The translations under genes and the position numbers were made by a program. From contig DATGFS010000011.1 in NCBI GenBank assembly GCA_035308905.1, positions 1 through 64,000 of the forward strand: DNA of 64,000 bases, written 5' to 3'. The stretch is from a bacterium (GTDB lineage: Bacteria; Sysuimicrobiota; Sysuimicrobiia; Sysuimicrobiales; Segetimicrobiaceae). The notes under the pieces are model-generated. The model did no database searches and was not told the origin of the DNA. It worked only from the letters and a program-made list of their open reading frames with translations. This document shows positions 1 through 64,000 of the stretch, one piece after another (position 1 is the stretch's first letter; each line of letters opens with the position of its first letter).

Positions 1-277
1 CGGCGCCGAAGGCGATGTCCCCCCGGTCGTCGAGCGCGGGATCGGCGAGCACCGTGAACGTCCCGCCGTCCGGGGCGCGGTCGCCGGTGCGGACGAGCAG
101 CCGGAGCGAGGCGACCGGACTCCCCGGACCGGAGGTCCGCGGCGCGGCGGGCGCGGCGGCGCTGCCGGAATCGACCGCCGGGGTCGCACCGCGCAGCGCG
201 GCGACCGGCGCCGCGAGCAGTGCGACGAGCAGCGCCGCCGGCGCGGCCGTGCGCAGCGGAGATCGGCGCGGTCGCAT
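1..277 (-). CDS. Secreted protein with DUF7453-like repeat, N-terminal part
   Basis: The gene runs off the left edge, and only about 92 codons are visible. An ATG at 277-275 opens a frame that begins MRPRRSPLRTAAPAALLVAL, a clear Sec signal peptide of about 29 residues with an Ala-rich hydrophobic core. A low-complexity Ala/Pro linker follows, and then a segment near residues 58-90 with GDRAPDGGTFTVLADPALDD. This pattern (Gly-Asp-x-Ala-Pro-x-Gly-Gly-x-Phe, then Asp-Arg-Gly-x-x-Ala-Phe) is that of DUF7453-type choice-of-anchor repeats. The protein is probably exported. Its function is unknown. Confidence 0.6.
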   Translation of the reverse strand, partial: MRPRRSPLRTAAPAALLVALLAAPVAALRGATPAVDSGSAAAPAAPRTSGPGSPVASLRLLVRTGDRAPDGGTFTVLADPALDDRGDIAFGA

Positions 278-312
278 AGTTATTCTATTTTATCCTATCG
301 CCGGAGGCGCCG

Positions 313-1425
313 TCAGACGCGAACGAAAATCCGGGCCCGGTACAGCGGAACCAGGACGAGCCACCACACCGCGACGTACGCGCCGGTATAGAGCCACAGC
401 GCCGGCACCGTGCCGACCCGGGCGACGAGCGAGGCGATAATCGCCGATTCCAGCGAGACGAAGGCGCCGGCGGCAGTGCGCGCCTGCCAGGCGTCCAGCA
501 CGAGCAGCTTGAAGAGAATCGGCACCACGTAGGCTACGATCGCGTTCACGCCGAGCACGGCGAGCGGCGCGGCGACGGGACGCCAGCCGGCGACGTCGGC
601 CAGCGCGTAGAACGCCGCCAGCAGCGCGAGCCCAAAGCCGCCGGCGAGCAGCGCGTACGACGGCGTCCAGAGCGGTTTGCTGAGCGGCAGGACGGCGCCC
701 CAGACCCCGCCGCCGGCCGCGAGCGCGAGCCCTCCGAGCCCGACGGCCGCCACCGCCAATGCGGGATGGAGGGCCCGGCGCTCGTCCGGCACGCCCCACA
801 GGACGCCGCGGCGGAGCACCTCGCCGGCCGCTCCGCCGATCAATGCGAGCGCGGAGGCGGGCGCGACGGAGAGCAGGCCCGCGACGTGATAGCGCGTCAG
901 GTACGTGTCGTTGAGATACCGCACGATGTTGTGACTCTCGCTCAGCACGCCGGGCGCGGCGCCCGGAACCGGCACGAACGCGAGGAGCCCGGCGTAGCCG
1001 CCCAAGAGGCCCGCCGCGGCGGCGAGGCGCGCGAGGACCGGCAGTCCGCCGAGCGCGGCGGCTGCAAGATACGAAAGACCGAGCAGCTGGAGCACGTCGA
1101 TGTTGAGCGCGAGCTGGCGCGCTTCGAGGGAATCGATCAGGACGCCGAGCGCGACGAGCAACACGGCCCGCCGCGCGATGCGCCATATCCGGAGCCAGAC
1201 GGACCCGTGCGCCGCGTGGCTCTGCGGGATGGCGACGCCCATCGCGAGCACGAACCACGGCAGGATCATGTCCGTGAAGGTCACGCCCTGCCCCCACGGC
1301 GCGTGCATCAGCTGCCGGGGGGTGGCATTGGTCCACGGCACGTTGTTGACGACGAGCATGCCGGCGATGACGGCGCCGCGGAAGGCATCCAGCGATACAA
1401 GCCGGCGGGCTTTCGAAGTATCCAT
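313..1425 (-). CDS. DUF5009 / HGSNAT-like membrane acyltransferase
   Basis: A polytopic membrane protein of about 370 residues. Its N-terminus (RRLVSLDAFRGAVIAGMLVV, then NVPWTNATPRQLMHAPW) is the signature of the COG4299 family, related to heparan-alpha-glucosaminide N-acetyltransferase, with about ten hydrophobic segments. Bacterial members are thought to move acyl groups across the membrane onto sugars, but the substrate cannot be read here. I prefer the ATG at 1425 (MDTSKARRL) over one 10 codons upstream because it falls just before the conserved segment. An AT-rich CATAAT stretch lies about 40 bases upstream. It is transcribed away from the amidohydrolase gene next to it. Confidence 0.75.
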   Translation of the reverse strand: MDTSKARRLVSLDAFRGAVIAGMLVVNNVPWTNATPRQLMHAPWGQGVTFTDMILPWFVLAMGVAIPQSHAAHGSVWLRIWRIARRAVLLVALGVLIDSLEARQLALNIDVLQLLGLSYLAAAALGGLPVLARLAAAAGLLGGYAGLLAFVPVPGAAPGVLSESHNIVRYLNDTYLTRYHVAGLLSVAPASALALIGGAAGEVLRRGVLWGVPDERRALHPALAVAAVGLGGLALAAGGGVWGAVLPLSKPLWTPSYALLAGGFGLALLAAFYALADVAGWRPVAAPLAVLGVNAIVAYVVPILFKLLVLDAWQARTAAGAFVSLESAIIASLVARVGTVPALWLYTGAYVAVWWLVLVPLYRARIFVRV

Positions 1426-1618
1426 AAGAAGTCGGCCCCCGTTGCCATCTCGCAATGGCGCCCGAGCTAATTATGCCCAGGCCGTGTGAAGGCATCGTGA
1501 AGACCGCGTGATGCCTCGGCGCGGGGCCCCACGGATTTCGCGTATATTATGGAAGCGCCGGCGCATCGCCGGACGTTCTACACTGCGAACCACACTCGCC
1601 GCCCGGGAGGGACCCGCC

Positions 1619-2509
1619 ACGTCCATCGTCGACGCGCACCTTCATCTCGCGACCGCCTCGATGTTCCAAAAGCTGCGCGCGCGGCCGTGGCCGCTGCGCT
1701 CAAAGGCCCGTGAAGTCCTGATGGGCGACACCGGCCGCGTGGCCCGCCGGTTCGCCGGCCTCGAAGGCCTCACGATCGCCGATCACGCGGCCCGCTGGAA
1801 GGCGGCGTTCGACCGGGCCGGCATCGCGACGGGCGCGTTCATCGCGATCGGCGAAGGCAACGAGGAGCTCGCCGAGTTCGTCCGGCAGGCGCCGGACCGG
1901 TTTCAGGCGTGGGGCAGCGTCATGGATCCGACGGCCGCGGACGCGGCCGCGACGGTCAGGCGCTTCGGCGCGTGGGGCCTGCGCGGCCTCAAGCTGTATC
2001 CGCCGGTGCAGCGCTTTCACGCGAACGACCGCGCCATCTACCCGGTGTACGAAGCGGCCGCCGAGCAGGGGCTCCCCGTCCTATACCATTTCGGGATCAC
2101 GGTCGCCCCGATCTACGACCTGACATATGCGAACCCGCTGCCGCTCTCGAGCGTCGCGCGGGATTTCCCGGAGATCACCTTCGGCATCGCGCACTGCGGC
2201 GCCGGGTTCCTGCGCGAAGCGCTCTTCCTCGCGTATCACACGGAGAATATCTGGACCGACACGTCGGGGACCAACAACTGGCGGGAGTTCACGCCGGGCG
2301 CGCCCGGGCTCGATCAGGTCTTCCGCGATCTGCTCCGCGCCTACGGAGCGGGACGCATTCTCTTCGGGACGGACTCCACCGCGCCCGACGAGTACCGCGA
2401 GAAGATCCTGCGCGAGCAGCAGCAGATCTTCAAGAGCCTCGAGGTCTCCGACGCGGATTTCGCCGCGATCTTCGAAGGCAACGCGCGGCGGGTGCTGCGC
2501 CTGGTGTAG
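1619..2509 (+). CDS. Amidohydrolase family 2 (TIM-barrel metal hydrolase)
   Basis: About 297 residues starting at the metal-binding strand IVDAHLHL. Downstream are GLKLYPPVQRFHANDRAIYP, a HFGITV strand, GIAHCGAGFLREAL and the final FGTDSTAPDEYREK with the catalytic Asp, which is the order expected of amidohydrolase-2 (ACMSD/TIM-barrel) enzymes. The substrate is unknown. The start is uncertain. The frame is open back to GTG-ATG at 1508/1511, but that would add an Arg-rich leader foreign to the family. A strong GGGAGGG at 1605-1611 is followed seven bases later by ACG (1619), with no ATG, GTG or TTG after it before the conserved strand. Confidence 0.8.
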   Translation, partial: TSIVDAHLHLATASMFQKLRARPWPLRSKAREVLMGDTGRVARRFAGLEGLTIADHAARWKAAFDRAGIATGAFIAIGEGNEELAEFVRQAPDRFQAWGSVMDPTAADAAATVRRFGAWGLRGLKLYPPVQRFHANDRAIYPVYEAAAEQGLPVLYHFGITVAPIYDLTYANPLPLSSVARDFPEITFGIAHCGAGFLREALFLAYHTENIWTDTSGTNNWREFTPGAPGLDQVFRDLLRAYGAGRILFGTDSTAPDEYREKILREQQQIFKSLEVSDADFAAIFEGNARRVLRLV

Positions 2510-2510
2510 C

Positions 2511-3764
2511 TTACCGCGCGAGCAGCACCCGTCCGAGCGCCGCCCTGATCGACGCCGCCGGGCGCGGCTCCCGGTTGCCCAGCACGATGTCGACGAGGGC
2601 CCTCGTGAGGTCGTCGCGGCGCCCGGCGATCCGCACGAGCCGGTTGAGCAGCGCGGGACGCGCGGAGACGTCGCGCAGCAGGCGGGAGACCGAAAACAGA
2701 CGCTCGAACCGGCGCCGCAGCGCGCGCTCGTAGCCCGAGGCGGCGGCGGCGAAACCTCGAGGCGAGTGATCCGCCCCCGCGAGAAACGCCGCGGCGTGAT
2801 CGGCGGCGATCCCGCCCGATTCGAGCGCGTAGTCAATCCCCTCACCGGTGAGCGGATTCACGAGGCCGGCCGCCTCCCCGGCGAAGAGCACGCCGTCCAC
2901 GCTCACGGCGGACGCCGGGAAATCGACGCGCAGCGGGTAACTTCGGATCCCCCCTGCCGCGCGGCCGCCGTCGAGGACGCGGGCGTGCGCGGCCTGTAAG
3001 AACCGCTCGCAGGCCGCTCGTGCCGGCGGCAGACCGCGGCCGGCTCGCGCAAAGAAACCCACTCCCGCGTTGGCCGCGGACGCAGAAATCGGAAAGATCC
3101 ACCCGTACCCCGGGAGGGGCACGCCCGCGAACCGGATCTCGACCCGTGGGCCGGACCCGGCGCGCGCCACGTACGTGCGGGCGGCCAGCATCATCGCCGG
3201 CGGGCGCGACAGCGCGCCGAGCCGCCTCGGCAGCGCGATCGAAGCGCCCGTGGCCACGATGGCCAGGCGCGCGCGGTACGTAACGGGACGGCCGGCGCGG
3301 GTCGCGCGTACCGCGATGCCGCCCTCTTCGCGAACGATGTCGTGCACCTCCACGCCGCCTTCAAACGACACGCCGGCTTCGACGGCGCGCGCGCGGATCG
3401 CATCGTCCAGATGGACCCGCGGCACGATCAGCATCGCCGGCGGCCGCGGGCGCGTCCGGCCGGACGGTTGACCCGGCGGTGCCGGCGGAGCCGGCACAGC
3501 CGTCCTCACTGCGCCGCCGTCCGGCGCAACGACCTCCACGTCGCTGATCGGCTGCGCGACGGGACGCAGGCGCTCCAGCACGTCCATGGCATCGAGGACC
3601 GCCACGGCGCGGGGGGTGAGCCCGTCGCCGCAGACCTTCTCGCGGGGAAACACGGCCTTGTCGAGCAGCACCACGCCGACGCCGCGCGCGGCGAGCGCGT
3701 ACGCGGCCGCCGAGCCGCCGGGGCCGGCCCCGACGACGACCACATCGTGCGGTCCGCCGCTCAT
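2511..3764 (-). CDS. FAD-dependent geranylgeranyl-reductase-family oxidoreductase
   Basis: A 417-residue flavoprotein. The N-terminal dinucleotide-binding motif VVVGAGPGGSAAAYALAARG is followed by EKVCGDGLTPRAV, the hallmark of the geranylgeranyl reductase/GGR family. A late LFAGEAAGLVNPLTGEGIDY motif binds FAD. The family reduces isoprenoid double bonds (lipids, quinone tails) or hydroxylates aromatics. A role in menaquinone or lipid saturation would suit this genome but is an inference. The start ATG (3764) overlaps the stop of the methyltransferase gene upstream as ATGA, so the two are translationally coupled. Confidence 0.85.
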   Translation of the reverse strand: MSGGPHDVVVVGAGPGGSAAAYALAARGVGVVLLDKAVFPREKVCGDGLTPRAVAVLDAMDVLERLRPVAQPISDVEVVAPDGGAVRTAVPAPPAPPGQPSGRTRPRPPAMLIVPRVHLDDAIRARAVEAGVSFEGGVEVHDIVREEGGIAVRATRAGRPVTYRARLAIVATGASIALPRRLGALSRPPAMMLAARTYVARAGSGPRVEIRFAGVPLPGYGWIFPISASAANAGVGFFARAGRGLPPARAACERFLQAAHARVLDGGRAAGGIRSYPLRVDFPASAVSVDGVLFAGEAAGLVNPLTGEGIDYALESGGIAADHAAAFLAGADHSPRGFAAAASGYERALRRRFERLFSVSRLLRDVSARPALLNRLVRIAGRRDDLTRALVDIVLGNREPRPAASIRAALGRVLLAR

Positions 3765-4594
3765 CCCTTGGGTGCTGCCCGCTTGGAGGCTGTGAGCGAG
3801 AACATGAGCGGGAGGCTCAACATCCCCTGCGGCAGTTCCCACATGCCGTCCGGCCGCTCGACCATCCACGGGAACATCGCCCACCCGAGGTACGGATACT
3901 CCTCAAAGGAATCGAGCCGAAGGCCGGCGCGGAGCACCGCGCCCACCACGTCGGAGAGCGGATGCACCCATTCGTACATCACGCTGTCGAAGTCTGCCTC
4001 AGGCACCGCGTACGACCCGCGCCGCTCGCTGCGCAGGGGCTCGCCCGGATGAAAGTACGGATACCCCACCCACAACTCGCCGTTCCCGCGCTTCTCGTCG
4101 AACACGAGCGGGAACGGATGACCCTCGATCAGGCAGAACAGCCCGCCCGGGCGCAGGAAATGCGCCGCGACGCCGGCCCACCGGTCGAGGTCCGGCAGCC
4201 AGCAGAGCACACCGTGGGAGGCGAAGACGACGTCGAACTCGCCGGCGAGGTGCCTGGGAAGGTCGTAGACGTCGCTCTGCACGAACGTCGCCGGGAGGCC
4301 GACCTCCGCCGCCAGCGCGCGCGCCGCCCCGATCGCCTGTGCCGAGAAGTCCACGCCCGTGACCGCGGCGCCGCGCCGGGCCCACGCGAGGGTGTCGAGT
4401 CCGAAGTGGCACTGCAGATGCAGCAGCGACTTGCCGGTGACGTCGCCGACGAGCCGGGTCTCGAGCGCGTCGAGCCCCCGCCGCCGCGCCCGTGTCCCCG
4501 CCTTGAAGCCTTCGACGTCATAGAACGGCGACGCGACGTGGTGGCGGGCCCACACGTCCCACATCGCCTGGTTCGAGCGAAGATAGCGCTCCAC
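3761..4594 (-). CDS. Class I SAM-dependent methyltransferase
   Basis: Residues around 55-70 (SLLHLQCHFGLDTLAWARRG) form the SAM-binding motif I, followed by the acidic strand VTGVDFSAQAI and then VVFASHGVLCWLPDLDRWAG. This is a standard Rossmann methyltransferase whose substrate is unknown. Two starts are possible: ATG at 4621 or GTG at 4594. A TATACT box at 4606-4601 ends six bases before the GTG, so the transcript probably begins at the GTG and is leaderless. It shares an ATGA junction with the downstream flavoprotein gene, suggesting both act in one pathway. Confidence 0.8.
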   Translation of the reverse strand: MERYLRSNQAMWDVWARHHVASPFYDVEGFKAGTRARRRGLDALETRLVGDVTGKSLLHLQCHFGLDTLAWARRGAAVTGVDFSAQAIGAARALAAEVGLPATFVQSDVYDLPRHLAGEFDVVFASHGVLCWLPDLDRWAGVAAHFLRPGGLFCLIEGHPFPLVFDEKRGNGELWVGYPYFHPGEPLRSERRGSYAVPEADFDSVMYEWVHPLSDVVGAVLRAGLRLDSFEEYPYLGWAMFPWMVERPDGMWELPQGMLSLPLMFSLTASKRAAPKG

Positions 4595-4600
4595 GCGACC

Positions 4601-4606
4601 AGTATA
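4601..4606 (-). promoter_or_regulatory. -10 box TATACT for the methyltransferase operon
   Basis: TATACT on the minus strand ends six bases before the GTG at 4594. This is the usual distance from a -10 hexamer to the transcription start. The first transcribed base would therefore be the start codon itself. No convincing -35 box is visible. Confidence 0.5.
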
Positions 4607-4663
4607 CCGGATGAACGGCACGGCCCGGTGCGCGGTGGTGTGGAGCGCGCGACCGCCGAGGCG

Positions 4664-4669
4664 TATGAT
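4664..4669 (+). promoter_or_regulatory. -10 box TATGAT for hemA-like gene
   Basis: TATGAT is placed so that transcription would start near 4675-4676. That leaves a leader of about 26 bases containing the ribosome site GAGGGGGA (4686-4693) and the ATG at 4702. It lies back to back with the -10 box of the divergent methyltransferase gene, only about 60 bases away. Confidence 0.5.
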
Positions 4670-4701
4670 GCTCTGTGAATGCGTCGAGGGGGAATGGATC
4701 G

Positions 4702-5940
4702 ATGGACTACGACAAATTCTTCGCCGATGCGATCGCCGGGCTCAAGGCCGACGGCCGGTACCGGACGTTCGCCGATCTGGAGCGGCGGTGCGGCGGCTTT
4801 CCGCGCGCCACCTGGCACGCGCCCGACGGGCCCGCCGACGTCACGGTGTGGTGTTCCAACGACTACCTCGGCATGGGGCAGCACCCTATCGTGCTCGCGG
4901 CGATGGAGGAAGCGCTCCGCCGCTGCGGCGCCGGGGCCGGCGGCACGCGCAACATCTCCGGCACCAACCACTACCATGTCCTCCTCGAGCGGGAGCTCGC
5001 CGATCTGCACCGGAAGGACGCGACGCTCTTGTTCACGTCGGGCTACACGGCGAACGACGGCGCGATCAGCACGATCGCGCGTCTCCTGCCCGGCTGCGCC
5101 GTCTTTTCGGACGCCTCGAATCATGCCTCGATGATCGAGGGGATCCGGCGGAGCGGCGCGGAGAAGCACATCTTCCGGCACAGCGACCCGGCCGACCTCG
5201 ACCGGCAGATGCGCGCCGTCGACGCCCACCGCCCGAAGCTCGTGTGCTTCGAGTCGGTCTACTCCATGGACGGCGACGTCGCGCCGATTCACGACCTGTG
5301 CGACGTCGCGGAGCGCCACGGGGCGCTGACGTACCTCGACGAGGTCCACGCGGTCGGCCTGTACGGCCCGCGCGGCGGCGGCATCGCCGAGCGCGACGGC
5401 GCGCTCCACCGCATCACCGTCGTGCAGGGCACGCTGGCGAAAGGCTTCGGGGTGACCGGCGGCTACGTCGCGGGCCCGGCCGCACTCGTGGACTGCGTGC
5501 GCAGCTTCGCGCCCGGCTTCATCTTCACGACCGCGATGCCGCCGGTGATCGCGGCCGGCGCGCTGGCGAGCGTCCGCCATCTCAAGACCAGCCCCGTGGA
5601 ACGCGCGCGTCATCAGGAGCGGGCGGCGCGCCTCAAGCGCCTGCTGGCCGGCGCGGGACTGCCGGTCAAAGACACGCCGAGCCATATCGTGCCGTTCATG
5701 GTCGGCGACGCCGTGCTCTGCCGGGCGATCTCCGACGAGCTGCTCCATCGCCACCACATCTATCTCCAGCCGATCAACTATCCGACGGTGCCGAGGGGCA
5801 CCGAGCGGCTCCGGATCACGCCGACGCCTCTGCACGACGATGCCGAGATGGACCGGCTCGTCGACGCGCTGCGCGACGTATGGGGGCGGCGGCACGAGAT
5901 CGGTCCGCGTTCGGCGGACGCGCTGGGCCGCGCCGGCTGA
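4702..5940 (+). CDS. hemA: 5-aminolevulinate synthase (alpha-oxoamine synthase family)
   Basis: PLP enzyme of about 412 residues, predicted to join glycine and succinyl-CoA to 5-aminolevulinate. The N-terminus [20 protein letters not shown] matches ALA synthases rather than KBL or Bio[26 protein letters not shown] and [16 protein letters not shown] are family motifs, and Lys247 in TLAKGFG is the predicted PLP lysine. The start is ATG 4702, eight bases after GAGGGGGA. A GTG at 4675 is in frame but would remove the leader implied by the -10 box. C4-pathway ALA synthase is unusual outside Alphaproteobacteria and actinobacterial secondary metabolism. It is followed by F420 genes. Confidence 0.85.
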
Positions 5941-7203
5941 TCGGTGCGCCGAAGGACTTCCGGCGGCGCGGCCGCGAAGTGACGCGCGTGAGCCCCTCGA
6001 ACGCCGATGCCTCCCGCCTCGCCCCGACCCGGCCCGTCGCCGCCGTGCTGGATCGCATCCTCGGCGATGATGCGGCGACGCGCGAAGACGCGGTGGCGCT
6101 CATGCGGTGCCCGGCCGGCGACGTCGGCGCGCTCTGCGCGGCGGCCCGGACGCTGCGCGCGCGCGGCAGCGGACGGACGGTCAGCTTCTCGCCAAAGGTG
6201 TTCATCCCGCTGACCCGCCTCTGCCGCGACACCTGCGGCTACTGCACGTTCCGGACCGACCCGCACACCGACCCGCGCCTCTACATGACGCCGGAAGAAG
6301 TGCTCGAGGTCGCCCGCGCGGGCGAACGGCTCGGCTGCTCAGAAGCGCTGTTTACGCTCGGCGAACGGCCGGAGCAGCGCTTCCCCGAAGCGCGCGAGTG
6401 GCTGCGGCGGCGCGGCCACCGCAGCACGCTCTCCTACCTGCGCGAGGTGTCGGAGCTCGTGCTGCGGGAGACGGCGCTGTGGCCCCACCTCAACCCCGGC
6501 ACGATGAGCCGGGACGAGATGGCGCCGCTGCGCGACGTGAGCGTCTCGATGGGCCTCATGCTCGAGAACACGAGCGAACGCCTGTGCGGATCCGGCGGCC
6601 CGCACGAGCACGCGCCGAGCAAACGGCCCCGCGTGCGGCTGCGCACGATGGAAGCGGCCGGCGCGCTGCGCATCCCGTTCACGACCGGCCTCTTGATCGG
6701 CATCGGCGAGACGCCGGAGGAGCGCGTCGACACGCTGCTGGCCATCCGCGAGTCGCACGCGCGGTGGGGCCACATCCAGGAAGTGATCGTGCAGAACTTC
6801 CGCGCCAAGCCGGCGACGCCCATGGCCGGCGCGGACGAGCCGGACACCGTGGACGTTACGCGCACCGCGGCGGTGGCGCGCCTCGTGCTCGGCGCGCAGA
6901 TGAACATCCAGGTGCCGCCGAACCTGACCGCGCGCGGCTACGAGACCTATCTCGAGGCGGGTATCAACGACTGGGGCGGGATCTCACCGCTGACGATCGA
7001 CTACGTGAACCCGGAGGCGCCGTGGCCGCAGATCTCGGCCCTGCGCGACAAGACGGAGCGGGCCGGCCTCGTGCTGCGGCCGCGCCTCGCCGTGTACCCG
7101 GAGTACGTGCTGCGCCGCCCGGACTACATCGCACCGTCTCTCGTGAGCCGGCTGCGCGCCGCCGCGGATGCCGACGGATATTTCAAGGGAGGGCTGGTTC
7201 ACG

Positions 7204-8529
<1,326 letters not shown>

Positions 8530-9097
8530 CGCACGGCGCGCAGGTCCGCTTCGGTGTCGACGTCAAACGCGAGGCCCGGCCGCCTGACCTCGACCACGTC
8601 CAGGCCGAGCGCCTGGGCGCCGCGGCGGTGCGCGGCCAGACTGCCGGTGCCGTAGGCGGGATGGAAGACCGTCCCCGGCGGGACGGCCACCGCGTTCGTG
8701 CCGGTGCCCTCCTTGGACGGCGCGAGGACCAGACGCCCGCGCCGGACCGCCCCGAGCAGTGCAACCACGTCGTCCGGCTTGAGCAGCGGCAGGTCCGCCG
8801 CGACGACGAGCACGGCGTACGCCCGCGCGCCGTCCCGAACGACCTCTCCGAGCGCCGCGTTGAGACCGGGGCGCGGGTCGACGAGCGCGGACACGCCCCA
8901 CGCCGCGGCCTGCGCCCGCGTGGCGGGATCGGGCGTCATGACGACGATGCTCTCGACGTCCGGAACGGCCCTCAACGCGGCGCATACGTTGCCAAGCAGC
9001 GCGAGACTCAGCGCGGCCCGGCCGGAGGCGGAGAGCACGCCCTCGAGCCGGCTCTTCGCGCCGGACAGCGCCTTCTGCGGAACGACCGCCCGGGCCC

Positions 9098-10096
9098 TCA
9101 CGTCCGCGCGATCCCGTCGTCGCAGACCGGAACGGCGGCCACTTCGATCCCGCGGGCTCCGGCGATGCGCAGAATCTCCCTCGCAAGGCGCCGGCGGCCG
9201 GCTTTGTCGGTCATCAGCGTATCGGCAACCTCGACTTCGAGCCGCCGGTCCGGAAGCCCGGCGTCCGCGACCATCCCGGCCGCTGCCCGATCGCGCTCGT
9301 CCAGCACGAACACGTCGAGGAATTTCGCGTAGAGCGCGGCGATGGCCGCGGGTTCGGCGCGCATGCCCGCGCCGCGCAGCATCTCCACCGTGGGGCCTTT
9401 GACCGCGGTCCCGCCGATCAGCGGCGTCACGGCGATCCGCAGCGCCCGACTCTCGCTGAGCGCCGCTTCCATCCCGCGCAGCGCCAGGATCGGGCCGACG
9501 CTCACGAGCGGATTGCTGGGCGCCACGACGATGACCGCGGAATCGCGGACCGCTTGGAGCACCTCCGGCGACGGCTCGGCCGTCTCGATGCCCGTCAGCT
9601 CGATGCGCCGCACCGGATCCCGCGCGCCGCGGCGCACGAAGTAGTCCTGAAACGGCAGCCGGCCCTCGAGCGTGTGGACGAACGTGGCCACCCGGCCGTC
9701 GGTCATCGGCAGGACCCGGCTGACGACGCCGAGCGCCGACGCGAGCGACGCGGTGACCTCGGTCGGACGGCGCCCGGCCCGCAGCCACTGGGTCCGCGCG
9801 ATGTGCGTCGCGAGGTCGCGGTCGCCGAGCCGGAACCACACCGGCAGGCCGTACCGGCCGAACATCTCGAGCGCCGCCCAGGTCTCGCCCTCGATCCCCC
9901 ACCCCCGCTCCTCGCTGACGAGGCCGGCCAGCGTGTACAACACGGTGTCCACGTCCGGCGAGATCGCGAGGCCGAGATGCTCCCAGTCGTCCGCCGTGTT
10001 GACGATCACGGTGAGGTCCTTGGGGTCGCGCAGCACGGCGGCGAGACCGTCCACGAGCTTGACGCCGCCCACCCCGCCGCAGAGGACCGTGATCAC
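9098..10096 (-). CDS. cofD: 2-phospho-L-lactate transferase CofD (FbiA)
   Basis: 332 residues beginning MITVLCGGVGGVKLVDGLAA, the nucleotide-binding entry of CofD. VIVNTADDWEHLGLAISPDV and VVAPSNPLVSVGPIL are near-invariant in the family. The enzyme moves the phosphoenolpyruvyl or lactyl phosphate from the guanylylated donor to FO, giving (dehydro-)F420-0. The start ATG lies six bases after the nitroreductase stop, and its own stop overlaps the cofC start. The glutamate ligase CofE is not in this window. Confidence 0.94.
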   Translation of the reverse strand: MITVLCGGVGGVKLVDGLAAVLRDPKDLTVIVNTADDWEHLGLAISPDVDTVLYTLAGLVSEERGWGIEGETWAALEMFGRYGLPVWFRLGDRDLATHIARTQWLRAGRRPTEVTASLASALGVVSRVLPMTDGRVATFVHTLEGRLPFQDYFVRRGARDPVRRIELTGIETAEPSPEVLQAVRDSAVIVVAPSNPLVSVGPILALRGMEAALSESRALRIAVTPLIGGTAVKGPTVEMLRGAGMRAEPAAIAALYAKFLDVFVLDERDRAAAGMVADAGLPDRRLEVEVADTLMTDKAGRRRLAREILRIAGARGIEVAAVPVCDDGIART

Positions 10097-10102
10097 GGAG
10101 GC

Positions 10103-10726
10103 CTACCGGTACGCGACGATGGCGTCGAGAGGCTTGCGTGGGGGGACTGGCGGCGTATGCGCCGGGTACCCGATCGTCAGAAGCGCCTGCGGCACGAAGT
10201 CGGGCGCCAGGTCGAGCGCCTGCCGGACGACGCCGGGGCAGAAGAGCGGCGCGCAGCACCAGCACGCCCCGAGGCCGTTCGCGGACGCCGCGAGCAGGAG
10301 GTTCTGAACGCCGGCGGCCGCGCTTTGGACGGCCATGATCTGCTCGGCGCCCCGCCGCGCGCGATCGGGATACGCGTCCATCTCCGCCATCGTGTAGCCA
10401 ACAAGCACGAGCAGCGGCGCTTCGGTGAACCGCCGCGTCGAGAACCGCAGCTCGACCTTGATGGACGCCTCGGGGGTGCCGCTCCGCTCGAGATCGCGGC
10501 GCCAGCGTCGCGCCATCTGGTCGGCCAGCCGCTGCTTCGCCTCAGGCGAGCGGATCACGACGTAACGGACCGGCTGCGCGTTGTGGGCCGTCGGCGCGGC
10601 GGCCGCGGCCTCGAGCAGCGCGTGCACGAGCTCGTCGGACACGGGATCGGGCTTGTAGAACCGCACCGTGCGGCGCGTGAGAAGCAGTGCCGGAACGGCT
10701 GCGACATCGCCGCCGGAGGACCTCAT
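10103..10726 (-). CDS. Nitroreductase, likely dehydro-F420-0 reductase (FbiB C-terminal type)
   Basis: FMN-binding nitroreductase of about 207 residues. RRTVRFYKPDPVSDELVHAL and AAPTAHNAQPVRYVVIRS are the classic FMN contacts, with ASANGLGACWCCAPLF and the closing TIGYPAHTPPVPPRKPLD later. It lies directly before cofD in the operon. In mycobacteria the C-terminal nitroreductase domain of FbiB reduces dehydro-F420-0 to F420-0, so this stand-alone gene probably does the same step. That assignment rests on gene context. The start at 10726 overlaps the debranching-enzyme stop as ATGA, and an in-frame ATG at 10762 is the alternative. Confidence 0.8.
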   Translation of the reverse strand: MRSSGGDVAAVPALLLTRRTVRFYKPDPVSDELVHALLEAAAAAPTAHNAQPVRYVVIRSPEAKQRLADQMARRWRRDLERSGTPEASIKVELRFSTRRFTEAPLLVLVGYTMAEMDAYPDRARRGAEQIMAVQSAAAGVQNLLLAASANGLGACWCCAPLFCPGVVRQALDLAPDFVPQALLTIGYPAHTPPVPPRKPLDAIVAYR

Positions 10727-12705
10727 CGGTGGGTCTCCATCATCGCGGACAGTTTCCGCCATATTCTGAGTACCTCCGCCACGCTCCAGGCCTGAGCGAT
10801 GCAGCCGCGCGGACGGTGCGGCGGATCGCCGTCGAAGATCTCCGATATCGTGCCGAGCCCCGCGTCGCGCAGATGATGTTCGAACGGCCGCAGCAGGCCG
10901 AGCGCGCCGGCGGCGTCGCCCGTCACGCGGCAGTAGGCCTCGGCGTACGGCCCGATCAGCCACGCCCATGCCGTGCCTTCATGATACGCGTGATCGCGGC
11001 TGAGTAGATCGCCCTCGTATATCCCGTGGTACCCCGGCGCGTCCGGGGCAAGCGACCGGAGGCCGTACGTGGTCAGAAGCGCGCGGCCGACCGCGCGGAC
11101 GACGCCCGCGGCGGCGTCGCCGTCGAGCAGCGGGAAGGGCAGCGACACCGCGAAAATCTGATTCGCGCGCTCCGTGAGATCGTCGCCGTCGGGGCCGTCC
11201 ACGACATCCGCCAGCGCGTCGCGGCCCGGACGAACGAACCGCGCCCGGAACGCCGCGCGGACCCGGCCGGCCAGGACATCGTAGCGCGACGCCGCGGCCT
11301 CGTCGCGTCCGGCCGAAAGCCTCGCCGCGGTCCGGAGCGCGTTGTACCAGAGCGCGTTGATCTCCACCGGCTTGCCGACGCGTGGGGTGATGATCGTCTC
11401 GTCCACCTTGGCGTCCATCCAGGTCAGCTGCACGCCGGGCTCACCCGCGCGCAGAAGCCCGTCCTGCGCGTCCATGCCGATGCCGTAGCGCGTGCCGGCC
11501 AGGTGCCGGTCGACGATCTCGCGGACCACGGCGTACAGTTCGTCGACGAGACCGCGCTCCCGCGCCGCCGCGTCGTACGCAGCGACCGCGAGCACAAACC
11601 ACAGCGACGCGTCGGCGGTATTGTAACTCGGGTCCGCGCCGCGCGGTTCCGGGAAGTTGTTGGGCAGCAGGCCGTCCCGGACGAATGCGGAAAACGTGCG
11701 GAGAATTTCCGCCCCGTCGTCGTGGCGCCCCGTGGACAGCGTCAGTCCCGGCAGCGCGATCATCGCGTCGCGCCCCCAGTCGCCGAACCAGTGATAACCG
11801 GCCAGAACGGTCATGCCGGCGGAGCCCCCCACGTCACGGCGGACGATCAACTGATCCGCGGCCAGGGTCAGCTGCCGGACGATCGGATCGGCGCGCTCGG
11901 TCCCGGCCCGGCGCAGCAGCGCTCCCTGCCGGTCGAGGGCCGCCCGGAGGGCCCGCGCGGCGTCAAGGTCCGGGTCGTCCTCCACCGTCGCCACCAGCGC
12001 AACCGGCTCGCCGGGCGACAACGACAACACGAACTCTCCGGGCGCGTAAAGATCTTCGCGATCGTCGAGGCCGCGCGAGCGCTCCTCGCGGTGCAGGAAA
12101 TTCCACCACCACCGGCCGTCCTGGACGAAGCGTCCGCCCGGCGCGAGCACGCGGTACGGCGGGGCGCCCTCCGCCCGGATCGTCACGCTCGAGGCATCCG
12201 CGCGCGTTTCCGGCCGCCAGCCGCCGCCCGGCCGCAACAGGTGAAAGTCGCGGCAGGTGACGAGCGGCGTCAGCCGGAGGATCGCGGGGCCGCGGCCCCG
12301 CACGAGCCGGTAGCCCACGTAGGTCGTGCCCCCGCCGTAGGCCATCCACACCCGCCGTTCGAGCAGCGTGTCCTCGAAGGCGTAGGTCCAGACCGGCAGC
12401 ATCCCGTCGAGTGCAAAACTTTGTACGTATCGGTAGCCGTCGGGATCGACCGTGCCGTCCCCGTACTCGTGCGCGGACAGCGGGTACCGCCGGCCGTCGA
12501 GTACCATCCACTCCGACAGTCCGGCGACCAGCACCGTCCGGCCGACCGGAGGTGTGAGGGCCGCCACGAGCAGGCCGTGGTACCGCCGCGTATTGACGCC
12601 GGCCAGCGTCCCGGACGCGTATCCGCCGAGTCCGTTGGTGACGAGCCACTCACGCCTCAGCGCGGAGGGCAGATCGCCGCAGATCTCTCGCCCGAACGAG
12701 ATCAG
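10723..12705 (-). CDS. Glycogen debranching enzyme (amylo-alpha-1,6-glucosidase, GH133)
   Basis: About 660 residues. The N-terminus [11 protein letters not shown] plus [16 protein letters not shown] is the archaeal/bacterial debranching-enzyme start, and [20 protein letters not shown] and HDYH-like [20 protein letters not shown] belong to the catalytic (alpha/alpha)6 domain. It removes alpha-1,6 branches from glycogen. No ATG, GTG or TTG occurs before the conserved start. A CTG (12705) preceded by GGAG at eight bases, and overlapping the upstream stop as CTGA, fits exactly and would give the residue before ISFG. The stop overlaps the nitroreductase start. Confidence 0.88.
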
Positions 12706-15446
12706 CGCAACGGCTCCGAGAGCAGCGTGGCGACGAGAGCCGTCCACCCGGTCTGGTGGCTCGCACCGAGGCCGGCGCCGGTGTCGCCGTGGAAGTACTC
12801 GTAGAACGGGATGTAATCGCGCCACTGCGGGTCGGTCTGAAACCGGTCGTTGCCTCCAAACACCGCGCGGCGGCCGCCGGCGTCCCGCAGAAAAATGCGC
12901 GTGAGGCGATCCGACAGATCGTCCGCGATCGCGCTGAGCGTCCGGAGCGTGCCCGACCCCGTCGGATGCTCGACCAGAAAGTCGTCGCCGTAGTACCGGT
13001 GAAAACGCCGCAGCGATTCGATCAGCAGAAAGTTGATGGGAAACCAGACGGGGCCGCGCCAGTTCGAGTTGCCGCCGAAGAGGCCGGTGCGCGACTCCGC
13101 GGGCTCGTACGCCACGCGATAGGTCTGGCCGTTGATTTCCAGCATGTACGGATGGTCCGCGTGGTACCGGCTCATCATGCGCACGCCGCAGTCGCTGAGG
13201 AACTCCTGCGGATCCAGCGCGCGCCGCAGCACGCGCTTCATTCGGTGGCCGCGCGCGAGAGCGAGGAGGCGCCGCTCCCCCGCGCCCGGCTCCTGCCAGC
13301 GCGAGACGAGGCTTGCGAGATCGCTCCGGTTGGCCAGCACCCACTCCAGGCGCGACCGGAATTCCGGCAGCATCGCCAGCAGCGCCGGCTCGATCGTCTC
13401 CACCGCGAACAGCGGCAAGAGGCCGACCGCGGACCGGATCGCGAGCGCCTGATACGTGTCGTCCGGAAGGTGGATGACATCGTAGTAGAACTCGTCGCGG
13501 TCGTTCCACAGCGGGATCCCGTCCGCGCCGAGGTTGTTGAGCGCGGCCGCGATGTAGAGGAAGTGCTCGAAAAACTTGGTCGCGACGTCCTCATAGGCGC
13601 TGTCGTCGCGCGCCAGCTCGAGCGCGATCGCGAGCATGTTCAGGCAAAACATACCCATCCACGCCGTGCCGTCGGCTTGGTCGAGGTGCCCGCCGGTCGG
13701 CAGCGGCTGGCTCCGGTCGAAGACGCCGATGTTGTCGAGCCCGAGGAACCCGCCCTGAAAAACGTTCCGGCCCTCCTCGTCTTTGCGGTTGACCCACCAC
13801 GTGAAGTTGAGCAGCAGCTTATGAAAGACGCGTTCCAGAAACGCGCGGTCGGGCGCGCCGCGCAGACGCCGGTCGATCTCGTACACCCGCCAGGCGGCCC
13901 AGGCGTGCACCGGAGGATTGACGTCGCCGAACGCCCATTCGTACGCCGGCAGCTGGCCGTTCGGATGCATGTACCACTCGCGCATGATGAGGATGAGCTG
14001 CCGCTTGGCGAACTCCGGATCCACGAGCGCGAGCGGCACGCACTGGAACGCGAGGTCCCAGGCCGCGAACCACGGATACTCCCAGGTGTCCGGCATCGAG
14101 ATGACGTCGGCGGCATCGACGTGGCGCCAGTCGGCGTTGCGTCCGGTCTTGCGCCGCGCCGGGGGCGGCGGCGCCGCGGGATCCCCGTCGAGCCAGCGCT
14201 GCACGTCGTAGTGATAGGACTGTTTGCTCCACAGCAGCCCGGCGAACGCCTGGCGCTGCACCAGCCGGGCGTCCTCGGAGGCCCCCGCCGGCGCAAGCGG
14301 CCGGTAGAAGGCGTCGGCCTCGGCCTGCCTGGCCACGAAGACGTCGGCCGCGCCGGCGAACGGCGGTCCCCCGCCCTCCTTGGCTTCGGTAGACAGGCGG
14401 AGCAGAACGGTCCGCGTCTCGTGAGGGGCGAGCGTCAGCGCATAGTGCGCCGCCGCCTTGGTGCCGGTAAGTTCGGGATTGACCGCGTCCGCGGCGCCGT
14501 CGACGACCGCGGCGTGAATGCCGTCCTTCACGTAACGCGTCCGGTTCGGCCCATGCCACAGCCGTTCCGCGTTCGTCTCGTTCTCGGTGAACAACAACGC
14601 CGGATCGCCGGAGCAGGCGAGCCGGTAGTCGCCGAGCGTGGGGTGCGCGGCGCGCACCACCCGCCAGGCCTCCCCGGGGCGCTGCGGCCCGCGCTCGGCG
14701 CGGAGCTCCGGGCGGCGGTCGTTCCGCCCCGCGGACGCCCCTGGCTCACGCCGTAGGCCGCCGGGGTCGTCGCGGCTCCAGATCCAGGTGTTGCGGTACC
14801 ACAGCGTGGGCAGCAGGTGAATCGGCGCGGGCTCCGGACCGCGGTTCGTCGCCGTGATCCGGATCAGGATGTCCTCAGGCGCCGCCTTCGCGTACTCGAC
14901 CGTGACGTCGAAGTACCGGTCGCCGTCGAACACCCCGGTATCGATCAGCTCATATTCGGGCGCCTCCCGGCCGCGGCGCCGGTTCTCCGCGACGAGGTCG
15001 TTGTAGGGAAAGACCCGCTGCGGGTACTTGTACAGCGCACGCATGTACGAATGCGTCGGGGTGTTGTCGAGGAAGAAGTAGTACTCCTTGAGGTCCTCGC
15101 CGTGGTTGCCCTCGGCGCTCGTAAGCCCGAACGGTCGCTCCTTCAGAATGGGGTCCGCGCCGTTCCAGAGCGCGAGCGCGAAGCACAAGAGCGACTGTTC
15201 GTCGCACATGCCGAGCAGACCGTCCTCGTTCCACCGGTAGACGCGCGAGCGCGCGTGATCGTGCGGGAAATAGTCCCAGGCCGTGCCGTCGGCGGAATAG
15301 TCCTCGCGGACGGTGCCCCACTGCCGCTGGGAGAGGTACGGCCCCCACCGATACCACGGGGCGCGGCCCGCGTGCGCGTCCGCGAGCCGGCGCCGTTCCG
15401 GATCCAGGGGCGGCGGCGAAGGTGTCTCGCCGCGGCCCGGCGTCAC
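12702..15446 (-). CDS. GH63-like / MGH1-type glycoside hydrolase
   Basis: 914 residues. [58 protein letters not shown] and [20 protein letters not shown] follow the pattern of prokaryotic GH63 (alpha/alpha)6 glycosidases often annotated as glucosidase. The preference is probably alpha-glucosidic linkages, but the exact substrate is unknown. The GTG start (15446) overlaps the HAD stop as GTGA, and the stop overlaps the CTG start of the debranching enzyme, so the three carbohydrate genes are translated as one unit. The first 20 residues are a loose Pro-rich tail. Confidence 0.85.
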
Positions 15447-16189
15447 GTGGACGCCTCGAGGCGTTCCCGCACGACGGCCTGCAATCTCTCCGGGTTGTCG
15501 ACGACCCAACGGCGGTCCAGCAGGTCGTGGTCCCGAAACTGCCGGCGCGTCAGCGGCGTCGTGACGGCGATCACCGCCATCCCCGCCCCGCGCGCCGCCT
15601 GCACGCCGGGCGGCGAATCTTCGATCACCAGGCATTCGGCCGGATGAAGCCCAAGCCTGCGGGCGACGAGCAGATCGATCTCGGGGTCCGGCTTGGGACG
15701 CGCAACGTCGTCGACGCTCGCGATCACCTCGAAACAATCGGCCAGCCCGAGGGCGTCCAGCACGCGGTCGATCTCGGTACGGTGAGACATGCTGCAGAGC
15801 GCCGTTCGAAACTCGTGCCGGCGCGCCCAGTGCAGGAGCTCGATATTGTGCGGATACCGCTGCCCGCGCAGCAGGTCGGGATCGCCCAGCACGCCTTCGT
15901 AATGGCGTGTCCGCAGCGCCGAGAGGACCTGCCACGGCTCGCCGGCGCCGAATTCGGCCATTCGCGCGCGCGCCGCCTCCTCGAGGCCCAATCGCGCCGT
16001 GAGGTTTCGCGCCATGTCGTCCCGCGTCTGCCCGACGAACTCCGTGAACGCGTCCACGACCTGGTCTTCGGACAGAGCCGGCCGGAGCTCGCGCGCGGCC
16101 GCGGCGTAGGACAGCGCCTTCAGACGCTCGGTCTCGACGAGCGTGCCGTCCAGGTCAAAGATGAACGCGCGGATGTCGACCCGGGTCAA
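15443..16189 (-). CDS. HAD-superfamily phosphatase / beta-phosphoglucomutase-like
   Basis: 248 residues with motif [14 protein letters not shown] (Asp12 nucleophile, Asp14 acid/base), motif [11 protein letters not shown], motif III near [11 protein letters not shown] and motif [15 protein letters not shown]. The cap and spacing resemble beta-phosphoglucomutase or sugar-phosphate phosphatases, which suits two glycosidases downstream. The start is TTG (16189), overlapping the thioesterase stop as TTGA. It could release free sugar or isomerise a sugar phosphate, and the sequence alone does not decide this. Confidence 0.85.
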
Positions 16190-16641
16190 CGGTCGTTCGC
16201 TTGATCCCCGCGCAGGACGAAGCAGGTCGAGTGCGCCCTGGCGACCTTCTTGCCGTCCTGATCGATCACGTCGCACTCGACATAGCCCGTGTTCTTCCCG
16301 CGGTTGACGACCCGCCCTTCCGCGCGCAGATTCGCCTGCCAGACCGGGCGGAAGAAATTGATGTCGAGCGCCACCGTGGCAAACGACTCGTCCGGCGCGA
16401 GGGTCGTCACGAACGCGAGCCCCATGGCCGCGTCCGCGACGTCGCACAACACGCCGCCGTGCAGCGTCCCCATCGGGTTGGCGTGCTGCGGGCCGGCGTG
16501 GAGCGACAGGATGACACGGCCGTCGCCGACCTCCTCGACGTGGAACCCGATGAGCTCCGCGATCGGGACCTTCGAAGTGATCGCTTTCTCAATCAGCGGA
16601 TGGACCGGCCCGGAAGAACCGGGCCCGCCGGGCCCGACCAT
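16186..16641 (-). CDS. PaaI-family hotdog thioesterase
   Basis: 151 residues. NPMGTLHGGVLCDVADAAMG is the PaaI/YbaW hotdog motif (His-Gly-Gly followed by an acidic helix), and TVALDINFFRPV follows as the central strand. It hydrolyses an acyl-CoA thioester, probably aromatic or short-chain. It is the first gene of the minus-strand operon that ends with cofC, and its stop overlaps the TTG start of the HAD gene. Its link to sugar or F420 metabolism is not evident. Confidence 0.85.
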   Translation of the reverse strand: MVGPGGPGSSGPVHPLIEKAITSKVPIAELIGFHVEEVGDGRVILSLHAGPQHANPMGTLHGGVLCDVADAAMGLAFVTTLAPDESFATVALDINFFRPVWQANLRAEGRVVNRGKNTGYVECDVIDQDGKKVARAHSTCFVLRGDQANDR

Positions 16642-16687
16642 GGGTCTCCCTTCGTCGTCGATTCGCAGTCGTTATGGATCTTGGACG

Positions 16688-17485
16688 TCACAGACACGGC
16701 GTTCGAAGCACGCTTTGGGCGATACCCGCGCCGTCGTCTGGCATCGAGGCCGACCCCCACGTCTGCATCGCCACCACATCGCCTGACGCATCGAAAATCG
16801 GCGCCCCCGACTGGCCGTGTTCCACCGGTGTTGTATAGCGGACTGTGACTACGGGAGTTCCGTCGGACGCGTTGAACAGACGCAGCACACGGCCTCGCTT
16901 CATCGTGAGGGTCGGCGGGGCCGCGCCGAAGACATATCCTCGGGTCTCGACTTGCTGCCCGGCGGCCGGATCGCGACCTGCGAACGCGAGCGCCGCGAAC
17001 CTCGGCAGGGGTCCCGTGTGTGGCCGCCACCGCTGTCCCAGCACCTCGATGGACCGCTCGACGAACGCAGGGCCCAGGCGGACTTCGGCAACATCCCGCC
17101 GCGGATTGACCATCTGCGTGTAGTCCAGAGCCGCAGAGTCAGCGCCCAGCGAAGATGCGCACACCACCGACGCTGAAAACCACTCGGCGCGCCATAGCGC
17201 GACCAGCCGGTAGTGATCCGGATCGCGTTGCGCCCCAAGCACGACATGCGCGTTCGTCAATACTACGCCGTCAGAACTGATGACGAAGCCCGAGCCGAAG
17301 ACGCCCTTGCCGGCGGACTGAGCAGCAAGATCCAGCAGCGCGACGATACTATTCGCACCCGGGCTCGGCTGCGCCTGAGACACGGGAGGCCAGCGGGCGG
17401 AGCAAATGCCCAAAGCTACGCCCACGACCCACCCGCACCACACCGCCCGGGTCACCCTCTGGGGAGCCGGGGCGTTCAAAACCAC
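16688..17485 (-). CDS. Secreted trypsin-like serine protease
   Basis: 265 residues. A signal peptide or anchor covers residues 11-38. A chymotrypsin fold follows, with His80 in VLTNAHVV, a probable Asp131 in RRDVAEVRL and Ser226 in EHGQSGAPIF, so the catalytic triad appears complete. It resembles the protease domain of HtrA/DegP but has no PDZ domain. It probably acts outside the membrane. The frame starts with GTG, and an internal GTG could also serve. It is separate from the thioesterase operon downstream. Confidence 0.75.
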   Translation of the reverse strand: MVLNAPAPQRVTRAVWCGWVVGVALGICSARWPPVSQAQPSPGANSIVALLDLAAQSAGKGVFGSGFVISSDGVVLTNAHVVLGAQRDPDHYRLVALWRAEWFSASVVCASSLGADSAALDYTQMVNPRRDVAEVRLGPAFVERSIEVLGQRWRPHTGPLPRFAALAFAGRDPAAGQQVETRGYVFGAAPPTLTMKRGRVLRLFNASDGTPVVTVRYTTPVEHGQSGAPIFDASGDVVAMQTWGSASMPDDGAGIAQSVLRTPCL

Positions 17486-17510
17486 GCCGCAGCCAAGCGC
17501 GCCTAGCGTG

Positions 17511-17780
17511 TCAGTGCCCGCCTGTCGCCTTCATCCTCGGTTTTGCGACGAATGCAATGATGGCCAGACCTAAGATCGGATATAGCCAGACCGTCGTCCA
17601 AAAGCTCACGGTCACCGTCTCCGCGATCGCCTGCCCGATAGGCGACGGCAGGCCGTGAAGGACGTTCAACAGACCGGCGATCAGGCTCAGCGCGCAGATC
17701 AGCGTCCAGGCGATGATGAGATTCCTCGCACCTGCGTACAGTCTGGCGCTCTGGAGCGACTTCAGCCAGTTCACGAACAT
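17511..17780 (-). CDS. Small membrane protein, two transmembrane segments
   Basis: 89 residues. The ATG follows an unusually purine-rich GGGGAGGGGGA with almost no spacer. Two hydrophobic stretches are seen, about residues 19-40 (NLIIAWTLICALSLIAGLL) and 60-80 (FWTTVWLYPILGLAIIAFVA), separated by a short loop with VLHGLPSPIGQAIAE. I do not recognise the family. It lies upstream of the serine protease gene on the same strand. Confidence 0.55.
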   Translation of the reverse strand: MFVNWLKSLQSARLYAGARNLIIAWTLICALSLIAGLLNVLHGLPSPIGQAIAETVTVSFWTTVWLYPILGLAIIAFVAKPRMKATGGH

Positions 17781-18067
17781 TCCCCCTCCCCATGGCGTTC
17801 GTACGAATGCGCCGGATCGGCGTAATGGGGCGAGCGCCGTTCACGGCGTCTTGGTGCAGTTGGGGTACGGCATCCCTGATTTGGCGGATGTTTTCGAGGT
17901 GGCTGCGGAACGATCCTTGCTGCCAACAGAGCGGGCGGGCCTACCGTTCGGTGAAGCAGCCTTCGGGTCAAAGGCCCGTGTGTTCGCAGGCGCGGAATCC
18001 CGGCCTCGGTTTCCACCGAGCCGAAAAGCGGGCCGAAGCGTCGCTAATCGAGTTGCCAATGAAAAAC

Positions 18068-18142
18068 TGGTGGGCGAGGCAGGGGTCGAACCCGCGACCT
18101 CCTCGGTGTAAGCGAGGCGCTCTACCGCTGAGCTACTCGCCC
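18068..18142 (-). tRNA. tRNA-Val (anticodon TAC)
   Basis: On the minus strand the sequence folds as a standard tRNA. A 7-bp acceptor GGGCGAG/CTCGCCC is formed by 18142-18136 and 18078-18072. The D arm contains AGCTCAGCGGTAGAGC, the anticodon loop TTACACC gives TAC, and the T arm contains GGTTCGACCCC. The CCA end is encoded (18070-18068). It stands alone, between the small membrane protein and murA. Confidence 0.95.
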
Positions 18143-18183
18143 CGCACACCAGTATAGCCGGAATCCGCGGAGGAAGGCGGCGG

Positions 18184-19464
18184 TCAGATCTTGACCCGCT
18201 GAATCTCGGCGCCGAGGCTGCGGAGTTTGTCATCCATGCCCTCGTAGCCGCGATCCAGGTGTTCGATGTTCCCAACCTCGGTCGTGCCCTCGGCGGTGAG
18301 CCCGGCGATGACGACGGCGGCGCCGGCGCGGATGTCGACGGCTTCGACCGACGCCCCGCTGAGGTGGGGCACGCCGGTGATGATGACCGTGTCGCCGTCC
18401 ACGCGCAGCTCCGCGCCCATGCGGCGCAGCTCGGCCACGTATTGGAAGCGGTTTTCAAAGACGGTCTCGCGGATCGCGCTCTGCCCGGCGACGGCGACCA
18501 GCATCGCCGCGCACTGCGGATGATAGTCCGTCGCAAACCCCGGATAGGGGGCGGTATCGATCTCAATCGGCCGCAGATCGCGTTCCACGCGCACGCGCAC
18601 CCCGAGCGGGTCCGAATCGATCGTCACGCCGGCGTCCGACAGTTTCGAGAGCAGCGCGGTCACGTGCTCCGAGATGAGGTCCTCGACGAGGATATCGCCG
18701 TGCGTCGCCGCGGCGGCGATCAGGTAGGTGCCGGCCTCGATCCGGTCCGGAATGATCGCGTGCGTGGCGCCGCGCAGGTCGGGGGTACCCTCGATCGTCA
18801 CGGTGCTCGTGCCGGCGCCGCGTACCCGCGCGCCGAGCAGGGACAGAAAGACCGCGGTGTCGACGACCTCCGGCTCGCGGGCGGCGTTCTGCAGAGTTGT
18901 GACCCCCCGCGTGCGGGACGCCGCCAGCATGAGATTGATCGTGGTGCCGACGCTGCTGCGGGGGACGTAGAACTTTGCGGGCGCGATCTCGGACGCCTCG
19001 GCCTTGAGGTAGCCGTGCTCCGTGGTCACGCGGGCGCCGAGCGCCTCGAAGCCCCGCATATGAAAATCGACCGGCCGGGTCCCGAAATCGTCCCCGCCCG
19101 GCAGCGGAACTTCCGCCCGCCCTACCCTCGCCAACAGCACGCCCGCCGCGTAATAGGAGGCGCGCATTTGGCGGCACAGGTCGTAGGGCGCGACGTGCGT
19201 ATCGATCTGGCGGGCGTCCACTTCGAGGCGGCCGGAGCGCGTGAATTCCGCGCGCATCCCGAGCGCGCGCAGGATGTCGAGCAGGGTGAAGACATCGCGG
19301 CAGCGCGGAACGTTTTCAATCGTCGACCGATCGGCGGCAAGGGCGGCGGCGGCGATCACGGCCAGCGAGCTGTTTTTCGCGCCGGCGACGCGCAAACGTC
19401 CCCGGAGCGGGCGGCCGCCCTCGATCAGCAGCCGTTCGACCCTGGTGTCTTGCGCGACGTCAAT
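18184..19464 (-). CDS. murA: UDP-N-acetylglucosamine 1-carboxyvinyltransferase MurA
   Basis: First committed step of peptidoglycan synthesis: enolpyruvyl transfer from PEP to UDP-GlcNAc. [58 protein letters not shown] and [11 protein letters not shown] are MurA motifs. The active-site loop reads [11 protein letters not shown] where most enzymes have LPGGC, so the fosfomycin-reactive Cys is replaced by Asp. The true start is not an ATG. The conserved N-terminus extends upstream of an internal TTG (19395), and the furthest plausible codon is ATT at 19464, which overlaps the ireB stop. Confidence 0.92.
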
Positions 19465-19741
19465 GCTGGCCAGCGGCCTTTCCCCCCATCTTCGCGTCCA
19501 CGTAACTCTGCACCAGTTCTTCGAGCAGCCGCCCTCGGTCGAGCTGCCGGATCAAAGTCCGGGCGTCCCGGTGGCTCGTGATGTACGTCGGGTCGCCGGA
19601 CACGAGGTACCCGACGACTTGGTCGGTCGGGTTATACCCGCGCTCCCGCAGCGCGTCAAACACGTATCGCAGGACCTCACCGACGTCCCGCATCTGATGG
19701 GCGCCGACCTGGAAGACCCCCGTCTTCTCATGTTCCCCCAT
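19460..19741 (-). CDS. ireB: IreB-family regulatory protein (UPF0297)
   Basis: 93 residues. [20 protein letters not shown] and [20 protein letters not shown] are the IreB/DUF965 core, followed by [20 protein letters not shown]. In enterococci IreB is phosphorylated by the kinase IreK and controls cephalosporin resistance and envelope metabolism. In Bacillota the gene usually precedes ruvX. Here it overlaps murA at one end and menG at the other (by 14 bases), placing it with envelope synthesis. The Thr residues after the start are possible phosphosites. Confidence 0.85.
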
Positions 19742-20534
19742 ACGTCACCCCTGAGACCGCCGCCGAAGCGGATGGCCGAATCGCGAGATGGACCGCCGTG
19801 ATCCCCGACCCGAAGTTGCGGTACCGGACCTGCTCGAACCCCGCGCCTCGCAGCATGGCGCCGAAGGCGTCCTGGTCCGGCCACCGGCGCACCGAGGCCG
19901 GGAGGTAGAGGTACGCGTCGGGATGGCGGGTCGCCATCCGGCCGAGCAACGGCATCAGCGTAAACGAGTAGCCGTCGTACAGCCCCCGGATAAAAGGGTT
20001 GCGGGGGCGGCTGAACTCCAAGACGGCGAGCCGGCCCCCCGGACGCAGAATGCGCCACCACTCCCGCAGCGCCTGCTCGGGATGGCCGACGTTGCGGATC
20101 CCGAACCCGACGGTCACCGCGTCGAAGGTGCCGTCGGCGAACGGCACGGCCTGCGCGTCGCCCGCGACAAACCGGCAGACCCCGCGGTACCCGGCCGACG
20201 CGGCCCGCCGGCCGGCGATCTCGAGCATCTCCGGCGTGAAATCGACGCCCACAACGCGGCCCCGCGGCCCGACGCGCTCGGCCAGCAGCAGCGCGAGATC
20301 CCCGGTGCCGCAGCAGATGTCGAGCGCCCGACCACCCGCCGGCACGTCGGTGAGATCGACCGTGATCCGCTTCCACAGCCGGTGGAGGCCGGCGCTGATG
20401 AAGAGGTTGGCAAGGTCATACCGCGGGGCGATCGCGCCGAACATCCGGCGCACGTACCGGACCTTCTCCTCCGGGGACGCGCCGCCGCGCCCCACGTGAA
20501 CGCCCGACGCCTCGACGATACGTTGAGGCCGCAC
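19728..20534 (-). CDS. menG: Demethylmenaquinone methyltransferase MenG/UbiE
   Basis: 268 residues. [20 protein letters not shown] and [20 protein letters not shown] are the UbiE/MenG signatures, with [20 protein letters not shown] and [20 protein letters not shown] downstream. It methylates demethylmenaquinone (or the benzoquinone analogue). No ubiquinone genes are seen here. The GTG start at 20534 adds a 22-residue leader before the conserved KVRYVRRMF. The stop lies inside ireB. It is transcribed away from the ABC importer. Confidence 0.9.
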
Positions 20535-20708
20535 GCCGGTAGTGTTCGGGGGGCTGAAGACCTTTCCTGTGGTCGGCTGATCGCCCAGGGTGCGGCTCCG
20601 CGACGAGTCTTAATAGGGTTTTAACCAGTTTGCCACGGTCTCGGCGGAGGGACCACCGCGGAAAGCGAGAACCTTCCTGAGGCTCGTACGGCGGGGAGGG
20701 GAGACACG

Positions 20709-22016
20709 ATGAAACGATCCACACGCTACGCGCTGCTTCTGACGGCGTTGCTGCTGGTCGCGGTGAGCGGCACGCAGTGGGCCGGCGCCCAGGGCGCCGT
20801 CTCGCTTCGGTACTACTATCCCGTCGGGGCCTCGGGGCCGTTGAACGTGCTCATGACCGCGATGGTCAACGACTTCAACGCATCCCACCCCGGCATCCAC
20901 GTCGAGCCGGTATTCGCCGGCAACTACGTCGAGACGATGGCGAAGGCCATGACCGCGGTGCTCGGCGGCACCCCGCCCGACGTGGCCGTTCTCGACACGC
21001 CGGAGCTCTACTCGCTGCTCGACCGGGAGGCGATCATTCCGCTCGACGACCTGATCGCCAAGACCGGCGGCAAGGCGTGGCTCGACGACTACTACGGCGC
21101 ACTGCTCCTCAACGCGAAGAGCAACGGCCACGTGTACAGCATCCCGTGGCAGCGCAGCACGCCGATCTTCTACTATAACCGGGACCTCTTCCGGAAGGCC
21201 GGGCTCGACCCGAGCCGCGCCCCGAAAGACTGGACCGAGCTCGCGGAGTACGGGCAAAAGCTGACGATCCGCGACTCGAGCGGCCAGGTGACCCAATGGG
21301 GCGTCGAGGCGCCGGTTGCCGATACGTCGCCGTGGGTCTTCCAGGGGTTTGCGATCGAGGCCGGCGCGAATTTCTTCGACCCGAATCTGGGCAAGTGGGT
21401 CAAGTTCAACTCGCCGGAAGTGGTCGGGGCCCTCCAGTTCATCCTCGATCTGCAGAACAAGTACAAGGTCCATCCGACCGGGCCGACCAGCCTCGCCTTC
21501 TGGAACCAGGTGCCGCAGGACTTCATCCAGCAGAAGGCCGCGATGATCTATTCGACCACCGGCAACATGACGTTCATCCGGACCAACGCCAAGTTCGACT
21601 GGAGCGCGGGCTTCATGCCGGCGGGCAAACGGTACGGCGCGCCGACCGGCGGCGGCAGCTTCTACGTCTTCAATAAGATCCCGCAGGACCGCGTGCAGGC
21701 GGCGTGGACGTTCATTACCTGGATGACGAGCCCGGCGAACGCCGCCCGGTGGAGCATCGGGACCGGGTACGTCCCGATCCGCAAGACCGAGCTGTCCACG
21801 CCGGCGTTCTCGGCGTACCTCAAGCAGGTGCCGCAGGCGCTCACCGCCACACTGCAGCTGCGGGTGGCCGGCGAGCAGATGACGATCCACGACGTCGACC
21901 AGATCGGCACGATGCTGGTGACGGCGATCCAGGCCGCGCAGTCCGGCCGGCTCTCCGCACAGGCGGCGCTCGACCGGGCGCAGCGCGACGCCACGCAGCT
22001 GCTGTCGAAGTATTAA
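20709..22016 (+). CDS. ABC sugar-type extracellular binding protein (UgpB-like)
   Basis: 435 residues. The signal peptide is MKRSTRYALLLTALLLVAVS to about residue 28. The family-1 binding protein fold follows: LRYYYPVGASGPLNVLMTAM, GNYVETMAKAMTAVLGGTPP, VYSIPWQRSTPIFYYNRDLF and PTGGGSFYVFNK. The ATG follows GGGGAGGGG. The closest named relatives by pattern are glycerol-3-phosphate or sugar binding proteins, and the ligand is not known. Two permeases follow. No ATPase gene is present, so a shared MsmK/UgpC-type ATPase is probably encoded elsewhere. Confidence 0.9.
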   Translation: MKRSTRYALLLTALLLVAVSGTQWAGAQGAVSLRYYYPVGASGPLNVLMTAMVNDFNASHPGIHVEPVFAGNYVETMAKAMTAVLGGTPPDVAVLDTPELYSLLDREAIIPLDDLIAKTGGKAWLDDYYGALLLNAKSNGHVYSIPWQRSTPIFYYNRDLFRKAGLDPSRAPKDWTELAEYGQKLTIRDSSGQVTQWGVEAPVADTSPWVFQGFAIEAGANFFDPNLGKWVKFNSPEVVGALQFILDLQNKYKVHPTGPTSLAFWNQVPQDFIQQKAAMIYSTTGNMTFIRTNAKFDWSAGFMPAGKRYGAPTGGGSFYVFNKIPQDRVQAAWTFITWMTSPANAARWSIGTGYVPIRKTELSTPAFSAYLKQVPQALTATLQLRVAGEQMTIHDVDQIGTMLVTAIQAAQSGRLSAQAALDRAQRDATQLLSKY

Positions 22017-22042
22017 GCGTGACGCCGTAGGCGGTTGATTCC

Positions 22043-22076
22043 CGATGGCCCGGCGCCTCACGGCGCCGGGCCATCG
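22043..22076 (+). promoter_or_regulatory. 15-bp perfect hairpin between binding-protein and permease genes
   Basis: CGATGGCCCGGCGCC and GGCGCCGGGCCATCG are perfect complements around a TCAC loop, 26 bases after the binding-protein stop. No run of T follows, so it is not a classical terminator. Such structures after binding-protein genes commonly protect the upstream mRNA or allow partial read-through, giving more binding protein than permease. Confidence 0.8.
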
Positions 22077-22091
22077 TCCCCATCATCGGCC

Positions 22092-23036
22092 GTGGCGCAG
22101 ACCGACGCCCGCACACTTCCCGCCGCGGTGCGGCCCGCGGCTCGATCCGCGTCCGGCCGGCGCCGCCGCCGCGCCGCGGCGCAAGGGTATCTCTTTCTGC
22201 TGCCGTCGCTCGTGTTTCTCGCGGTCTTCACCTACTATCCGATCCTCACGTCCGCGGAGCTGAGCCTCTTTCGGTCGACCGCGACCGTGCGCAGCCGCGC
22301 GTTCATCGGCGCCGGCAACTATCTCACGATCGCCGCGGATCCGATCTTCCATCAGGTCCTCCACAACAGCCTCGAGTTCTTGCTGGGCACCGTCCCCGTG
22401 ACGGTGGCGCTCGCGCTGGTCCTCGCGCTGCTGCTCAACCGAACGCACCTGTTGGTCACGCCGTTCCGCACGGCCTTCTTCTATCCGGCGCTGCTGCCGC
22501 TGATCGGGGCCGCGGCGATCTGGCTGTTCGTGTACACGCCCGGCTACGGCCTGATGGACGTGTATTTGAAGCGGATCATCGGCGGAGGCGTCAACTGGCT
22601 TCAGGATCCCACTTGGGCCCTGCCCGCGGTCATGCTGGTAACGGTGTGGAAGAACGCGGGCTACTACATGCTCTTCTATCTCGCCGGCCTCCAGACGATC
22701 TCGACGGAACTGTACGAAGCGGCCCGCATTGAAGGGGCCTCCGCCTGGCAGGTCTTCCGGAGCATCACGTTCCCGCTGCTTGGCCCGACGACGCTCTTCG
22801 TCCTCGTGATCGCGAGCATCAACGCGTTCCAGTCGGTCGATCAGATATGGATCATGACGGCCGGCGGGCCCGACAACACGACCAACGTGCTGCTGTTCTA
22901 CATCTATCAGACGGCGTTCATGTTCTTCGACTTCGGGAAGGCCGCCGCACTCACGATCTTCCTGCTCGCCATCCTGATGGGCATCGCCGCGGTGAGCTTC
23001 GGGCTCCTCGAGCGGCGGATCCACTACGAGGTGTAG
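22092..23036 (+). CDS. ABC transporter permease (UgpA/MalF-like)
   Basis: About 314 residues and six membrane segments, beginning QGYLFLLPSLVFLAVFTYYP. The inner-membrane permease motif EAARIEGASAWQVFRSITFP (EAA loop), which contacts the ATPase, is intact. The GTG at 22092 is preferred. An earlier ATT at 22035 opens the frame but would place the start before the hairpin. The N-terminal 25 residues are Arg/Ala-rich and probably cytoplasmic. Confidence 0.88.
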   Translation: MAQTDARTLPAAVRPAARSASGRRRRRAAAQGYLFLLPSLVFLAVFTYYPILTSAELSLFRSTATVRSRAFIGAGNYLTIAADPIFHQVLHNSLEFLLGTVPVTVALALVLALLLNRTHLLVTPFRTAFFYPALLPLIGAAAIWLFVYTPGYGLMDVYLKRIIGGGVNWLQDPTWALPAVMLVTVWKNAGYYMLFYLAGLQTISTELYEAARIEGASAWQVFRSITFPLLGPTTLFVLVIASINAFQSVDQIWIMTAGGPDNTTNVLLFYIYQTAFMFFDFGKAAALTIFLLAILMGIAAVSFGLLERRIHYEV

Positions 23037-23037
23037 C

Positions 23038-23877
23038 GTGCAGAGGCGCGCCGGACGACGGCTCGGGACGGCCATCTGGGCACTCGCCGTGGGCGCGCTG
23101 GCCTTCATCTGGGTGTTCCCGCTGCTGTGGGCCGTGGCCACGTCGTTCCGGCCGCCGGGCTCGCTCGGCAGCCAGATCGCGTCGCTGTGGGTGCATCACC
23201 CGTCGCTCGCCAACTTTCGCGAGGCGTGGAGCGAGGCGCCGTTCGTGCGGTTGTACTACAACACCGCGGTGGTCGTCTTCGGGATCCTGGGCGCGCAGCT
23301 GGTGACGATTACGCTCGCGGCGTACGCGTTCGCGCGGATGGAGTTCCCCGGCCGCGAATGGCTCTTCCGCCTGTTCCTGCTGCAGTTGATGGTGGCGCCG
23401 TCGTCCTTGATCCTGCCGAACTTCGTGACGATCAAAACGCTCGGGCTACTGAACACCCGGCTGGCAATCATGATCCCCTACTTCGCCTCCGCGTTCGGCA
23501 CGTTCTTGCTCCGCCAGACATTCCGCGGCGTGCCGCGCGACCTCGAGGACGCCGCGGCGATCGACGGCTGCACGACGTTCCAGACGCTGTGGAACGTCTT
23601 TCTGCCGCTCGCGCGGCCGACGCTCGTCGCCTTCTCGATCGTGAGCATCGTCTACCACTACAACGAGTTTCTGTGGCCCCTCATCATCACCGACACGGAC
23701 CGCGCCCGCACCGTGACGGTCGGCCTCGCGTCGTTCACGCAGTCGGCGGAATCGGCTGCGCAGTGGAACCTGATCGCGGCCGGCACGGTGATCGTGATCC
23801 TGCCGCTCCTGGTGCTCTTCATCGTCTTCCAGCGGCGGTTCGTCGAAAGCTTCATGTACTCGGGGCTCAAAGGATAG
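23038..23877 (+). CDS. ABC transporter permease (UgpE/MalG-like)
   Basis: 279 residues with a GTG start one base after the previous stop. Six hydrophobic segments are seen, with the EAA loop DLEDAAAIDGCTTFQTLWNV. The end FVESFMYSGLKG is the typical C-terminus of this family (VxGlxxGAVKG). Together with the UgpA-like permease it forms the membrane channel of the importer. A tRNA gene follows after 33 bases. Confidence 0.88.
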   Translation: MQRRAGRRLGTAIWALAVGALAFIWVFPLLWAVATSFRPPGSLGSQIASLWVHHPSLANFREAWSEAPFVRLYYNTAVVVFGILGAQLVTITLAAYAFARMEFPGREWLFRLFLLQLMVAPSSLILPNFVTIKTLGLLNTRLAIMIPYFASAFGTFLLRQTFRGVPRDLEDAAAIDGCTTFQTLWNVFLPLARPTLVAFSIVSIVYHYNEFLWPLIITDTDRARTVTVGLASFTQSAESAAQWNLIAAGTVIVILPLLVLFIVFQRRFVESFMYSGLKG

Positions 23878-23909
23878 CCGCCGGCCCGGTCGTGTTATAA
23901 TTTCGTCGC

Positions 23910-23983
23910 GGGCCCGTAGCTCAACGGCAGAGCATCCGGCTCATAACCGGCGGATCTAGGTTCGATCCCTGGCGGGCCCACCA
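23910..23983 (+). tRNA. tRNA with CAT anticodon (elongator Met or Ile2)
   Basis: Acceptor GGGCCCG (23910-23916) pairs with CGGGCCC (23973-23979). The D arm has AGCTCAACGGCAGAGC, the anticodon loop TCATAAC gives CAT, the T arm has GGTTCGATCCC, and CCA is encoded at 23981-23983. A lysidine-modified Ile2 tRNA cannot be told from elongator Met by eye. Its 3' half is the integration site of the mobile element that follows. The gene remains complete. Confidence 0.93.
23936..23980 (+). repeat. attL: 3' end of tRNA(CAT) at left edge of the element
   Basis: The 45 bases from the anticodon stem to the discriminator base of the tRNA recur at 37949-37993 with three substitutions. This is the attachment-site duplication expected when a tyrosine integrase inserts an element into a tRNA gene. 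Confidence 0.85.
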
Positions 23984-24160
23984 TAGCAAGGGCCGCAGCG
24001 CGTCCCCTGTCCTCTGCTACCCTCCTGCTACCCGCTTCGAGAAAACAGGCCCCCCGGCGATAGTCAGCCATGTTCGAACAGTCACCCCATGCACCCGGGG
24101 CACCGCGGCCCGTATCCTCGCGCCCGGCGGGGCTTCTACGGGTAGGGTCGGAACGACGGT

Positions 24161-24244
24161 ATGACAGTGCCGACACGGTCACCACAGGTACTCGAGAACG
24201 GCGTGAAGATCAGCCGTACCGGCCGGGTCGTGGGAGTCCGCTGA
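24161..24244 (+). CDS. Possible 27-residue leader peptide before terminase small subunit
   Basis: A short frame, MTVPTRSPQVLENGVKISRT followed by GRVVGVR, ends in TGATG, where the last A begins the ATG of the terminase small-subunit gene. The coupling is neat, but there is no strong ribosome site and no known homologue, so this could be chance. Confidence 0.25.
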   Translation: MTVPTRSPQVLENGVKISRTGRVVGVR

Positions 24245-24708
24245 TGCCGCGGACCTGGGCGCTCGTTGCGGGCGAGCCGTTGCGAAACATAGCGAAACGA
24301 ACCGGAACGTCCGTTGCCGCACTCCACCGGCATCGCCCGCACGTCTCAGCCAAGCTGACCAAGGCCCGCGAGGCCAAGGAGGCCGCCAGCGCGGACGGGT
24401 TGCTCGCCGGCATCGCGGCGCTGCGCGAACGATTGGAGCGGGCCCTCGAAGATGCCCAAGCGGCCAAGGACGTGGCTAGCCTATCCCGTGAGCTCCGCGA
24501 GACCATCCGCCTGATGCTGGAACTTGAAGGCCGCCTGCGGCAGAGCGCCCATGTACAGGTGGCCGTGACGCTTGTCCAGTCGCTGGAGTGGCTCTCGCTT
24601 CGCACGCGGATGGTCCAGGCTCTCGAGCCGTTCCCCGAAGCTCTGACGGCTCTCGTCCAGGTTCTCCAGGAGGAGAAAAGTCCCGATGGTCAACCTGCTC
24701 GCCGCTGA
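24244..24708 (+). CDS. Phage terminase small-subunit-like protein
   Basis: 154 residues from ATG 24244, which follows GGGAG. The N-terminus PRTWALVAGEPLRNIAKRTG and TSVAALHRH form a helix-turn-helix of the kind that small terminases use to bind the packaging site. The rest is helical and Glu/Arg-rich (SRELRETIRLMLELEGRL) and suits oligomerisation. Its position directly before the large subunit, which starts inside its end, supports the call. Sequence similarity alone is weak. Confidence 0.55.
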   Translation: MPRTWALVAGEPLRNIAKRTGTSVAALHRHRPHVSAKLTKAREAKEAASADGLLAGIAALRERLERALEDAQAAKDVASLSRELRETIRLMLELEGRLRQSAHVQVAVTLVQSLEWLSLRTRMVQALEPFPEALTALVQVLQEEKSPDGQPARR

Positions 24709-25614
24709 CCTTCTCGCAGCCCTCACCTCACAGGCATCCTGGCAGGCTTACCGTGAGGATCCGGTCGGCTTCTTCTGTGACGTACTGGGGCTGGTGCCGT
24801 GGGCGCGGCAGCGCGAGGTGCTCGAGGCGGTCCTCCGTCATCCGCGAGTCGCGGTGCGCTCCGGCCACAAGGTCGGCAAGAGCGCCTCAGCCGCCGGCCT
24901 GGCACTGTGGTGGGCCGCCACACGACCGAGGAGCCGAGTCGTGCTCACGTCGGCGTCGTACCGGCAGATCCGGAGCATCCTGTGGCGTGAGCTTAAGACG
25001 CTCCACGCGGCGGCCCGCCCCCCACTCGGCGGAGAGCTACACGCCCACCCTGACGCGGGCCTCCAGTTCTCGGACGGCCGCGAGATCGTGGGCTTCAACA
25101 CCACGGAGCCGGAGCGTATGTCAGGAATCTCGGGCGCCAACTTGCTCTTCATCCTGGACGAGGCATCCGGCATCCCGGACCAGATCTTCCAGGCGATCGA
25201 GGGCAATCGCGCCGGCGGCGCGCGCCTCGTCCTGTTCAGCAACCCCACGCGCACGAGCGGCACCTTCTTCGACGCCTTCGGGACGAAGCGCGAGTTCTGG
25301 CATGTCATCCACATCAGCAGTGAGGAGACGCGGAACGCGCAGGAGGGCCGTGACGTGATTCCCGGCCTCGCCACGCGGGAGTGGATCGAGGAAAAGCGCC
25401 GGGAGTGGGGTGAGACGTCGCCACTCTATCAGGTGCGCGTCCGCGGCGACTTCCCCTCGCAGGCCGAGAACGCGATCATCGGGCTCGCCCTGGTCGAGGA
25501 CGCCACGGTCCGGTGGGTCGAGACGCCGGCAGAGGGTCGGCTCACACTCGGCGTCGACGTCGCCCGCTTCGGCGATGATGAGACGGTCATCTTCCCCGTA
25601 CGGGGACATAAGGC

Positions 25615-25620
25615 GCTAGC
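25615..25620 (+). repeat. Target-site duplication GCTAGC, left copy
   Basis: GCTAGC directly precedes the first base of the IS terminal repeat, and the same six bases follow its last base at 26658-26663. The target is palindromic and lies at the centre of a longer palindrome, GGCGCTAGCGCC, in the uninterrupted terminase gene. Confidence 0.85.
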
Positions 25621-26657
25621 TGTAGTTCCCAGATAGGTTGTTGACACATGAAAGCCTTCCAGCGTTCGTGTGGGGCAGAGGGTATCCGCCCCACTCTGGG
25701 AGGCGTTCATGGGCCGTGCGCGTGGCAAGCTCACCCCGGCCGGACGACTGCTGCTGGTGCAGCGAGTCACGGTCCTGCACTGGCCTGTGAGCCAGGCGGC
25801 TTCCTCGATGGGAGTCTCTCGTGAGACGGCCTACGAGTGGCTGGGGCGCTGGCGCCGTGACGGTGCCGCGGGATTGGAAGATCGATCGAGCCGTCCCCAT
25901 CGGTCGCCCCGCCAAGTGCCGGCCGCCGTGGAGCGCCGTATCTTGCTGCTGCGTCGTCGACTGAAATGGGGTCCGCATCGCTTGGCTCCGCTCGTGGGGC
26001 ATCCGCGCTCGACGATCTACACCGTCCTGGCGCGGCACGGCATGACGCGGTTGCGGGATCTGGATCGCTCGACCGGCGTGCCGGTCCGCTACGTCCGGGA
26101 CCATCCGGGCGAGCTGCTCCACCTCGATATGAAGCCGCTGGCCCGGGTTCCCGAGGGAGGCGGGCACCGGGTCTTGGGGCGCGTGCCGGGCCCGCATCGC
26201 CGCGGGGCCGGCTATGAGGTGATCCACGTGGCGATCGACGACGCCTCGCGGCTCGCGTTCGCCCAAATCCGCCCCGATGGTCGGGCGCTGACCGTCGTCC
26301 AGTTCCTCACCGACGCGGTGGGCTTCTTTGCGGAGCACGGGATCCGGATTCAACGGATCATGACCGACCGCGGCTGGAGTTACACCCAGTCGCCCCGCTT
26401 CCGGGCCGTCGCGCGGCGGTTGCGGATCCGCCACAAGATCACGCGCCCCTATCGGCCGCAGACTAACGGCAAAGCCGAGCGGTTCGTCCAGACTCTGTTG
26501 CGCGAGTGGGCGTATGCACGGCTTTATCGCTCGAACGAGGAGCGCCGCATCGCGTTTCCGAAATGGCTGCACTACTACAACCATCATCGCCCCCACACGG
26601 CGCTAGAAGGGCGGGTCCCCGCGGTCGTGAGTGTCAACGACATGTGTGGGAACCACA
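25621..26657 (+). mobile_element. IS481-family insertion sequence (1037 bp)
   Basis: Imperfect terminal inverted repeats: left TGTAGTTCCCAGATAGGTTG then TTGACA, right (reverse complement) TGTGGTTCCCACACATGTCG then TTGACA. The TGT ends, about 1 kb length, single transposase gene and 6-bp target duplication fit the IS481 family. The left end diverges at four or more positions of the repeat from the right. Confidence 0.9.
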
Positions 26658-26662
26658 GCTAG
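25709..26662 (+). CDS. IS481-family transposase
   Basis: 317 residues from ATG 25709 (MGRARGKLTPAGRLLLVQRV). An N-terminal HTH (PVSQAASSMGVSRETAYEWL) is followed by an integrase core with LLHLDMKPL (first Asp), IMTDRGWSYTQS (second Asp) and RPYRPQTNGKAERFVQTLLR (Glu), giving a complete DDE triad. PHTALEGRVPAVVSVNDMCG is the usual IS481 C-terminal block. The stop codon lies in the target duplication just outside the right repeat, so the stop is provided by flanking DNA. The element looks intact and potentially active. Confidence 0.92.
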   Translation: MGRARGKLTPAGRLLLVQRVTVLHWPVSQAASSMGVSRETAYEWLGRWRRDGAAGLEDRSSRPHRSPRQVPAAVERRILLLRRRLKWGPHRLAPLVGHPRSTIYTVLARHGMTRLRDLDRSTGVPVRYVRDHPGELLHLDMKPLARVPEGGGHRVLGRVPGPHRRGAGYEVIHVAIDDASRLAFAQIRPDGRALTVVQFLTDAVGFFAEHGIRIQRIMTDRGWSYTQSPRFRAVARRLRIRHKITRPYRPQTNGKAERFVQTLLREWAYARLYRSNEERRIAFPKWLHYYNHHRPHTALEGRVPAVVSVNDMCGNHS

Positions 26663-26663
26663 C
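26658..26663 (+). repeat. Target-site duplication GCTAGC, right copy
   Basis: Six bases identical to 25615-25620, immediately after the ACA end of the IS. Its TAG serves as the stop codon of the transposase. Confidence 0.85.
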
Positions 26664-27492
26664 GCCTATCATCGAGCACAAACTCGACACCGTCCAGGTG
26701 GCCGGCCGGGTGCTCGAGGTCGCGCGTCAGCTTCGCCTGGCGGACGAGCGGCCGCTCGTCCGGGTGGACGTTATCGGCGTGGGCGCCGGCGTGTACGACC
26801 AGCTCTATCACGCCCCGGAGGTGGAGACGGTCGCAGTCAACGTCGCGGAAACCCCGGTCGGGATCGAGAACCAGGAGCGCTTCGCGCAACTGCGTGATCA
26901 GATGTGGTTCGGGCTGGCGGATTGGCTCAAGGACGGCGGTGCGATTCCGGACGATCCCAAGCTCGAGGCCGAGCTTGTGGCGCCCACGTATACGTTCGAT
27001 ATGCGGGGACGCATCAAGGTTGACACAAAGGACAAGATGAAAGAGCGCCTCGGACGGTCACCGGACCGGGCAGACGGTCTCGGCTTGGCGGTCGTGTCAC
27101 CGCAAGGTAGTTATGAAGCGTGGTCCGGTTATTACCACAGCACGCTCAAGGACGCGGAGGCCCAGGAACTGCGGGAGATGCCGGCGGCCGGTGTGCGCAA
27201 CCCACAAGCGCCGGCGCAGTTGACTCCAACGCTCGGCAACCGCACGATCGTCACCGTCCGCGGCGATGACGAAGCGGCGAACGATGCGATGCTCGTCCGC
27301 CTGCTGGCTGGACTCGCTCGTGGCGAGCCGATCCCCTGGGAGACGCTCCAACCCGCCCATGCCGAACGACTCGACAAGATGATCGGGGCCACGATGCAGG
27401 GCGCCGCCCCCGCTGACCAGCGTGTCTACCTCATGGAGCGGCGGCGGTACACACAGGTTAAGGGGCACGCCGGCGCCTCCGTCGGAACCTAA

Positions 27493-27732
27493 CGCGAAGT
27501 CCCCTCACAGGCACATATCTTCATCGCCCGCGGCGTAGCAATCGCCCGGGCGGCGTTGGCATCGATTTCCGACAAGGTGGCGGCCGGCGTCAGTCTAGAG
27601 TCCCCGTTCGACGATCTCGACGGCGGCACCATCATTGCCGACGGCACCGAGGAGCAGTACATCGCGGCCCTTCGCAAGGCGCGCGGCGAGCTTCCGAAGT
27701 CGAACGGTGAGACGGGGGACGCGTCCTCATAG
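27493..27732 (+). pseudogene. C-terminal remnant of an unidentified phage protein
   Basis: The reading frame continues, in phase, directly after the terminase stop TAA (27490-27492) for 79 codons: HIFIARGVAIARAALASISD, then KVAAGVSLESPFDDLDGGTI, to a TAG. It has protein-like composition and matches the window codon bias, but has no start codon and no ribosome site. It is best read as the tail of a phage structural gene (for example portal or minor head protein) left after a deletion. The identity is unknown. Confidence 0.4.
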
Positions 27733-27846
27733 TAACGTCGTTTGGCTCGCTTCTTCGCAAGAGGGTTCCACGCGTTTGTTCGCCGAGTATCTAAGAAATG
27801 ATCGAGTCGATTACAATGTTCGATCTGAACCTATGAGCGTCTGACG

Positions 27847-28407
27847 ATGCCACGGCGCAGACGTCGTTCCTTTATCATCCCGCGACGGCTCATTGAGCTC
27901 GGGATCAGTGCCGTCGACACGGCCGAGGCATTAGCGAATCCCATTTCGTTGCTGAAGATGGTCGCCAAGAAAGGCGTCACCGCAACGCTCAAGGCCGGGG
28001 ACCAAGCAGAAGAGCAAGCGGTGCGACGAGAGGTTATTACCGAGCTGCAAGCGCAGATGAGGTATTTGGACGGACATCTTGTCAGGGTTGTTGGCTTCTT
28101 CGAGCGCAATTCGAACTTGCCGAGCGGCAGCACTATCGCTCAGGTTTCACCGAGCGCCGCGAGGGAGTTCGGTGAACTACGCAGGGCGCTCCTGGGCACA
28201 GCGCGAGATGTTGAGCGCGCCGTCTTTGATGTAGCACCGTACTTGCGTGACGACGAGCGCGAGATCATGGCTCGCCGTATGCGCGATGTCAGAGGCATAC
28301 TCCACCATGTGCTCTGCGACAACACGGACCCGCTGGTTGACCAAGCCGGACAGATCCGTAACGCCCACCGGATCGTTGCCGCAGATATCGACGGTCTGAG
28401 GCCATGA
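27847..28407 (+). CDS. Hypothetical protein in the element, 186 residues
   Basis: Starts MPRRRRRSFIIPRRLIELGI and is predicted mostly helical and basic at the N-terminus, with a charged middle (AGDQAEEQAVRREVITELQA) and a C-terminal helix NAHRIVAADIDGLRP. No signal peptide, clear domain or known motif. GC content is lower than the host genes. It lies between the terminase remnant and a convergent small gene. Confidence 0.5.
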   Translation: MPRRRRRSFIIPRRLIELGISAVDTAEALANPISLLKMVAKKGVTATLKAGDQAEEQAVRREVITELQAQMRYLDGHLVRVVGFFERNSNLPSGSTIAQVSPSAAREFGELRRALLGTARDVERAVFDVAPYLRDDEREIMARRMRDVRGILHHVLCDNTDPLVDQAGQIRNAHRIVAADIDGLRP

Positions 28408-28599
28408 TAGCAACCGAAGGCTCAGGCTAAGCTTCCCCACCATGCTGTGAGCCGCGTCCGCCGCAGCCCGCGGCGTGGTGGGGTGGCTGTGTGGCCAGCG
28501 CGGGGGCCGCCCCATGAAGGGATTTTCATCGTGGCTGGCCGGAAGCTGCCGGAGATCAGCTAGCTCTCAGGCTCGAGGACGAATTGCTCGACGCCACGG

Positions 28600-28938
28600 T
28601 TACGGCGGGGACTGTAGTCTTTGGCGTCGTTCTCGCGCATATTGCTGTTGCAAGCTTCTTGCGATCGCTTCATCCGCTTTGTCCCATCCAGCAAATTCCC
28701 AAGGGGAGAAACGTCCGCGCGCCATCGTCTTAAGAAGCACCGTACGATGGCGAGAGTCTATCCGAGGATTTCTCAGGAACTCCTGCGCTTCGCCTGAGAG
28801 CGTCGTTCTGACGTATTGCCCAAGGTCGCTATCGATGCCGTATTTTTGCAGCAGGTAGTCGGTCCACTTGTCCTCGTACTTGTGTGTCAGTTCCCCTATG
28901 ATCTGCTGTCCTCTCCTCATCCGCTCAAACAACCTCAT
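28600..28938 (-). CDS. Hypothetical protein, 112 residues
   Basis: MRLFERMRRGQQIIGELTHK, then WTDYLLQKYGIDSDLGQYVR: an amphipathic, Tyr/Arg-rich helical protein with no recognised domain. A run of six G lies 11 bases before the ATG. An overlapping plus-strand frame (28475-28858) has poorer composition. Function unknown. It is in the lower-GC segment. Confidence 0.45.
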   Translation of the reverse strand: MRLFERMRRGQQIIGELTHKYEDKWTDYLLQKYGIDSDLGQYVRTTLSGEAQEFLRNPRIDSRHRTVLLKTMARGRFSPWEFAGWDKADEAIARSLQQQYARERRQRLQSPP

Positions 28939-29065
28939 TGCTCATTCACCCCCCCCGGATGGCTTATGGTCCGGCGGGTACCGAGTCTAGACGCGCAGAC
29001 CAGCATAACGTCGCGAAGCTGACATTCAGCCGAATGCGAATACGCGGGTAAGGGCCGGTGTCCGC

Positions 29066-29374
29066 GTGCTGGGCGCCACGGCTGACACCCTGACGGCCCG
29101 CACGGTGCTACCCGAGGGCGTCGGGAAGTACTGGCTTTACTACGCGGATGCCTGGCATCCGTTCTGGCACGCACAGGTCAACGGGCTCGAGGTCCCGATC
29201 CTACGTGCCAATTTCGGCTTTAAGGCGATCGAGGTTCCGCACGGTGTGGCGACAGTGAAGTTTGCGTACCGATCCAGCACGCTGTCAGGTGCGCTAGTTG
29301 TATCACAGGTGCTACTGATCTCAGCAACGCTGGCGGTGGTTCTGGTATCGGTCCGCCAATTGTTCCACCCTTGA
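29066..29374 (+). pseudogene. C-terminal fragment of a YfhO-like membrane glycosyl-transfer protein
   Basis: About 100 codons. WHPFWHAQVNGLEVPILRAN followed by GFKAIEVPHGVATVKFAYRS is the beta-rich tail typical of YfhO/GT-C proteins (a GW-x-x-x-x-DG-x-x-v-x-I-x-x-x-N block). A last hydrophobic helix follows, LSGALVVSQVLLISATLAVV. The large N-terminal membrane part is missing, so this is a fragment brought in or left by recombination. It lies beside an O-acetyltransferase, as in surface-polysaccharide loci. Confidence 0.5.
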
Positions 29375-29391
29375 AACACGACGTCGATCTC

Positions 29392-30588
29392 TTACCGAGC
29401 CCATACCGTGATTGAACTTTGCTCGTTCCTCGCAGTCGCTGTTGGCGAAGGGTACCATCGTTTCTTCAGCGCGAGGCCGGGACGTTCAACGACCAAATAC
29501 GTCAACGCGGCCATGCCGATTGTCATGGCAACATAGAGAACGAACCCCGTCCGGGCGATAAGGTACGCGGTCAGTCGATCACCCCGGGCGATGCCTGCAA
29601 GTCCTAACATCAACGCTCCGATAGCTGGGTGCCACAAGTAGATGCCATACGTCAGCACACCCAAGGTCCGCAACGAGCGTGACCGCAGCAGACGACTCAG
29701 GATGGAACCGTTGTTCGCCGCAACCCACAGAATGCCGACCGCAAAAAAGCAGGCCGTGACGCCATACAGCACAACACCGTAAGAAGCGTACGGATACTCC
29801 AACGTTTTGCGCCATAGGAAGCTCAAAACAACCACGCTCGCACCCAACAACGCGCCTGTCAGCGTTCGATGCACCGCCAAGACGGACGGAACGCTCCGCG
29901 CTGCCATCCAGCCGGCGATGCATCCTGCCAAGAATACATCGGCGTAACAGAATGTCGCAAAGTACATCCCGGACGGATGCAGACGGGGGACAAGTAGAGA
30001 GATTGCGCGACAGACGACGCCCAACACCGCCGCCATGGCAAGCACGCGCCAAACCCGGCGTGTTGACGTAAGTACCATCGACAGTACGACCGGGAATAGC
30101 AGGTAGAACTGTTCCTCTATCGAGAGACTCCAGAAGATGACAAGGACAAGGGAGATCTGGTCCTGATAGCTTGTAACAGGAGTCAGGGCAAGACCCCAGT
30201 TGGACAGGAAGCTTGGCCACATCCAGGCATGGTGTCGAATCCACACGAGTTGGGACGGGCTCGCGGTTTCCGCTGCGACCACGAACATACACGGCAGAAG
30301 CGAAAAGTAGAGGGGCCAGATTCTGAGACAGCGACGGACATAAAAATGGATGATGTCGATGCGACCGTGCTGATCAAACTCTGTAACACTCAACCGGGTC
30401 AGCAAGAACGACGACAGGACGAAGAAGAAGACAACTCCCATCGGACCGATCGGAAAGAACTGCAGAAACCTCGCTAACCCGTAGTCCCATCGTGATATCG
30501 GGTTGTAGTGCCACAGCAAGACGGACAAGGCCGCGATCGCCCGGAGCCCGTCGAGTTCCGGCATCCACACTTTTTTGAGCTCCGGCAT
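29392..30588 (-). CDS. OafA-like acyltransferase (acyltransferase family 3)
   Basis: 398 residues and about ten membrane segments. MPELDGLRAIAALSVLLWHY is the family signature with the catalytic His. FYVRRCLRIWPLYFSLL and FWSLSIEEQFYLLFPVVL are the two other hallmark blocks, and the protein ends in TYLVVERPGLALKKRW. Members O-acetylate lipopolysaccharide or exopolysaccharide, so it could alter surface glycans as a phage-borne conversion gene. ATG 30588 gives a duplicated MPEL start, and the internal ATG at 30564 fits the family length equally well. GC is visibly lower than in the flanks. Confidence 0.85.
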   Translation of the reverse strand: MPELKKVWMPELDGLRAIAALSVLLWHYNPISRWDYGLARFLQFFPIGPMGVVFFFVLSSFLLTRLSVTEFDQHGRIDIIHFYVRRCLRIWPLYFSLLPCMFVVAAETASPSQLVWIRHHAWMWPSFLSNWGLALTPVTSYQDQISLVLVIFWSLSIEEQFYLLFPVVLSMVLTSTRRVWRVLAMAAVLGVVCRAISLLVPRLHPSGMYFATFCYADVFLAGCIAGWMAARSVPSVLAVHRTLTGALLGASVVVLSFLWRKTLEYPYASYGVVLYGVTACFFAVGILWVAANNGSILSRLLRSRSLRTLGVLTYGIYLWHPAIGALMLGLAGIARGDRLTAYLIARTGFVLYVAMTIGMAALTYLVVERPGLALKKRWYPSPTATARNEQSSITVWAR

Positions 30589-31673
30589 CAGCGTCGCACG
30601 GGTCCCGCCATCTCGCCCGGATTAGCTCCGACATTCGGGCAGCCGCTGATTATGGAACCGCAAGACCCGCGGCTATGCGGAGTTCGAGGACCTTCGAAAA
30701 TGCATCCGTCGTTGCCGTTCATCGCAAGTCTGCCAAACGGCGGGCCGACAAAACGAAAACCCAGCGCCTTGTAACTCGGGCCGGGTTCGCCATTCGCTCA
30801 GCGCAGCCCAGGCGACCAGACTCACAGGCTGCGGATCATTGCGTCCGAAAAAGACGCTTGGATTGTTCGTTGAGATCCTATCGACCCGGCGTCACCCTCC
30901 CCCGAGGTGCATTAGATTCGTGGATCGGCGGCATAGGTCTAAATCAGCGTTATAAACAGGTGGGCGAAGAAGAGGATAATAATCTAAAACAGGCCGGTAA
31001 ATATCAATTGAGACGCTTCCGTTCTGCCAGATAAACTCCTTCCTGCGGGCAGAATGCCGTTTTCGGGGCAGCACCCCGGCCCTGCTGTCCCGAAAGCCCG
31101 TTTGTGCCCTCCTTGCACCTCAACATTTCGGCATGGCCGCGTTGGCACCGATTTCTTGGACACCAATCCCAGATGCGTTCGATCATTACGATCTGTGCTG
31201 CCAACCTCAAGCGACCGCTGTTTCCTATCGCGCGGGCGGGTTTCGAGTTTCAGCCAACGGGCCGCTGCTCCGGCGGGCTGCCAATCATTATCGAATTTTT
31301 GCAATGGCGCGCTTACCATAATGAGGTCGGTGGCTACAGCGGAAAATAGGAGGACGTTACCCATGCACTAGACGTAAATGCTCTCGTCCGCCGAAAAAGG
31401 GTCCTCGCAGCAGTCCCCAAAGGGAGCTTAGTTTATCTACAGTTGACAGAGCGTTTGGATTGAATCGTACGCGTCCAAAAGATCCTCAGATCGATAGAGG
31501 TTTTCTTGACCATTAGGGGAAGGACGGAGTGAGTTTAGTCGTCGCAGATTTCGTGCTTTGCTTGGTTCTTCATTGATTTTTATTGGCCGACCGTTACTCA
31601 TCCCTGGCTGTTTTTGCTGGTTCGATTGAGGCACCGATAGGATAGAGGCAGACGGCGAACCCGGGGGGAGTCT
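30589..31673. other. Intergenic segment of the element without convincing genes
   Basis: About 1.1 kb of lower-GC DNA between the acyltransferase and the secreted protein gene. Several short frames occur on both strands (for example near 31004-31370), but none combines a ribosome site with protein-like composition, and they overlap one another. A GGAGG at 31349 is followed after a few bases by ATG-CAC-TAG, which is not a gene. No tRNA or clear terminator was found. Confidence 0.5.
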
Positions 31674-32783
31674 ATGGGCTTGATACGTGGTTTGATTCAG
31701 CACGTCTCTGCCCTTGTTTCCGCAAAATCTAGTCGATGCCGCGAGGATATGGATAGGGCGCGGTGGCTCAAGACCGGTGCTCTTTTGCTCACTTCACTTG
31801 GTATCGCATTTGCTCTTATCGTTCCGTCTGCCGCGTCGTTGGGAACCATTACACCTTTTAGTTGCGGCCAGGTCTTCGGCGTCAATGGAACCTCGCCGAC
31901 GTATTCTATCGTGGGGTTTCAAGATGTAAGCAGGACCTACGTCGGATTTCAGGCGAACGTCGGCACCATTACGAGTTCCTGTGGAAATAATGTCAGCATA
32001 CCAGGCGCCACCTCAGTGTTTCCGGCGGCCATTAGCCCGGACGGTTTTATGACTGGCATTTATGCGGCCTCAGACACAACGCGGCCTGCCTTTGTGATGG
32101 ACCCGCATGGGAATGTCCTTTCCTTCAAGGCGAGTGACAGTGGCCTATCCGGCGACGCCAACGCCTATGGCCAGCATCCGGCCGGAATTACCGTCTCAAC
32201 TGGCGGCATCGCGTGGGTGGTGGGATCCTACCTCACCAACAAAGGAAAGACATCGCACTCCTTCGCCGTCCAAATCAATACCAGCAATAGTCCGCCGACG
32301 ATCGTCAGTGGGAGTTGGATTTCGTTTGACATTTCAGTGGCCGGGAGTGGCACCGCCAGAGGCGTGGATGGCGCCGCCATTGTAAACATCGTGGGTTCGT
32401 ATCCGGATGCGAGTGGAAAAGATCAAGGGTTTGTGCTCAACCTCACTGACCTGCTGTCGGTGAGACAGGCTGCGCCGCAGGTGACGGTCGTACCGCTCAG
32501 TTCCGTCGCTACCGTGACCTGTTCCGGTGCGATTGGCGGCCGTATTCATGGCATCAGCGACGGTGGTCGGACCGTCGGGGTAGCCTTCACGGGCACTGTG
32601 TCAGGGTACGCTTATTTGGTGGATGGCGGCTGGACTAAAGGTCAAGCGACCCACCCGATCTGCAACCAAATCCCCGTCCCGGGCGCGTCGAAGGGCGGCG
32701 AGACATGGGCGTCCGGAGTTACCTCGGATGGCGTGTATATCGTCGGACAGGGCGGCAGCGCCGACTGGGTCTATCAGCCATAG
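31674..32783 (+). CDS. Secreted or anchored beta-propeller-like protein (HAF-repeat type)
   Basis: 369 residues. ATG 31674 follows GGGGGGAG, and the internal ATG 31749 would start directly before the hydrophobic segment GALLLTSLGIAFALIVPSAA (about residues 36-55). The rest repeats units of the kind GITVSTGGIAWVVGSYL, GAAIVNIVGSYPDASGKDQG, GISDGGRTVGVAFTG and GVTSDGVYIVGQG. This is the pattern of extracellular HAF-type repeat proteins that probably form a beta-propeller. Thr/Ser-rich, with few charges. Function unknown, perhaps surface adhesion. Confidence 0.6.
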   Translation: MGLIRGLIQHVSALVSAKSSRCREDMDRARWLKTGALLLTSLGIAFALIVPSAASLGTITPFSCGQVFGVNGTSPTYSIVGFQDVSRTYVGFQANVGTITSSCGNNVSIPGATSVFPAAISPDGFMTGIYAASDTTRPAFVMDPHGNVLSFKASDSGLSGDANAYGQHPAGITVSTGGIAWVVGSYLTNKGKTSHSFAVQINTSNSPPTIVSGSWISFDISVAGSGTARGVDGAAIVNIVGSYPDASGKDQGFVLNLTDLLSVRQAAPQVTVVPLSSVATVTCSGAIGGRIHGISDGGRTVGVAFTGTVSGYAYLVDGGWTKGQATHPICNQIPVPGASKGGETWASGVTSDGVYIVGQGGSADWVYQP

Positions 32784-32976
32784 AGTCCTAGGCTAGCGAA
32801 ATACGGAGCGGGAGCGGGTCAGGGATTCTGACTCCGCTCTCGCTGTTTCTATCGGAAAAGTCTCGTCGCTCGACAACCTGGGACGGGGGAGTTGGTCAAC
32901 CTGGGCGGTGGAACATCGGCCCAGCGGCCAAACCGAGCCGGCGCATTGTGGTGATCGTCTGGGTGGGAGGCGCAAG

Positions 32977-33462
32977 ATGGGACTCTTGCGCGACATGGAA
33001 AATGAACGTCTGAGGTTGGCGCAGATAGAGTTGGAAATGAGGGATCGAGGAACGTGGGGCGATTACGATTCGCTCGCGCTCATGGAAGAAGAGTATCCCA
33101 AGGGCGCTTGGCTCTCTGACGCGGTTCTCTCGAAGACTATCACCAGATTCAGGACTGGATTGCCGACTGATACGCCGGAGTTCATAAACAACAGACGGTA
33201 TTTCCAAATGGCGATCAGAGAACTGCACCGGCGCGGCTACGCACGTTGTCCGCGTTCAGACGGATCATTCGATATCGTCAAGGGAAAAGCGTCGGGAGCG
33301 GAGTCTCTATTAGATTCGGTTGAGCCCCATTCCGATGCGGAAACGCTGCGTCAACGCCAAATCGCCATCGGTCCTGCCACAGGGGCTCCCATCACAATCG
33401 CGATATTTCTTCTCGGGATTCTGGTCCTCGCTATTGCCTATTACTTCGGATCGCAACATTGA
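32977..33462 (+). CDS. Hypothetical protein with C-terminal membrane anchor
   Basis: About 161 residues from ATG 32977, which follows GGGAGG (a start 23 codons upstream is possible but lacks this). The soluble part contains GTWGDYDSLALMEEEYPKGA and RYFQMAIRELHRRGYARCPR. The end is one hydrophobic segment, PITIAIFLLGILVLAIAYYF. No known family. It is probably a tail-anchored membrane protein of the element. Confidence 0.5.
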   Translation: MGLLRDMENERLRLAQIELEMRDRGTWGDYDSLALMEEEYPKGAWLSDAVLSKTITRFRTGLPTDTPEFINNRRYFQMAIRELHRRGYARCPRSDGSFDIVKGKASGAESLLDSVEPHSDAETLRQRQIAIGPATGAPITIAIFLLGILVLAIAYYFGSQH

Positions 33463-33756
33463 GAACCGGAACAAGTGTCCGACGAGTCTGACACCCTCTT
33501 ACGTAAGACCAGAAATGACGCGAATACGATCACTTCCGAGCCGCCTTCGGTTGAGTAGGGGTGGTTGGACCTGGACGCGCGAGCGCAGTGACCCTCGGCC
33601 CGGGAGCGGTCAGCAGGTATATGGGGGGGTGATGGTCTTCCTCTTCGTCCTGTGGGGCTTGAACCCCCGCGGATGGTGCGGCCGGTGCTAGTGGGGGTAG
33701 CCGAATCCCCGGCCTCTTCCCCCCACATGGTCCCGCTCGACACGACTTGGGCGGCA

Positions 33757-34354
33757 CTACCGAACCAGTTTCATTTGCTCGAGCCTCACCCGCATCGCTG
33801 ACGGCGTTACTCCAAACTGCCCCGCGAGCCGTTTCACCCGCTCTTCAGTGCTTAACTCACCTACCGTGGGCCGCTCCGCCAGCAGCGCAAACCACCGCTG
33901 CCGGACCTCGCCGAACGGCATGAGCAACTCGGCGGCGAACGCGCGAGCCTCGCGCTCGTATACCACGCGCCAGGCTTCCTGAAGCCCGATGGCCCGTCCC
34001 GGAACAGGTGCTGTCCACGAGCTGGTGCTCGAGCAGCACGTGGCCGAGCTCCTCGGCCAGGATCCAACGGCGCTCACCGGGTGACGAGATCGGATGGCGT
34101 CGGTTGAGGATGATCGACCGGCGGCCGGCTACGTCGCCGACTGTGGCGCGAACATCCTCGCCGAGCACGCGCTCCACCGTGGGCACGCCCCCGCGCTCAA
34201 CGATGGCGTCGATGTCGACGGGCGGCCGCTGGCGCGTGAGCACCAGCAGGGCGCGAGCCCGATCGCGGGCGATCGCATACCGTGGATTCTCGTCCTTCGA
34301 GGAGATCCCCACCTCAGACAAGCGTAGCAGGCGGATGGCGAGTTGTGTGTTCAA
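33757..34354 (-). pseudogene. ImmA/IrrE-family metallopeptidase, frameshifted
   Basis: The N-terminal half reads from TTG 34354 (NTQLAIRLLRLSEVG, then PPVDIDAIVERGGVPTVERV) to the zinc site, which is ILAEELGHVLLEHQ, with the first His of HExxH replaced by Glu. The second half, WRVVYEREARAFAAELLMPF with GVTPSAMRVRLEQMKLV, is in another frame. The switch lies near 33990-34015. In the family this enzyme cleaves a repressor or antitoxin. Here it is probably inactive, both by frameshift and by the altered zinc ligand. Confidence 0.6.
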
Positions 34355-34765
34355 GCGGTTTTCTCCGACCCCACCACGCGACGAATCGTGCGCACAGCGG
34401 CTCCAGTCCGTACCCGCGAGCTTCCGCAGCGCCGATGGCGTGCAACTCCACGTCAATCGCAAATGTGCGCAATCCGAGGTGTGCGTCGGACACCGCGGCA
34501 GTGCGGATCCCGGAGGCCGTCTCGCGTCTTTCCGAGGTCGCGGTGACGGCCACACGTAGGGCGATGGCTACGTCAACCGGCGGACAGTCGGCCGGAAACT
34601 TCGGCACGATCTTGACGCGGCCGGTCTCGCGGATCGAGACGTGGGGTCGGCGAGCAAAAGGTGCTCGGCGATGTACGCTTCGAACTGGACTTCCTGGCGG
34701 TCGAGAGCGACAGTGACGTAGTCACGGACGATCCGGCGCACGTGGACGCCTTGAGCACGCGACAC
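34314..34765 (-). pseudogene. Unidentified gene with a one-base frameshift
   Basis: Two frames join around the C-run at 34643-34646. VRRIVRDYVTVALDRQEVQF and EAYIAEHLLLADP come first, then VSIRETGRVKIVPKFPADCP and PVDVAIALRVAVTATSERRE. Adding one C gives a continuous protein of about 150 residues. It precedes the ImmA/IrrE gene on the same strand and overlaps its start by about 40 bases, so the two probably formed one module. I do not recognise the product. A sequencing error in the C-run is possible. Confidence 0.4.
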
Positions 34766-34800
34766 ACGGACTCCCGCCGAACGAACGAACAGCGGGCGAT

Positions 34801-35463
34801 TCAGGCCTTCCAGGGCACCCGATACACGGCTTGGTAGTCTCCCTGAATCACCGGCTCTATTTGGATCATCGCCGCGCCCCGGTTGAGGAGGAACCAGTAC
34901 TTGGCCAACAGACGACCGAGTTCGTCAAGAGCCCCGTCAAGATCGGCGAACGTGGCCGGACCCCTGTACCCCCTGCGCGCGCGGTGCGCGACACGCTTGT
35001 TGACAAAGTGGCGGAGCCGGGCTTCGGTCCTGCGCAACTGTCGGAGATCCTCTCGCACCTTTCGAGAAGAGATCCATCGGGCACCGGGGCTCGCGTAGGC
35101 GTCAAAGTCACGCTCGCCTCGTTGCCGGAAGTCCGCTCGGGCCATTGGCGGCCGACCGCGGGTGTACGGGCGGACGAACCACTCCCGTGTGAAAAGGCGC
35201 GGGTTGCGGGCGATCTCGGTGAGCAACGTGCAGAGCGAGGTGACCGGCTTCCTGTCGCTGTAGTCAGACTGCCGGCGTACGGCCAAAGCCGCGGTGATGC
35301 TGTAGTTTGTGGCCAGCCAATCCCAGACGGTCACGTCAGCCTCCCTCAGCGCTGGATTCTCCTGAAACATCTGGGAAGCCTCACGGAATAGGCGCCGGTT
35401 GTGCGAGATCGCAACGACGTCATTGTAGATGATCTTCGACCAACGTCTCCACCGGCGGATCAC
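34801..35463 (-). CDS. HEPN/AbiU2-like protein
   Basis: 220 residues from GTG 35463, which overlaps the upstream stop as GTGA. IIYNDVVAISHNRRLFREAS, SITAALAVRRQSDYSDRKPV then SLCTLLTEIARNP, and later TEARLRHFVNKRVAHRARRG match the layout of AbiU2-type HEPN proteins, in which an Arg-x4-6-His motif often gives RNase activity. AbiU2 belongs to phage abortive infection in lactococci. In this element it is a candidate defence or addiction gene. The call rests on motif layout and was not confirmed by a search. Confidence 0.5.
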   Translation of the reverse strand: MIRRWRRWSKIIYNDVVAISHNRRLFREASQMFQENPALREADVTVWDWLATNYSITAALAVRRQSDYSDRKPVTSLCTLLTEIARNPRLFTREWFVRPYTRGRPPMARADFRQRGERDFDAYASPGARWISSRKVREDLRQLRRTEARLRHFVNKRVAHRARRGYRGPATFADLDGALDELGRLLAKYWFLLNRGAAMIQIEPVIQGDYQAVYRVPWKA

Positions 35464-35699
35464 GGCGTTGCCTTCTTCCGGTGGCTGACCAGGAACTGCT
35501 CGGCCGCTGCCCACGTCTCGGCGAGCGTCTGCCCTTTGCCCGGTCGAGAAAGATGCTCTGCGAAGTACGAGGGCCGGCCGGGATCCAAGTCCACGTGAGT
35601 CACGAGCCACTGCCAATGATCGCCGTCGGGCAAGACGATCAACGAATAGAGGTCGGCGCCGTCGATGACGTGCTGGACTCCCTCGCGATCCTCCGCCAT
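35460..35699 (-). CDS. Small partner protein of the HEPN-like gene, 79 residues
   Basis: MAEDREGVQHVIDGADLYSL, then HWQWLVTHVDLDPGRPSYFA and LAETWAAAEQFLVSHRKKAT. Acidic and Trp-rich, with no known domain. The stop overlaps the start of the HEPN/AbiU2-like gene by four bases, which implies co-translation at a fixed ratio, as in toxin-antitoxin or immunity pairs. It is therefore a candidate antitoxin or accessory subunit by context only. Confidence 0.55.
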   Translation of the reverse strand: MAEDREGVQHVIDGADLYSLIVLPDGDHWQWLVTHVDLDPGRPSYFAEHLSRPGKGQTLAETWAAAEQFLVSHRKKATP

Positions 35700-36011
35700 A
35701 TCTGCTCTACCTCCACACTTGCTAACAGGGGCCTGCTCTCATCGTACCGCGCCGCGCGTCGTGTGCTACCTGGGGATGGCTCGCTCACGTCCCGTGGCTC
35801 CTGTCCTTGGGGCGTGGCGGCGATCTGGACGCGGCGATTCATGGTCATGCGAGATCCATGCCGAGTCCGGCAACCTGTCAGACGCCGTCGCCGGGGACAA
35901 AACGAAAGAGGCCCGGCTGCCCGGGCCCCGGTGTCGAGAAAGGAGATCCTTTCGCGACACTTCCGAAGCGATGGGATCTGCGTACAGCCTCGCCACACGC
36001 GCCACGCTGCG
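35700..36011. other. Intergenic segment with terminator, no gene seen
   Basis: 312 bases between the HEPN module and the serine recombinase, both on the minus strand. It holds the terminator at 35897-35927 and, by position, probably the promoter of the HEPN module. Frames here are overlapping shadows with poor composition. Confidence 0.5.
35897..35927 (-). terminator. Rho-independent terminator of the serine recombinase gene
   Basis: On the minus strand GGCCCGG-GCAG-CCGGGCC forms a 7-bp stem with a four-base loop, followed by TCTTTCGTTTTG. It lies about 85 bases after the recombinase stop. Confidence 0.75.
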
Positions 36012-36659
36012 CTAGGACAGCCGCGGCGCCGTCGCTGGCCGTGGACGCGAACCCCCCTTTCTCGACAGCGCACGGGAGACGGTCGAAACAGTCACGCCGA
36101 GCCGCTTGGCCGCCGCTCGCCGGGATAGGGCTTCCGTCTCGATCGCCGGGCGCAGCGTGTCGAGCTCGCCGTTCAAGGCCAGCGGCCGGCCCACGTGCTT
36201 ACCTTGCTTCTTGGCGCGAGCCATCCCCGCCCGGACACGCTCTGCGATCAGCGCGCGCTCGAACTGCGCGAACGACGCCAGGATGTTGAGCATCAGGTCT
36301 CCCACCGGCGACGTCCCGGACGTGTCGAGCCACGGCTCCGAGTAGGACCGGAGGCCGACGCCCCACCGTCGGAGCTGTTCGACGGTCGTCGCCATGTGCG
36401 CCACCGACCGAAAGGCTCGATCCAATTTCCAAACGAGGATGACATCCACGCGCCGCTTTGCCGCTTGGTCGAGCAGGGTGCGCCATGCGGTCCGGCCGCG
36501 CAGATCCGTGGCCGAAGCGTGATCGACATATTCGCCGGCGATCGTCCATCGCTGCGCCGCGGCGAAGTCCCGGAGCGGCAGGAGCTGTGTTTCGGGCTCC
36601 TGGTCCTTGTCCGAGGTTGAAACGCGAGCATAGATGCCGACGCGCAGCGTCGTATTCAT
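36012..36659 (-). CDS. Serine recombinase (resolvase/invertase family)
   Basis: 215 residues. GIYARVSTSDKDQEPETQ carries the nucleophile Ser14. VDVILVWKLDRAFRSVAHMA and NILASFAQFERALIAERVRA are family motifs, and the end ALSRRAAAKRLGVTVSTVSR is the DNA-binding HTH. At this size it is a small resolvase/DNA invertase rather than a large phage integrase. The gene is complete and has its own terminator. Its upstream end abuts the truncated start of the tyrosine integrase, divergently. Confidence 0.9.
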   Translation of the reverse strand: MNTTLRVGIYARVSTSDKDQEPETQLLPLRDFAAAQRWTIAGEYVDHASATDLRGRTAWRTLLDQAAKRRVDVILVWKLDRAFRSVAHMATTVEQLRRWGVGLRSYSEPWLDTSGTSPVGDLMLNILASFAQFERALIAERVRAGMARAKKQGKHVGRPLALNGELDTLRPAIETEALSRRAAAKRLGVTVSTVSRALSRKGGSRPRPATAPRLS

Positions 36660-36717
36660 ACGGCCTGCTCGCTCAGTCGTGTCTTGAGGCGCCGGAGCGT
36701 CAGTTCCGTCACGATGA

Positions 36718-37860
36718 TTTCATCCCGCGCGCGCGGCATGGTCGAACGGCAAGAAGCGGGACAAGTGGATCACGTTCGGCACCCGCACCGAAGCTGAGGC
36801 CGCGCAGCGGGAACTGGCTGCGCACACGCTGGCTCATTCGGCCGGCGTGGGGCTCTACAGTTCCCCACGGGAACGGCTCGGTCCGTACCTTGTGGACTGG
36901 CTCACCCGACAGACGCGACTCGCGCCGAAAACCCGGCGCTGGTATGACGTGATGGCCGCACAGGTGAAACGGGACCCGCTCGGCGGGATCCCGCTGGCCC
37001 GGCTCACGCCGCGGGCGCTCGAGTCGTTCTATGCGCGCCTCCTCGCTTCCGGGTGTTCGTCCACGACGGCGCTGCACTACCACCGCCTACTCCACAAGGC
37101 GCTCCGGGATGCGGAGCGGCAAGACCTCATCATGCGGTCCCCGGCCACCGAGGCCGAGGCACCGCGGCGGGCTCGGGTGCGGCTCGACGTGTGGACTGAA
37201 GCGCAGACGCTCCTATTCCTTTCCGACGCGAAGGCGTCGAGCCCGCACTATCCGCTGTACCTGTTCCTCGTCGGAACTGGGGTGCGGATCGGAGAAGCCC
37301 TTGGGGTGACGTGGCGGGACGTTGACCTCCAGGGCGGGACCGTCACGATCGCGCAGGCGTTGCAGCGGCCGAAGGGCGGCGGGTTTGTCCTGCGTGACCC
37401 GAAAACTCGGAATGGGGCGCGGACCATCGCGCTATCGGAGGAAGTGCTGACCTCGCTGCGAGAGATTCGGGCCCGCCAGCGGCAGGACCAGCTCCGGCGT
37501 GCCCTCTGCCCGGCGGGGGCCGACTGTCGCCAGCAGCATTGTGAAGCGTGGCACGCGCTCGACTTGGTGTTTACGCAGGTGACCGGCAAACCGCTCCATG
37601 ACAACAATGTCCGGTTGCGCGACCTCTATCCGATGTGCAAGCGGCTCGGGCTCCCGTGGCGTCGGGCGCTACACGGATTTCGTCACGCTCACGGGTCCTA
37701 CCTGATTCAGCGCGGTGTGTCGGTCAAGGTGGTGCAGGAACGGCTCGGTCACGCGACCGCGGCGTTCACGCTCGGGACGTATGTTCACGCCTTGCGGGGG
37801 ATGCAAGGGCAGGCGGTGGCGGCCGTATCGGCGATGCTCAAAGAAGGGATGCCGGCGTGA
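36718..37860 (+). CDS. int: Tyrosine integrase, N-terminally truncated
   Basis: Phage-type integrase. The catalytic residues are complete (numbered from GTG 36847): Arg147 in GTGVRIGEALG, His276 and Arg279 in HGFRHAHGSYL, His302 in RLGHAT, and Tyr312. The frame is open back to 36718 and there encodes NGKKRDKWITFGTRTEAEAA, the arm-type DNA-binding domain, but no start codon precedes it and in-frame stops lie just upstream. Either GTG 36847 starts a protein lacking this domain or the real start was lost where the serine recombinase region joins. It sits next to the right attachment site. Confidence 0.85.
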   Translation, partial: FHPARAAWSNGKKRDKWITFGTRTEAEAAQRELAAHTLAHSAGVGLYSSPRERLGPYLVDWLTRQTRLAPKTRRWYDVMAAQVKRDPLGGIPLARLTPRALESFYARLLASGCSSTTALHYHRLLHKALRDAERQDLIMRSPATEAEAPRRARVRLDVWTEAQTLLFLSDAKASSPHYPLYLFLVGTGVRIGEALGVTWRDVDLQGGTVTIAQALQRPKGGGFVLRDPKTRNGARTIALSEEVLTSLREIRARQRQDQLRRALCPAGADCRQQHCEAWHALDLVFTQVTGKPLHDNNVRLRDLYPMCKRLGLPWRRALHGFRHAHGSYLIQRGVSVKVVQERLGHATAAFTLGTYVHALRGMQGQAVAAVSAMLKEGMPA

Positions 37861-37948
37861 TCGGGCTCTGCTACCCGCCTGCTACCCTCTCAAACAGACG
37901 GACCAAGCTGGAAACTCAGCATTTGCAGGCCCTGGCGCACTTGTACTC

Positions 37949-37993
37949 CCGGCTCATAACCGGCGAATCTAGGTTCGACACCTGGCGGGCCCA
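37949..37993 (+). repeat. attR: imperfect copy of the tRNA(CAT) 3' end
   Basis: 45 bases matching the tRNA 3' half, from CCGGCTCATAACCGGCG to GGCGGGCCCA, with three substitutions (one G to A and a TC to CA change in the T loop). It lies 88 bases after the integrase stop and marks the right end of the element. Confidence 0.85.
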
Positions 37994-38003
37994 CTTTTGC
38001 GCC

Positions 38004-38555
38004 TCATGTTCCGCTCCTGAGCGCGCTGAGATACAGGGCCGCACCGATCAGGAGGATGCCGAGAGCCATGTACAGGAGTTCAATCGGCTTTCCATAGTCC
38101 AGGCGGAGACTCTGCTGAAAAAATTCAATCACGAGGGCGAGCAGCACGACCCGCCCGAGACGCTCTTTCAGATCGTCGACGCTTTGGATGATAAGCGTCC
38201 GTGGCGCGTTTTCGGATGCGCCGGCCGCATCGATCCTGGCGATAAACAATTCGTACAGACCCAGCGCGAAGATAATCAGAATCGCCGCCAGTAGGTAGCC
38301 CTCCACCATCTGCAATACGTTGCCAAGCGGGACGATGCGACCAAAGGGACCCGCCGCGCCGGTCCCAAAGGATTTCTGCACCGAGCCGACCAATTGCACG
38401 GCTTCCAGGGTCGTCACGATGACGACACCGATGGCGGCAGCCGCGACCGCTATGACCGGAACGATGATGATGTAGCGGACGGCCCAGAGGGTCCGCTCGA
38501 AGACTTTGATGTGGCTCACCTCTCCGGCGGTCTGCGGTGGTGGTCGGCGAGGCAT
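38004..38555 (-). CDS. UPF0114 (YqhA) family membrane protein
   Basis: 183 residues. FERTLWAVRYIIIVPVIAVA, FALGLYELFIARIDAA and LKERLGRVVLLALVIEFFQQ are typical of the YqhA/UPF0114 family, with four membrane segments. Function is not known. It is the first host gene to the right of the element, ending ten bases after the attachment repeat. Confidence 0.85.
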   Translation of the reverse strand: MPRRPPPQTAGEVSHIKVFERTLWAVRYIIIVPVIAVAAAAIGVVIVTTLEAVQLVGSVQKSFGTGAAGPFGRIVPLGNVLQMVEGYLLAAILIIFALGLYELFIARIDAAGASENAPRTLIIQSVDDLKERLGRVVLLALVIEFFQQSLRLDYGKPIELLYMALGILLIGAALYLSALRSGT

Positions 38556-38793
38556 CCGATCCAGGCTGGCAGGAGGTTCCCTGACACGCCGGTCGTCCCC
38601 TGCGAAGCTACTCTGAGCGGCGGGACCGGCGGATTTCTGCGACGCGTTACGCGGCCAAAGAAGGGGATAAATAGGCTATACGGCGGCACTCTCCGCGGTA
38701 GAGCATAAAGGACATCGAAGTTGATTCGTCTAATACCGCGGCGCCGGGCAGTCAACAATCGCCGGGGGGCCTGGGAGGAGGAACTCACAACCG

Positions 38794-39027
38794 ATGTCCC
38801 ACGGAGACGGACGGCCGGAGCGTCGCGACGCGTCGATCCCGGGGAAATGGCAACGGACGCAGTTTGAATTCTCCTCCAAGCAGATCGCCGCTTTCGGCTT
38901 CTCCGAGCAGGTCGTCGAGTATTGCCGTCAGCGCGCCCGCGAGACGAAACGCCTGCCCCATGAAATTCTCATCGACATCGTGGAGATCGCCGTTCGGGCA
39001 CATCTGCCGACGTCGTCCACTCGCTAA
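38794..39027 (+). CDS. Small RHH-like protein, paralogue A
   Basis: 77 residues with a strong GGAGGAGG ribosome site. WQRTQFEFSSKQIAAFGFSE, then VVEYCRQRARETKRLPHEIL and IDIVEIAVRA. The same pattern occurs in the protein at 47672-47929 (paralogue B). A short strand followed by two helices with a polar turn resembles a ribbon-helix-helix DNA-binding fold (Arc/MetJ), but this is only inferred. It stands alone, between convergent genes. Confidence 0.6.
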   Translation: MSHGDGRPERRDASIPGKWQRTQFEFSSKQIAAFGFSEQVVEYCRQRARETKRLPHEILIDIVEIAVRAHLPTSSTR

Positions 39028-39037
39028 GTTCTAAAAC

Positions 39038-39973
39038 TCAGACGGCCGTGCGCCGGCCGATCTGCGCCGCGTGCGGGTTCAGGGCGACGCTGAGTCCGTC
39101 GCCGATGATGTTGAGCAGCAGCACCAGCAGGAAGATCGCGGCGCCCGGGAAGGTCGGCACCCACCACGCCGTCGTGGCGTACTGCAGACCATTGCTCAGC
39201 ATCCCGCCGAGGCTGATCACGTTCGGGTCGCCCACGCCGAGGAAGCTCAGCGAGGCCTCGCTGAGGATCCCGTAGGACGTCAGAATCGCCATCATCGCCA
39301 GCACGGGCGGCAGCGCGTTCGGCAGGATCTCGCGGAACACGATGCGGCGATTGGAAGCGCCGCAGGCCCGAGCACTCTCCACGAACTCCGCCGCCTTGAG
39401 CGACAGCACCTCGGCGCGGGCAATCCGCGCGATCTGCGGCCACCCTGTGATGCCCAGCAGCAGGATCACGCTCGCGAAGCGGCCGCCGAACAAGTACGCG
39501 ACCAGCAGCGCGAGAAAGAACCCCGGGAGGATCAGCAGCGCGTCGGCCGTCCGCATCAGCACCGCCTCGACCCAGCTGCCGTAATAGCCGGCGAGCAGCC
39601 CGACGACCAGTCCGATCGAGATCGCGATCAGCGCGACCGACAGCCCCACCAGAAACGACGCGCGAATGCCGTAGGCCATTCTCGTGAGCACGTCGCGGCC
39701 GAGGTAGTCGGCGCCAAGAAGATGCGCCGCCGACATCGGCTGCAGCGTGTCCGTGGACATCGTGTTCGGATTCCACGGCAGCACCATGTGCGCCGCGAGC
39801 GCGCCGAATCCGAGCGCGGCCAGCGCGCACAGCGCGGCCATCGGCACGGGCTGGCGGCGCAGCGCCAGCCACACGTACTGCGTCCGTCCAAGCCGCCCGC
39901 CGGCGGCGGGCCTCCCCCCGGCGCGGGGCCGCGGCAGCGCCGTGTCAGGCGTGGCGGCGGGGCCCACCGGCAT
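39038..39973 (-). CDS. ABC peptide-type permease (DppC-like)
   Basis: 311 residues. HLLGADYLGRDVLTRMAYGI is the DppC/OppC signature, and FVESARACGASNRRIVFREI is the ATPase-contact loop. Six membrane segments. The ATG overlaps the DppB-like stop by one base (TGATG). The N-terminal 30 residues are Pro/Gly-rich and probably cytoplasmic. Last gene of the catabolic operon. The two ATPase subunits usual for this family are missing from the window. Confidence 0.92.
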   Translation of the reverse strand: MPVGPAATPDTALPRPRAGGRPAAGGRLGRTQYVWLALRRQPVPMAALCALAALGFGALAAHMVLPWNPNTMSTDTLQPMSAAHLLGADYLGRDVLTRMAYGIRASFLVGLSVALIAISIGLVVGLLAGYYGSWVEAVLMRTADALLILPGFFLALLVAYLFGGRFASVILLLGITGWPQIARIARAEVLSLKAAEFVESARACGASNRRIVFREILPNALPPVLAMMAILTSYGILSEASLSFLGVGDPNVISLGGMLSNGLQYATTAWWVPTFPGAAIFLLVLLLNIIGDGLSVALNPHAAQIGRRTAV

Positions 39974-40941
39974 CACCCATACCTGACGCGGGGATCGAGC
40001 AGGGCGTACACCAGGTCCACGGCGAGGTTCGCCAGCACCACCCCGCTGCCGATGATCATGAAGAAGCCGAGCACGACCGGATAGTCGTGTTCGAGAATCG
40101 CGCCGAAGATGATGCGTCCGGTGCCCGGCCACGCAAACACGATCTCGGTCATGACGGCGCCGGCGAACATTGTGCCGAGCTGCAGCCCGAGGACCGTGAC
40201 CACCGAGCGCATCGCGTTGCGCAGGGCGTGTTTGTAGAAGACCTTGTGCTCGGTCAGCCCCTTCATCCGCGCGGTCATGAGGTAGTACTTGCGCGATTCT
40301 TCGATGATCGCCGCGCGGGTGAGACGGGTGAACGACGCCGAGTACCACCAGGCGAGCACGCCGAGGGGCAGCACCATGTGCCAGGCGACGTCGGCGGCTC
40401 TCGCCAGCCCTTGGGTGGACGCCCCCAGCGTCGCCATGCCCTGCGTCGGGAACCAGTGCAGCGTGCTCGCGAAGACGACGATGAAAATCACGCTCAGCCA
40501 AAACGGCGGCGTGGCGTAGCTCACCAGCGACGCGGCGCCGATCGCATAATCCACGCCTGAACCGGCCCGGCGCGCCGCCGTCATCCCGAGAAACACGCCG
40601 CCGATCGCCGCCAGCAGCACGCTCGGGATCATGAGCAGCAGGGTATTGGGCAGGGCGTCCGCGAGGATGGCGGCGACCGACTGAAAGTTGATCTGCGAGT
40701 ACCCGAGATTTCCGCGGGCGACGTTCCCCACGTAGGCGAGATACTGCGCCCAGAGCGGACGGTCGAGCCCCCAGGCGTGGCGGATGTTGTCGAGCGCCTG
40801 CGCGCTGACGGCTTGTCCGCCGTAGAGGTAGGTGACCGGATCCCCCGGCGCCACGTGAATCAGCACGAAGGCCGTGGTGATCACCACGCCCATCAGCACC
40901 AGGCTCTGGACCAGCCTCCCCGCCACGTACCGATGGGTCAT
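39973..40941 (-). CDS. ABC peptide-type permease (DppB-like)
   Basis: 322 residues. RLVQSLVLMGVVITTAFVLI, HVAPGDPVTYLYGG and MTARMKGLTEHKVFYKHALR (EAA loop) are DppB/OppB features, and VFAWPGTGRIIFGAILEHDY is the conserved end. It pairs with the DppC-like subunit next to it to import the ligand delivered by the family-5 binding protein two genes upstream. Confidence 0.92.
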   Translation of the reverse strand: MTHRYVAGRLVQSLVLMGVVITTAFVLIHVAPGDPVTYLYGGQAVSAQALDNIRHAWGLDRPLWAQYLAYVGNVARGNLGYSQINFQSVAAILADALPNTLLLMIPSVLLAAIGGVFLGMTAARRAGSGVDYAIGAASLVSYATPPFWLSVIFIVVFASTLHWFPTQGMATLGASTQGLARAADVAWHMVLPLGVLAWWYSASFTRLTRAAIIEESRKYYLMTARMKGLTEHKVFYKHALRNAMRSVVTVLGLQLGTMFAGAVMTEIVFAWPGTGRIIFGAILEHDYPVVLGFFMIIGSGVVLANLAVDLVYALLDPRVRYG

Positions 40942-40970
40942 GCGCGCAGCGTCACATCAGCCGCGTCACA

Positions 40971-41645
40971 TCATCGAGGGACGGCGGCATCCCAAGCCTC
41001 GAGGATCTCGCCGGACCTGGTCGGGACGGCGAGCCGGCGGAGGAACCGCATCGCGTCGTCGTGGTACTGCGGCTCCATCGGCCCGACGCAGTCCTCCGGC
41101 ACGACCGGAAAGAACCCCACGTTCAACGCGTGCCACGCGGTCGGCAGGATGCCGACCTCGGTGGCGATCCCGGTGTGGATGAGCGTCCGGACGCGGTGCA
41201 GCCGGAGCACCACCTCGAGCGGCGTCCCGATAAACGCGTCCACCCGGAACTTCCGGATGATGATCTCGCCCGGCTGGGGCTTCAACTCGTCGATCGTCGC
41301 CCAGCCGGGCGTGTCCTCCACGAGCGCGTTGAGCTTCCAGCTCTCCGCCGGGTCGGTGAGGCGCTGGTAGTCGGACCGGATCCGCACGTCGGTGACGCTG
41401 CCGAAGTTCGGCAGGTTGGTGTACTGCGTGTACATCACCCGGACGCCGCGCCGCCGCGCCTCGTCGAGAAACCGGACCAGCGGCGGCAGAATGCGGCTCA
41501 CGTCGATGCGCCGGCCGGCCCGGTCGTACACGCCGCCGGCGCCCGTGTTGTCCTTCTGCATGTCGTGCACGATCACGGCGGTCTGCTGCGGATGGACGAT
41601 CTCGGCCAGCGACTCCGGAATCTCCCGGCCCTGAAACGTCAGCAC
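40971..41645 (-). CDS. Isochorismatase-family hydrolase lacking the catalytic Cys
   Basis: 224 residues. TAVIVHDMQKDNTGAGG has the catalytic Asp28, and IIIRKFRVDAFIGTPLEVVL the Lys132. At the nucleophile position (IATEVGILPTAWHAL) the usual Cys is Gly165. Amidases of this fold need the Cys, whereas isochorismatase and PhzD, which hydrolyse a vinyl ether, do not. The reaction is therefore probably not a nicotinamidase- or biuret-type amide cleavage. It sits between the binding protein and the permeases of the operon, so its substrate is probably the imported compound. Confidence 0.8.
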   Translation of the reverse strand: MLTFQGREIPESLAEIVHPQQTAVIVHDMQKDNTGAGGVYDRAGRRIDVSRILPPLVRFLDEARRRGVRVMYTQYTNLPNFGSVTDVRIRSDYQRLTDPAESWKLNALVEDTPGWATIDELKPQPGEIIIRKFRVDAFIGTPLEVVLRLHRVRTLIHTGIATEVGILPTAWHALNVGFFPVVPEDCVGPMEPQYHDDAMRFLRRLAVPTRSGEILEAWDAAVPR

Positions 41646-41658
41646 GGTGTCCCCCCTG

Positions 41659-43278
41659 CTAGCTCGTGATGCGGGCGTCTTCGACGGACTGCATCGTGCC
41701 GACCAGGGAATCGACCGGGTGCACGCCGGCGACGTAGCTGTACCACAGGTCGACCCCGTTCGCGCTGTACAGCGGCATCATCGGCACTTCCTGATGCACG
41801 AGCGTCTGGATCTGCGAGTACACCGGCCGCCGCTTCGCCCGATCCGTCGTCGCCCGCGCCTGCTGGATCCACTCGCTCACCTGCGCGTTGCTCCAGGCCG
41901 AGAAATTCGTCCCGCCGGGCTGTGCGTTCTTCGCGTTGACGTACTCGCAAATCGCCGCGGGGTCCATCTGTTTGGAGATGAACAGCGTCCACAGGCAACC
42001 CGCGGTGTCCTGGCGCCGGATGCGGCCGATGTATTCTCCGTACGTATAGGCCTTGATGTCCGCCGCGATGCCGACCGCGCCCAGCATCTCCTTGAGGGCC
42101 TCGGACAGTTTGACGCGAAAGCCCTCGGTCGCGAGGATGGTGACCGGGAAGCGCGTGCCGCCCTTCCGGGGCAGGCCCGCTTCGTCCAGCAGCGCGTTCG
42201 CCTTCGCCACGCTGTAGTCGTACGGCGCGATGTGGGGCTCGTGGGCCCACTTCGTGGCCGGCGTATCGAGGATCAGCGACTCCTGCGGCCGGCCGAAGCC
42301 GAACAGCAGGGTCTTGACGATGAAGGCCTTGTCGATCGCGTGGGCCAGCGCCTGCCGCACCTTCACGTTGTTGAACGGCGGCTTGGTCGTGTTGACGAAC
42401 AGATACTGCCCCCAGTTCTGCTCGTACTCCGACGAAACCATCCCCGCGGGCTTCGCCTCGACGATGCGCCGCATCTGGTCGTACGGGGGCCCCCCGGGGA
42501 TGCCCTGGGAGAGGACCGCGTCGAGTCCGTGGTTGAGGAACGACAGCAGGCCGGTCGACGCGTCGGGCGCGACCTTGAAGAAGACCTGATCGATGGCCGG
42601 CTTCGGCGCCCGGAAGTAACTGGGGTTCCGGGTGAACGAGATGTGATCACCGTGCTGCCACTCGGTGAGGATGTACGGACCGGAGCCGACCGGCTGGCGG
42701 AGATACTTGTTGGTGCGCGGATCGCTCCCCCCCCACAGATGCGCCGGGATGATCCCCATGGGCGAGATGAACGGCAGCATGAGCACGTTCGGACCGTCGA
42801 AGCGAAGCACGGCCGTGTACTTGTCCGGCGTCTCGACCGTCTTGAGGTTCGACAAGAAGGCGCCCAGCGACGAGGCGACGTTCTGATCGACGAGCAGCTC
42901 ATAGGTGAACTTGACGTCCTCCGACGTCAGTTCTTTGCCGTCGGTGAATTTCACGCCGGGCTCGAGGGCGAAGGTGAACATGTCGGCCCGATCGCTCACC
43001 TTCCACGACTTGGCGATGCCGGGCACGAGCTGGCCCGCGGGACTGTAGTCGGTGAGCCCGTTATAGACCAGCCGGTTGGTCTCCGGCCAGTTCGTCGACT
43101 CGAGCACGGGATTGAATCCGAAGACCGGCTCGCTCTGCAAGATCCGCAGCGCTTTGGGCGCCGCGCCGGACGCCGGCCCGTGCTCGGCCAGCCACGCGAG
43201 CGACGTCGACGCGAGCGCCGCGGCCGCCGCGGAGCGCACAAAACCCCGTCTGGTGATCCGTCCCCCCTTGCTGCTCAT
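41659..43278 (-). CDS. ABC peptide-type (family 5) binding protein, Tat signal
   Basis: About 539 residues. ITRRGFVRSAAAAALASTSL is a twin-arginine signal peptide, implying export in folded form. YNGLTDYSPAGQLVPGIAKS, WKVSDRADMFTFALEPGVKF, then DGKELTSEDVKFTYELL and VRQALAHAIDKAFIVKTLLF are family-5 markers. The family takes peptides, nickel, opines and many other ligands. The oxidoreductase, cupin, tautomerase and hydrolase around it point to a small organic acid or aromatic. ATG 43278 follows GGGGGAT, and a 26-residue upstream extension is unlikely. Confidence 0.9.
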   Translation of the reverse strand: MSSKGGRITRRGFVRSAAAAALASTSLAWLAEHGPASGAAPKALRILQSEPVFGFNPVLESTNWPETNRLVYNGLTDYSPAGQLVPGIAKSWKVSDRADMFTFALEPGVKFTDGKELTSEDVKFTYELLVDQNVASSLGAFLSNLKTVETPDKYTAVLRFDGPNVLMLPFISPMGIIPAHLWGGSDPRTNKYLRQPVGSGPYILTEWQHGDHISFTRNPSYFRAPKPAIDQVFFKVAPDASTGLLSFLNHGLDAVLSQGIPGGPPYDQMRRIVEAKPAGMVSSEYEQNWGQYLFVNTTKPPFNNVKVRQALAHAIDKAFIVKTLLFGFGRPQESLILDTPATKWAHEPHIAPYDYSVAKANALLDEAGLPRKGGTRFPVTILATEGFRVKLSEALKEMLGAVGIAADIKAYTYGEYIGRIRRQDTAGCLWTLFISKQMDPAAICEYVNAKNAQPGGTNFSAWSNAQVSEWIQQARATTDRAKRRPVYSQIQTLVHQEVPMMPLYSANGVDLWYSYVAGVHPVDSLVGTMQSVEDARITS

Positions 43279-43327
43279 TCGCGATCCCCCATCCCTCTCG
43301 ATTCGCGTTGTCTTGCCTGCCGCTACG

Positions 43328-43759
43328 CTACTCGCGTGTTGCGCGGGCCGCGGCATCCTTGAGCTGCTGCGCGCGCTCCGGACCGACGATGGGCTCGAGA
43401 CTGGTGGACGTTCCCCCGATGCCGAACACGTTGACCGCGGGTTCGCCGGTGGCGCGGAGGATGTAGCGATACCCCTTGGGGAGGTAGATCTGCTGCCCTT
43501 CGCGGACGACGACGTCGCCGCGGTCCCCTTCGCCGCCCTCCCAGATGAGCCGGATGCTGCCCTTCGCCACGTAAAACGACTCTTCGCTCTTGCCTTCCCA
43601 CTTCAGGTCGGCCATGTCCGGCTCATGATTGCAGACGCCCATCCGGAGGGCCTCGCTGCCGACGGTTTCCCGGCAGATGGTGTATCGCGTGTGCATGCCC
43701 TTCGTAAGATCCATCGCCGGGAGGTCGGCGGCGGTCAGCTTGACGACTTTTGACATCAC
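43328..43759 (-). CDS. Cupin-domain protein
   Basis: 143 residues. The double-stranded beta-helix has HEPDMADLKWEGKSEESFYV, KGSIRLIWEGGEGDRGDVVV and REGQQIYLPKGYRYILRATG. The first cupin motif is GxN-x-x-E-like and lacks the full HxH metal pair, so a metal site is uncertain. Possible roles are an isomerase, a dioxygenase-like enzyme or a ligand sensor. It lies between the tautomerase and the binding-protein gene in the same operon. Confidence 0.8.
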   Translation of the reverse strand: MMSKVVKLTAADLPAMDLTKGMHTRYTICRETVGSEALRMGVCNHEPDMADLKWEGKSEESFYVAKGSIRLIWEGGEGDRGDVVVREGQQIYLPKGYRYILRATGEPAVNVFGIGGTSTSLEPIVGPERAQQLKDAAARATRE

Positions 43760-43787
43760 GTGTGCTCCTCTCTACGAGTGGACCGGA

Positions 43788-43988
43788 TCACCGTTTCTGC
43801 GCCTGCCGGTCGGGCTGCAACACCCCGCCGATGGCCCAGTTCTCCCGCTTGATCTCCTCGATGATGACATGCACCGCGTCGGCCGGGTTCCCCGTCACCC
43901 GCGCCACGACCGCGGTCAGATCGCGCGCCAGCTCCCGTTTCTGATCCATGGAGCGTCCCTCGTACATCTCGACCCTGACGATCGGCAT
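43788..43988 (-). CDS. 4-oxalocrotonate tautomerase family enzyme
   Basis: 66 residues. MPIVRVEMYEGRSMDQKREL leaves Pro1 as N-terminus after removal of Met, the catalytic base of this superfamily. VIIEEIKRENWAIGGVLQPD is the usual end. Small tautomerases move enol/keto double bonds in ring-cleavage products such as 2-hydroxymuconate, which supports an aromatic or unsaturated acid as the substrate of this operon. The ATG follows GGGGAAAGG. Confidence 0.88.
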   Translation of the reverse strand: MPIVRVEMYEGRSMDQKRELARDLTAVVARVTGNPADAVHVIIEEIKRENWAIGGVLQPDRQAQKR

Positions 43989-44001
43989 GCCTTTCCCCCT
44001 C

Positions 44002-45027
44002 TCAGTGAACTGCCGCCGCCACGCGCGGCACGACGTCGGTGACAAACCGCCGCAGGACGTCGCCGACGGACCGGCCGCGCGGCGCGTGCGGACGCACGAT
44101 CACCCGGGTGATGCCGGGCCGCATCGCGGAGGTGAGCTGTCCCGCGACATGGACCGGATCGCCGGCCAAGACCATCCGGTCCACCGCCTCCGGGGGCAGC
44201 AGATGCGCCGCCTCCGCCGCCCGCCGCAGATCCCCCGCGGCGGCGATGTCGACAAACGCCTGAGGCAGCGCGATGCCGAGCCGCTCGAGATAATCCCAGT
44301 GCCCGTATCCGGCTGCCACCCGCATCGCGACGCGCCCCCGCATCACGGCCTCCGCCTCGGCCTGATCGTCGCTGACGCAGGCTTCGAAGCGAAGGGCGAT
44401 GTCCAGCCCGGCGAGGGGCCGTCCGGCCTTCTCCGCGCCGCGTCTGATGCCGTCGAGGAAAAAGTCAACCGCGGACGGGAGCACCGTGTTTGGGATCATG
44501 ATGCCGTCGGCCACTTCGCCGGCCAGCTCGGTGATGCGCGCGCCCTGCGTGGCGAAATACATCGGCACGTGGCTGCGGACCGGACGGAACTGCAGCCGCC
44601 CGGCGTTCAACGAGATGACCTTCCCCTTGACGGTGATTTCTTCGCCGCGGAGGAGGCCGCGGATGAGGGCGACGGACTCCCGCAGCGCCGTCACCGGCTG
44701 CACGGCGCGAATGCCCAATTCCCGGAACCCCGTGCTGCCGACGCCCAGGCCCAGCAGCGCGCGCCCGCCGCTCATCTCGTCGAGCGTGGCGATCGTCGAG
44801 GCCGTGACGGCGGGGTGCCGCGAATACGGGTCTGTGACGCCGGGGCCGATCTGCGCGCGACGGGTGTTCGCCGCGATCGCGGCGCATCCAAGATAACATT
44901 CGCGGAACATCCGGATGTCGGTGTACCAGATCTGGTCGTACCCGAGGTCCTCGCTCAGCCGGGCCAGCTCAACCAGCTCACCGACCGGGTACTCGGCGTT
45001 CAGGAGGACGCCCAACGCCAACGCCAT
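44002..45027 (-). CDS. Luciferase-like monooxygenase, probably F420-dependent
   Basis: 341 residues with the TIM-barrel LLM fold: LARLSEDLGYDQIWYTDIRM, QIGPGVTDPYSRHPAVTAST, LGLGVGSTGFRELGIRAVQP and VPMYFATQGARITELAGEVA. The layout is closer to F420-dependent MER-type members than to FMN-dependent alkanal monooxygenases. That is reinforced by the F420 genes at 6-10 kb, but the cofactor cannot be proved by eye. It is the first gene of the operon of tautomerase, cupin, importer and hydrolase. Confidence 0.85.
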   Translation of the reverse strand: MALALGVLLNAEYPVGELVELARLSEDLGYDQIWYTDIRMFRECYLGCAAIAANTRRAQIGPGVTDPYSRHPAVTASTIATLDEMSGGRALLGLGVGSTGFRELGIRAVQPVTALRESVALIRGLLRGEEITVKGKVISLNAGRLQFRPVRSHVPMYFATQGARITELAGEVADGIMIPNTVLPSAVDFFLDGIRRGAEKAGRPLAGLDIALRFEACVSDDQAEAEAVMRGRVAMRVAAGYGHWDYLERLGIALPQAFVDIAAAGDLRRAAEAAHLLPPEAVDRMVLAGDPVHVAGQLTSAMRPGITRVIVRPHAPRGRSVGDVLRRFVTDVVPRVAAAVH

Positions 45028-45194
45028 CAGATCGGGCCCCTTTCAGTCCGGCGGCCGTCGCATCACTGGGGTGACTGCGGCAACGTGCTCTCATGTGACT
45101 TCACATCCACGGCGCGGTTCCCCTCCCGCGCCTCCCGCGATCGCTCCCACGAAGCGGGAGGGCCGCGAAGGTTTCCCCCACGAACTCCCTCACC

Positions 45195-45998
45195 ATGACG
45201 ACACCCGCCGCATCGAGGACGGATCCGCTGCGCTCCCTGAGAGTCTACACGGCGCCGCGAACCACGCAGACGAGAGGTTTACCCGGACGATACTGGATCG
45301 CGTGCCTTGTTGCGGCGGTGGCGAGCGCGGCGGCGGGCGCGGGGATCGGTCTCGCGGAACGGCACGACGCCCCCGGCATGGTGGTGACGAACGTGCGCCC
45401 GGATCGAGACAACGTCCGCGAGCTCGGAACCGCCGACGACCGGTTCTCCTACATATGGTCGTACGGGTTCTCCACCGGCCTGCACGGCGTGCAGATGTAC
45501 GACCGCAAGATCGACCACGCCGGGCCCGGAGGGTTTCTTCAGGAGGAAGTCTGGAACAATCTGCCGGGATACGTGACGGGGTCGACGTATTTCGAGGAGA
45601 TGTCCGAGGCCTTCTGCGCGGACGACACAACCCGCCGGCAGACGTGGTTCTGCCTCCGCACCGCCCACGATCTCCTCGGCGTCGGCGTCCAGCGCGGGAT
45701 CGCGATTTTCTCGAGGGGCGGATTCACTCCGACGCACACGTTCGGGCCGGACGGGAGTTTCAACGTCGGGATCCGGCACAACGGATCCGCAAACGCGACG
45801 ATCTACGCGAACGGCAGCGCCCGTTTCGCCGGGGCGATCACCGTTGCCTCGTGCACCGGGTGCGGCTATGAAGAGAATATCTTTCACCTTGCGATCGCCG
45901 GGCTGTTGTGGACGGCGTTCGGATTCGTCGTGTGGCGGATCCTACGCCACGATCGGCGGGCGAAACGCCTGGAGCGCGGCGGCGCCGGTCCTGCATAA
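45195..45998 (+). CDS. Membrane protein of unknown function, 267 residues
   Basis: One hydrophobic segment near residues 34-52 (WIACLVAAVASAAAGAGIGL) and one near the end (LAIAGLLWTAFGFVVWRIL). Between them lies an extracytoplasmic domain with Cys pairs (FCADD, FCLRT and SCTGCGYEENI) and a beta-rich GFTPTHTFGPDGSFNVGIRH segment. The final tail is positive (RHDRRAKRLERGG). Family not recognised. It is transcribed away from the catabolic operon. Confidence 0.6.
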   Translation: MTTPAASRTDPLRSLRVYTAPRTTQTRGLPGRYWIACLVAAVASAAAGAGIGLAERHDAPGMVVTNVRPDRDNVRELGTADDRFSYIWSYGFSTGLHGVQMYDRKIDHAGPGGFLQEEVWNNLPGYVTGSTYFEEMSEAFCADDTTRRQTWFCLRTAHDLLGVGVQRGIAIFSRGGFTPTHTFGPDGSFNVGIRHNGSANATIYANGSARFAGAITVASCTGCGYEENIFHLAIAGLLWTAFGFVVWRILRHDRRAKRLERGGAGPA

Positions 45999-46033
45999 CC
46001 CGCGTGGCATCCGGTTCACGAAATGCGCCGGCG

Positions 46034-46192
46034 CTATTCGAACACCAGCGTCTTCGTCACCGCGGGCGGGATCCAGCGGTAGGCCAGCATGTAGGCGAAA
46101 ACGAACGCCCCGGCGGCCAGCAGCAGTGCGCCAGCCTGCGTCGGCAGCGGGATGGCCAGAACGTCGGGTATCGTCGCGCGATAGTGCCACAT
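46034..46192 (-). pseudogene. C-terminal remnant of a membrane protein
   Basis: 52 codons from an ATG, with a few more in frame before it (HQLYKITPFL). WHYRATIPDVLAIPLPTQAG followed by ALLLAAGAFVFAYMLAYRWI is one membrane helix with its loop. It is preceded by an in-frame stop and has no ribosome site. It looks like the last part of a larger membrane protein whose 5' portion is gone. Below the usual length for gene finders. Confidence 0.35.
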
Positions 46193-46244
46193 GAGAAACG
46201 GCGTGATCTTGTAGAGCTGATGACCTGATCAAGTCCGGCGCAGA

Positions 46245-46267
46245 GCCGGCGCGCGCGGGGCGCCGGC
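46245..46267 (-). terminator. GC-rich hairpin after the diguanylate cyclase gene
   Basis: GCCGGCGC and GCGCCGGC pair over a seven-base loop, ten bases after the cyclase stop on the minus strand. No T-run follows, so termination efficiency is doubtful. Confidence 0.35.
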
Positions 46268-46276
46268 CCTCCGCGG

Positions 46277-47395
46277 TCAAGACAGACGACTAGGCGACGT
46301 CGCCTGGCGCGCATCAGCCGCCCCCCGGTTCGTCGCCGCCACCCGGTTTCCGCCGCCGCGCTTGGCCTCGTACAGGGCGGCGTCGGCCCGAACAAGGATC
46401 GCGTCGGCGGTGTCCCCGGATTCATAGACGGCGACGCCGAAGCTCGCGGTGATCCATGCCCGGTCGCCCGCCATGGGACGCTCGCGAAGCGACTCACAGA
46501 TCTCTTCGGCAAGACGCGCCGCTTCCGCAATGCTGTTGCCTGGAGCGAGGATCAGAAACTCCTCTCCGCCCATCCGACCCACGACATCGGTCGCGCGCAG
46601 GCGACGCCGCACATGACGGGCCAGAGCAACCAGGACCCGGTCCCCGGTCTGATGACCGTACACATCGTTGACGTCCTTGAAGTGGTCGAGGTCGAACTCG
46701 ATCACAGCGAGGGGTAATCCAAATCGTGTTGCCACCGCGGTCTCCCGATTGAGTTCCGCCATCAGACTGCGCCGGTTTGGAAGTTCGGTCAGCGCGTCCG
46801 TGTGGGCCATCCTCTCGAGAACCTCCTGGGCGGCCAGGGATTCCACGGACTTTTCCCGCTGCCGAGCCAGCTCTGCGAGAACAATGCTCACGGCGGCGCT
46901 GGTGAGCAAAAGTGCCCCTGTTGGGCCGAGCGTGGCCAGCGCGGCTGCGGGGCCTCGGACGGTCCATAAGACGGCCGGCGGAACGACCACGGCCAGGTAA
47001 TATGTGATAATCGCGATCCGGCGACAAACCGCCCCCTCGACGAGAAGCCACGTCGTGATGAGGACGATGGGTGCCCACGCCGCAACCACTTCGACCGTCC
47101 GTCCGTTCCCGAACGCCGGTGGGCGGGTGAAGAATAAGATCCCAAGCTGAATCGCAAGATACGTCTGAGTGAGCGCGGTGATGCCAATTCTGAAACCCGG
47201 GGCGCTCGGGCGCCTAAGGACGGCGGTCAGTGCGCTCCAAAGACATCCGGCCGCGACCGCGAGTCCGAGTAATTGGACCAGCGGCCGGGGATGCCCGAGC
47301 GTGAGTGGCACCAGCGCACACAGAGCTCCTACTACGAGGACAATAGACAGCAGACCGCGTGGCTCCCCTTTAGCCGCCTCGCGCAAGTCGGTCAT
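46277..47395 (-). CDS. Diguanylate cyclase (membrane sensor with GGDEF domain)
   Basis: 372 residues. Five to six membrane segments fill residues 15-175 (7TM-like input, no periplasmic domain). A coiled stretch follows, then GGDEF with AHTDALTELPNRRSLMAELN, FDLDHFKDVNDVYGHQTGD and active site RMGGEEF (276-280). An inhibitory I-site RATD (267-270) lies five residues before it, so the enzyme should make c-di-GMP and be feedback-inhibited. Single gene. It may feed the Tad pilus region. Confidence 0.9.
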   Translation of the reverse strand: MTDLREAAKGEPRGLLSIVLVVGALCALVPLTLGHPRPLVQLLGLAVAAGCLWSALTAVLRRPSAPGFRIGITALTQTYLAIQLGILFFTRPPAFGNGRTVEVVAAWAPIVLITTWLLVEGAVCRRIAIITYYLAVVVPPAVLWTVRGPAAALATLGPTGALLLTSAAVSIVLAELARQREKSVESLAAQEVLERMAHTDALTELPNRRSLMAELNRETAVATRFGLPLAVIEFDLDHFKDVNDVYGHQTGDRVLVALARHVRRRLRATDVVGRMGGEEFLILAPGNSIAEAARLAEEICESLRERPMAGDRAWITASFGVAVYESGDTADAILVRADAALYEAKRGGGNRVAATNRGAADARQATSPSRLS

Positions 47396-47671
47396 GACAA
47401 TTTTTGCAGTCTACCAGAAAATCGCAACGTCTTCGCCCCAGGGACGCCGGTGGATGCGACCGAGATCACCGGCCGGCGTCGAGTCTATAAGCGAGCCTTA
47501 CGGCGGAGTCAGGTTGGCAACCCAGGCGGTGAGCTGCGCGGTGATGTGCTGCAGCAAACTACCCAACCCGCCCGCCGTCGCGATGAGCGCGAGGACCAAC
47601 CCGAGGCTCAGCAACACAAGTTCGGACGTTCCATGACCGCCCCCGCCCGGACGATGTTGAGTGTACACCTG

Positions 47672-47929
47672 TCACCCAGCCCGACTGGCGCGGAGAATGG
47701 CTTCCTCAACGATTTCGATCACGATTTCATGGGGCAGGCGATCCGTAGCGCGTGCGCGTTCCCGGCAATAGTCGGAGACGCGCGGAGAGAAGCCGAATCC
47801 GTTAATCGACTTCAGCGATAGCTCGAACTGAGCCCGCTTCCAGGCCCCTCGGTGCGAGGAATCACGCCGATCTCGGCGAAAGTCTGCGTCAGACGTAGTC
47901 CCGCCCTCCCTATCCCTGAGCCGAGTCAT
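47672..47929 (-). CDS. Small RHH-like protein, paralogue B
   Basis: 85 residues. WKRAQFELSLKSINGFGFSP then VSDYCRERARATDRLPHEIV and IEIVEEAILRA closely mirror paralogue A at 38794-39027 (W-x-R-x-QFE-x-S, GFGF, YCR-x-RAR-x-T-x-RLPHEI). The N-terminus is longer and Arg/Asp-rich. Stand-alone gene. The shared core suggests one family of small regulators in this genome. Confidence 0.6.
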   Translation of the reverse strand: MTRLRDREGGTTSDADFRRDRRDSSHRGAWKRAQFELSLKSINGFGFSPRVSDYCRERARATDRLPHEIVIEIVEEAILRASRAG

Positions 47930-48039
47930 GCCCTCGGGAAGCGGGTTTTAGACCTATCAACCGAGCGTTGATGGTAACCGAAGTTACTTTTTAGGCGCAC
48001 GGGCCGGACGCGGGGCATTTCTGCCCGCGCCACTCGGAC

Positions 48040-48057
48040 AGTGGCCGCGCGGCCACT
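48040..48057 (-). terminator. 18-bp perfect palindrome after the HTTM gene
   Basis: AGTGGCCGCGCGGCCACT, 12 bases after the HTTM-DCC stop on the minus strand. It would form a hairpin with a four-base loop. No T-run follows, so the role (terminator, mRNA end or protein site) is open. Confidence 0.4.
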
Positions 48058-48068
48058 CTACTTCAGCG

Positions 48069-49391
48069 TCACCTGCCGACGGCGCGCGGCGGCGCGCTTG
48101 TTGGAACAGCCCCATCGGCGGACCGCGGGCGCCCGTCGCCGTGCACTTCGCACGTGCCGAGATGACACGCCCGGGGGTCCGGGATAATCCTGCGATTCTC
48201 CGCGAGGTAACGATAGGCGCGGTCGCCCCAGCCGGACCAGGCGATCACGGCGAGGAGCGGCCGCACGGGCCACAGAAGCGGAAGTTGCCGAGCCAGGACC
48301 CGGATGGCCTGGAACCCTCCGACGACCTGCCCCCGGCGAAGATCGACGAGCACCATCTCGGTCTCGAGTCGCGCCGGTGTGAGGTCGGGCGGGACGGGGA
48401 CGGCCGGATCGCGGAACGAGACAATCTCCACGCGCCCCCGCCAGTCAAGGTTGGCCAGGACGCGGGCCGTCGCGCGGCACGTCGGACAGAAGCCGTCGAT
48501 ATAGAGGCGCGCGGCCGGGGCCGTTCCGCGGACGCGCGCACGGACCCACTGCCTTAGGGTCGCATACTCTCTATCGGTGATCAGGAACAGGTCCATGCCG
48601 ATCATGAGCGTCCCGAACGCCCACAGCCCCATGAAGATCGCGGTCAAGAAGTGAAATATCATGCCCCACACCAGCCAGGGAACCCTGAACGGCGACAGGA
48701 TCGCGACGGGAAACATAATCGGGTAGACGACCGAAATATACGTACCCGGCGTCACGATCCAGGGAGATTGCGTGATGTGCTGGAAAAGCGGCGACGAGAA
48801 TAGCGCGGACTGGCTGCCGTAATACAACGCCGTGCCGTGCTGCCACTCCTCGCCAAACCCCTTGGCGAATCCGGCGAAGAAATACAAAATGGCAACCTGC
48901 GCCGCGATCGCGAGGACCCCGATGTTGTGAATCCAGACGCGCAGGGCGCCCGGCGGGACCTGCGCGCGCGGCGGCAGCGTGAGGAGCATGTAGGTGAGCG
49001 CAAGCCGCGTGAGGTCGTCGTCCCCCTGACTGAAGGGAAGCCGCCACACGAGCAGCGAGAAACCGGCCAGCGCCAGAAAGACCGACGCATAAAAGCTGCG
49101 GCCGGCGAGGAGACCAAGGGCGCCGAGGCCGATCGCCGCCAGCACCGTGTGCGTGCCGGCACTGGTCCGAAAGACAGCATCGAGAACTCCGCCGGCACGC
49201 GCGCCAAACAGGCCGACGTACGACTGGCCCGCCGCGACGCCGTTCGGGCCCCATAACGCGTCTGCAAGCGGCCAGTAAATGATCGCCTTGAAGAGCAGCG
49301 CGCAGCCGAGCAGGACCTGCATGATCCGGAGACCGGCGCGTTGATGGGGATGATGGGCGAGCCAGCGCCACCCCGCGCGGACGGGGCTCAC
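48069..49391 (-). CDS. HTTM-domain membrane protein fused to DCC thiol-oxidoreductase domain
   Basis: 440 residues. The first two thirds are polytopic (LRIMQVLLGCALLFKAIIYW, DDLTRLALTYMLLTL and YFFAGFAKGFGEEWQHGTAL), matching the HTTM domain shared with vitamin-K gamma-carboxylase and SdpB. The C-terminal DUF393/DCC domain has LYIDGFCPTCRATARVLANL with the CPTC redox pair. The GTG start overlaps the upstream TAG by one base. HTTM proteins are often linked to peptide modification or toxin maturation. Confidence 0.8.
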   Translation of the reverse strand: MSPVRAGWRWLAHHPHQRAGLRIMQVLLGCALLFKAIIYWPLADALWGPNGVAAGQSYVGLFGARAGGVLDAVFRTSAGTHTVLAAIGLGALGLLAGRSFYASVFLALAGFSLLVWRLPFSQGDDDLTRLALTYMLLTLPPRAQVPPGALRVWIHNIGVLAIAAQVAILYFFAGFAKGFGEEWQHGTALYYGSQSALFSSPLFQHITQSPWIVTPGTYISVVYPIMFPVAILSPFRVPWLVWGMIFHFLTAIFMGLWAFGTLMIGMDLFLITDREYATLRQWVRARVRGTAPAARLYIDGFCPTCRATARVLANLDWRGRVEIVSFRDPAVPVPPDLTPARLETEMVLVDLRRGQVVGGFQAIRVLARQLPLLWPVRPLLAVIAWSGWGDRAYRYLAENRRIIPDPRACHLGTCEVHGDGRPRSADGAVPTSAPPRAVGR

Positions 49392-50098
49392 TAACGCACT
49401 TCCACGGCGGGTACCGGCATAGGCGACCGGGTTGGATCTGCGGCATAGACGCCGATCAAGGTGTCGCGAACCTCCCGCCGTCCGGAGCCTCGGTCGGGCC
49501 ACGGCGTCGCGAACTGGTCGTGGATCTTTAACGCCATCGCGTTGTATTTCGGCGCCGGGAAGCGAGCATTGACAAATTCCGAGCCAAGACGCCACAAGTA
49601 GAGAATGGCCTGCTGGCGCGCCTGGACGTGCGCGGCCTTCGCGGCCTCGCAGGCTTTCGCGCCCTCCTCGCGGCACGGGTAGAGGTACCGGAAACTCGCG
49701 GGATCTCCGTCCAGATAATCAACCATCTCCACGATGTGGAAATGGCCCAACGCTTCGTCGTATGAAAACGGCATACGCTGTCTGTGCTCCCACAGCGCTC
49801 TGGTGAGGTCATACCACCCCGTCTTCGGTACACCGAGCCGGCCCACGGCAGCCGACTCAGCCGGGGTCAGCGGCCGAATCATCAGTGAAAGGTTGTCCGA
49901 CATCGGGTCGGGGGCGAAGAGGCCCCAACCCTGAGCGAAATACTTGTCGATGTAAGCATTCAGGATCGGCGCGAGAGCGCGGCGGACAGGATTATTATAG
50001 AGAACGTACACGCCCGTCAGCGCAAAGTGGAACACCAGCCACGCCAGCAGCGTGACGCGGAGTCCATTGGCCGCCCAAACGCGGATTCGAGAGATCAT
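49391..50098 (-). CDS. DUF5819-like (SdpA-like) membrane-anchored protein
   Basis: 235 residues. One N-terminal membrane helix (LRVTLLAWLVFHFALTGVYV) is followed by LNAYIDKYFAQGWGLFAPDP, the conserved Gln-x-Trp-x-Leu-Phe-Ala-Pro block of DUF5819. A mostly soluble domain follows. DUF5819 and HTTM proteins are regular neighbours. The pair resembles the SdpA/SdpB maturation genes of the Bacillus sporulation-delaying toxin, but that comparison is inferred. Confidence 0.65.
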   Translation of the reverse strand: MISRIRVWAANGLRVTLLAWLVFHFALTGVYVLYNNPVRRALAPILNAYIDKYFAQGWGLFAPDPMSDNLSLMIRPLTPAESAAVGRLGVPKTGWYDLTRALWEHRQRMPFSYDEALGHFHIVEMVDYLDGDPASFRYLYPCREEGAKACEAAKAAHVQARQQAILYLWRLGSEFVNARFPAPKYNAMALKIHDQFATPWPDRGSGRREVRDTLIGVYAADPTRSPMPVPAVEVR

Positions 50099-50208
50099 TC
50101 TAGCGCGCCCGCCCGAATTCTCTTAGTCGGCGACACAACAAGACCGGCGGCGGCCACGCGCGGCCGCCGCCGGTCATCTTCCCGATCTGGGGTTGGAGTG
50201 CCTGCCGC

Positions 50209-50802
50209 CTAGTGAGTATTCCCGTGTTCTTGCGTGTTGCCCTGACCGTGCCCGTTGTTATCGCCCTTGCCGGAATCGCCCGCCTCACCTTTGCCGTGGC
50301 TCGTCGTGCTGGTGCCGCCGGTCGTCCCACCCGTGGTCCCGCCGGTCGTCCCACCCGTGGTCCCGCCGGTCGTTCCACCCGTGGTCCCGATACCGTGATG
50401 AGTGTCATCGTCAATAACCGGCGAATCCGCCGAGACGTCGCCGCGGACCGGGAACACGAGGAGGGTGATCCGCCCGGCGATCTGCTGTGAACCCACCGGC
50501 GTCGAGAGGATAACCGCCGGTGTGCCGACAAAGCGGTCGAGAACAGTCGGCGATATCTTCTCGGTTCCCGCCCACACGCCCGTGCTGTCACGCAGCACGA
50601 CGTACGACTGCGTCCCGCTCGGCGTCGTCATCGTCACCGTAAGCGTCACACAGCTCGGATCGTTGCAGGCTACCGTCGCCAGGATACCCTGTGTTGTATT
50701 GATTGGAGTTGGAGCCGGCTGCGCGCTGGCGATGCGGTTTAGCCCAAACCACGCGACCGCGAGAATGATAGCTACCGCACCCACACGCCTCAGGTCAAAC
50801 AT
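50209..50802 (-). CDS. Secreted protein with Thr/Gly tandem-repeat tail
   Basis: 197 residues from ATG 50802, preceded by GGGGGAGGAAC. The signal peptide FDLRRVGAVAIILAVAWFGL ends near residue 28. A beta-rich domain follows (GILATVACNDPSCVTLTVTM, SYVVLRDSTGVWAGTEKISP, GRITLLVFPVRGDV) resembling an OB/DUF5666-type fold with two Cys. The tail is Thr-Gly repeats and a Gly/His-rich end. It lies 110 bases upstream of, and on the same strand as, the DUF5819-HTTM pair, so it might be their substrate. Confidence 0.6.
   Translation of the reverse strand: MFDLRRVGAVAIILAVAWFGLNRIASAQPAPTPINTTQGILATVACNDPSCVTLTVTMTTPSGTQSYVVLRDSTGVWAGTEKISPTVLDRFVGTPAVILSTPVGSQQIAGRITLLVFPVRGDVSADSPVIDDDTHHGIGTTGGTTGGTTGGTTGGTTGGTTGGTSTTSHGKGEAGDSGKGDNNGHGQGNTQEHGNTH
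50317..50388 (+). repeat. Three 24-bp tandem repeats in a coding region
   Basis: Three near-identical copies (one T for C) of a 24-base unit starting GCCGGTCGTCCCACCCGTGG, which encodes Gly-Thr-Thr-Gly-Gly-Thr-Thr-Gly on the minus strand in the tail of the secreted protein. Copy number may vary by replication slippage without changing frame. Confidence 0.85.
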
Positions 50803-51136
50803 AACAGTTCCTCCCCCGTCAAATGACCACATCCGCTACCTAGTACGCTTGAACCTAGGGTACCTGCTGCGAGGCAGTCTTCAAAGGGTGGGAACACCGA
50901 TAAGACTTTGCGTCTCTCGGCAGGGATGAAGCAGTATGATCAGCGGGTTTTCCCTGGTATATGGGTGCTGGTGCCCCCGATACCAACCGGTTATGCGGGC
51001 GTTCCCAACATCGACCGCCATCCATTGGGTTTGTCGGGGGGGTGACATGCTCATTACGAAGGGAGGTTCCACAGGGCCGCGTTGCACGGGCGTCGAAAAA
51101 AGCTCTCAAAATGCGCCCTTCGCGATATTTCCGCCG

Positions 51137-53059
51137 ATGACGCGACGAGCAGTCCGGAAGGGGCAGAAGGCCGGCTCACCGGACGGCACGTCCCCTGCCC
51201 TTGTCGACGAGTCGTCGTACGCGGTCGTGCTGATCGGGGGCGACAGCCGGATAGGGTACGTTTCCCCGCAGGCGGTACAGATCACCGGCTATCGCGCCGA
51301 CGAACTGATCGGCATTGACACGTTCACGCTCATTCATCCGGACGATCAGGAACGGATGCGCGGGCTTTTCGCCGCGTTGCTGTCGCGACCCGGCGCCACC
51401 GTAGCGGCGGAATGCCGCGGCGTTCGAAAGGACGGCTCCGTCTGGCGGGCGGCGGCGCGAGGGACCAATCTGATCGACGATCCCGGGGTCCGGGCGATCG
51501 CGGTCACCTACCGCGACATCACCGAGAAGCAACACGCCGGGGACGCGCGGCGGACCCCGGAGGAAGCATTCCGCGACAGCGAGGAGCGCAGCCGCCTGAT
51601 TCTCGCCTCCGCGCGCCAGGCCTATATCGCCATCGATGCCGGCGGCGTGATCACGGAATGGAACACCGCGGCTCAGTTCACATTCGGGTGGACCCGCGCG
51701 GAAGCGGTGGGACGCGAACTGGCGGCGCTCATCATTCCGCCGCGCTACCGCGAGGCCCACATCAACGGGTTGAAGCGGTTCGGCGAAACCGGCGAAGCCC
51801 GCATCGTTGGCAGGCGGAACGAGTTTCCGGCGCTGCACCGTGACGGGCACGAGTTTCCGGTGGAGTTCTCGATTTCGGTGCTGCGTCAGGGCGGCGCGTA
51901 TTCGTTTCACGCATTCGTCGCCGACTTGACCGTGCGCGCGCGGATGGAAGCTGCGCTGCGCGAAGGCGAGGCGCGCATCCGGTCAATCGTGGAGTCTACC
52001 TCGGAGGGCATCATGTTCGTCTCGTCGGACGGACGGGTGGCTTCCGTGAACCGCCGCGCGCAGGAGATGCTGGCGGTGGATCACGCGACCACCGAAGGAA
52101 TCAGTTTTGCCGCTGTGCTCGCCCGGATCGGATTTCGCGAGCAAGATCAGCGCGCGCTCAGCGCCGCGGCGCAGGCAGTGCTCGGCGGCCTCGAAGAAGA
52201 CTACCAGGGCGATGTGGAACTCCCGGCCCGGCGCTTGGTCGTCCACTGGGTCGCGCGGGCCGCTCGCGACAGCACCGGCTTCTTGACCGGATTGACCTTC
52301 ACGCTCAGGGACGTGACCCAGGAGCGCGAGGTCGGCCGGATGAAATCCGAGTTCGTTTCGTTCGTCACCCATCAACTCCGGACGCCGCTTGCCGGGACCA
52401 AGTGGCTGCTGGAGCTGGCCGCGGATGCCGAGGATGCCCGCGATGTGCGCGGGTACATTCAGGACGCCCGCGAGGTCAACGAACGGATGGTCCGCCTGGT
52501 CAACGACCTGCTGGACCTGTCGCGCCTCGAGACCGGTGCCCTGCACGTCGATGTGGAGATGACCGACCTGGGTGCGCTCACGCGCAGCGTGGCCAGCGAA
52601 CTTCAGTCGGTGATCCGGCAGAAAGAGCACACACTGTCGATCGTCGGCGCGTGCGATGTTCCGCCGGTCCCGACCGATCCGAAACTGCTCCGCCAGGTCT
52701 TCAGCAACCTGCTCGCCAACGCGGTCAAGTACACGCCGCCGGGAGGGACGATCCGCGTCACGATCCGCCGGGACAGCGAGCAGGTCACTTGGTCCGTGAA
52801 GGACACCGGCATCGGCATCCCGGCGCGCGATATTCCGCTGTTGTTCCAGAAGTTCTACCGTGCCGAAAATGCGCTCGCGATCAACGCTGAAGGCACCGGT
52901 CTCGGGCTCGCGCTCGTCCGCCTCATCACGGAACGCCTCGGCGGCCGTGTGTGGTGCGAATCTGAGGAAGGACAGGGGACGACCTTTTTCTGTGTCCTGC
53001 CGCTCGCGAGGGGGCCGGCCGATGGTGACGCCGCGGCGCACGCAAGTCCTAATCGTTGA
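51137..53059 (+). CDS. Multi-PAS sensor histidine kinase
   Basis: About 640 residues. There are three PAS-type units (RIGYVSPQAVQITGYRADEL; GGVITEWNTAAQFTFGWTRA; GRVASVNRRAQEMLAVDHAT). A HisKA H-box FVTHQLRTPLAG and HATPase motifs follow: N box FSNLLANAVKY, G1 KDTGIGIP and G2 EGTGLGLALV. No membrane segment, so it is a cytoplasmic sensor. ATG 51137 is one option. ATG 51047 after GGGGGG and a start at 50936 are also in frame. The end overlaps the response-regulator gene by 38 bases. Confidence 0.88.
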   Translation: MTRRAVRKGQKAGSPDGTSPALVDESSYAVVLIGGDSRIGYVSPQAVQITGYRADELIGIDTFTLIHPDDQERMRGLFAALLSRPGATVAAECRGVRKDGSVWRAAARGTNLIDDPGVRAIAVTYRDITEKQHAGDARRTPEEAFRDSEERSRLILASARQAYIAIDAGGVITEWNTAAQFTFGWTRAEAVGRELAALIIPPRYREAHINGLKRFGETGEARIVGRRNEFPALHRDGHEFPVEFSISVLRQGGAYSFHAFVADLTVRARMEAALREGEARIRSIVESTSEGIMFVSSDGRVASVNRRAQEMLAVDHATTEGISFAAVLARIGFREQDQRALSAAAQAVLGGLEEDYQGDVELPARRLVVHWVARAARDSTGFLTGLTFTLRDVTQEREVGRMKSEFVSFVTHQLRTPLAGTKWLLELAADAEDARDVRGYIQDAREVNERMVRLVNDLLDLSRLETGALHVDVEMTDLGALTRSVASELQSVIRQKEHTLSIVGACDVPPVPTDPKLLRQVFSNLLANAVKYTPPGGTIRVTIRRDSEQVTWSVKDTGIGIPARDIPLLFQKFYRAENALAINAEGTGLGLALVRLITERLGGRVWCESEEGQGTTFFCVLPLARGPADGDAAAHASPNR

Positions 53060-53408
53060 GGACGACGAGTTTCTCGGGAAGGCCTGTCACGACACGCTGC
53101 GGCGAGACGGGTACCAAGTGGTCGTGGCACATGACGGCGAGGAGGCGCTACGGAAAGTAAAGGCAGACCTCCCGGACGTCGTCCTGCTCGACTGGCTGCT
53201 GCCCAAAGTGCCCGGCCTGGAAGTACTCCGGGCGCTCAAGACCGATGCCCGCTCTCGCGACGTGCCGGTTCTTGTACTCTCCAACTCGTCCCGCGAGGAA
53301 GACCGGGAGCGGGCTTTGGCACTCGGAGCGGCCGGGTATCTGATCAAGGCAGACCTATCCCTCCGCGATCTGCGCTGCCGCGTCAAGAATGTCCTGAAGG
53401 TCTCTTGA
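53022..53408 (+). CDS. Single-domain response regulator A (CheY-like)
   Basis: 128 residues. The acidic pocket VEDDEF, the phospho-acceptor Asp57 in VVLLDWLLPK, the switch VLSNSS and the Lys of IKADL are all present. No output domain, so it acts through a partner or as a phosphate sink. It begins inside the histidine kinase gene end and is the probable partner of that kinase. Confidence 0.9.
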   Translation: MVTPRRTQVLIVEDDEFLGKACHDTLRRDGYQVVVAHDGEEALRKVKADLPDVVLLDWLLPKVPGLEVLRALKTDARSRDVPVLVLSNSSREEDRERALALGAAGYLIKADLSLRDLRCRVKNVLKVS

Positions 53409-53409
53409 G

Positions 53410-53832
53410 GTGCCGGCGCCCGGCGCGGCCAAAGACGACGGGAGCCGGACGATCCTGCTCGTCGAGGACGACCGGCTGCTGCGCAAGGCGGCTGAGAGCG
53501 CCCTGCGGCAGCGAGGATTTCGGGTGTTGACGGCGACAAACGGCGACGAAGCACTGCGGACGGCGGCGGCGGAGATCCCGAATCTGGTACTGCTCGACCT
53601 CGTCATGCCGGGTCTGCCGGGCTACCAGGTCCTGAGAGCGCTGAAGGACAACGACGCGACCGCGGCCATTCCGGTCGTGGTCCTCACAAACCTCGGCCAG
53701 GACTCGGACGTGCAGCGGGCTCTCGACGCGGGGGCGGTCGCCTATGCGATCAAGAGCAACCTTGCCCTCAAGGAGCTTGTTGCCCTCATCCGACGGGTCC
53801 TGCTTACTCCCGGACCGCCTCCAGGTACTTGA
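53410..53832 (+). CDS. Single-domain response regulator B (CheY-like)
   Basis: 140 residues with a GTG start one base after the stop of regulator A. ILLVEDDRLL, Asp63 in LVLLDLVMPGL, VVLTN and IKSNL complete the receiver site. Together with regulator A and the kinase it forms a three-gene operon, with a branched phosphorelay the likely arrangement. The end overlaps a convergent NarL-type regulator by 29 bases. Confidence 0.9.
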   Translation: MPAPGAAKDDGSRTILLVEDDRLLRKAAESALRQRGFRVLTATNGDEALRTAAAEIPNLVLLDLVMPGLPGYQVLRALKDNDATAAIPVVVLTNLGQDSDVQRALDAGAVAYAIKSNLALKELVALIRRVLLTPGPPPGT

Positions 53833-54475
53833 GAACCGCCCGCACGCGCGGCTGGACCGAGGAATTCTGCCGGTCGATCTCCAGGCGCTGGTAGATCTGG
53901 TTGATCTGGTTCTCTACCGATTTCTCGGTGATGTACAGGCCCTGCGCGATGCCCGCGTTGGTAAAGCCCTGGGCCATGTGCGCGAGGATCTCGCGCTGCC
54001 GGGGGGTCAGATTGGCGAGATCGCCGGCGATTTTCTTCGGGACGCCCCGGACGATCTCGGGATCCAGCACGACGAGACCGCGGGCTGCCCCTTCGATGGC
54101 GCGCACGAGCGAGCCGATGTCCGACACTGACTTCTTGAGCAGATATGCCCAGCCGGCGGTAACCTCGCGCGCAACGGTGACCGCGAAATAGGGCTCGGCA
54201 TGGTTGGACAGCCAGACAATGCCGATGTCCGGCTGCCGGCTTTTGACCGACAGCCCGACCTGCAGGCCGCTCACTCCGCCTCGCAACTCGATGTCCAGCG
54301 TCGCAACGTTGGGGTGCGTGTCGAGGATGCACTGCTGGGCCTCGTTCGCATCGGCCAGGGCGGCGACGACGTGGAACGTCGGCACGGAGGACAAGGCATT
54401 GACAAGAAGATCACGGTACAGATCTTCGTCTTCGGCGATAACAATGGTAATCTTGTCTCGGCGTTCTTCGGGCAT
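53804..54475 (-). CDS. NarL-type response regulator A
   Basis: 223 residues. The receiver has ITIVIAEDEDLYRDLLVNAL, Asp61 in VATLDIELRGG and LLKKS. The C-terminal LuxR-type HTH is LTPRQREILAHMAQGFTNAG, IAQGLYITEKSVENQINQIY and QRLEID. It is paralogous to the regulator at 57823-58689: IAEDEDL-x-RDLL, LDIELRG, DIGIVWLS and SGWAYLL/AGWAYLL recur. Divergent from the degenerate kinase gene 84 bases away, which is probably its partner. Confidence 0.9.
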   Translation of the reverse strand: MPEERRDKITIVIAEDEDLYRDLLVNALSSVPTFHVVAALADANEAQQCILDTHPNVATLDIELRGGVSGLQVGLSVKSRQPDIGIVWLSNHAEPYFAVTVAREVTAGWAYLLKKSVSDIGSLVRAIEGAARGLVVLDPEIVRGVPKKIAGDLANLTPRQREILAHMAQGFTNAGIAQGLYITEKSVENQINQIYQRLEIDRQNSSVQPRVRAVLKYLEAVRE

Positions 54476-54558
54476 AAGTCTCCCGGACCAAGAGTTCCGT
54501 CCATAAGCACGCAACAGCGCGCAGGTGTTCGGTAAGTCACCGTGAAAACCCTGCCCCC

Positions 54559-55695
54559 ATGGGTAGCAGCACACCGCGCCACGCTGAATTGTACCAAGAA
54601 CTGGCGAACGCGGCATGGGAGATCACCGCGGCGCGTGCCGTGGTCCTGGGTCGCCTCGACCGCGCCACCATGCTGGTCAGTACTCTCGCCCTGGCCCCCA
54701 CCGGTGCGGCAGTCCCTCGCGAAGCCGCCGGCGCTCTTAAAACAGCGGTGAGGGCCGATGCCAACCCGCGCCTCCGGCACGTGTACGTCGAGGGCCGGGA
54801 GGTGTCCGCATCCCCTCGTGCCCTGCTGGATACGCGGTCCCGTCGGGAACCCGGCGGGGACGGATGGGTGACGATCTTGCCCATCGAAACCCGTCGAGGG
54901 ATTGCGGGCTCTCTCACGCTGTTCGCGCGGCGGCGGCCCGCGCCGCTGCAGAGGCGCCGTTACCGCGCGGCCGCGCGGCTCGCGTCGCTGATCTTCGACC
55001 TGAGCGACGATGTGCGCGAGTATATCCGCGACGACGAACGCGTACGGAAGGAGGCGGCTTCCCTGCTCCACGGCACCCATGCGGCGCTCATCGCGATCCG
55101 GCATCGCCTGGGAGAGAGCCGTAAACTGCTTGCCGCCGATCCCACGCACGCGGACGCGGTCCTCGAGAACGCCCGCGGCGAGCTCGAGCGGATCGGAGAG
55201 CGAGATATCGGCCGGACGAGCCGCCGGTTGTTTCCGCTGGTTATCCGCATGAGCCTTGCGCCCGCCCTGGAAGGCCTCGCCGACCTTTGTGGACCCAATG
55301 TGAAGATCGTCCTGTGGATCGAGAGAGCGATCGCCCGGATGGACGATCCGCTCGACAACCGGTTGCCCGAGGCTGTGCGTCTTGCGGTCTACCGCGTGGC
55401 GGAGGCGGCAGTTATCCGCGCGGCGGCCGGTTCCCCTGCGCCGCGGCTCGAAATCAGCCTCAGCCGATCAGGCGGTCCGGCGCTGATCCTGAAGGTGCGG
55501 GACGTTTCGAACCGTCCGGCGAACTCGGCGCAGCGACAGCCGTACCCCGGCGATCTTCTGCTCCGCGTGCACGACGCAGGCGGAACGTTGAGGGTCTCAA
55601 GCCGACGCGGCGGGGGGATGTCCTGGTCGGCGTCTTTCCCGCTGCCCGGCGAAGATGAAGCGGCGCGATCCGCTACTCCGCGAAGTCCTGTGTAA
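54559..55695 (+). CDS. Degenerate sensor kinase (GAF-like plus HisKA_3-like)
   Basis: 378 residues. The N-terminal part (WEITAARAVVLGRLDRATML) resembles a GAF sensor. LLHGTHAALIAIRHRLGESR is a HisKA_3-type H-box (LxHGxH). In the ATPase domain, LAVYRVAEAAVIRAAAGSPA has no Asn at the N-box and the later glycine loops are weak (VRDVSNRPANSAQ, SRRGGGMSW), so ATP binding and autophosphorylation may be lost. It may act as a sensor, phosphatase or scaffold. Convergent with the CAP-domain gene. Confidence 0.65.
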   Translation: MGSSTPRHAELYQELANAAWEITAARAVVLGRLDRATMLVSTLALAPTGAAVPREAAGALKTAVRADANPRLRHVYVEGREVSASPRALLDTRSRREPGGDGWVTILPIETRRGIAGSLTLFARRRPAPLQRRRYRAAARLASLIFDLSDDVREYIRDDERVRKEAASLLHGTHAALIAIRHRLGESRKLLAADPTHADAVLENARGELERIGERDIGRTSRRLFPLVIRMSLAPALEGLADLCGPNVKIVLWIERAIARMDDPLDNRLPEAVRLAVYRVAEAAVIRAAAGSPAPRLEISLSRSGGPALILKVRDVSNRPANSAQRQPYPGDLLLRVHDAGGTLRVSSRRGGGMSWSASFPLPGEDEAARSATPRSPV

Positions 55696-56245
55696 CGGCC
55701 ATGCCGAACTGCCCCGCCGAGAAGACCCCGATTCCCACGCGGCGAAATCGCGGTTCTAGGATGTTTTCAAGGTGCCCGCTGCTTGCCACCAGCGCCCGGT
55801 GCGCGGCACTGCAGCTCACCGCGAACGTCACGTTTTCGCCCACCAGGCCTCGGGTCACAACGTGCGACAGCCGGTCTAGAGCGGACGGGCCCGCGGGGGA
55901 ACCATGCCCCACGTACCCGCCGGTGACCATATCGTGCGAGTGGGCACGCGCCACTGCCTGCAGACTGCGGTCCATGCGCAATGGAGGGAGCCCGTGCTGC
56001 GCCCGCGCCGAATTCAAAAGCGCGAGGAGCTGCTGCTCGGCGTCGGGTTGGTCGACCGACTGAGACGTCCGCACATCCAGCGCGACCATAACAGAGGCGT
56101 CGCTGGAGGATTGTGCAGAAGCGATCAGGAGGCCGGGGCCGAGCAACAGCAGCGCGGACAGGACAACACAGAGGACCGAGCCGAAGCGCGAGCGGTCGGC
56201 GAACACGTTGGAGCGCCCCTTTCGGCAGCCCGGCAACCCCCCCAT
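55673..56245 (-). CDS. Secreted CAP/SCP-domain protein
   Basis: 190 residues. The signal sequence covers about residues 20-45 (FGSVLCVVLSALLLLGPGLL). LLALLNSARAQHGLPPLRMD, AHSHDMVTGGYVGHGSP and LVGENVTF are the CAP-domain helix and loop signature, with VASSGHLENILEPRFRRVGI near the end. Bacterial CAP proteins are found near envelope and spore genes and have no settled enzymatic role. It is carried within the signalling cluster. Confidence 0.85.
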   Translation of the reverse strand: MGGLPGCRKGRSNVFADRSRFGSVLCVVLSALLLLGPGLLIASAQSSSDASVMVALDVRTSQSVDQPDAEQQLLALLNSARAQHGLPPLRMDRSLQAVARAHSHDMVTGGYVGHGSPAGPSALDRLSHVVTRGLVGENVTFAVSCSAAHRALVASSGHLENILEPRFRRVGIGVFSAGQFGMAVTQDFAE

Positions 56246-56386
56246 GTTGAACGTCCGCGAGGGGGCCCGCAGCTTTGCGTCCCTGGGTTACCCCAGGTTT
56301 GCCTTTTCGCTGGAGCTGAACTATTCGGTATTATTCTTCCCTGGATCGGGGCATTCTAGACATACGAGTTGGAGGATACTGGAGAC

Positions 56387-57280
56387 CTAGCCCTTGCGGA
56401 TGGTGGACGTGTCCGCCGCTCGCTCCCAGTTGAGATAGGCCTTGCCCGCCTCTGTACCAACGGCGCCGACGGCGAGCAACCGACGCGCCTGCGCTCCCGC
56501 ACCGACGGCGTCGCATGCGGCGAGCAGCCGGCTCAGCATGTCCCACGTTCTTCCCGACGGCCACGGGCCGCTTTGTGCGTCGCCGTCGTCCGGCTCACGG
56601 TTCAGGAGCTCCGGTCTCTGCTCGATGAAATCCGCAACCCGATTCCGGGCGGCCGGAAGACTGTTTTCCCAGTCTTGGGGGAATGCCCGCCTCTCAAGCG
56701 GCCAGCCCGAGCGGAACCCTGCGACCCACCAGGACCCATTGGGCGACCACGCGAGATGAACCATGCGGTTTGCAAGCGGGGCCGTGAGCGCCACAACGGC
56801 ATTCGGCACGAGGGCGACGGGATCGAGGGCCGCCGCGCAACGGACGCCGGCCGGCAATTGAAACTGGTCCACCCGGCGTTCGAGTACGATCTGCAGCAAG
56901 GCATTCTGCACCCCGAGCGGAGCATAGGCGAGATCATCAAAAAAGACGAGGCCGTTGCCGGCGTGCTTGGCGGCTTCTTCGGCGAGCGTCACGGCCCACT
57001 CGAGGGGTGCACGCATCGTGTGGGCTGTGAGCGTGCCGCCGGAAAGAAACGAGAGGCCGGTGAAGTCGGTCGGCGCGTGGATAGCGGCCGTTGTCGTATA
57101 GAGCGGCCAATCCATTTTTTGCGCAATTGATCGCAGCAGCGATGTCTTGCCGGTTCCCGGGGCGCCCCAGAGGGCCACCGGGATATTGGCAAAGAGCGCG
57201 ATCTCGATCGCGATCGCCGCATCCGCGGTGGACGTGGAAGCTCCCGGCATCACCTTCGGTTGCGGCCCCTCTGACATCAT
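56387..57280 (-). CDS. MoxR-type AAA+ ATPase
   Basis: 297 residues. Walker A is GAPGTGKT (39-46), VFFDDLAYAPLGVQNALLQI is Walker B with Asp-Asp, and LANRMVHLAWSPN contains the Arg finger region. MoxR ATPases usually act with a VWA-domain protein as a metal-insertion chaperone. No VWA gene lies next to it. It follows the STAS gene on the same strand. Confidence 0.85.
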   Translation of the reverse strand: MMSEGPQPKVMPGASTSTADAAIAIEIALFANIPVALWGAPGTGKTSLLRSIAQKMDWPLYTTTAAIHAPTDFTGLSFLSGGTLTAHTMRAPLEWAVTLAEEAAKHAGNGLVFFDDLAYAPLGVQNALLQIVLERRVDQFQLPAGVRCAAALDPVALVPNAVVALTAPLANRMVHLAWSPNGSWWVAGFRSGWPLERRAFPQDWENSLPAARNRVADFIEQRPELLNREPDDGDAQSGPWPSGRTWDMLSRLLAACDAVGAGAQARRLLAVGAVGTEAGKAYLNWERAADTSTIRKG

Positions 57281-57295
57281 CGAGCGCCTCCCGGC

Positions 57296-57754
57296 CTAGA
57301 CTTGGGCGTGCGCCGCGGCGAGCGCCTCGGCGAGCGTTTGCACGACGGTGATGTGCGCGGCGCTTCCGAGAGCATCGAGGACTGCCTTCAGCGGGTGCTG
57401 CCACGGTACGACCACCAGCAGCCGCCGCCGGCGCTTCTCCAGGCGTCGGTTGAACCGCAGAAGCATGTGCATTCCGCGGCTGTCGAAGTACGTGCTGCCT
57501 CCTAACGACACAACCACCGGTTGCTCGTCCATCAGCGCCGCCTGCTCCAGCGCGGCTTCGAGAGTGTGCGCGTTGCTCGCATCGACATCTCCTGCGACCT
57601 CAATCACCGGGATGCCGTTCACCTGTCCCACCCGAAACGGCCCCGTCGGCATCCCCGGCATCTCTCCCCAATTGCGCGCGTCCGCGCCCGCCAATTTGTT
57701 CACCATCTCGGTCGAGGTCACCTCCGGCAAGATCAAACGTCGAGAGACCTCCAT
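57296..57754 (-). CDS. STAS-domain protein (anti-sigma-factor antagonist type)
   Basis: About 152 residues. VNGIPVIEVAGDVDASNAHT and VVSLGGSTYFDSRGMHMLLR are the SpoIIAA/RsbV core, with the phosphorylatable Ser in FDSRG. RsbV-type proteins bind an anti-sigma kinase in the partner-switch. No RsbW or sigma gene lies in this window. The start is uncertain (ATG 57754 or 57790). Upstream of, and on the same strand as, the MoxR gene. Confidence 0.8.
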   Translation of the reverse strand: MEVSRRLILPEVTSTEMVNKLAGADARNWGEMPGMPTGPFRVGQVNGIPVIEVAGDVDASNAHTLEAALEQAALMDEQPVVVSLGGSTYFDSRGMHMLLRFNRRLEKRRRRLLVVVPWQHPLKAVLDALGSAAHITVVQTLAEALAAAHAQV

Positions 57755-57822
57755 CGCGGGATGCCGCTCGACGCGGCGCGGGAAGTACAATCCATGGTGC
57801 CGGTCTTCGGGAACGCTGTGGC

Positions 57823-58689
57823 CTACCCGGCCGGCCTTCCGGACGTTGGCAGCGCCGGCATGCCGCTCCCCCGGAGATAATGGAGAACCGTCTCCACCCG
57901 GCGATGCTTCGCGGCCGTGGGGTGGTTGAGTTGTAGATGGCGGTAGATTTGATTGACGATCCCGTCTACGGATTTCTGCGACAGACCGAGAGCCTCGGCG
58001 ACGGCCGCGTTGCCGAAGCCCTGCGCCATCAAGGAGAGCACGTCATATTGCGGCGGGCTCAGCATCGGGATCCATGTATTGAGCAGACGGTTCATCGAGT
58101 CCGCAATTTGCGAATCGAGGACGACAAACCCCTTTGCCACGGCCTCAATCGCAGCCACGATCGCCGTGACGTCCGTTCCGGACTGCTTCAGGAGGTACGC
58201 CCAGCCGCTCGTCGTCTGCTGCTGAAACGAGACCGGCAGGTACGGTCGCTTGTATCCGGATAACCATACGATACCGATATCTGGAAACTCTTGACGAATT
58301 AAGAGTCCCGCGTGGATGCCGTTCAGCGCACCTCTCAGTTCGATATCGAGCACAACAACTTTGGGATGCAGGCGCCGCGTGGCCTCGATCGCGGCCTCAG
58401 CGTCGGGATATGCACCGAGCACCGTAACCTTCCCGGTCTCCGACAGCACGGTCGAGAGGAGGTCTCGGAACAGATCCTCGTCTTCCGCGATGACGACCGG
58501 AACGGCCTCAGGCGCCGCGGCCGCATTTTCCGGCGGTCTCCCGAGTTCCCCGACCCGCCCCTGAGCATCCCGCGAATCCGTGAACACCGGCGCAACGGGT
58601 GCGGCGGGAACGCCGGAGACGACGGGAACGCCGGAGACGATAAGGGCGTCGGCGGACGACAGGACGGGAGGAGTCGATTCGCTCATCAT
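57823..58689 (-). CDS. NarL-type response regulator B
   Basis: About 288 residues. A long Pro/Val-rich N-terminal tail contains a direct repeat (SGVPVVSGVPAAPVAPV). It precedes the receiver VVIAEDEDLFRDLLSTVLSE with Asp in VVVLDIELRG, then a LuxR-type HTH (LSPPQYDVLSLMAQGFGNAA, VAEALGLSQKSVDGIVNQIY). Closely related to the regulator at 53804-54475. The tail is low-complexity and its start is ambiguous. It is followed by the STAS and MoxR genes. Confidence 0.88.
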   Translation of the reverse strand: MMSESTPPVLSSADALIVSGVPVVSGVPAAPVAPVFTDSRDAQGRVGELGRPPENAAAAPEAVPVVIAEDEDLFRDLLSTVLSETGKVTVLGAYPDAEAAIEATRRLHPKVVVLDIELRGALNGIHAGLLIRQEFPDIGIVWLSGYKRPYLPVSFQQQTTSGWAYLLKQSGTDVTAIVAAIEAVAKGFVVLDSQIADSMNRLLNTWIPMLSPPQYDVLSLMAQGFGNAAVAEALGLSQKSVDGIVNQIYRHLQLNHPTAAKHRRVETVLHYLRGSGMPALPTSGRPAG

Positions 58690-58991
58690 GTTCCCAGTTG
58701 TACCCGGGCCCCCCCGCGTGTCGCCTCGCATCACTTCTGAGCAAGCATCACAGTGTAATCGATAGCGTCATCCTACAGGGTCGCCGCATGGAATGGGAAG
58801 AGGATAGACCCCTTGCCGCTATTAAGAGTATCGCGGGTGCTAACACCTTCGCCGATGTCTTCTAGACTCGCCGGGTCGCGAGATTGACAAAGTATGGTAA
58901 CATATTGGATGCACTTCTGGGCCGCTTTCTGCGCGCTGAACCCTAGCGTGTTCGACGAGACGCGGCGGGGAGTGATCGAGACCTGAGCCCG

Positions 58992-59435
58992 ATGTCAAGA
59001 CGCGCGGAACTTCGCGCCACCAGAGACCACATCGACATTCTTACCCGGATGAGCGCACGGCTCATCAACGGGCAGAGAGAACTTACGCGTGAACAGAGTC
59101 TCGAGTTCGGTCGAGCGCTGAGCGACATTGCGGAACGCCTCGAACGGGCCGCCGACGTGCTCGCGCGGCTCATGCAACTCAGCAATCCCTCGACCACGCT
59201 GCAAAATGTCCATCTCACACCGCGCGAAATGGAGATTTTTGGCTATCTGGCCGACGGGCAGACGAACGGCGAGATCGCGTCGCGCTGCTGGGTTTCCGAA
59301 AACACGATCAAATTCCATCTCAAGAACATCTTCCGCAAGCTCGGCATCCGCGACCGGGGCCAGGCGATGATGGTCGCCAAAGGCTTGCGCCATTCCATCA
59401 GCAACGCAGAAACGGGCGACGGTTTCGTCGGCTGA
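58992..59435 (+). CDS. LuxR-type HTH regulator without receiver
   Basis: 147 residues. The N-terminus is helical (REQSLEFGRALSDIAERLER). LTPREMEIFGYLADGQTNGE, IASRCWVSENTIKFHLKNIF and RKLGIRDRGQAMMVAKG form a complete GerE/LuxR DNA-binding domain. There is no receiver, so activity must depend on expression level or on an unknown ligand. A TTGACA at 58884-58889 lies 108 bases upstream, but the -10 box is unclear. Confidence 0.85.
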   Translation: MSRRAELRATRDHIDILTRMSARLINGQRELTREQSLEFGRALSDIAERLERAADVLARLMQLSNPSTTLQNVHLTPREMEIFGYLADGQTNGEIASRCWVSENTIKFHLKNIFRKLGIRDRGQAMMVAKGLRHSISNAETGDGFVG

Positions 59436-59442
59436 GCACTCC

Positions 59443-60426
59443 CTACTTCGCAGCCCTGGCGGCCTGAACACGATCTCCGCCCTGTCGTTGGGCCTCCTGC
59501 AGGGCGCCTCTTGCCGCGGTCAATAGCGCCTCCGCGAAGGCGCCGTCGTGCGGCGATTCGCCAACGCCGAGACTCACGGTGATCGAGGGACCACTCTCGG
59601 CCACAACGGTACTGGCGCGCTGCCGGATGCGTTCGGCGACGCTGATCCCAGCACGCTTGGGCGTGCGAGGCAGCAAAAGCAGAAGGCCGCTCGAACTCCG
59701 TGCCACCCGGTCCGTTTCGCGCAGCACGCTTCGCACCAGCTTGGCCAGGTTTCGCACCAGCGTGTCTTGGAGAACGGCGTCGTATTTCTCGCGAATCGCG
59801 GCGAAACCGTCGATGTCCAAGCACAAGAGCGCCGTCGGCTCTTCGTGCCGTTGTCCTCGACGGAGTTCCCGTTCCAAGACATCCCGAAACGCCGGCTCGC
59901 TTTCCAGATCGGTAAGCGGATCGGTTTGAGGACCGGCAAGCGGCTGTTCATGGAGGCGCGCCAACTCGATGGCGCTCGAGAAATAGCGCGCCACGACAAC
60001 CATGAGGTTGACGTCGTGCTCGGTAAATTGTCCGGGATGGGGCCGGTACGCGATCAGGAGACCGACCGCCCGACCGTGTACGACGATGGGAGCGCCGACG
60101 CAGGAGCGAAAGGCCGGGCCGGTGTCCGGTCCCGGATCGGGGATCAACTCGGCCCGGCCGCTGTCCATGACCCGCGCGTAAACGTCGGCATGGAGAGGCT
60201 TTCCGAGACGGGCAGCGGCAAGTCCCGACGCGGCCCGCACGACGAGGCGCCCCGCTCCCCGTTCGTCCAGGAGCGCGACAACACAATTGTCCATACCGAG
60301 CTCTTGGCCGAGGACGCTGAGCGCGCGATTCAGGAACACGGGCAGGCTCACGGTCAGGGCCGAAAACTCGGTCGCAATCTTGGCCAGGACGGCGACAGCG
60401 CTGTCCTGGTTCCGCGACATGGTCAT
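59443..60426 (-). CDS. GAF protein with degenerate GGDEF domain
   Basis: 327 residues. A GAF-type domain is followed by a GGDEF fold. LCLDIDGFAAIREKYDAVLQ and ITVSLGVGESPHDGAFAEAL are recognisable, but at the active-site position the protein reads DRVARSSSGLLLLL instead of GGDEF. Cyclase activity is unlikely; a c-di-GMP or GTP sensing role is possible. Its stop is eight bases from that of the LuxR-type gene, which it faces. Confidence 0.75.
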   Translation of the reverse strand: MTMSRNQDSAVAVLAKIATEFSALTVSLPVFLNRALSVLGQELGMDNCVVALLDERGAGRLVVRAASGLAAARLGKPLHADVYARVMDSGRAELIPDPGPDTGPAFRSCVGAPIVVHGRAVGLLIAYRPHPGQFTEHDVNLMVVVARYFSSAIELARLHEQPLAGPQTDPLTDLESEPAFRDVLERELRRGQRHEEPTALLCLDIDGFAAIREKYDAVLQDTLVRNLAKLVRSVLRETDRVARSSSGLLLLLPRTPKRAGISVAERIRQRASTVVAESGPSITVSLGVGESPHDGAFAEALLTAARGALQEAQRQGGDRVQAARAAK

Positions 60427-60492
60427 GAGCGTCTCCGCTGATCGACGCGCGCGTTGTGCCGTCTTGTTGCTTTCCTCCAGTTTCGAGGTATG

Positions 60493-60786
60493 TTAGATCT
60501 CCACCTGAATCTCGATCGTCGATCGTTTGAGACGCGACCGCCGCGTCGTGTCCTCGGCGGCAAGCACAAGGGCAACAACAAGACCCATGGCGCCCTCGAG
60601 AGTGCGGAAGGTCCTCTGGTCCGACCCCACAGGGAAGAAATCCGCCGAGACGCCGAACGCGCGAACGGTCGTCCCGTCATCGCCTTCGACATCACACGGC
60701 CGAACGGTGACAGCGCCCGCGGCGTTTGTCCGGAGGGCGCCCTCATCAATGTCCGTGGGCCGAACGGCCATCAATTTGACCAACAC
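60493..60786 (-). CDS. Hypothetical protein in Tad locus, 97 residues
   Basis: VKLMAVRPTDIDEGALRTNA, VTVRPCDVEGDDGTTVRAFG, and an end TLEGAMGLVVALVLAAEDTT followed by basic residues. No clear signal sequence and no recognised domain. It continues the minus-strand gene series after the DUF192 gene (36-base gap), so it probably belongs to the pilus locus. Confidence 0.45.
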   Translation of the reverse strand: MLVKLMAVRPTDIDEGALRTNAAGAVTVRPCDVEGDDGTTVRAFGVSADFFPVGSDQRTFRTLEGAMGLVVALVLAAEDTTRRSRLKRSTIEIQVEI

Positions 60787-60822
60787 CTGTACGCTCCTTC
60801 CCGCGTCGTCCGCGGCGCTGCC

Positions 60823-61236
60823 CTACACTTGCGTCGGCGAGAGCGAATCGCGTTTCTCCTCTACCGGCGCGTCGGTGAAACCCACCGGGAGGCTGTCGGC
60901 GAATCGAAGAGTATCACCCACGCCCGTTTCGCTGCTGCGGACGGCGCCCGCCGGAATTTCGAGCGCGGAATGCGCGCCGGGCACCCATAGGATGACACGC
61001 CCGGGCGGGAGCTGGTGGTAAATCCGTACGACCCGGAGTTTGGCGTTGAGAAAGACCACGTCGATGGCGGTCCGCATCCCAATCGTCTGCACCCCCCTAC
61101 AGGGCACCAGCCAGACGCCATCACCCAGCGACAGATTCCGGTGTCGGTACAATCCGATCAGCCGGGCGTGGAAGCCCCCGGCCCGCTTGATGTCGACGCC
61201 GAGAAATGTTCCCCGCGTTTGGTTCACAACATACAC
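60823..61236 (-). CDS. DUF192-family protein
   Basis: 137 residues. NLSLGDGVWLVPCRGVQTIG, MRTAIDVVFLNAKLRVVRIY and ALEIPAGAVRSSETGVGDTL match DUF192 (COG1430), a small beta fold of unknown function that often occurs in Tad loci and in exported forms. There is no signal peptide here. It starts 14 bases after the cpaC stop. Confidence 0.8.
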   Translation of the reverse strand: MYVVNQTRGTFLGVDIKRAGGFHARLIGLYRHRNLSLGDGVWLVPCRGVQTIGMRTAIDVVFLNAKLRVVRIYHQLPPGRVILWVPGAHSALEIPAGAVRSSETGVGDTLRFADSLPVGFTDAPVEEKRDSLSPTQV

Positions 61237-61249
61237 GCCGGCACCTCGG

Positions 61250-62671
61250 TCAGGGGTTCAGGTCCTCGGGATTGGGCAGCGTCGGCAGAGGCGGAGGCGT
61301 CGTCGTCGGTCGCACGATGCTCGGCGCCACGAAGATCACGAGTTCGCTTTCGCCCTTCTGAAACGTCGTGCTCCGGAAGAGCTCCCCGAGGATCGGGATA
61401 TCGCCCAGGATCGGCAGTTTGTTGACCACCTTAGAGTTCGTGTTTTGTATCAGCCCGCCGATCGCGAGAAACTGTCCGGGCTCCATCGCCACCACCGTCT
61501 CGGCACGGCGCGTCGTGATGGTCGGAATCGTAAAGCCGTTCGCGACAATGGCGTTCGCGAAATCGAGGTTGCTCACCTCGGTCAGAAGATTCAAGCTGAT
61601 CGGGGCGCCCGGCTGCACGCTCGGCTTGAACTCGAGCCGGACGCCGAACTCCTGGAAGGTGATCGTCGTCTGACCGTTCGTGGTCACGGTGGGGATCGGG
61701 ACCTGACCGCCGACGAGGAGCTTGGCCGACTGACCCTCCATCACCACGAGCCGCGGGTTGGCCAGGGTACGTGCCGCGTTCCGCTGTTCCAGGAAGTGGA
61801 TCTCTCCAATCAGCGTTTGCAGAGCGCTGGCGGCAACGTTGGGTGCTGTGAACAGGCCGAAGTCGAAGATTCCCGGGGTCCCCAAGAAGGGGGCGGCGGT
61901 GCTGCCCCCGCCATATCGGACACCGATGTCGTTCATCGCCGTGAGGTTGATTTCAGCCACCACCGTGGCGATTTGGATCTCCACGGGGTTGTGCACACGG
62001 ACCATCATTGTGACGTTCTTGAAGTAGGTTTTGGCAATCGATTCGACCTTCGCCTGATCGTACGTCGTCTCCACGACGCCGTCGATCCGAACGGTATCCG
62101 GGCTGGTGACGGTAATGCTGACGTTGGGGTAGTCGTGAAGAGCCGCCGCAAGCTGTTGCTGCTGCACCTGCGTGGGAGGCAGGCTGGGCTGACGGACCGT
62201 CATCCGGTCCAGCACCCTGCCGAATGCCGAGGCGATCTGCTCGGCCTGCGCCTTCGCGGCGTCTGTGGCCACCGCTCCATCGAGCACCACGATGCCGCCC
62301 ACGACGTTGGCCCGGATCTCCGGCTCCCCCAGCACGTCCCGCAGGGTCTTCGTGAGGTCCGCGCTGCTCGCGGCGACGACGACCACGCGATAGGTGCTGA
62401 CCCCGGCCGCCGTCCACACGGTGAGCGTCGTCTCGCCGATGCGCTTCCCGAGGACCATTAATTGATTCCGTGTGATCAGATTGACGTCCGCGATTTCCGG
62501 CGCGGCGACCACGACGCGCTGGAGATTCGCAATGTCGAGCAGCCGGCCGTAGTTCACCGGAACGACGAGCGCCGGGAGTCCCTGCGCCTGCCCGCTTGGT
62601 GCCGCAACGACTACCGCAACGAAAAGCGCGATCACTCCTGCTATCGGCCGAGCGCGACGCAACGGTGACAT
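61250..62671 (-). CDS. cpaC: Tad pilus secretin CpaC (RcpA)
   Basis: About 473 residues. ATG 62671 follows GGGGGGAG. The signal peptide (PLRRARPIAGVIALFVAVVV) is followed by the pilus-assembly N-terminal domain (LQRVVVAAPEIADVNLITRN and LMVLGKRIGETTLTVW), a BON-like part (ANVVGGIVVLDGAVATDAAK) and the secretin core, with VAEINLTAMNDIGVRYGG, LANPRLVVMEGQSAKLLVGG and VPIPTVTTNGQTTITFQEFG. It forms the outer-membrane pore for Flp pili. This implies a diderm envelope. Confidence 0.92.
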   Translation of the reverse strand: MSPLRRARPIAGVIALFVAVVVAAPSGQAQGLPALVVPVNYGRLLDIANLQRVVVAAPEIADVNLITRNQLMVLGKRIGETTLTVWTAAGVSTYRVVVVAASSADLTKTLRDVLGEPEIRANVVGGIVVLDGAVATDAAKAQAEQIASAFGRVLDRMTVRQPSLPPTQVQQQQLAAALHDYPNVSITVTSPDTVRIDGVVETTYDQAKVESIAKTYFKNVTMMVRVHNPVEIQIATVVAEINLTAMNDIGVRYGGGSTAAPFLGTPGIFDFGLFTAPNVAASALQTLIGEIHFLEQRNAARTLANPRLVVMEGQSAKLLVGGQVPIPTVTTNGQTTITFQEFGVRLEFKPSVQPGAPISLNLLTEVSNLDFANAIVANGFTIPTITTRRAETVVAMEPGQFLAIGGLIQNTNSKVVNKLPILGDIPILGELFRSTTFQKGESELVIFVAPSIVRPTTTPPPLPTLPNPEDLNP

Positions 62672-62712
62672 TTTCTCCCCCCTAGAATCGACGCATGCCG
62701 GGCTGCCGGCCA

Positions 62713-63657
62713 CTACCGTCCGGGCGCCGGCGCCCCAAAACCGGGTCCGCCCGAGCTCATGAATTGAGTATAGATTCTGACAAACCCCGGACCCGCCACC
62801 ACGACGAAGAGGGCCGGCAGGATCAGGAAAATAAGCGGGAACAGCATTTTCACGGGCGCTTTGTAGGCGCGCTCTTCAATCCGCTGGCGCCGGCGCGTCC
62901 GCGCGTCTTCGGACTGAACGCGCAGCACCTGGGCGATGTTGACCCCGAACTCCATGGCCCGTACCAGGGTGGACGTAAACGACACGAGGTCCTCCACCCC
63001 GGTGCGGCTTCCGATGGCCTTCATCGCCGCCTGACGGTCGCTGCCGAGGCCGACTTCGTCCAAGTACACCTTGATCTCGTCGCTGATCGGCCCGCGCCGC
63101 CGGGACGACACGGTCTCGAGCGCCTGATCGAGACCAAGACCTGCCTCCACCGTCACGGTCAACAGATCGAGCGTTTCCGGCAGTTCCCGTACAATCCGGG
63201 CCTGGCGGCGCAGGATGGTGCGGCGAAGGGAGAATTCGGACCACGCGTACCCGAGCGCCCCGGCGACGATCGCAAACAGCACGGGCGTCCCGACGGGGGC
63301 GTGCCTGGTGAGCACGAGCACCACGATGCCCAGCGCGCCCGCGCGCAACCACTTCCAGGCGATCCAGACCACGGGATCGGTCGTACGGTTGCCCGCGCGC
63401 AGGAGGTTGGCCCGCACAGCGGCCAAGGATCCGGCCGGCGTCAGTCTGGCCGCCAGCCTGGCGACGGACTGTAAGATGGGGCCGAGCGCCCGCGCTGTGA
63501 AGGGCAGCGCAAGCGTCGATTCCCGGGGCATCCCTTGCGCACCGAGTTCCCTCAGCCGCTCCGCGACCAATTGCCGCTCCGGCGACCGCTGCAGCAGCGC
63601 GACGGTGGCAAGAAGCACCGTGCCAAAGACCAGCACTGCGATCGCGATCGGGATCAT
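62713..63657 (-). CDS. tadC: Tad pilus membrane protein TadC
   Basis: 314 residues. A T2SS-F domain with RELPETLDLLTVTVEAGLGL, ALETVSSRRRGPISDEIKVY, TGVEDLVSFTSTLVRAMEFG and RIEERAYKAPVKMLFPLIFL, plus four membrane segments. TadC with TadB forms the inner-membrane platform that assembles the Flp pilin. ATG 63657 lies two bases after the TadB stop. Confidence 0.92.
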   Translation of the reverse strand: MIPIAIAVLVFGTVLLATVALLQRSPERQLVAERLRELGAQGMPRESTLALPFTARALGPILQSVARLAARLTPAGSLAAVRANLLRAGNRTTDPVVWIAWKWLRAGALGIVVLVLTRHAPVGTPVLFAIVAGALGYAWSEFSLRRTILRRQARIVRELPETLDLLTVTVEAGLGLDQALETVSSRRRGPISDEIKVYLDEVGLGSDRQAAMKAIGSRTGVEDLVSFTSTLVRAMEFGVNIAQVLRVQSEDARTRRRQRIEERAYKAPVKMLFPLIFLILPALFVVVAGPGFVRIYTQFMSSGGPGFGAPAPGR

Positions 63658-63659
63658 TC

Positions 63660-64000
63660 TCAGACCTCGATGGCGCCGATGCGCCGGATGAAGTAAATAC
63701 CGAGCAGCTGCATCACGACCGAGATAGCCAGCATGATGTGGCCGATCCGCGTGGTCACCAGGTAGCTCGAGTACTCGCGCATGCCGACGAGCAGAACGAC
63801 CATCAGGATGGGGGGAATCGCAACAACAATCACGGACGAGATACGCTGCTGGGAGGTGAGCACCCGAATAAAGTTCTTCAGCTTCACGCGCTCACGGAGC
63901 GTCGCGGTTACCTGATCCAAAAGCTCCGCCAGGTTGCCCCCGACCTGCCGGTTGGTCAAGATGCCGGCAACGGCCAGGTCGAAATCGTCGCTGCGGACCC
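63660..64000 (-). CDS. tadB: Tad pilus membrane protein TadB, C-terminal part
   Basis: Continues beyond the right edge; about 113 codons are visible. DDFDLAVAGILTNRQVGGNL, AELLDQVTATLRERVKLKNF and VLTSQQRISSVIVVAIPPIL are the end of the T2SS-F domain and its last membrane helices. TadB precedes tadC in most Tad loci, as here. Confidence 0.9.
   Translation of the reverse strand, partial: VRSDDFDLAVAGILTNRQVGGNLAELLDQVTATLRERVKLKNFIRVLTSQQRISSVIVVAIPPILMVVLLVGMREYSSYLVTTRIGHIMLAISVVMQLLGIYFIRRIGAIEV

Follow-up and report, generated by a model that had tools for sequence, protein, structure and literature searches.

A stand-alone AbiU2-related HEPN gene without the motif arginine, overlapping a small gene in a decayed prophage-like element of a Sysuimicrobiota bacterium

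HEPN proteins are known mainly as the RNases of toxin-antitoxin and abortive-infection systems. For the AbiU system of L. lactis, Dai et al. are said to have found in 2001 that AbiU1 carries the resistance and that AbiU2 may lower it. When AbiU2 of L. lactis was assayed in E. coli, it was not toxic (PMC3985639). On these two grounds, the statement in an earlier note on this DNA that AbiU2 is a phage-resistance protein was too strong. A survey of HEPN families described the R-x4-6-H motif as conserved in AbiU2, and it also described families which have the His without the Arg and possibly rely on other basic residues instead (PMC3710099).

Two antitoxin systems are also relevant. DUF2281 is an antitoxin of VapC, a pair validated experimentally in E. 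coli (PMC12654330), and in Synechocystis it forms pairs with PIN genes (PMC4963859). Panacea (PanA) is a hyperpromiscuous antitoxin domain (PMC8832971, PMC10440598).

Here we describe a 220-aa HEPN gene and an overlapping 79-aa gene in a stretch of 64,000 nucleotides of contig DATGFS010000011.1 (the window). The 220-aa gene stands alone, encodes no tail and belongs to a distinct clade of HEPN proteins related to AbiU2. This clade has lost the Arg that is catalytic in the HEPN RNase motif, has kept the His with its surrounding polar and basic residues, and has two adjacent Arg residues in helix 2 that hardly vary. In another phylum, the core forms the body of antitoxin-like proteins with a DUF2281 tail and VapC, with another tail and PemK/MazF, or with an N-terminal YgiT/MqsA piece. 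No description of HEPN-AbiU2 cores within antitoxins was found in the open-access literature.

The gene pair and the surrounding element

The two genes share the bases GTGA (35463..35460), and the lengths, coordinates, minus strand and overlap given for them in the earlier note were all confirmed (Table 1). The GC3 values of the 79-aa frame (0.80) and the 220-aa body (0.77) are gene-like for a GC-rich genome. A GGAGG is located 5' of the start of the 79-aa gene, and GGAAGAAGG, a Shine-Dalgarno-like sequence, is located directly 5' of the GTG of the 220-aa gene. Since both frames combine gene-like GC3 with Shine-Dalgarno-like sequences, the gene pair was considered real. A TTG start for the HEPN gene (271 aa) was rejected, as the GC3 of the 51-codon extension was 0.51 vs 0.77 for the body; together with GGAAGAAGG, this makes the GTG the likely true start.

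Table 1 Features of the gene pair and of the element around it (window positions)
Feature	Position	Strand	Remarks
Attachment site inside tRNA-Met (tRNA 23910-23983)	23936..23981	+	Equals the 3' half of the tRNA; repeat begins in the anticodon arm
Terminase large subunit, two pieces (24686-25636, 26506-27492)	24686..27492	+	Interrupted by transposase gene
Transposase gene between the terminase pieces	25670-26662		Identity by eye
ImmA/IrrE (Peptidase_M78, PF06114), two frames (33857-34555 / 33757-34077)	33757..34555	-	Each piece just below cut-off
Broken gene, two frames, directly 3' of the HEPN gene, between HEPN and ImmA/IrrE	34314..34765	-	No family match
AbiU2-related HEPN gene, 220 aa	34801..35463	-	GTG start; PF18734 27.9 bits, motif tally, GC3
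Small coupled gene, 79 aa	35460..35699	-	ATG start; predicted beta4-alpha fold, model pLDDT 85.6
Serine recombinase (resolvase/invertase type), just upstream of the gene pair	36012..36659	-	PF00239 134 bits
Tyrosine integrase	36847..37860	+	PF00589 76 bits; phrog_1
Second attachment site	37949..37994	+	43/46 bases equal to 23936-23981; 88 bases beyond the tyrosine integrase

In our reading, positions 23936-37994 are bounded by the two att sites of a 14-kb element integrated at tRNA-Met. With its att repeats, its tyrosine integrase and a terminase gene split by a transposase, it is a decayed prophage-like element, and the prophage-like setting suggested earlier was thus recovered. So were the remains of an ImmA/IrrE gene and another broken gene nearby, both of them in two frames. 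Between 33757 and 34765, the two adjacent genes carry one frame change each within 1 kb, and the neighbouring HEPN pair is intact. These frame breaks may be either biological or assembly errors. The element also contains a gene for an acyltransferase-3-like membrane protein (29392-30588, identified by eye), which is possibly surface-modifying cargo.

With two frame-broken neighbours and the terminase split by a transposase, the HEPN gene might itself be a decaying remnant without function. We consider this improbable, as its frame is intact and both the conserved residues and the GC3 are retained.

Two described systems share parts of this arrangement. In HEPN-MNT toxin-antitoxin systems a HEPN protein likewise adjoins a small coupled gene, but the 79-aa gene has no nucleotidyltransferase match and the HEPN motif of the window protein is incomplete. 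In the case of RosmerTA, whose antitoxin RmrA is of the ImmA type, the ImmA/IrrE fragment of the window cluster matches the RmrA and CapP profiles weakly. It differs in that the ImmA gene is broken, another broken gene lies between ImmA and HEPN, and no RmrT was recognised in the cluster.

Family and HEPN motif of the 220-aa protein

When the window protein was searched against PF18734 (HEPN_AbiU2), its score was above the gathering cut-off (27.9 vs 26.8 bits), and the AbiU2-type HEPN relationship proposed from the sequence held in this HMM search. Taken alone this score appears thin. The matches of the relatives add to it (36.7 bits for an Acidobacteria relative; E-values of 0.01 or lower in 15 of 36 clade members), as does a profile comparison between the clade and ordinary AbiU2, in which NKrVAH was aligned to RxKxxAH with an E-value of 1.6e-4 and a probability of only 50 %.

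Of 85 genomes from one other phylum, 34 contain a relative of the 220-aa protein; this phylum may be Poribacteria (a guess from sulfatase-like and phytanoyl-CoA dioxygenase-like genes). The relatives outside this phylum, from searches that included one scan of named genomes, consist of L126 (same genus), L127 (same family), L005 (a Streptomyces plasmid), L031 (an Acidobacteria MAG) and L128 (one further genome). A plasmid search with the 220-aa protein returned one Streptomyces relative at a query coverage of at least 80 %. Three scans of viral contigs gave no relatives, and no match was found in phages. Searches of PADLOC, NCBIfam and PHROGs gave no match for the 220-aa or the 79-aa protein, and a PDB sequence search with the 220-aa protein also gave none. 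A structure model of the 220-aa protein built from 2 sequences was all-helical, with low confidence (pLDDT 54) and long helices at residues 2-35, 44-68, 133-164 and 173-199; it retrieved nothing meaningful from the PDB.

The motif NKRVAHRARR is present at residues 155-164 (N155-K156-R157 and H160), as noted earlier, but the upstream Arg of the earlier note is R151. This corresponds to R-x8-H, which is too far for the RNase-type motif that had been claimed. No Arg was found at R-x4, x5 or x6 before H160, and V154 occupies the motif-Arg position. The same holds for the whole clade: Arg is found at this position in 0 of 43 members (window copy included; A 31, V 8, T 3, I 1), whereas 11 of 11 ordinary AbiU2-type proteins have R-[NDH]-x4-H (= R-x5-H). 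At the position that follows, 41 of the 43 clade members have D or N. The His is kept in 36 members and replaced by Tyr in the remaining seven, which form one subclade. Conservation across phyla was observed for H160, N/D155, K156 and R157.

In helix 2, R63 and R64 are each conserved in 42 of 43 clade members, and Y189 is conserved in all 43. The R64 position is mostly R or K in ordinary AbiU2, and the R63 position is not Arg where it can be aligned. Thus, with Arg absent from the motif and present at R63, the clade has lost one Arg and has another in a new place. As all Arg-less members belong to one clade, this was regarded as a signature and not as repeated covariation.

The clade resembles HEPN_AbiU2 in its sequence profile, its length, the position of the [ND]-K-x-x-A-H block and its all-helical prediction. 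It differs by the absence of the Arg of R-x5-H, by the helix-2 RR pair and by an extra conserved W..IF..PW C-terminus. Because the defining R-x5-H feature failed, the clade was classed as AbiU2-related and not as catalytic AbiU2, and the window gene would be filed in this clade and not within the catalytic family. An annotation as 'AbiU2/HEPN' is by itself no proof of an active RNase.

For the window copy, we consider a regulatory, non-toxic HEPN-fold protein to be the most likely explanation, at about an even chance for the reading as a whole. Ranked next is a HEPN protein that is still active as an RNase, its catalytic Arg having moved to helix 2 (R63 or R64). Such a protein would be an abortive-infection or toxin effector, with the 79-aa protein as its antitoxin or activator. 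The residues conserved across phyla, the small coupled gene and the prophage-like setting would suit an RNase of this kind, as would the His-only HEPN families which may use other basic residues (PMC3710099). We nevertheless regard it as rather unlikely, since the motif Arg is missing in 43 of 43 members and the AbiU2 of L. lactis showed no toxicity in E. coli, an observation which fits the non-toxic explanation (PMC3985639).

Tails and toxin genes in the relatives

In the other phylum, up to ~6 kb per side was taken around 37 copies of the HEPN core; the count of tails was made by visual inspection of the C-termini, and genes of the relatives were called as simple open frames. In 23 clade members of this phylum, the core extends into a C-terminal tail of the form KGLI...FD..LP.F.EY (e.g. 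GSAKGLIHISEDFDDELPDFKEYM). DUF2281 was matched in nine members (E-value of 0.01 or lower), and where the matched stretch was displayed, it covered the last ~26 positions of the profile.

A VapC gene or its remnant follows the core in 21 of the 23 tailed loci (16 intact), compared with 0 of 20 loci without the VapC-type tail. VapC was identified by PF01850 (PIN; 58.7 bits), and 20 of the 21 genes or remnants are directly adjacent, most with a 4-bp overlap. The association between tail and VapC gave a Fisher p of 2.6e-10, to be read with the VapC-tail loci being one clade and not independent. These loci also formed one group in the tree (support 81/49), with the MazF-linked loci elsewhere; this tree is poorly resolved at its base and has long branches, that of the window copy among them. 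In a control of 11 ordinary AbiU2 loci with 1.5-kb flanks, neither VapC nor such a tail was found.

Examples of the core with a DUF2281-type tail overlapping VapC, from loci L090-L125, are L099:6073-7268, L095:5533-6734 and L104:6016-7211. The genomes of the fused, VapC-linked L095 and L104 consist of two and three contigs, respectively, so that a fusion by mis-assembly is unlikely. This arrangement resembles VapBC with a DUF2281 antitoxin (PMC12654330, PMC4963859) in its tail and overlapping VapC. It differs in that the N-terminal part of the antitoxin is a HEPN core of ~220 aa, and the window copy has neither tail nor VapC.

Other combinations were observed as well. Two members (L101:5648-6681 and L103:3129-4162) end in the tail WWNxEGDKEWDEWSP and overlap a PemK/MazF gene (33.3 bits) by 13 bp. 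A tail of the same type is present in L117, with no MazF nearby. In L106:5593-7299 and L107:1243-2596, a YgiT-type (YgiT/MqsA) antitoxin piece is N-terminal to the core (22.8 bits in L107 vs a cut-off of 20.2) and a DUF2281-type tail is also present. The gene preceding this protein encodes DUF4258 in both loci, and VapC follows it in L106. The L106/L107 protein is a double antitoxin fusion.

Purifying selection acts on the core (dN/dS 0.17) and likewise on the His-less subclade (0.19). In this subclade (L113-L115 and L122-L125), where Tyr replaces His, the proteins no longer have the W..IF..PW end but retain the antitoxin tail, and five of the seven loci have an intact VapC. That a subclade without the His is still under purifying selection, with tail and VapC, counts against an RNase with a moved Arg. 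Since the seven His-less members keep the tail, the role as antitoxin body is suggested not to need the His.

In our proposal, the core is a HEPN scaffold that binds RNA or dimerises and regulates toxin modules, and not a free-standing RNase toxin. The tail would neutralise the adjacent toxin, as DUF2281 does VapC, and the HEPN core would be responsible for dimerisation and might also bind RNA or mediate autoregulation. The conservation of the His and Arg residues across phyla, as would be expected in an active enzyme, counts against such a scaffold. The window copy would be an orphan of the scaffold kind, carried as cargo by the decayed 14-kb tRNA-Met element. Its antitoxin reading is carried over by analogy from relatives at about 20-35 % identity. 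When a VapC-type tail and an adjacent VapC or MazF gene were looked for at the window copy, neither was present. The broken gene downstream of the HEPN gene was also considered as a lost VapC and rejected, as the window locus has no PIN match.

More generally, the Arg-less clade may be an antitoxin body that takes toxin-specific tails (VapC- and MazF-type) and even YgiT, so that one core would serve several toxin families. Tail-less orphans would then represent a stage that precedes tail capture or is separate from it. We put the probability of this generalisation slightly below one half. Like Panacea, it would have a single core domain with various toxin partners; it differs in that the core of the clade is HEPN-related, and so itself a toxin fold, its specificity apparently resides in swapped tails, and its partners are few so far. 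If true, an Arg-less clade fused to tails neutralising VapC, and probably MazF, would be a toxin fold turned antitoxin body, and AbiU2, whose role is still unclear, would become linked to known toxin-antitoxin modules.

The 79-aa protein and its association with the HEPN gene

The 79-aa gene was found near none of the 42 other clade loci (L031 being close to a contig end). The only relatives found are two proteins of the same bacterial family (genomes G006 and G003; loci L131 and L132), which are located in other surroundings; a HEPN gene was sought in both genomes and was absent. No relatives were found in phages or plasmids. Thus, the pair does not travel together in the clade, an outcome that the earlier note had itself named as grounds for rejecting its reading. 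As the 79-aa gene does not co-occur with the clade, a dedicated antitoxin role for the small partner, as suggested in that note, is unsupported. An RNase with a moved Arg also fits less well with a partner that is not conserved. The broader proposal of a toxin-antitoxin pair stood in part, in that the clade is linked to toxin-antitoxin modules and the pair is coupled and operon-like, but the HEPN protein sits in the position of the antitoxin.

Folded alone, the 79-aa protein gave a confident beta4-alpha model (pLDDT as in Table 1). Among the best PDB matches of this model (E-value 0.013 and weaker) are PUR-alpha repeats, with PC4-like proteins matching less strongly, a likeness which is only suggestive of single-stranded nucleic acid binding. 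At 15.6 bits against a cut-off of 29.7, a DUF3141 match of the 79-aa protein was taken to be fortuitous.

The two genes may also be chance neighbours. The HEPN protein would then act alone, and the 79-aa protein would be unrelated cargo, a small protein of nucleic-acid-binding-like type. This would be compatible with either the scaffold or the RNase with a moved Arg. We judge it a serious possibility, if a little short of an even one. It agrees with the PUR/PC4-like model, with the 79-aa relatives in genomes that have no HEPN gene, and with the tail-less relatives, each of which has a different upstream gene or none. The GTGA overlap, the good ribosome-binding sites and the coding GC3 of both frames suggest coupled expression instead. 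The 79-aa gene and the HEPN gene probably share a transcript, but their association would be only a local one.

A different coupling was seen in the relative from the same family (L127:5900-8500). Here the HEPN gene has a 4-bp overlap with a different upstream gene of 145 aa, which has two apparent membrane helices, and a relative of the window's serine recombinase is located nearby.
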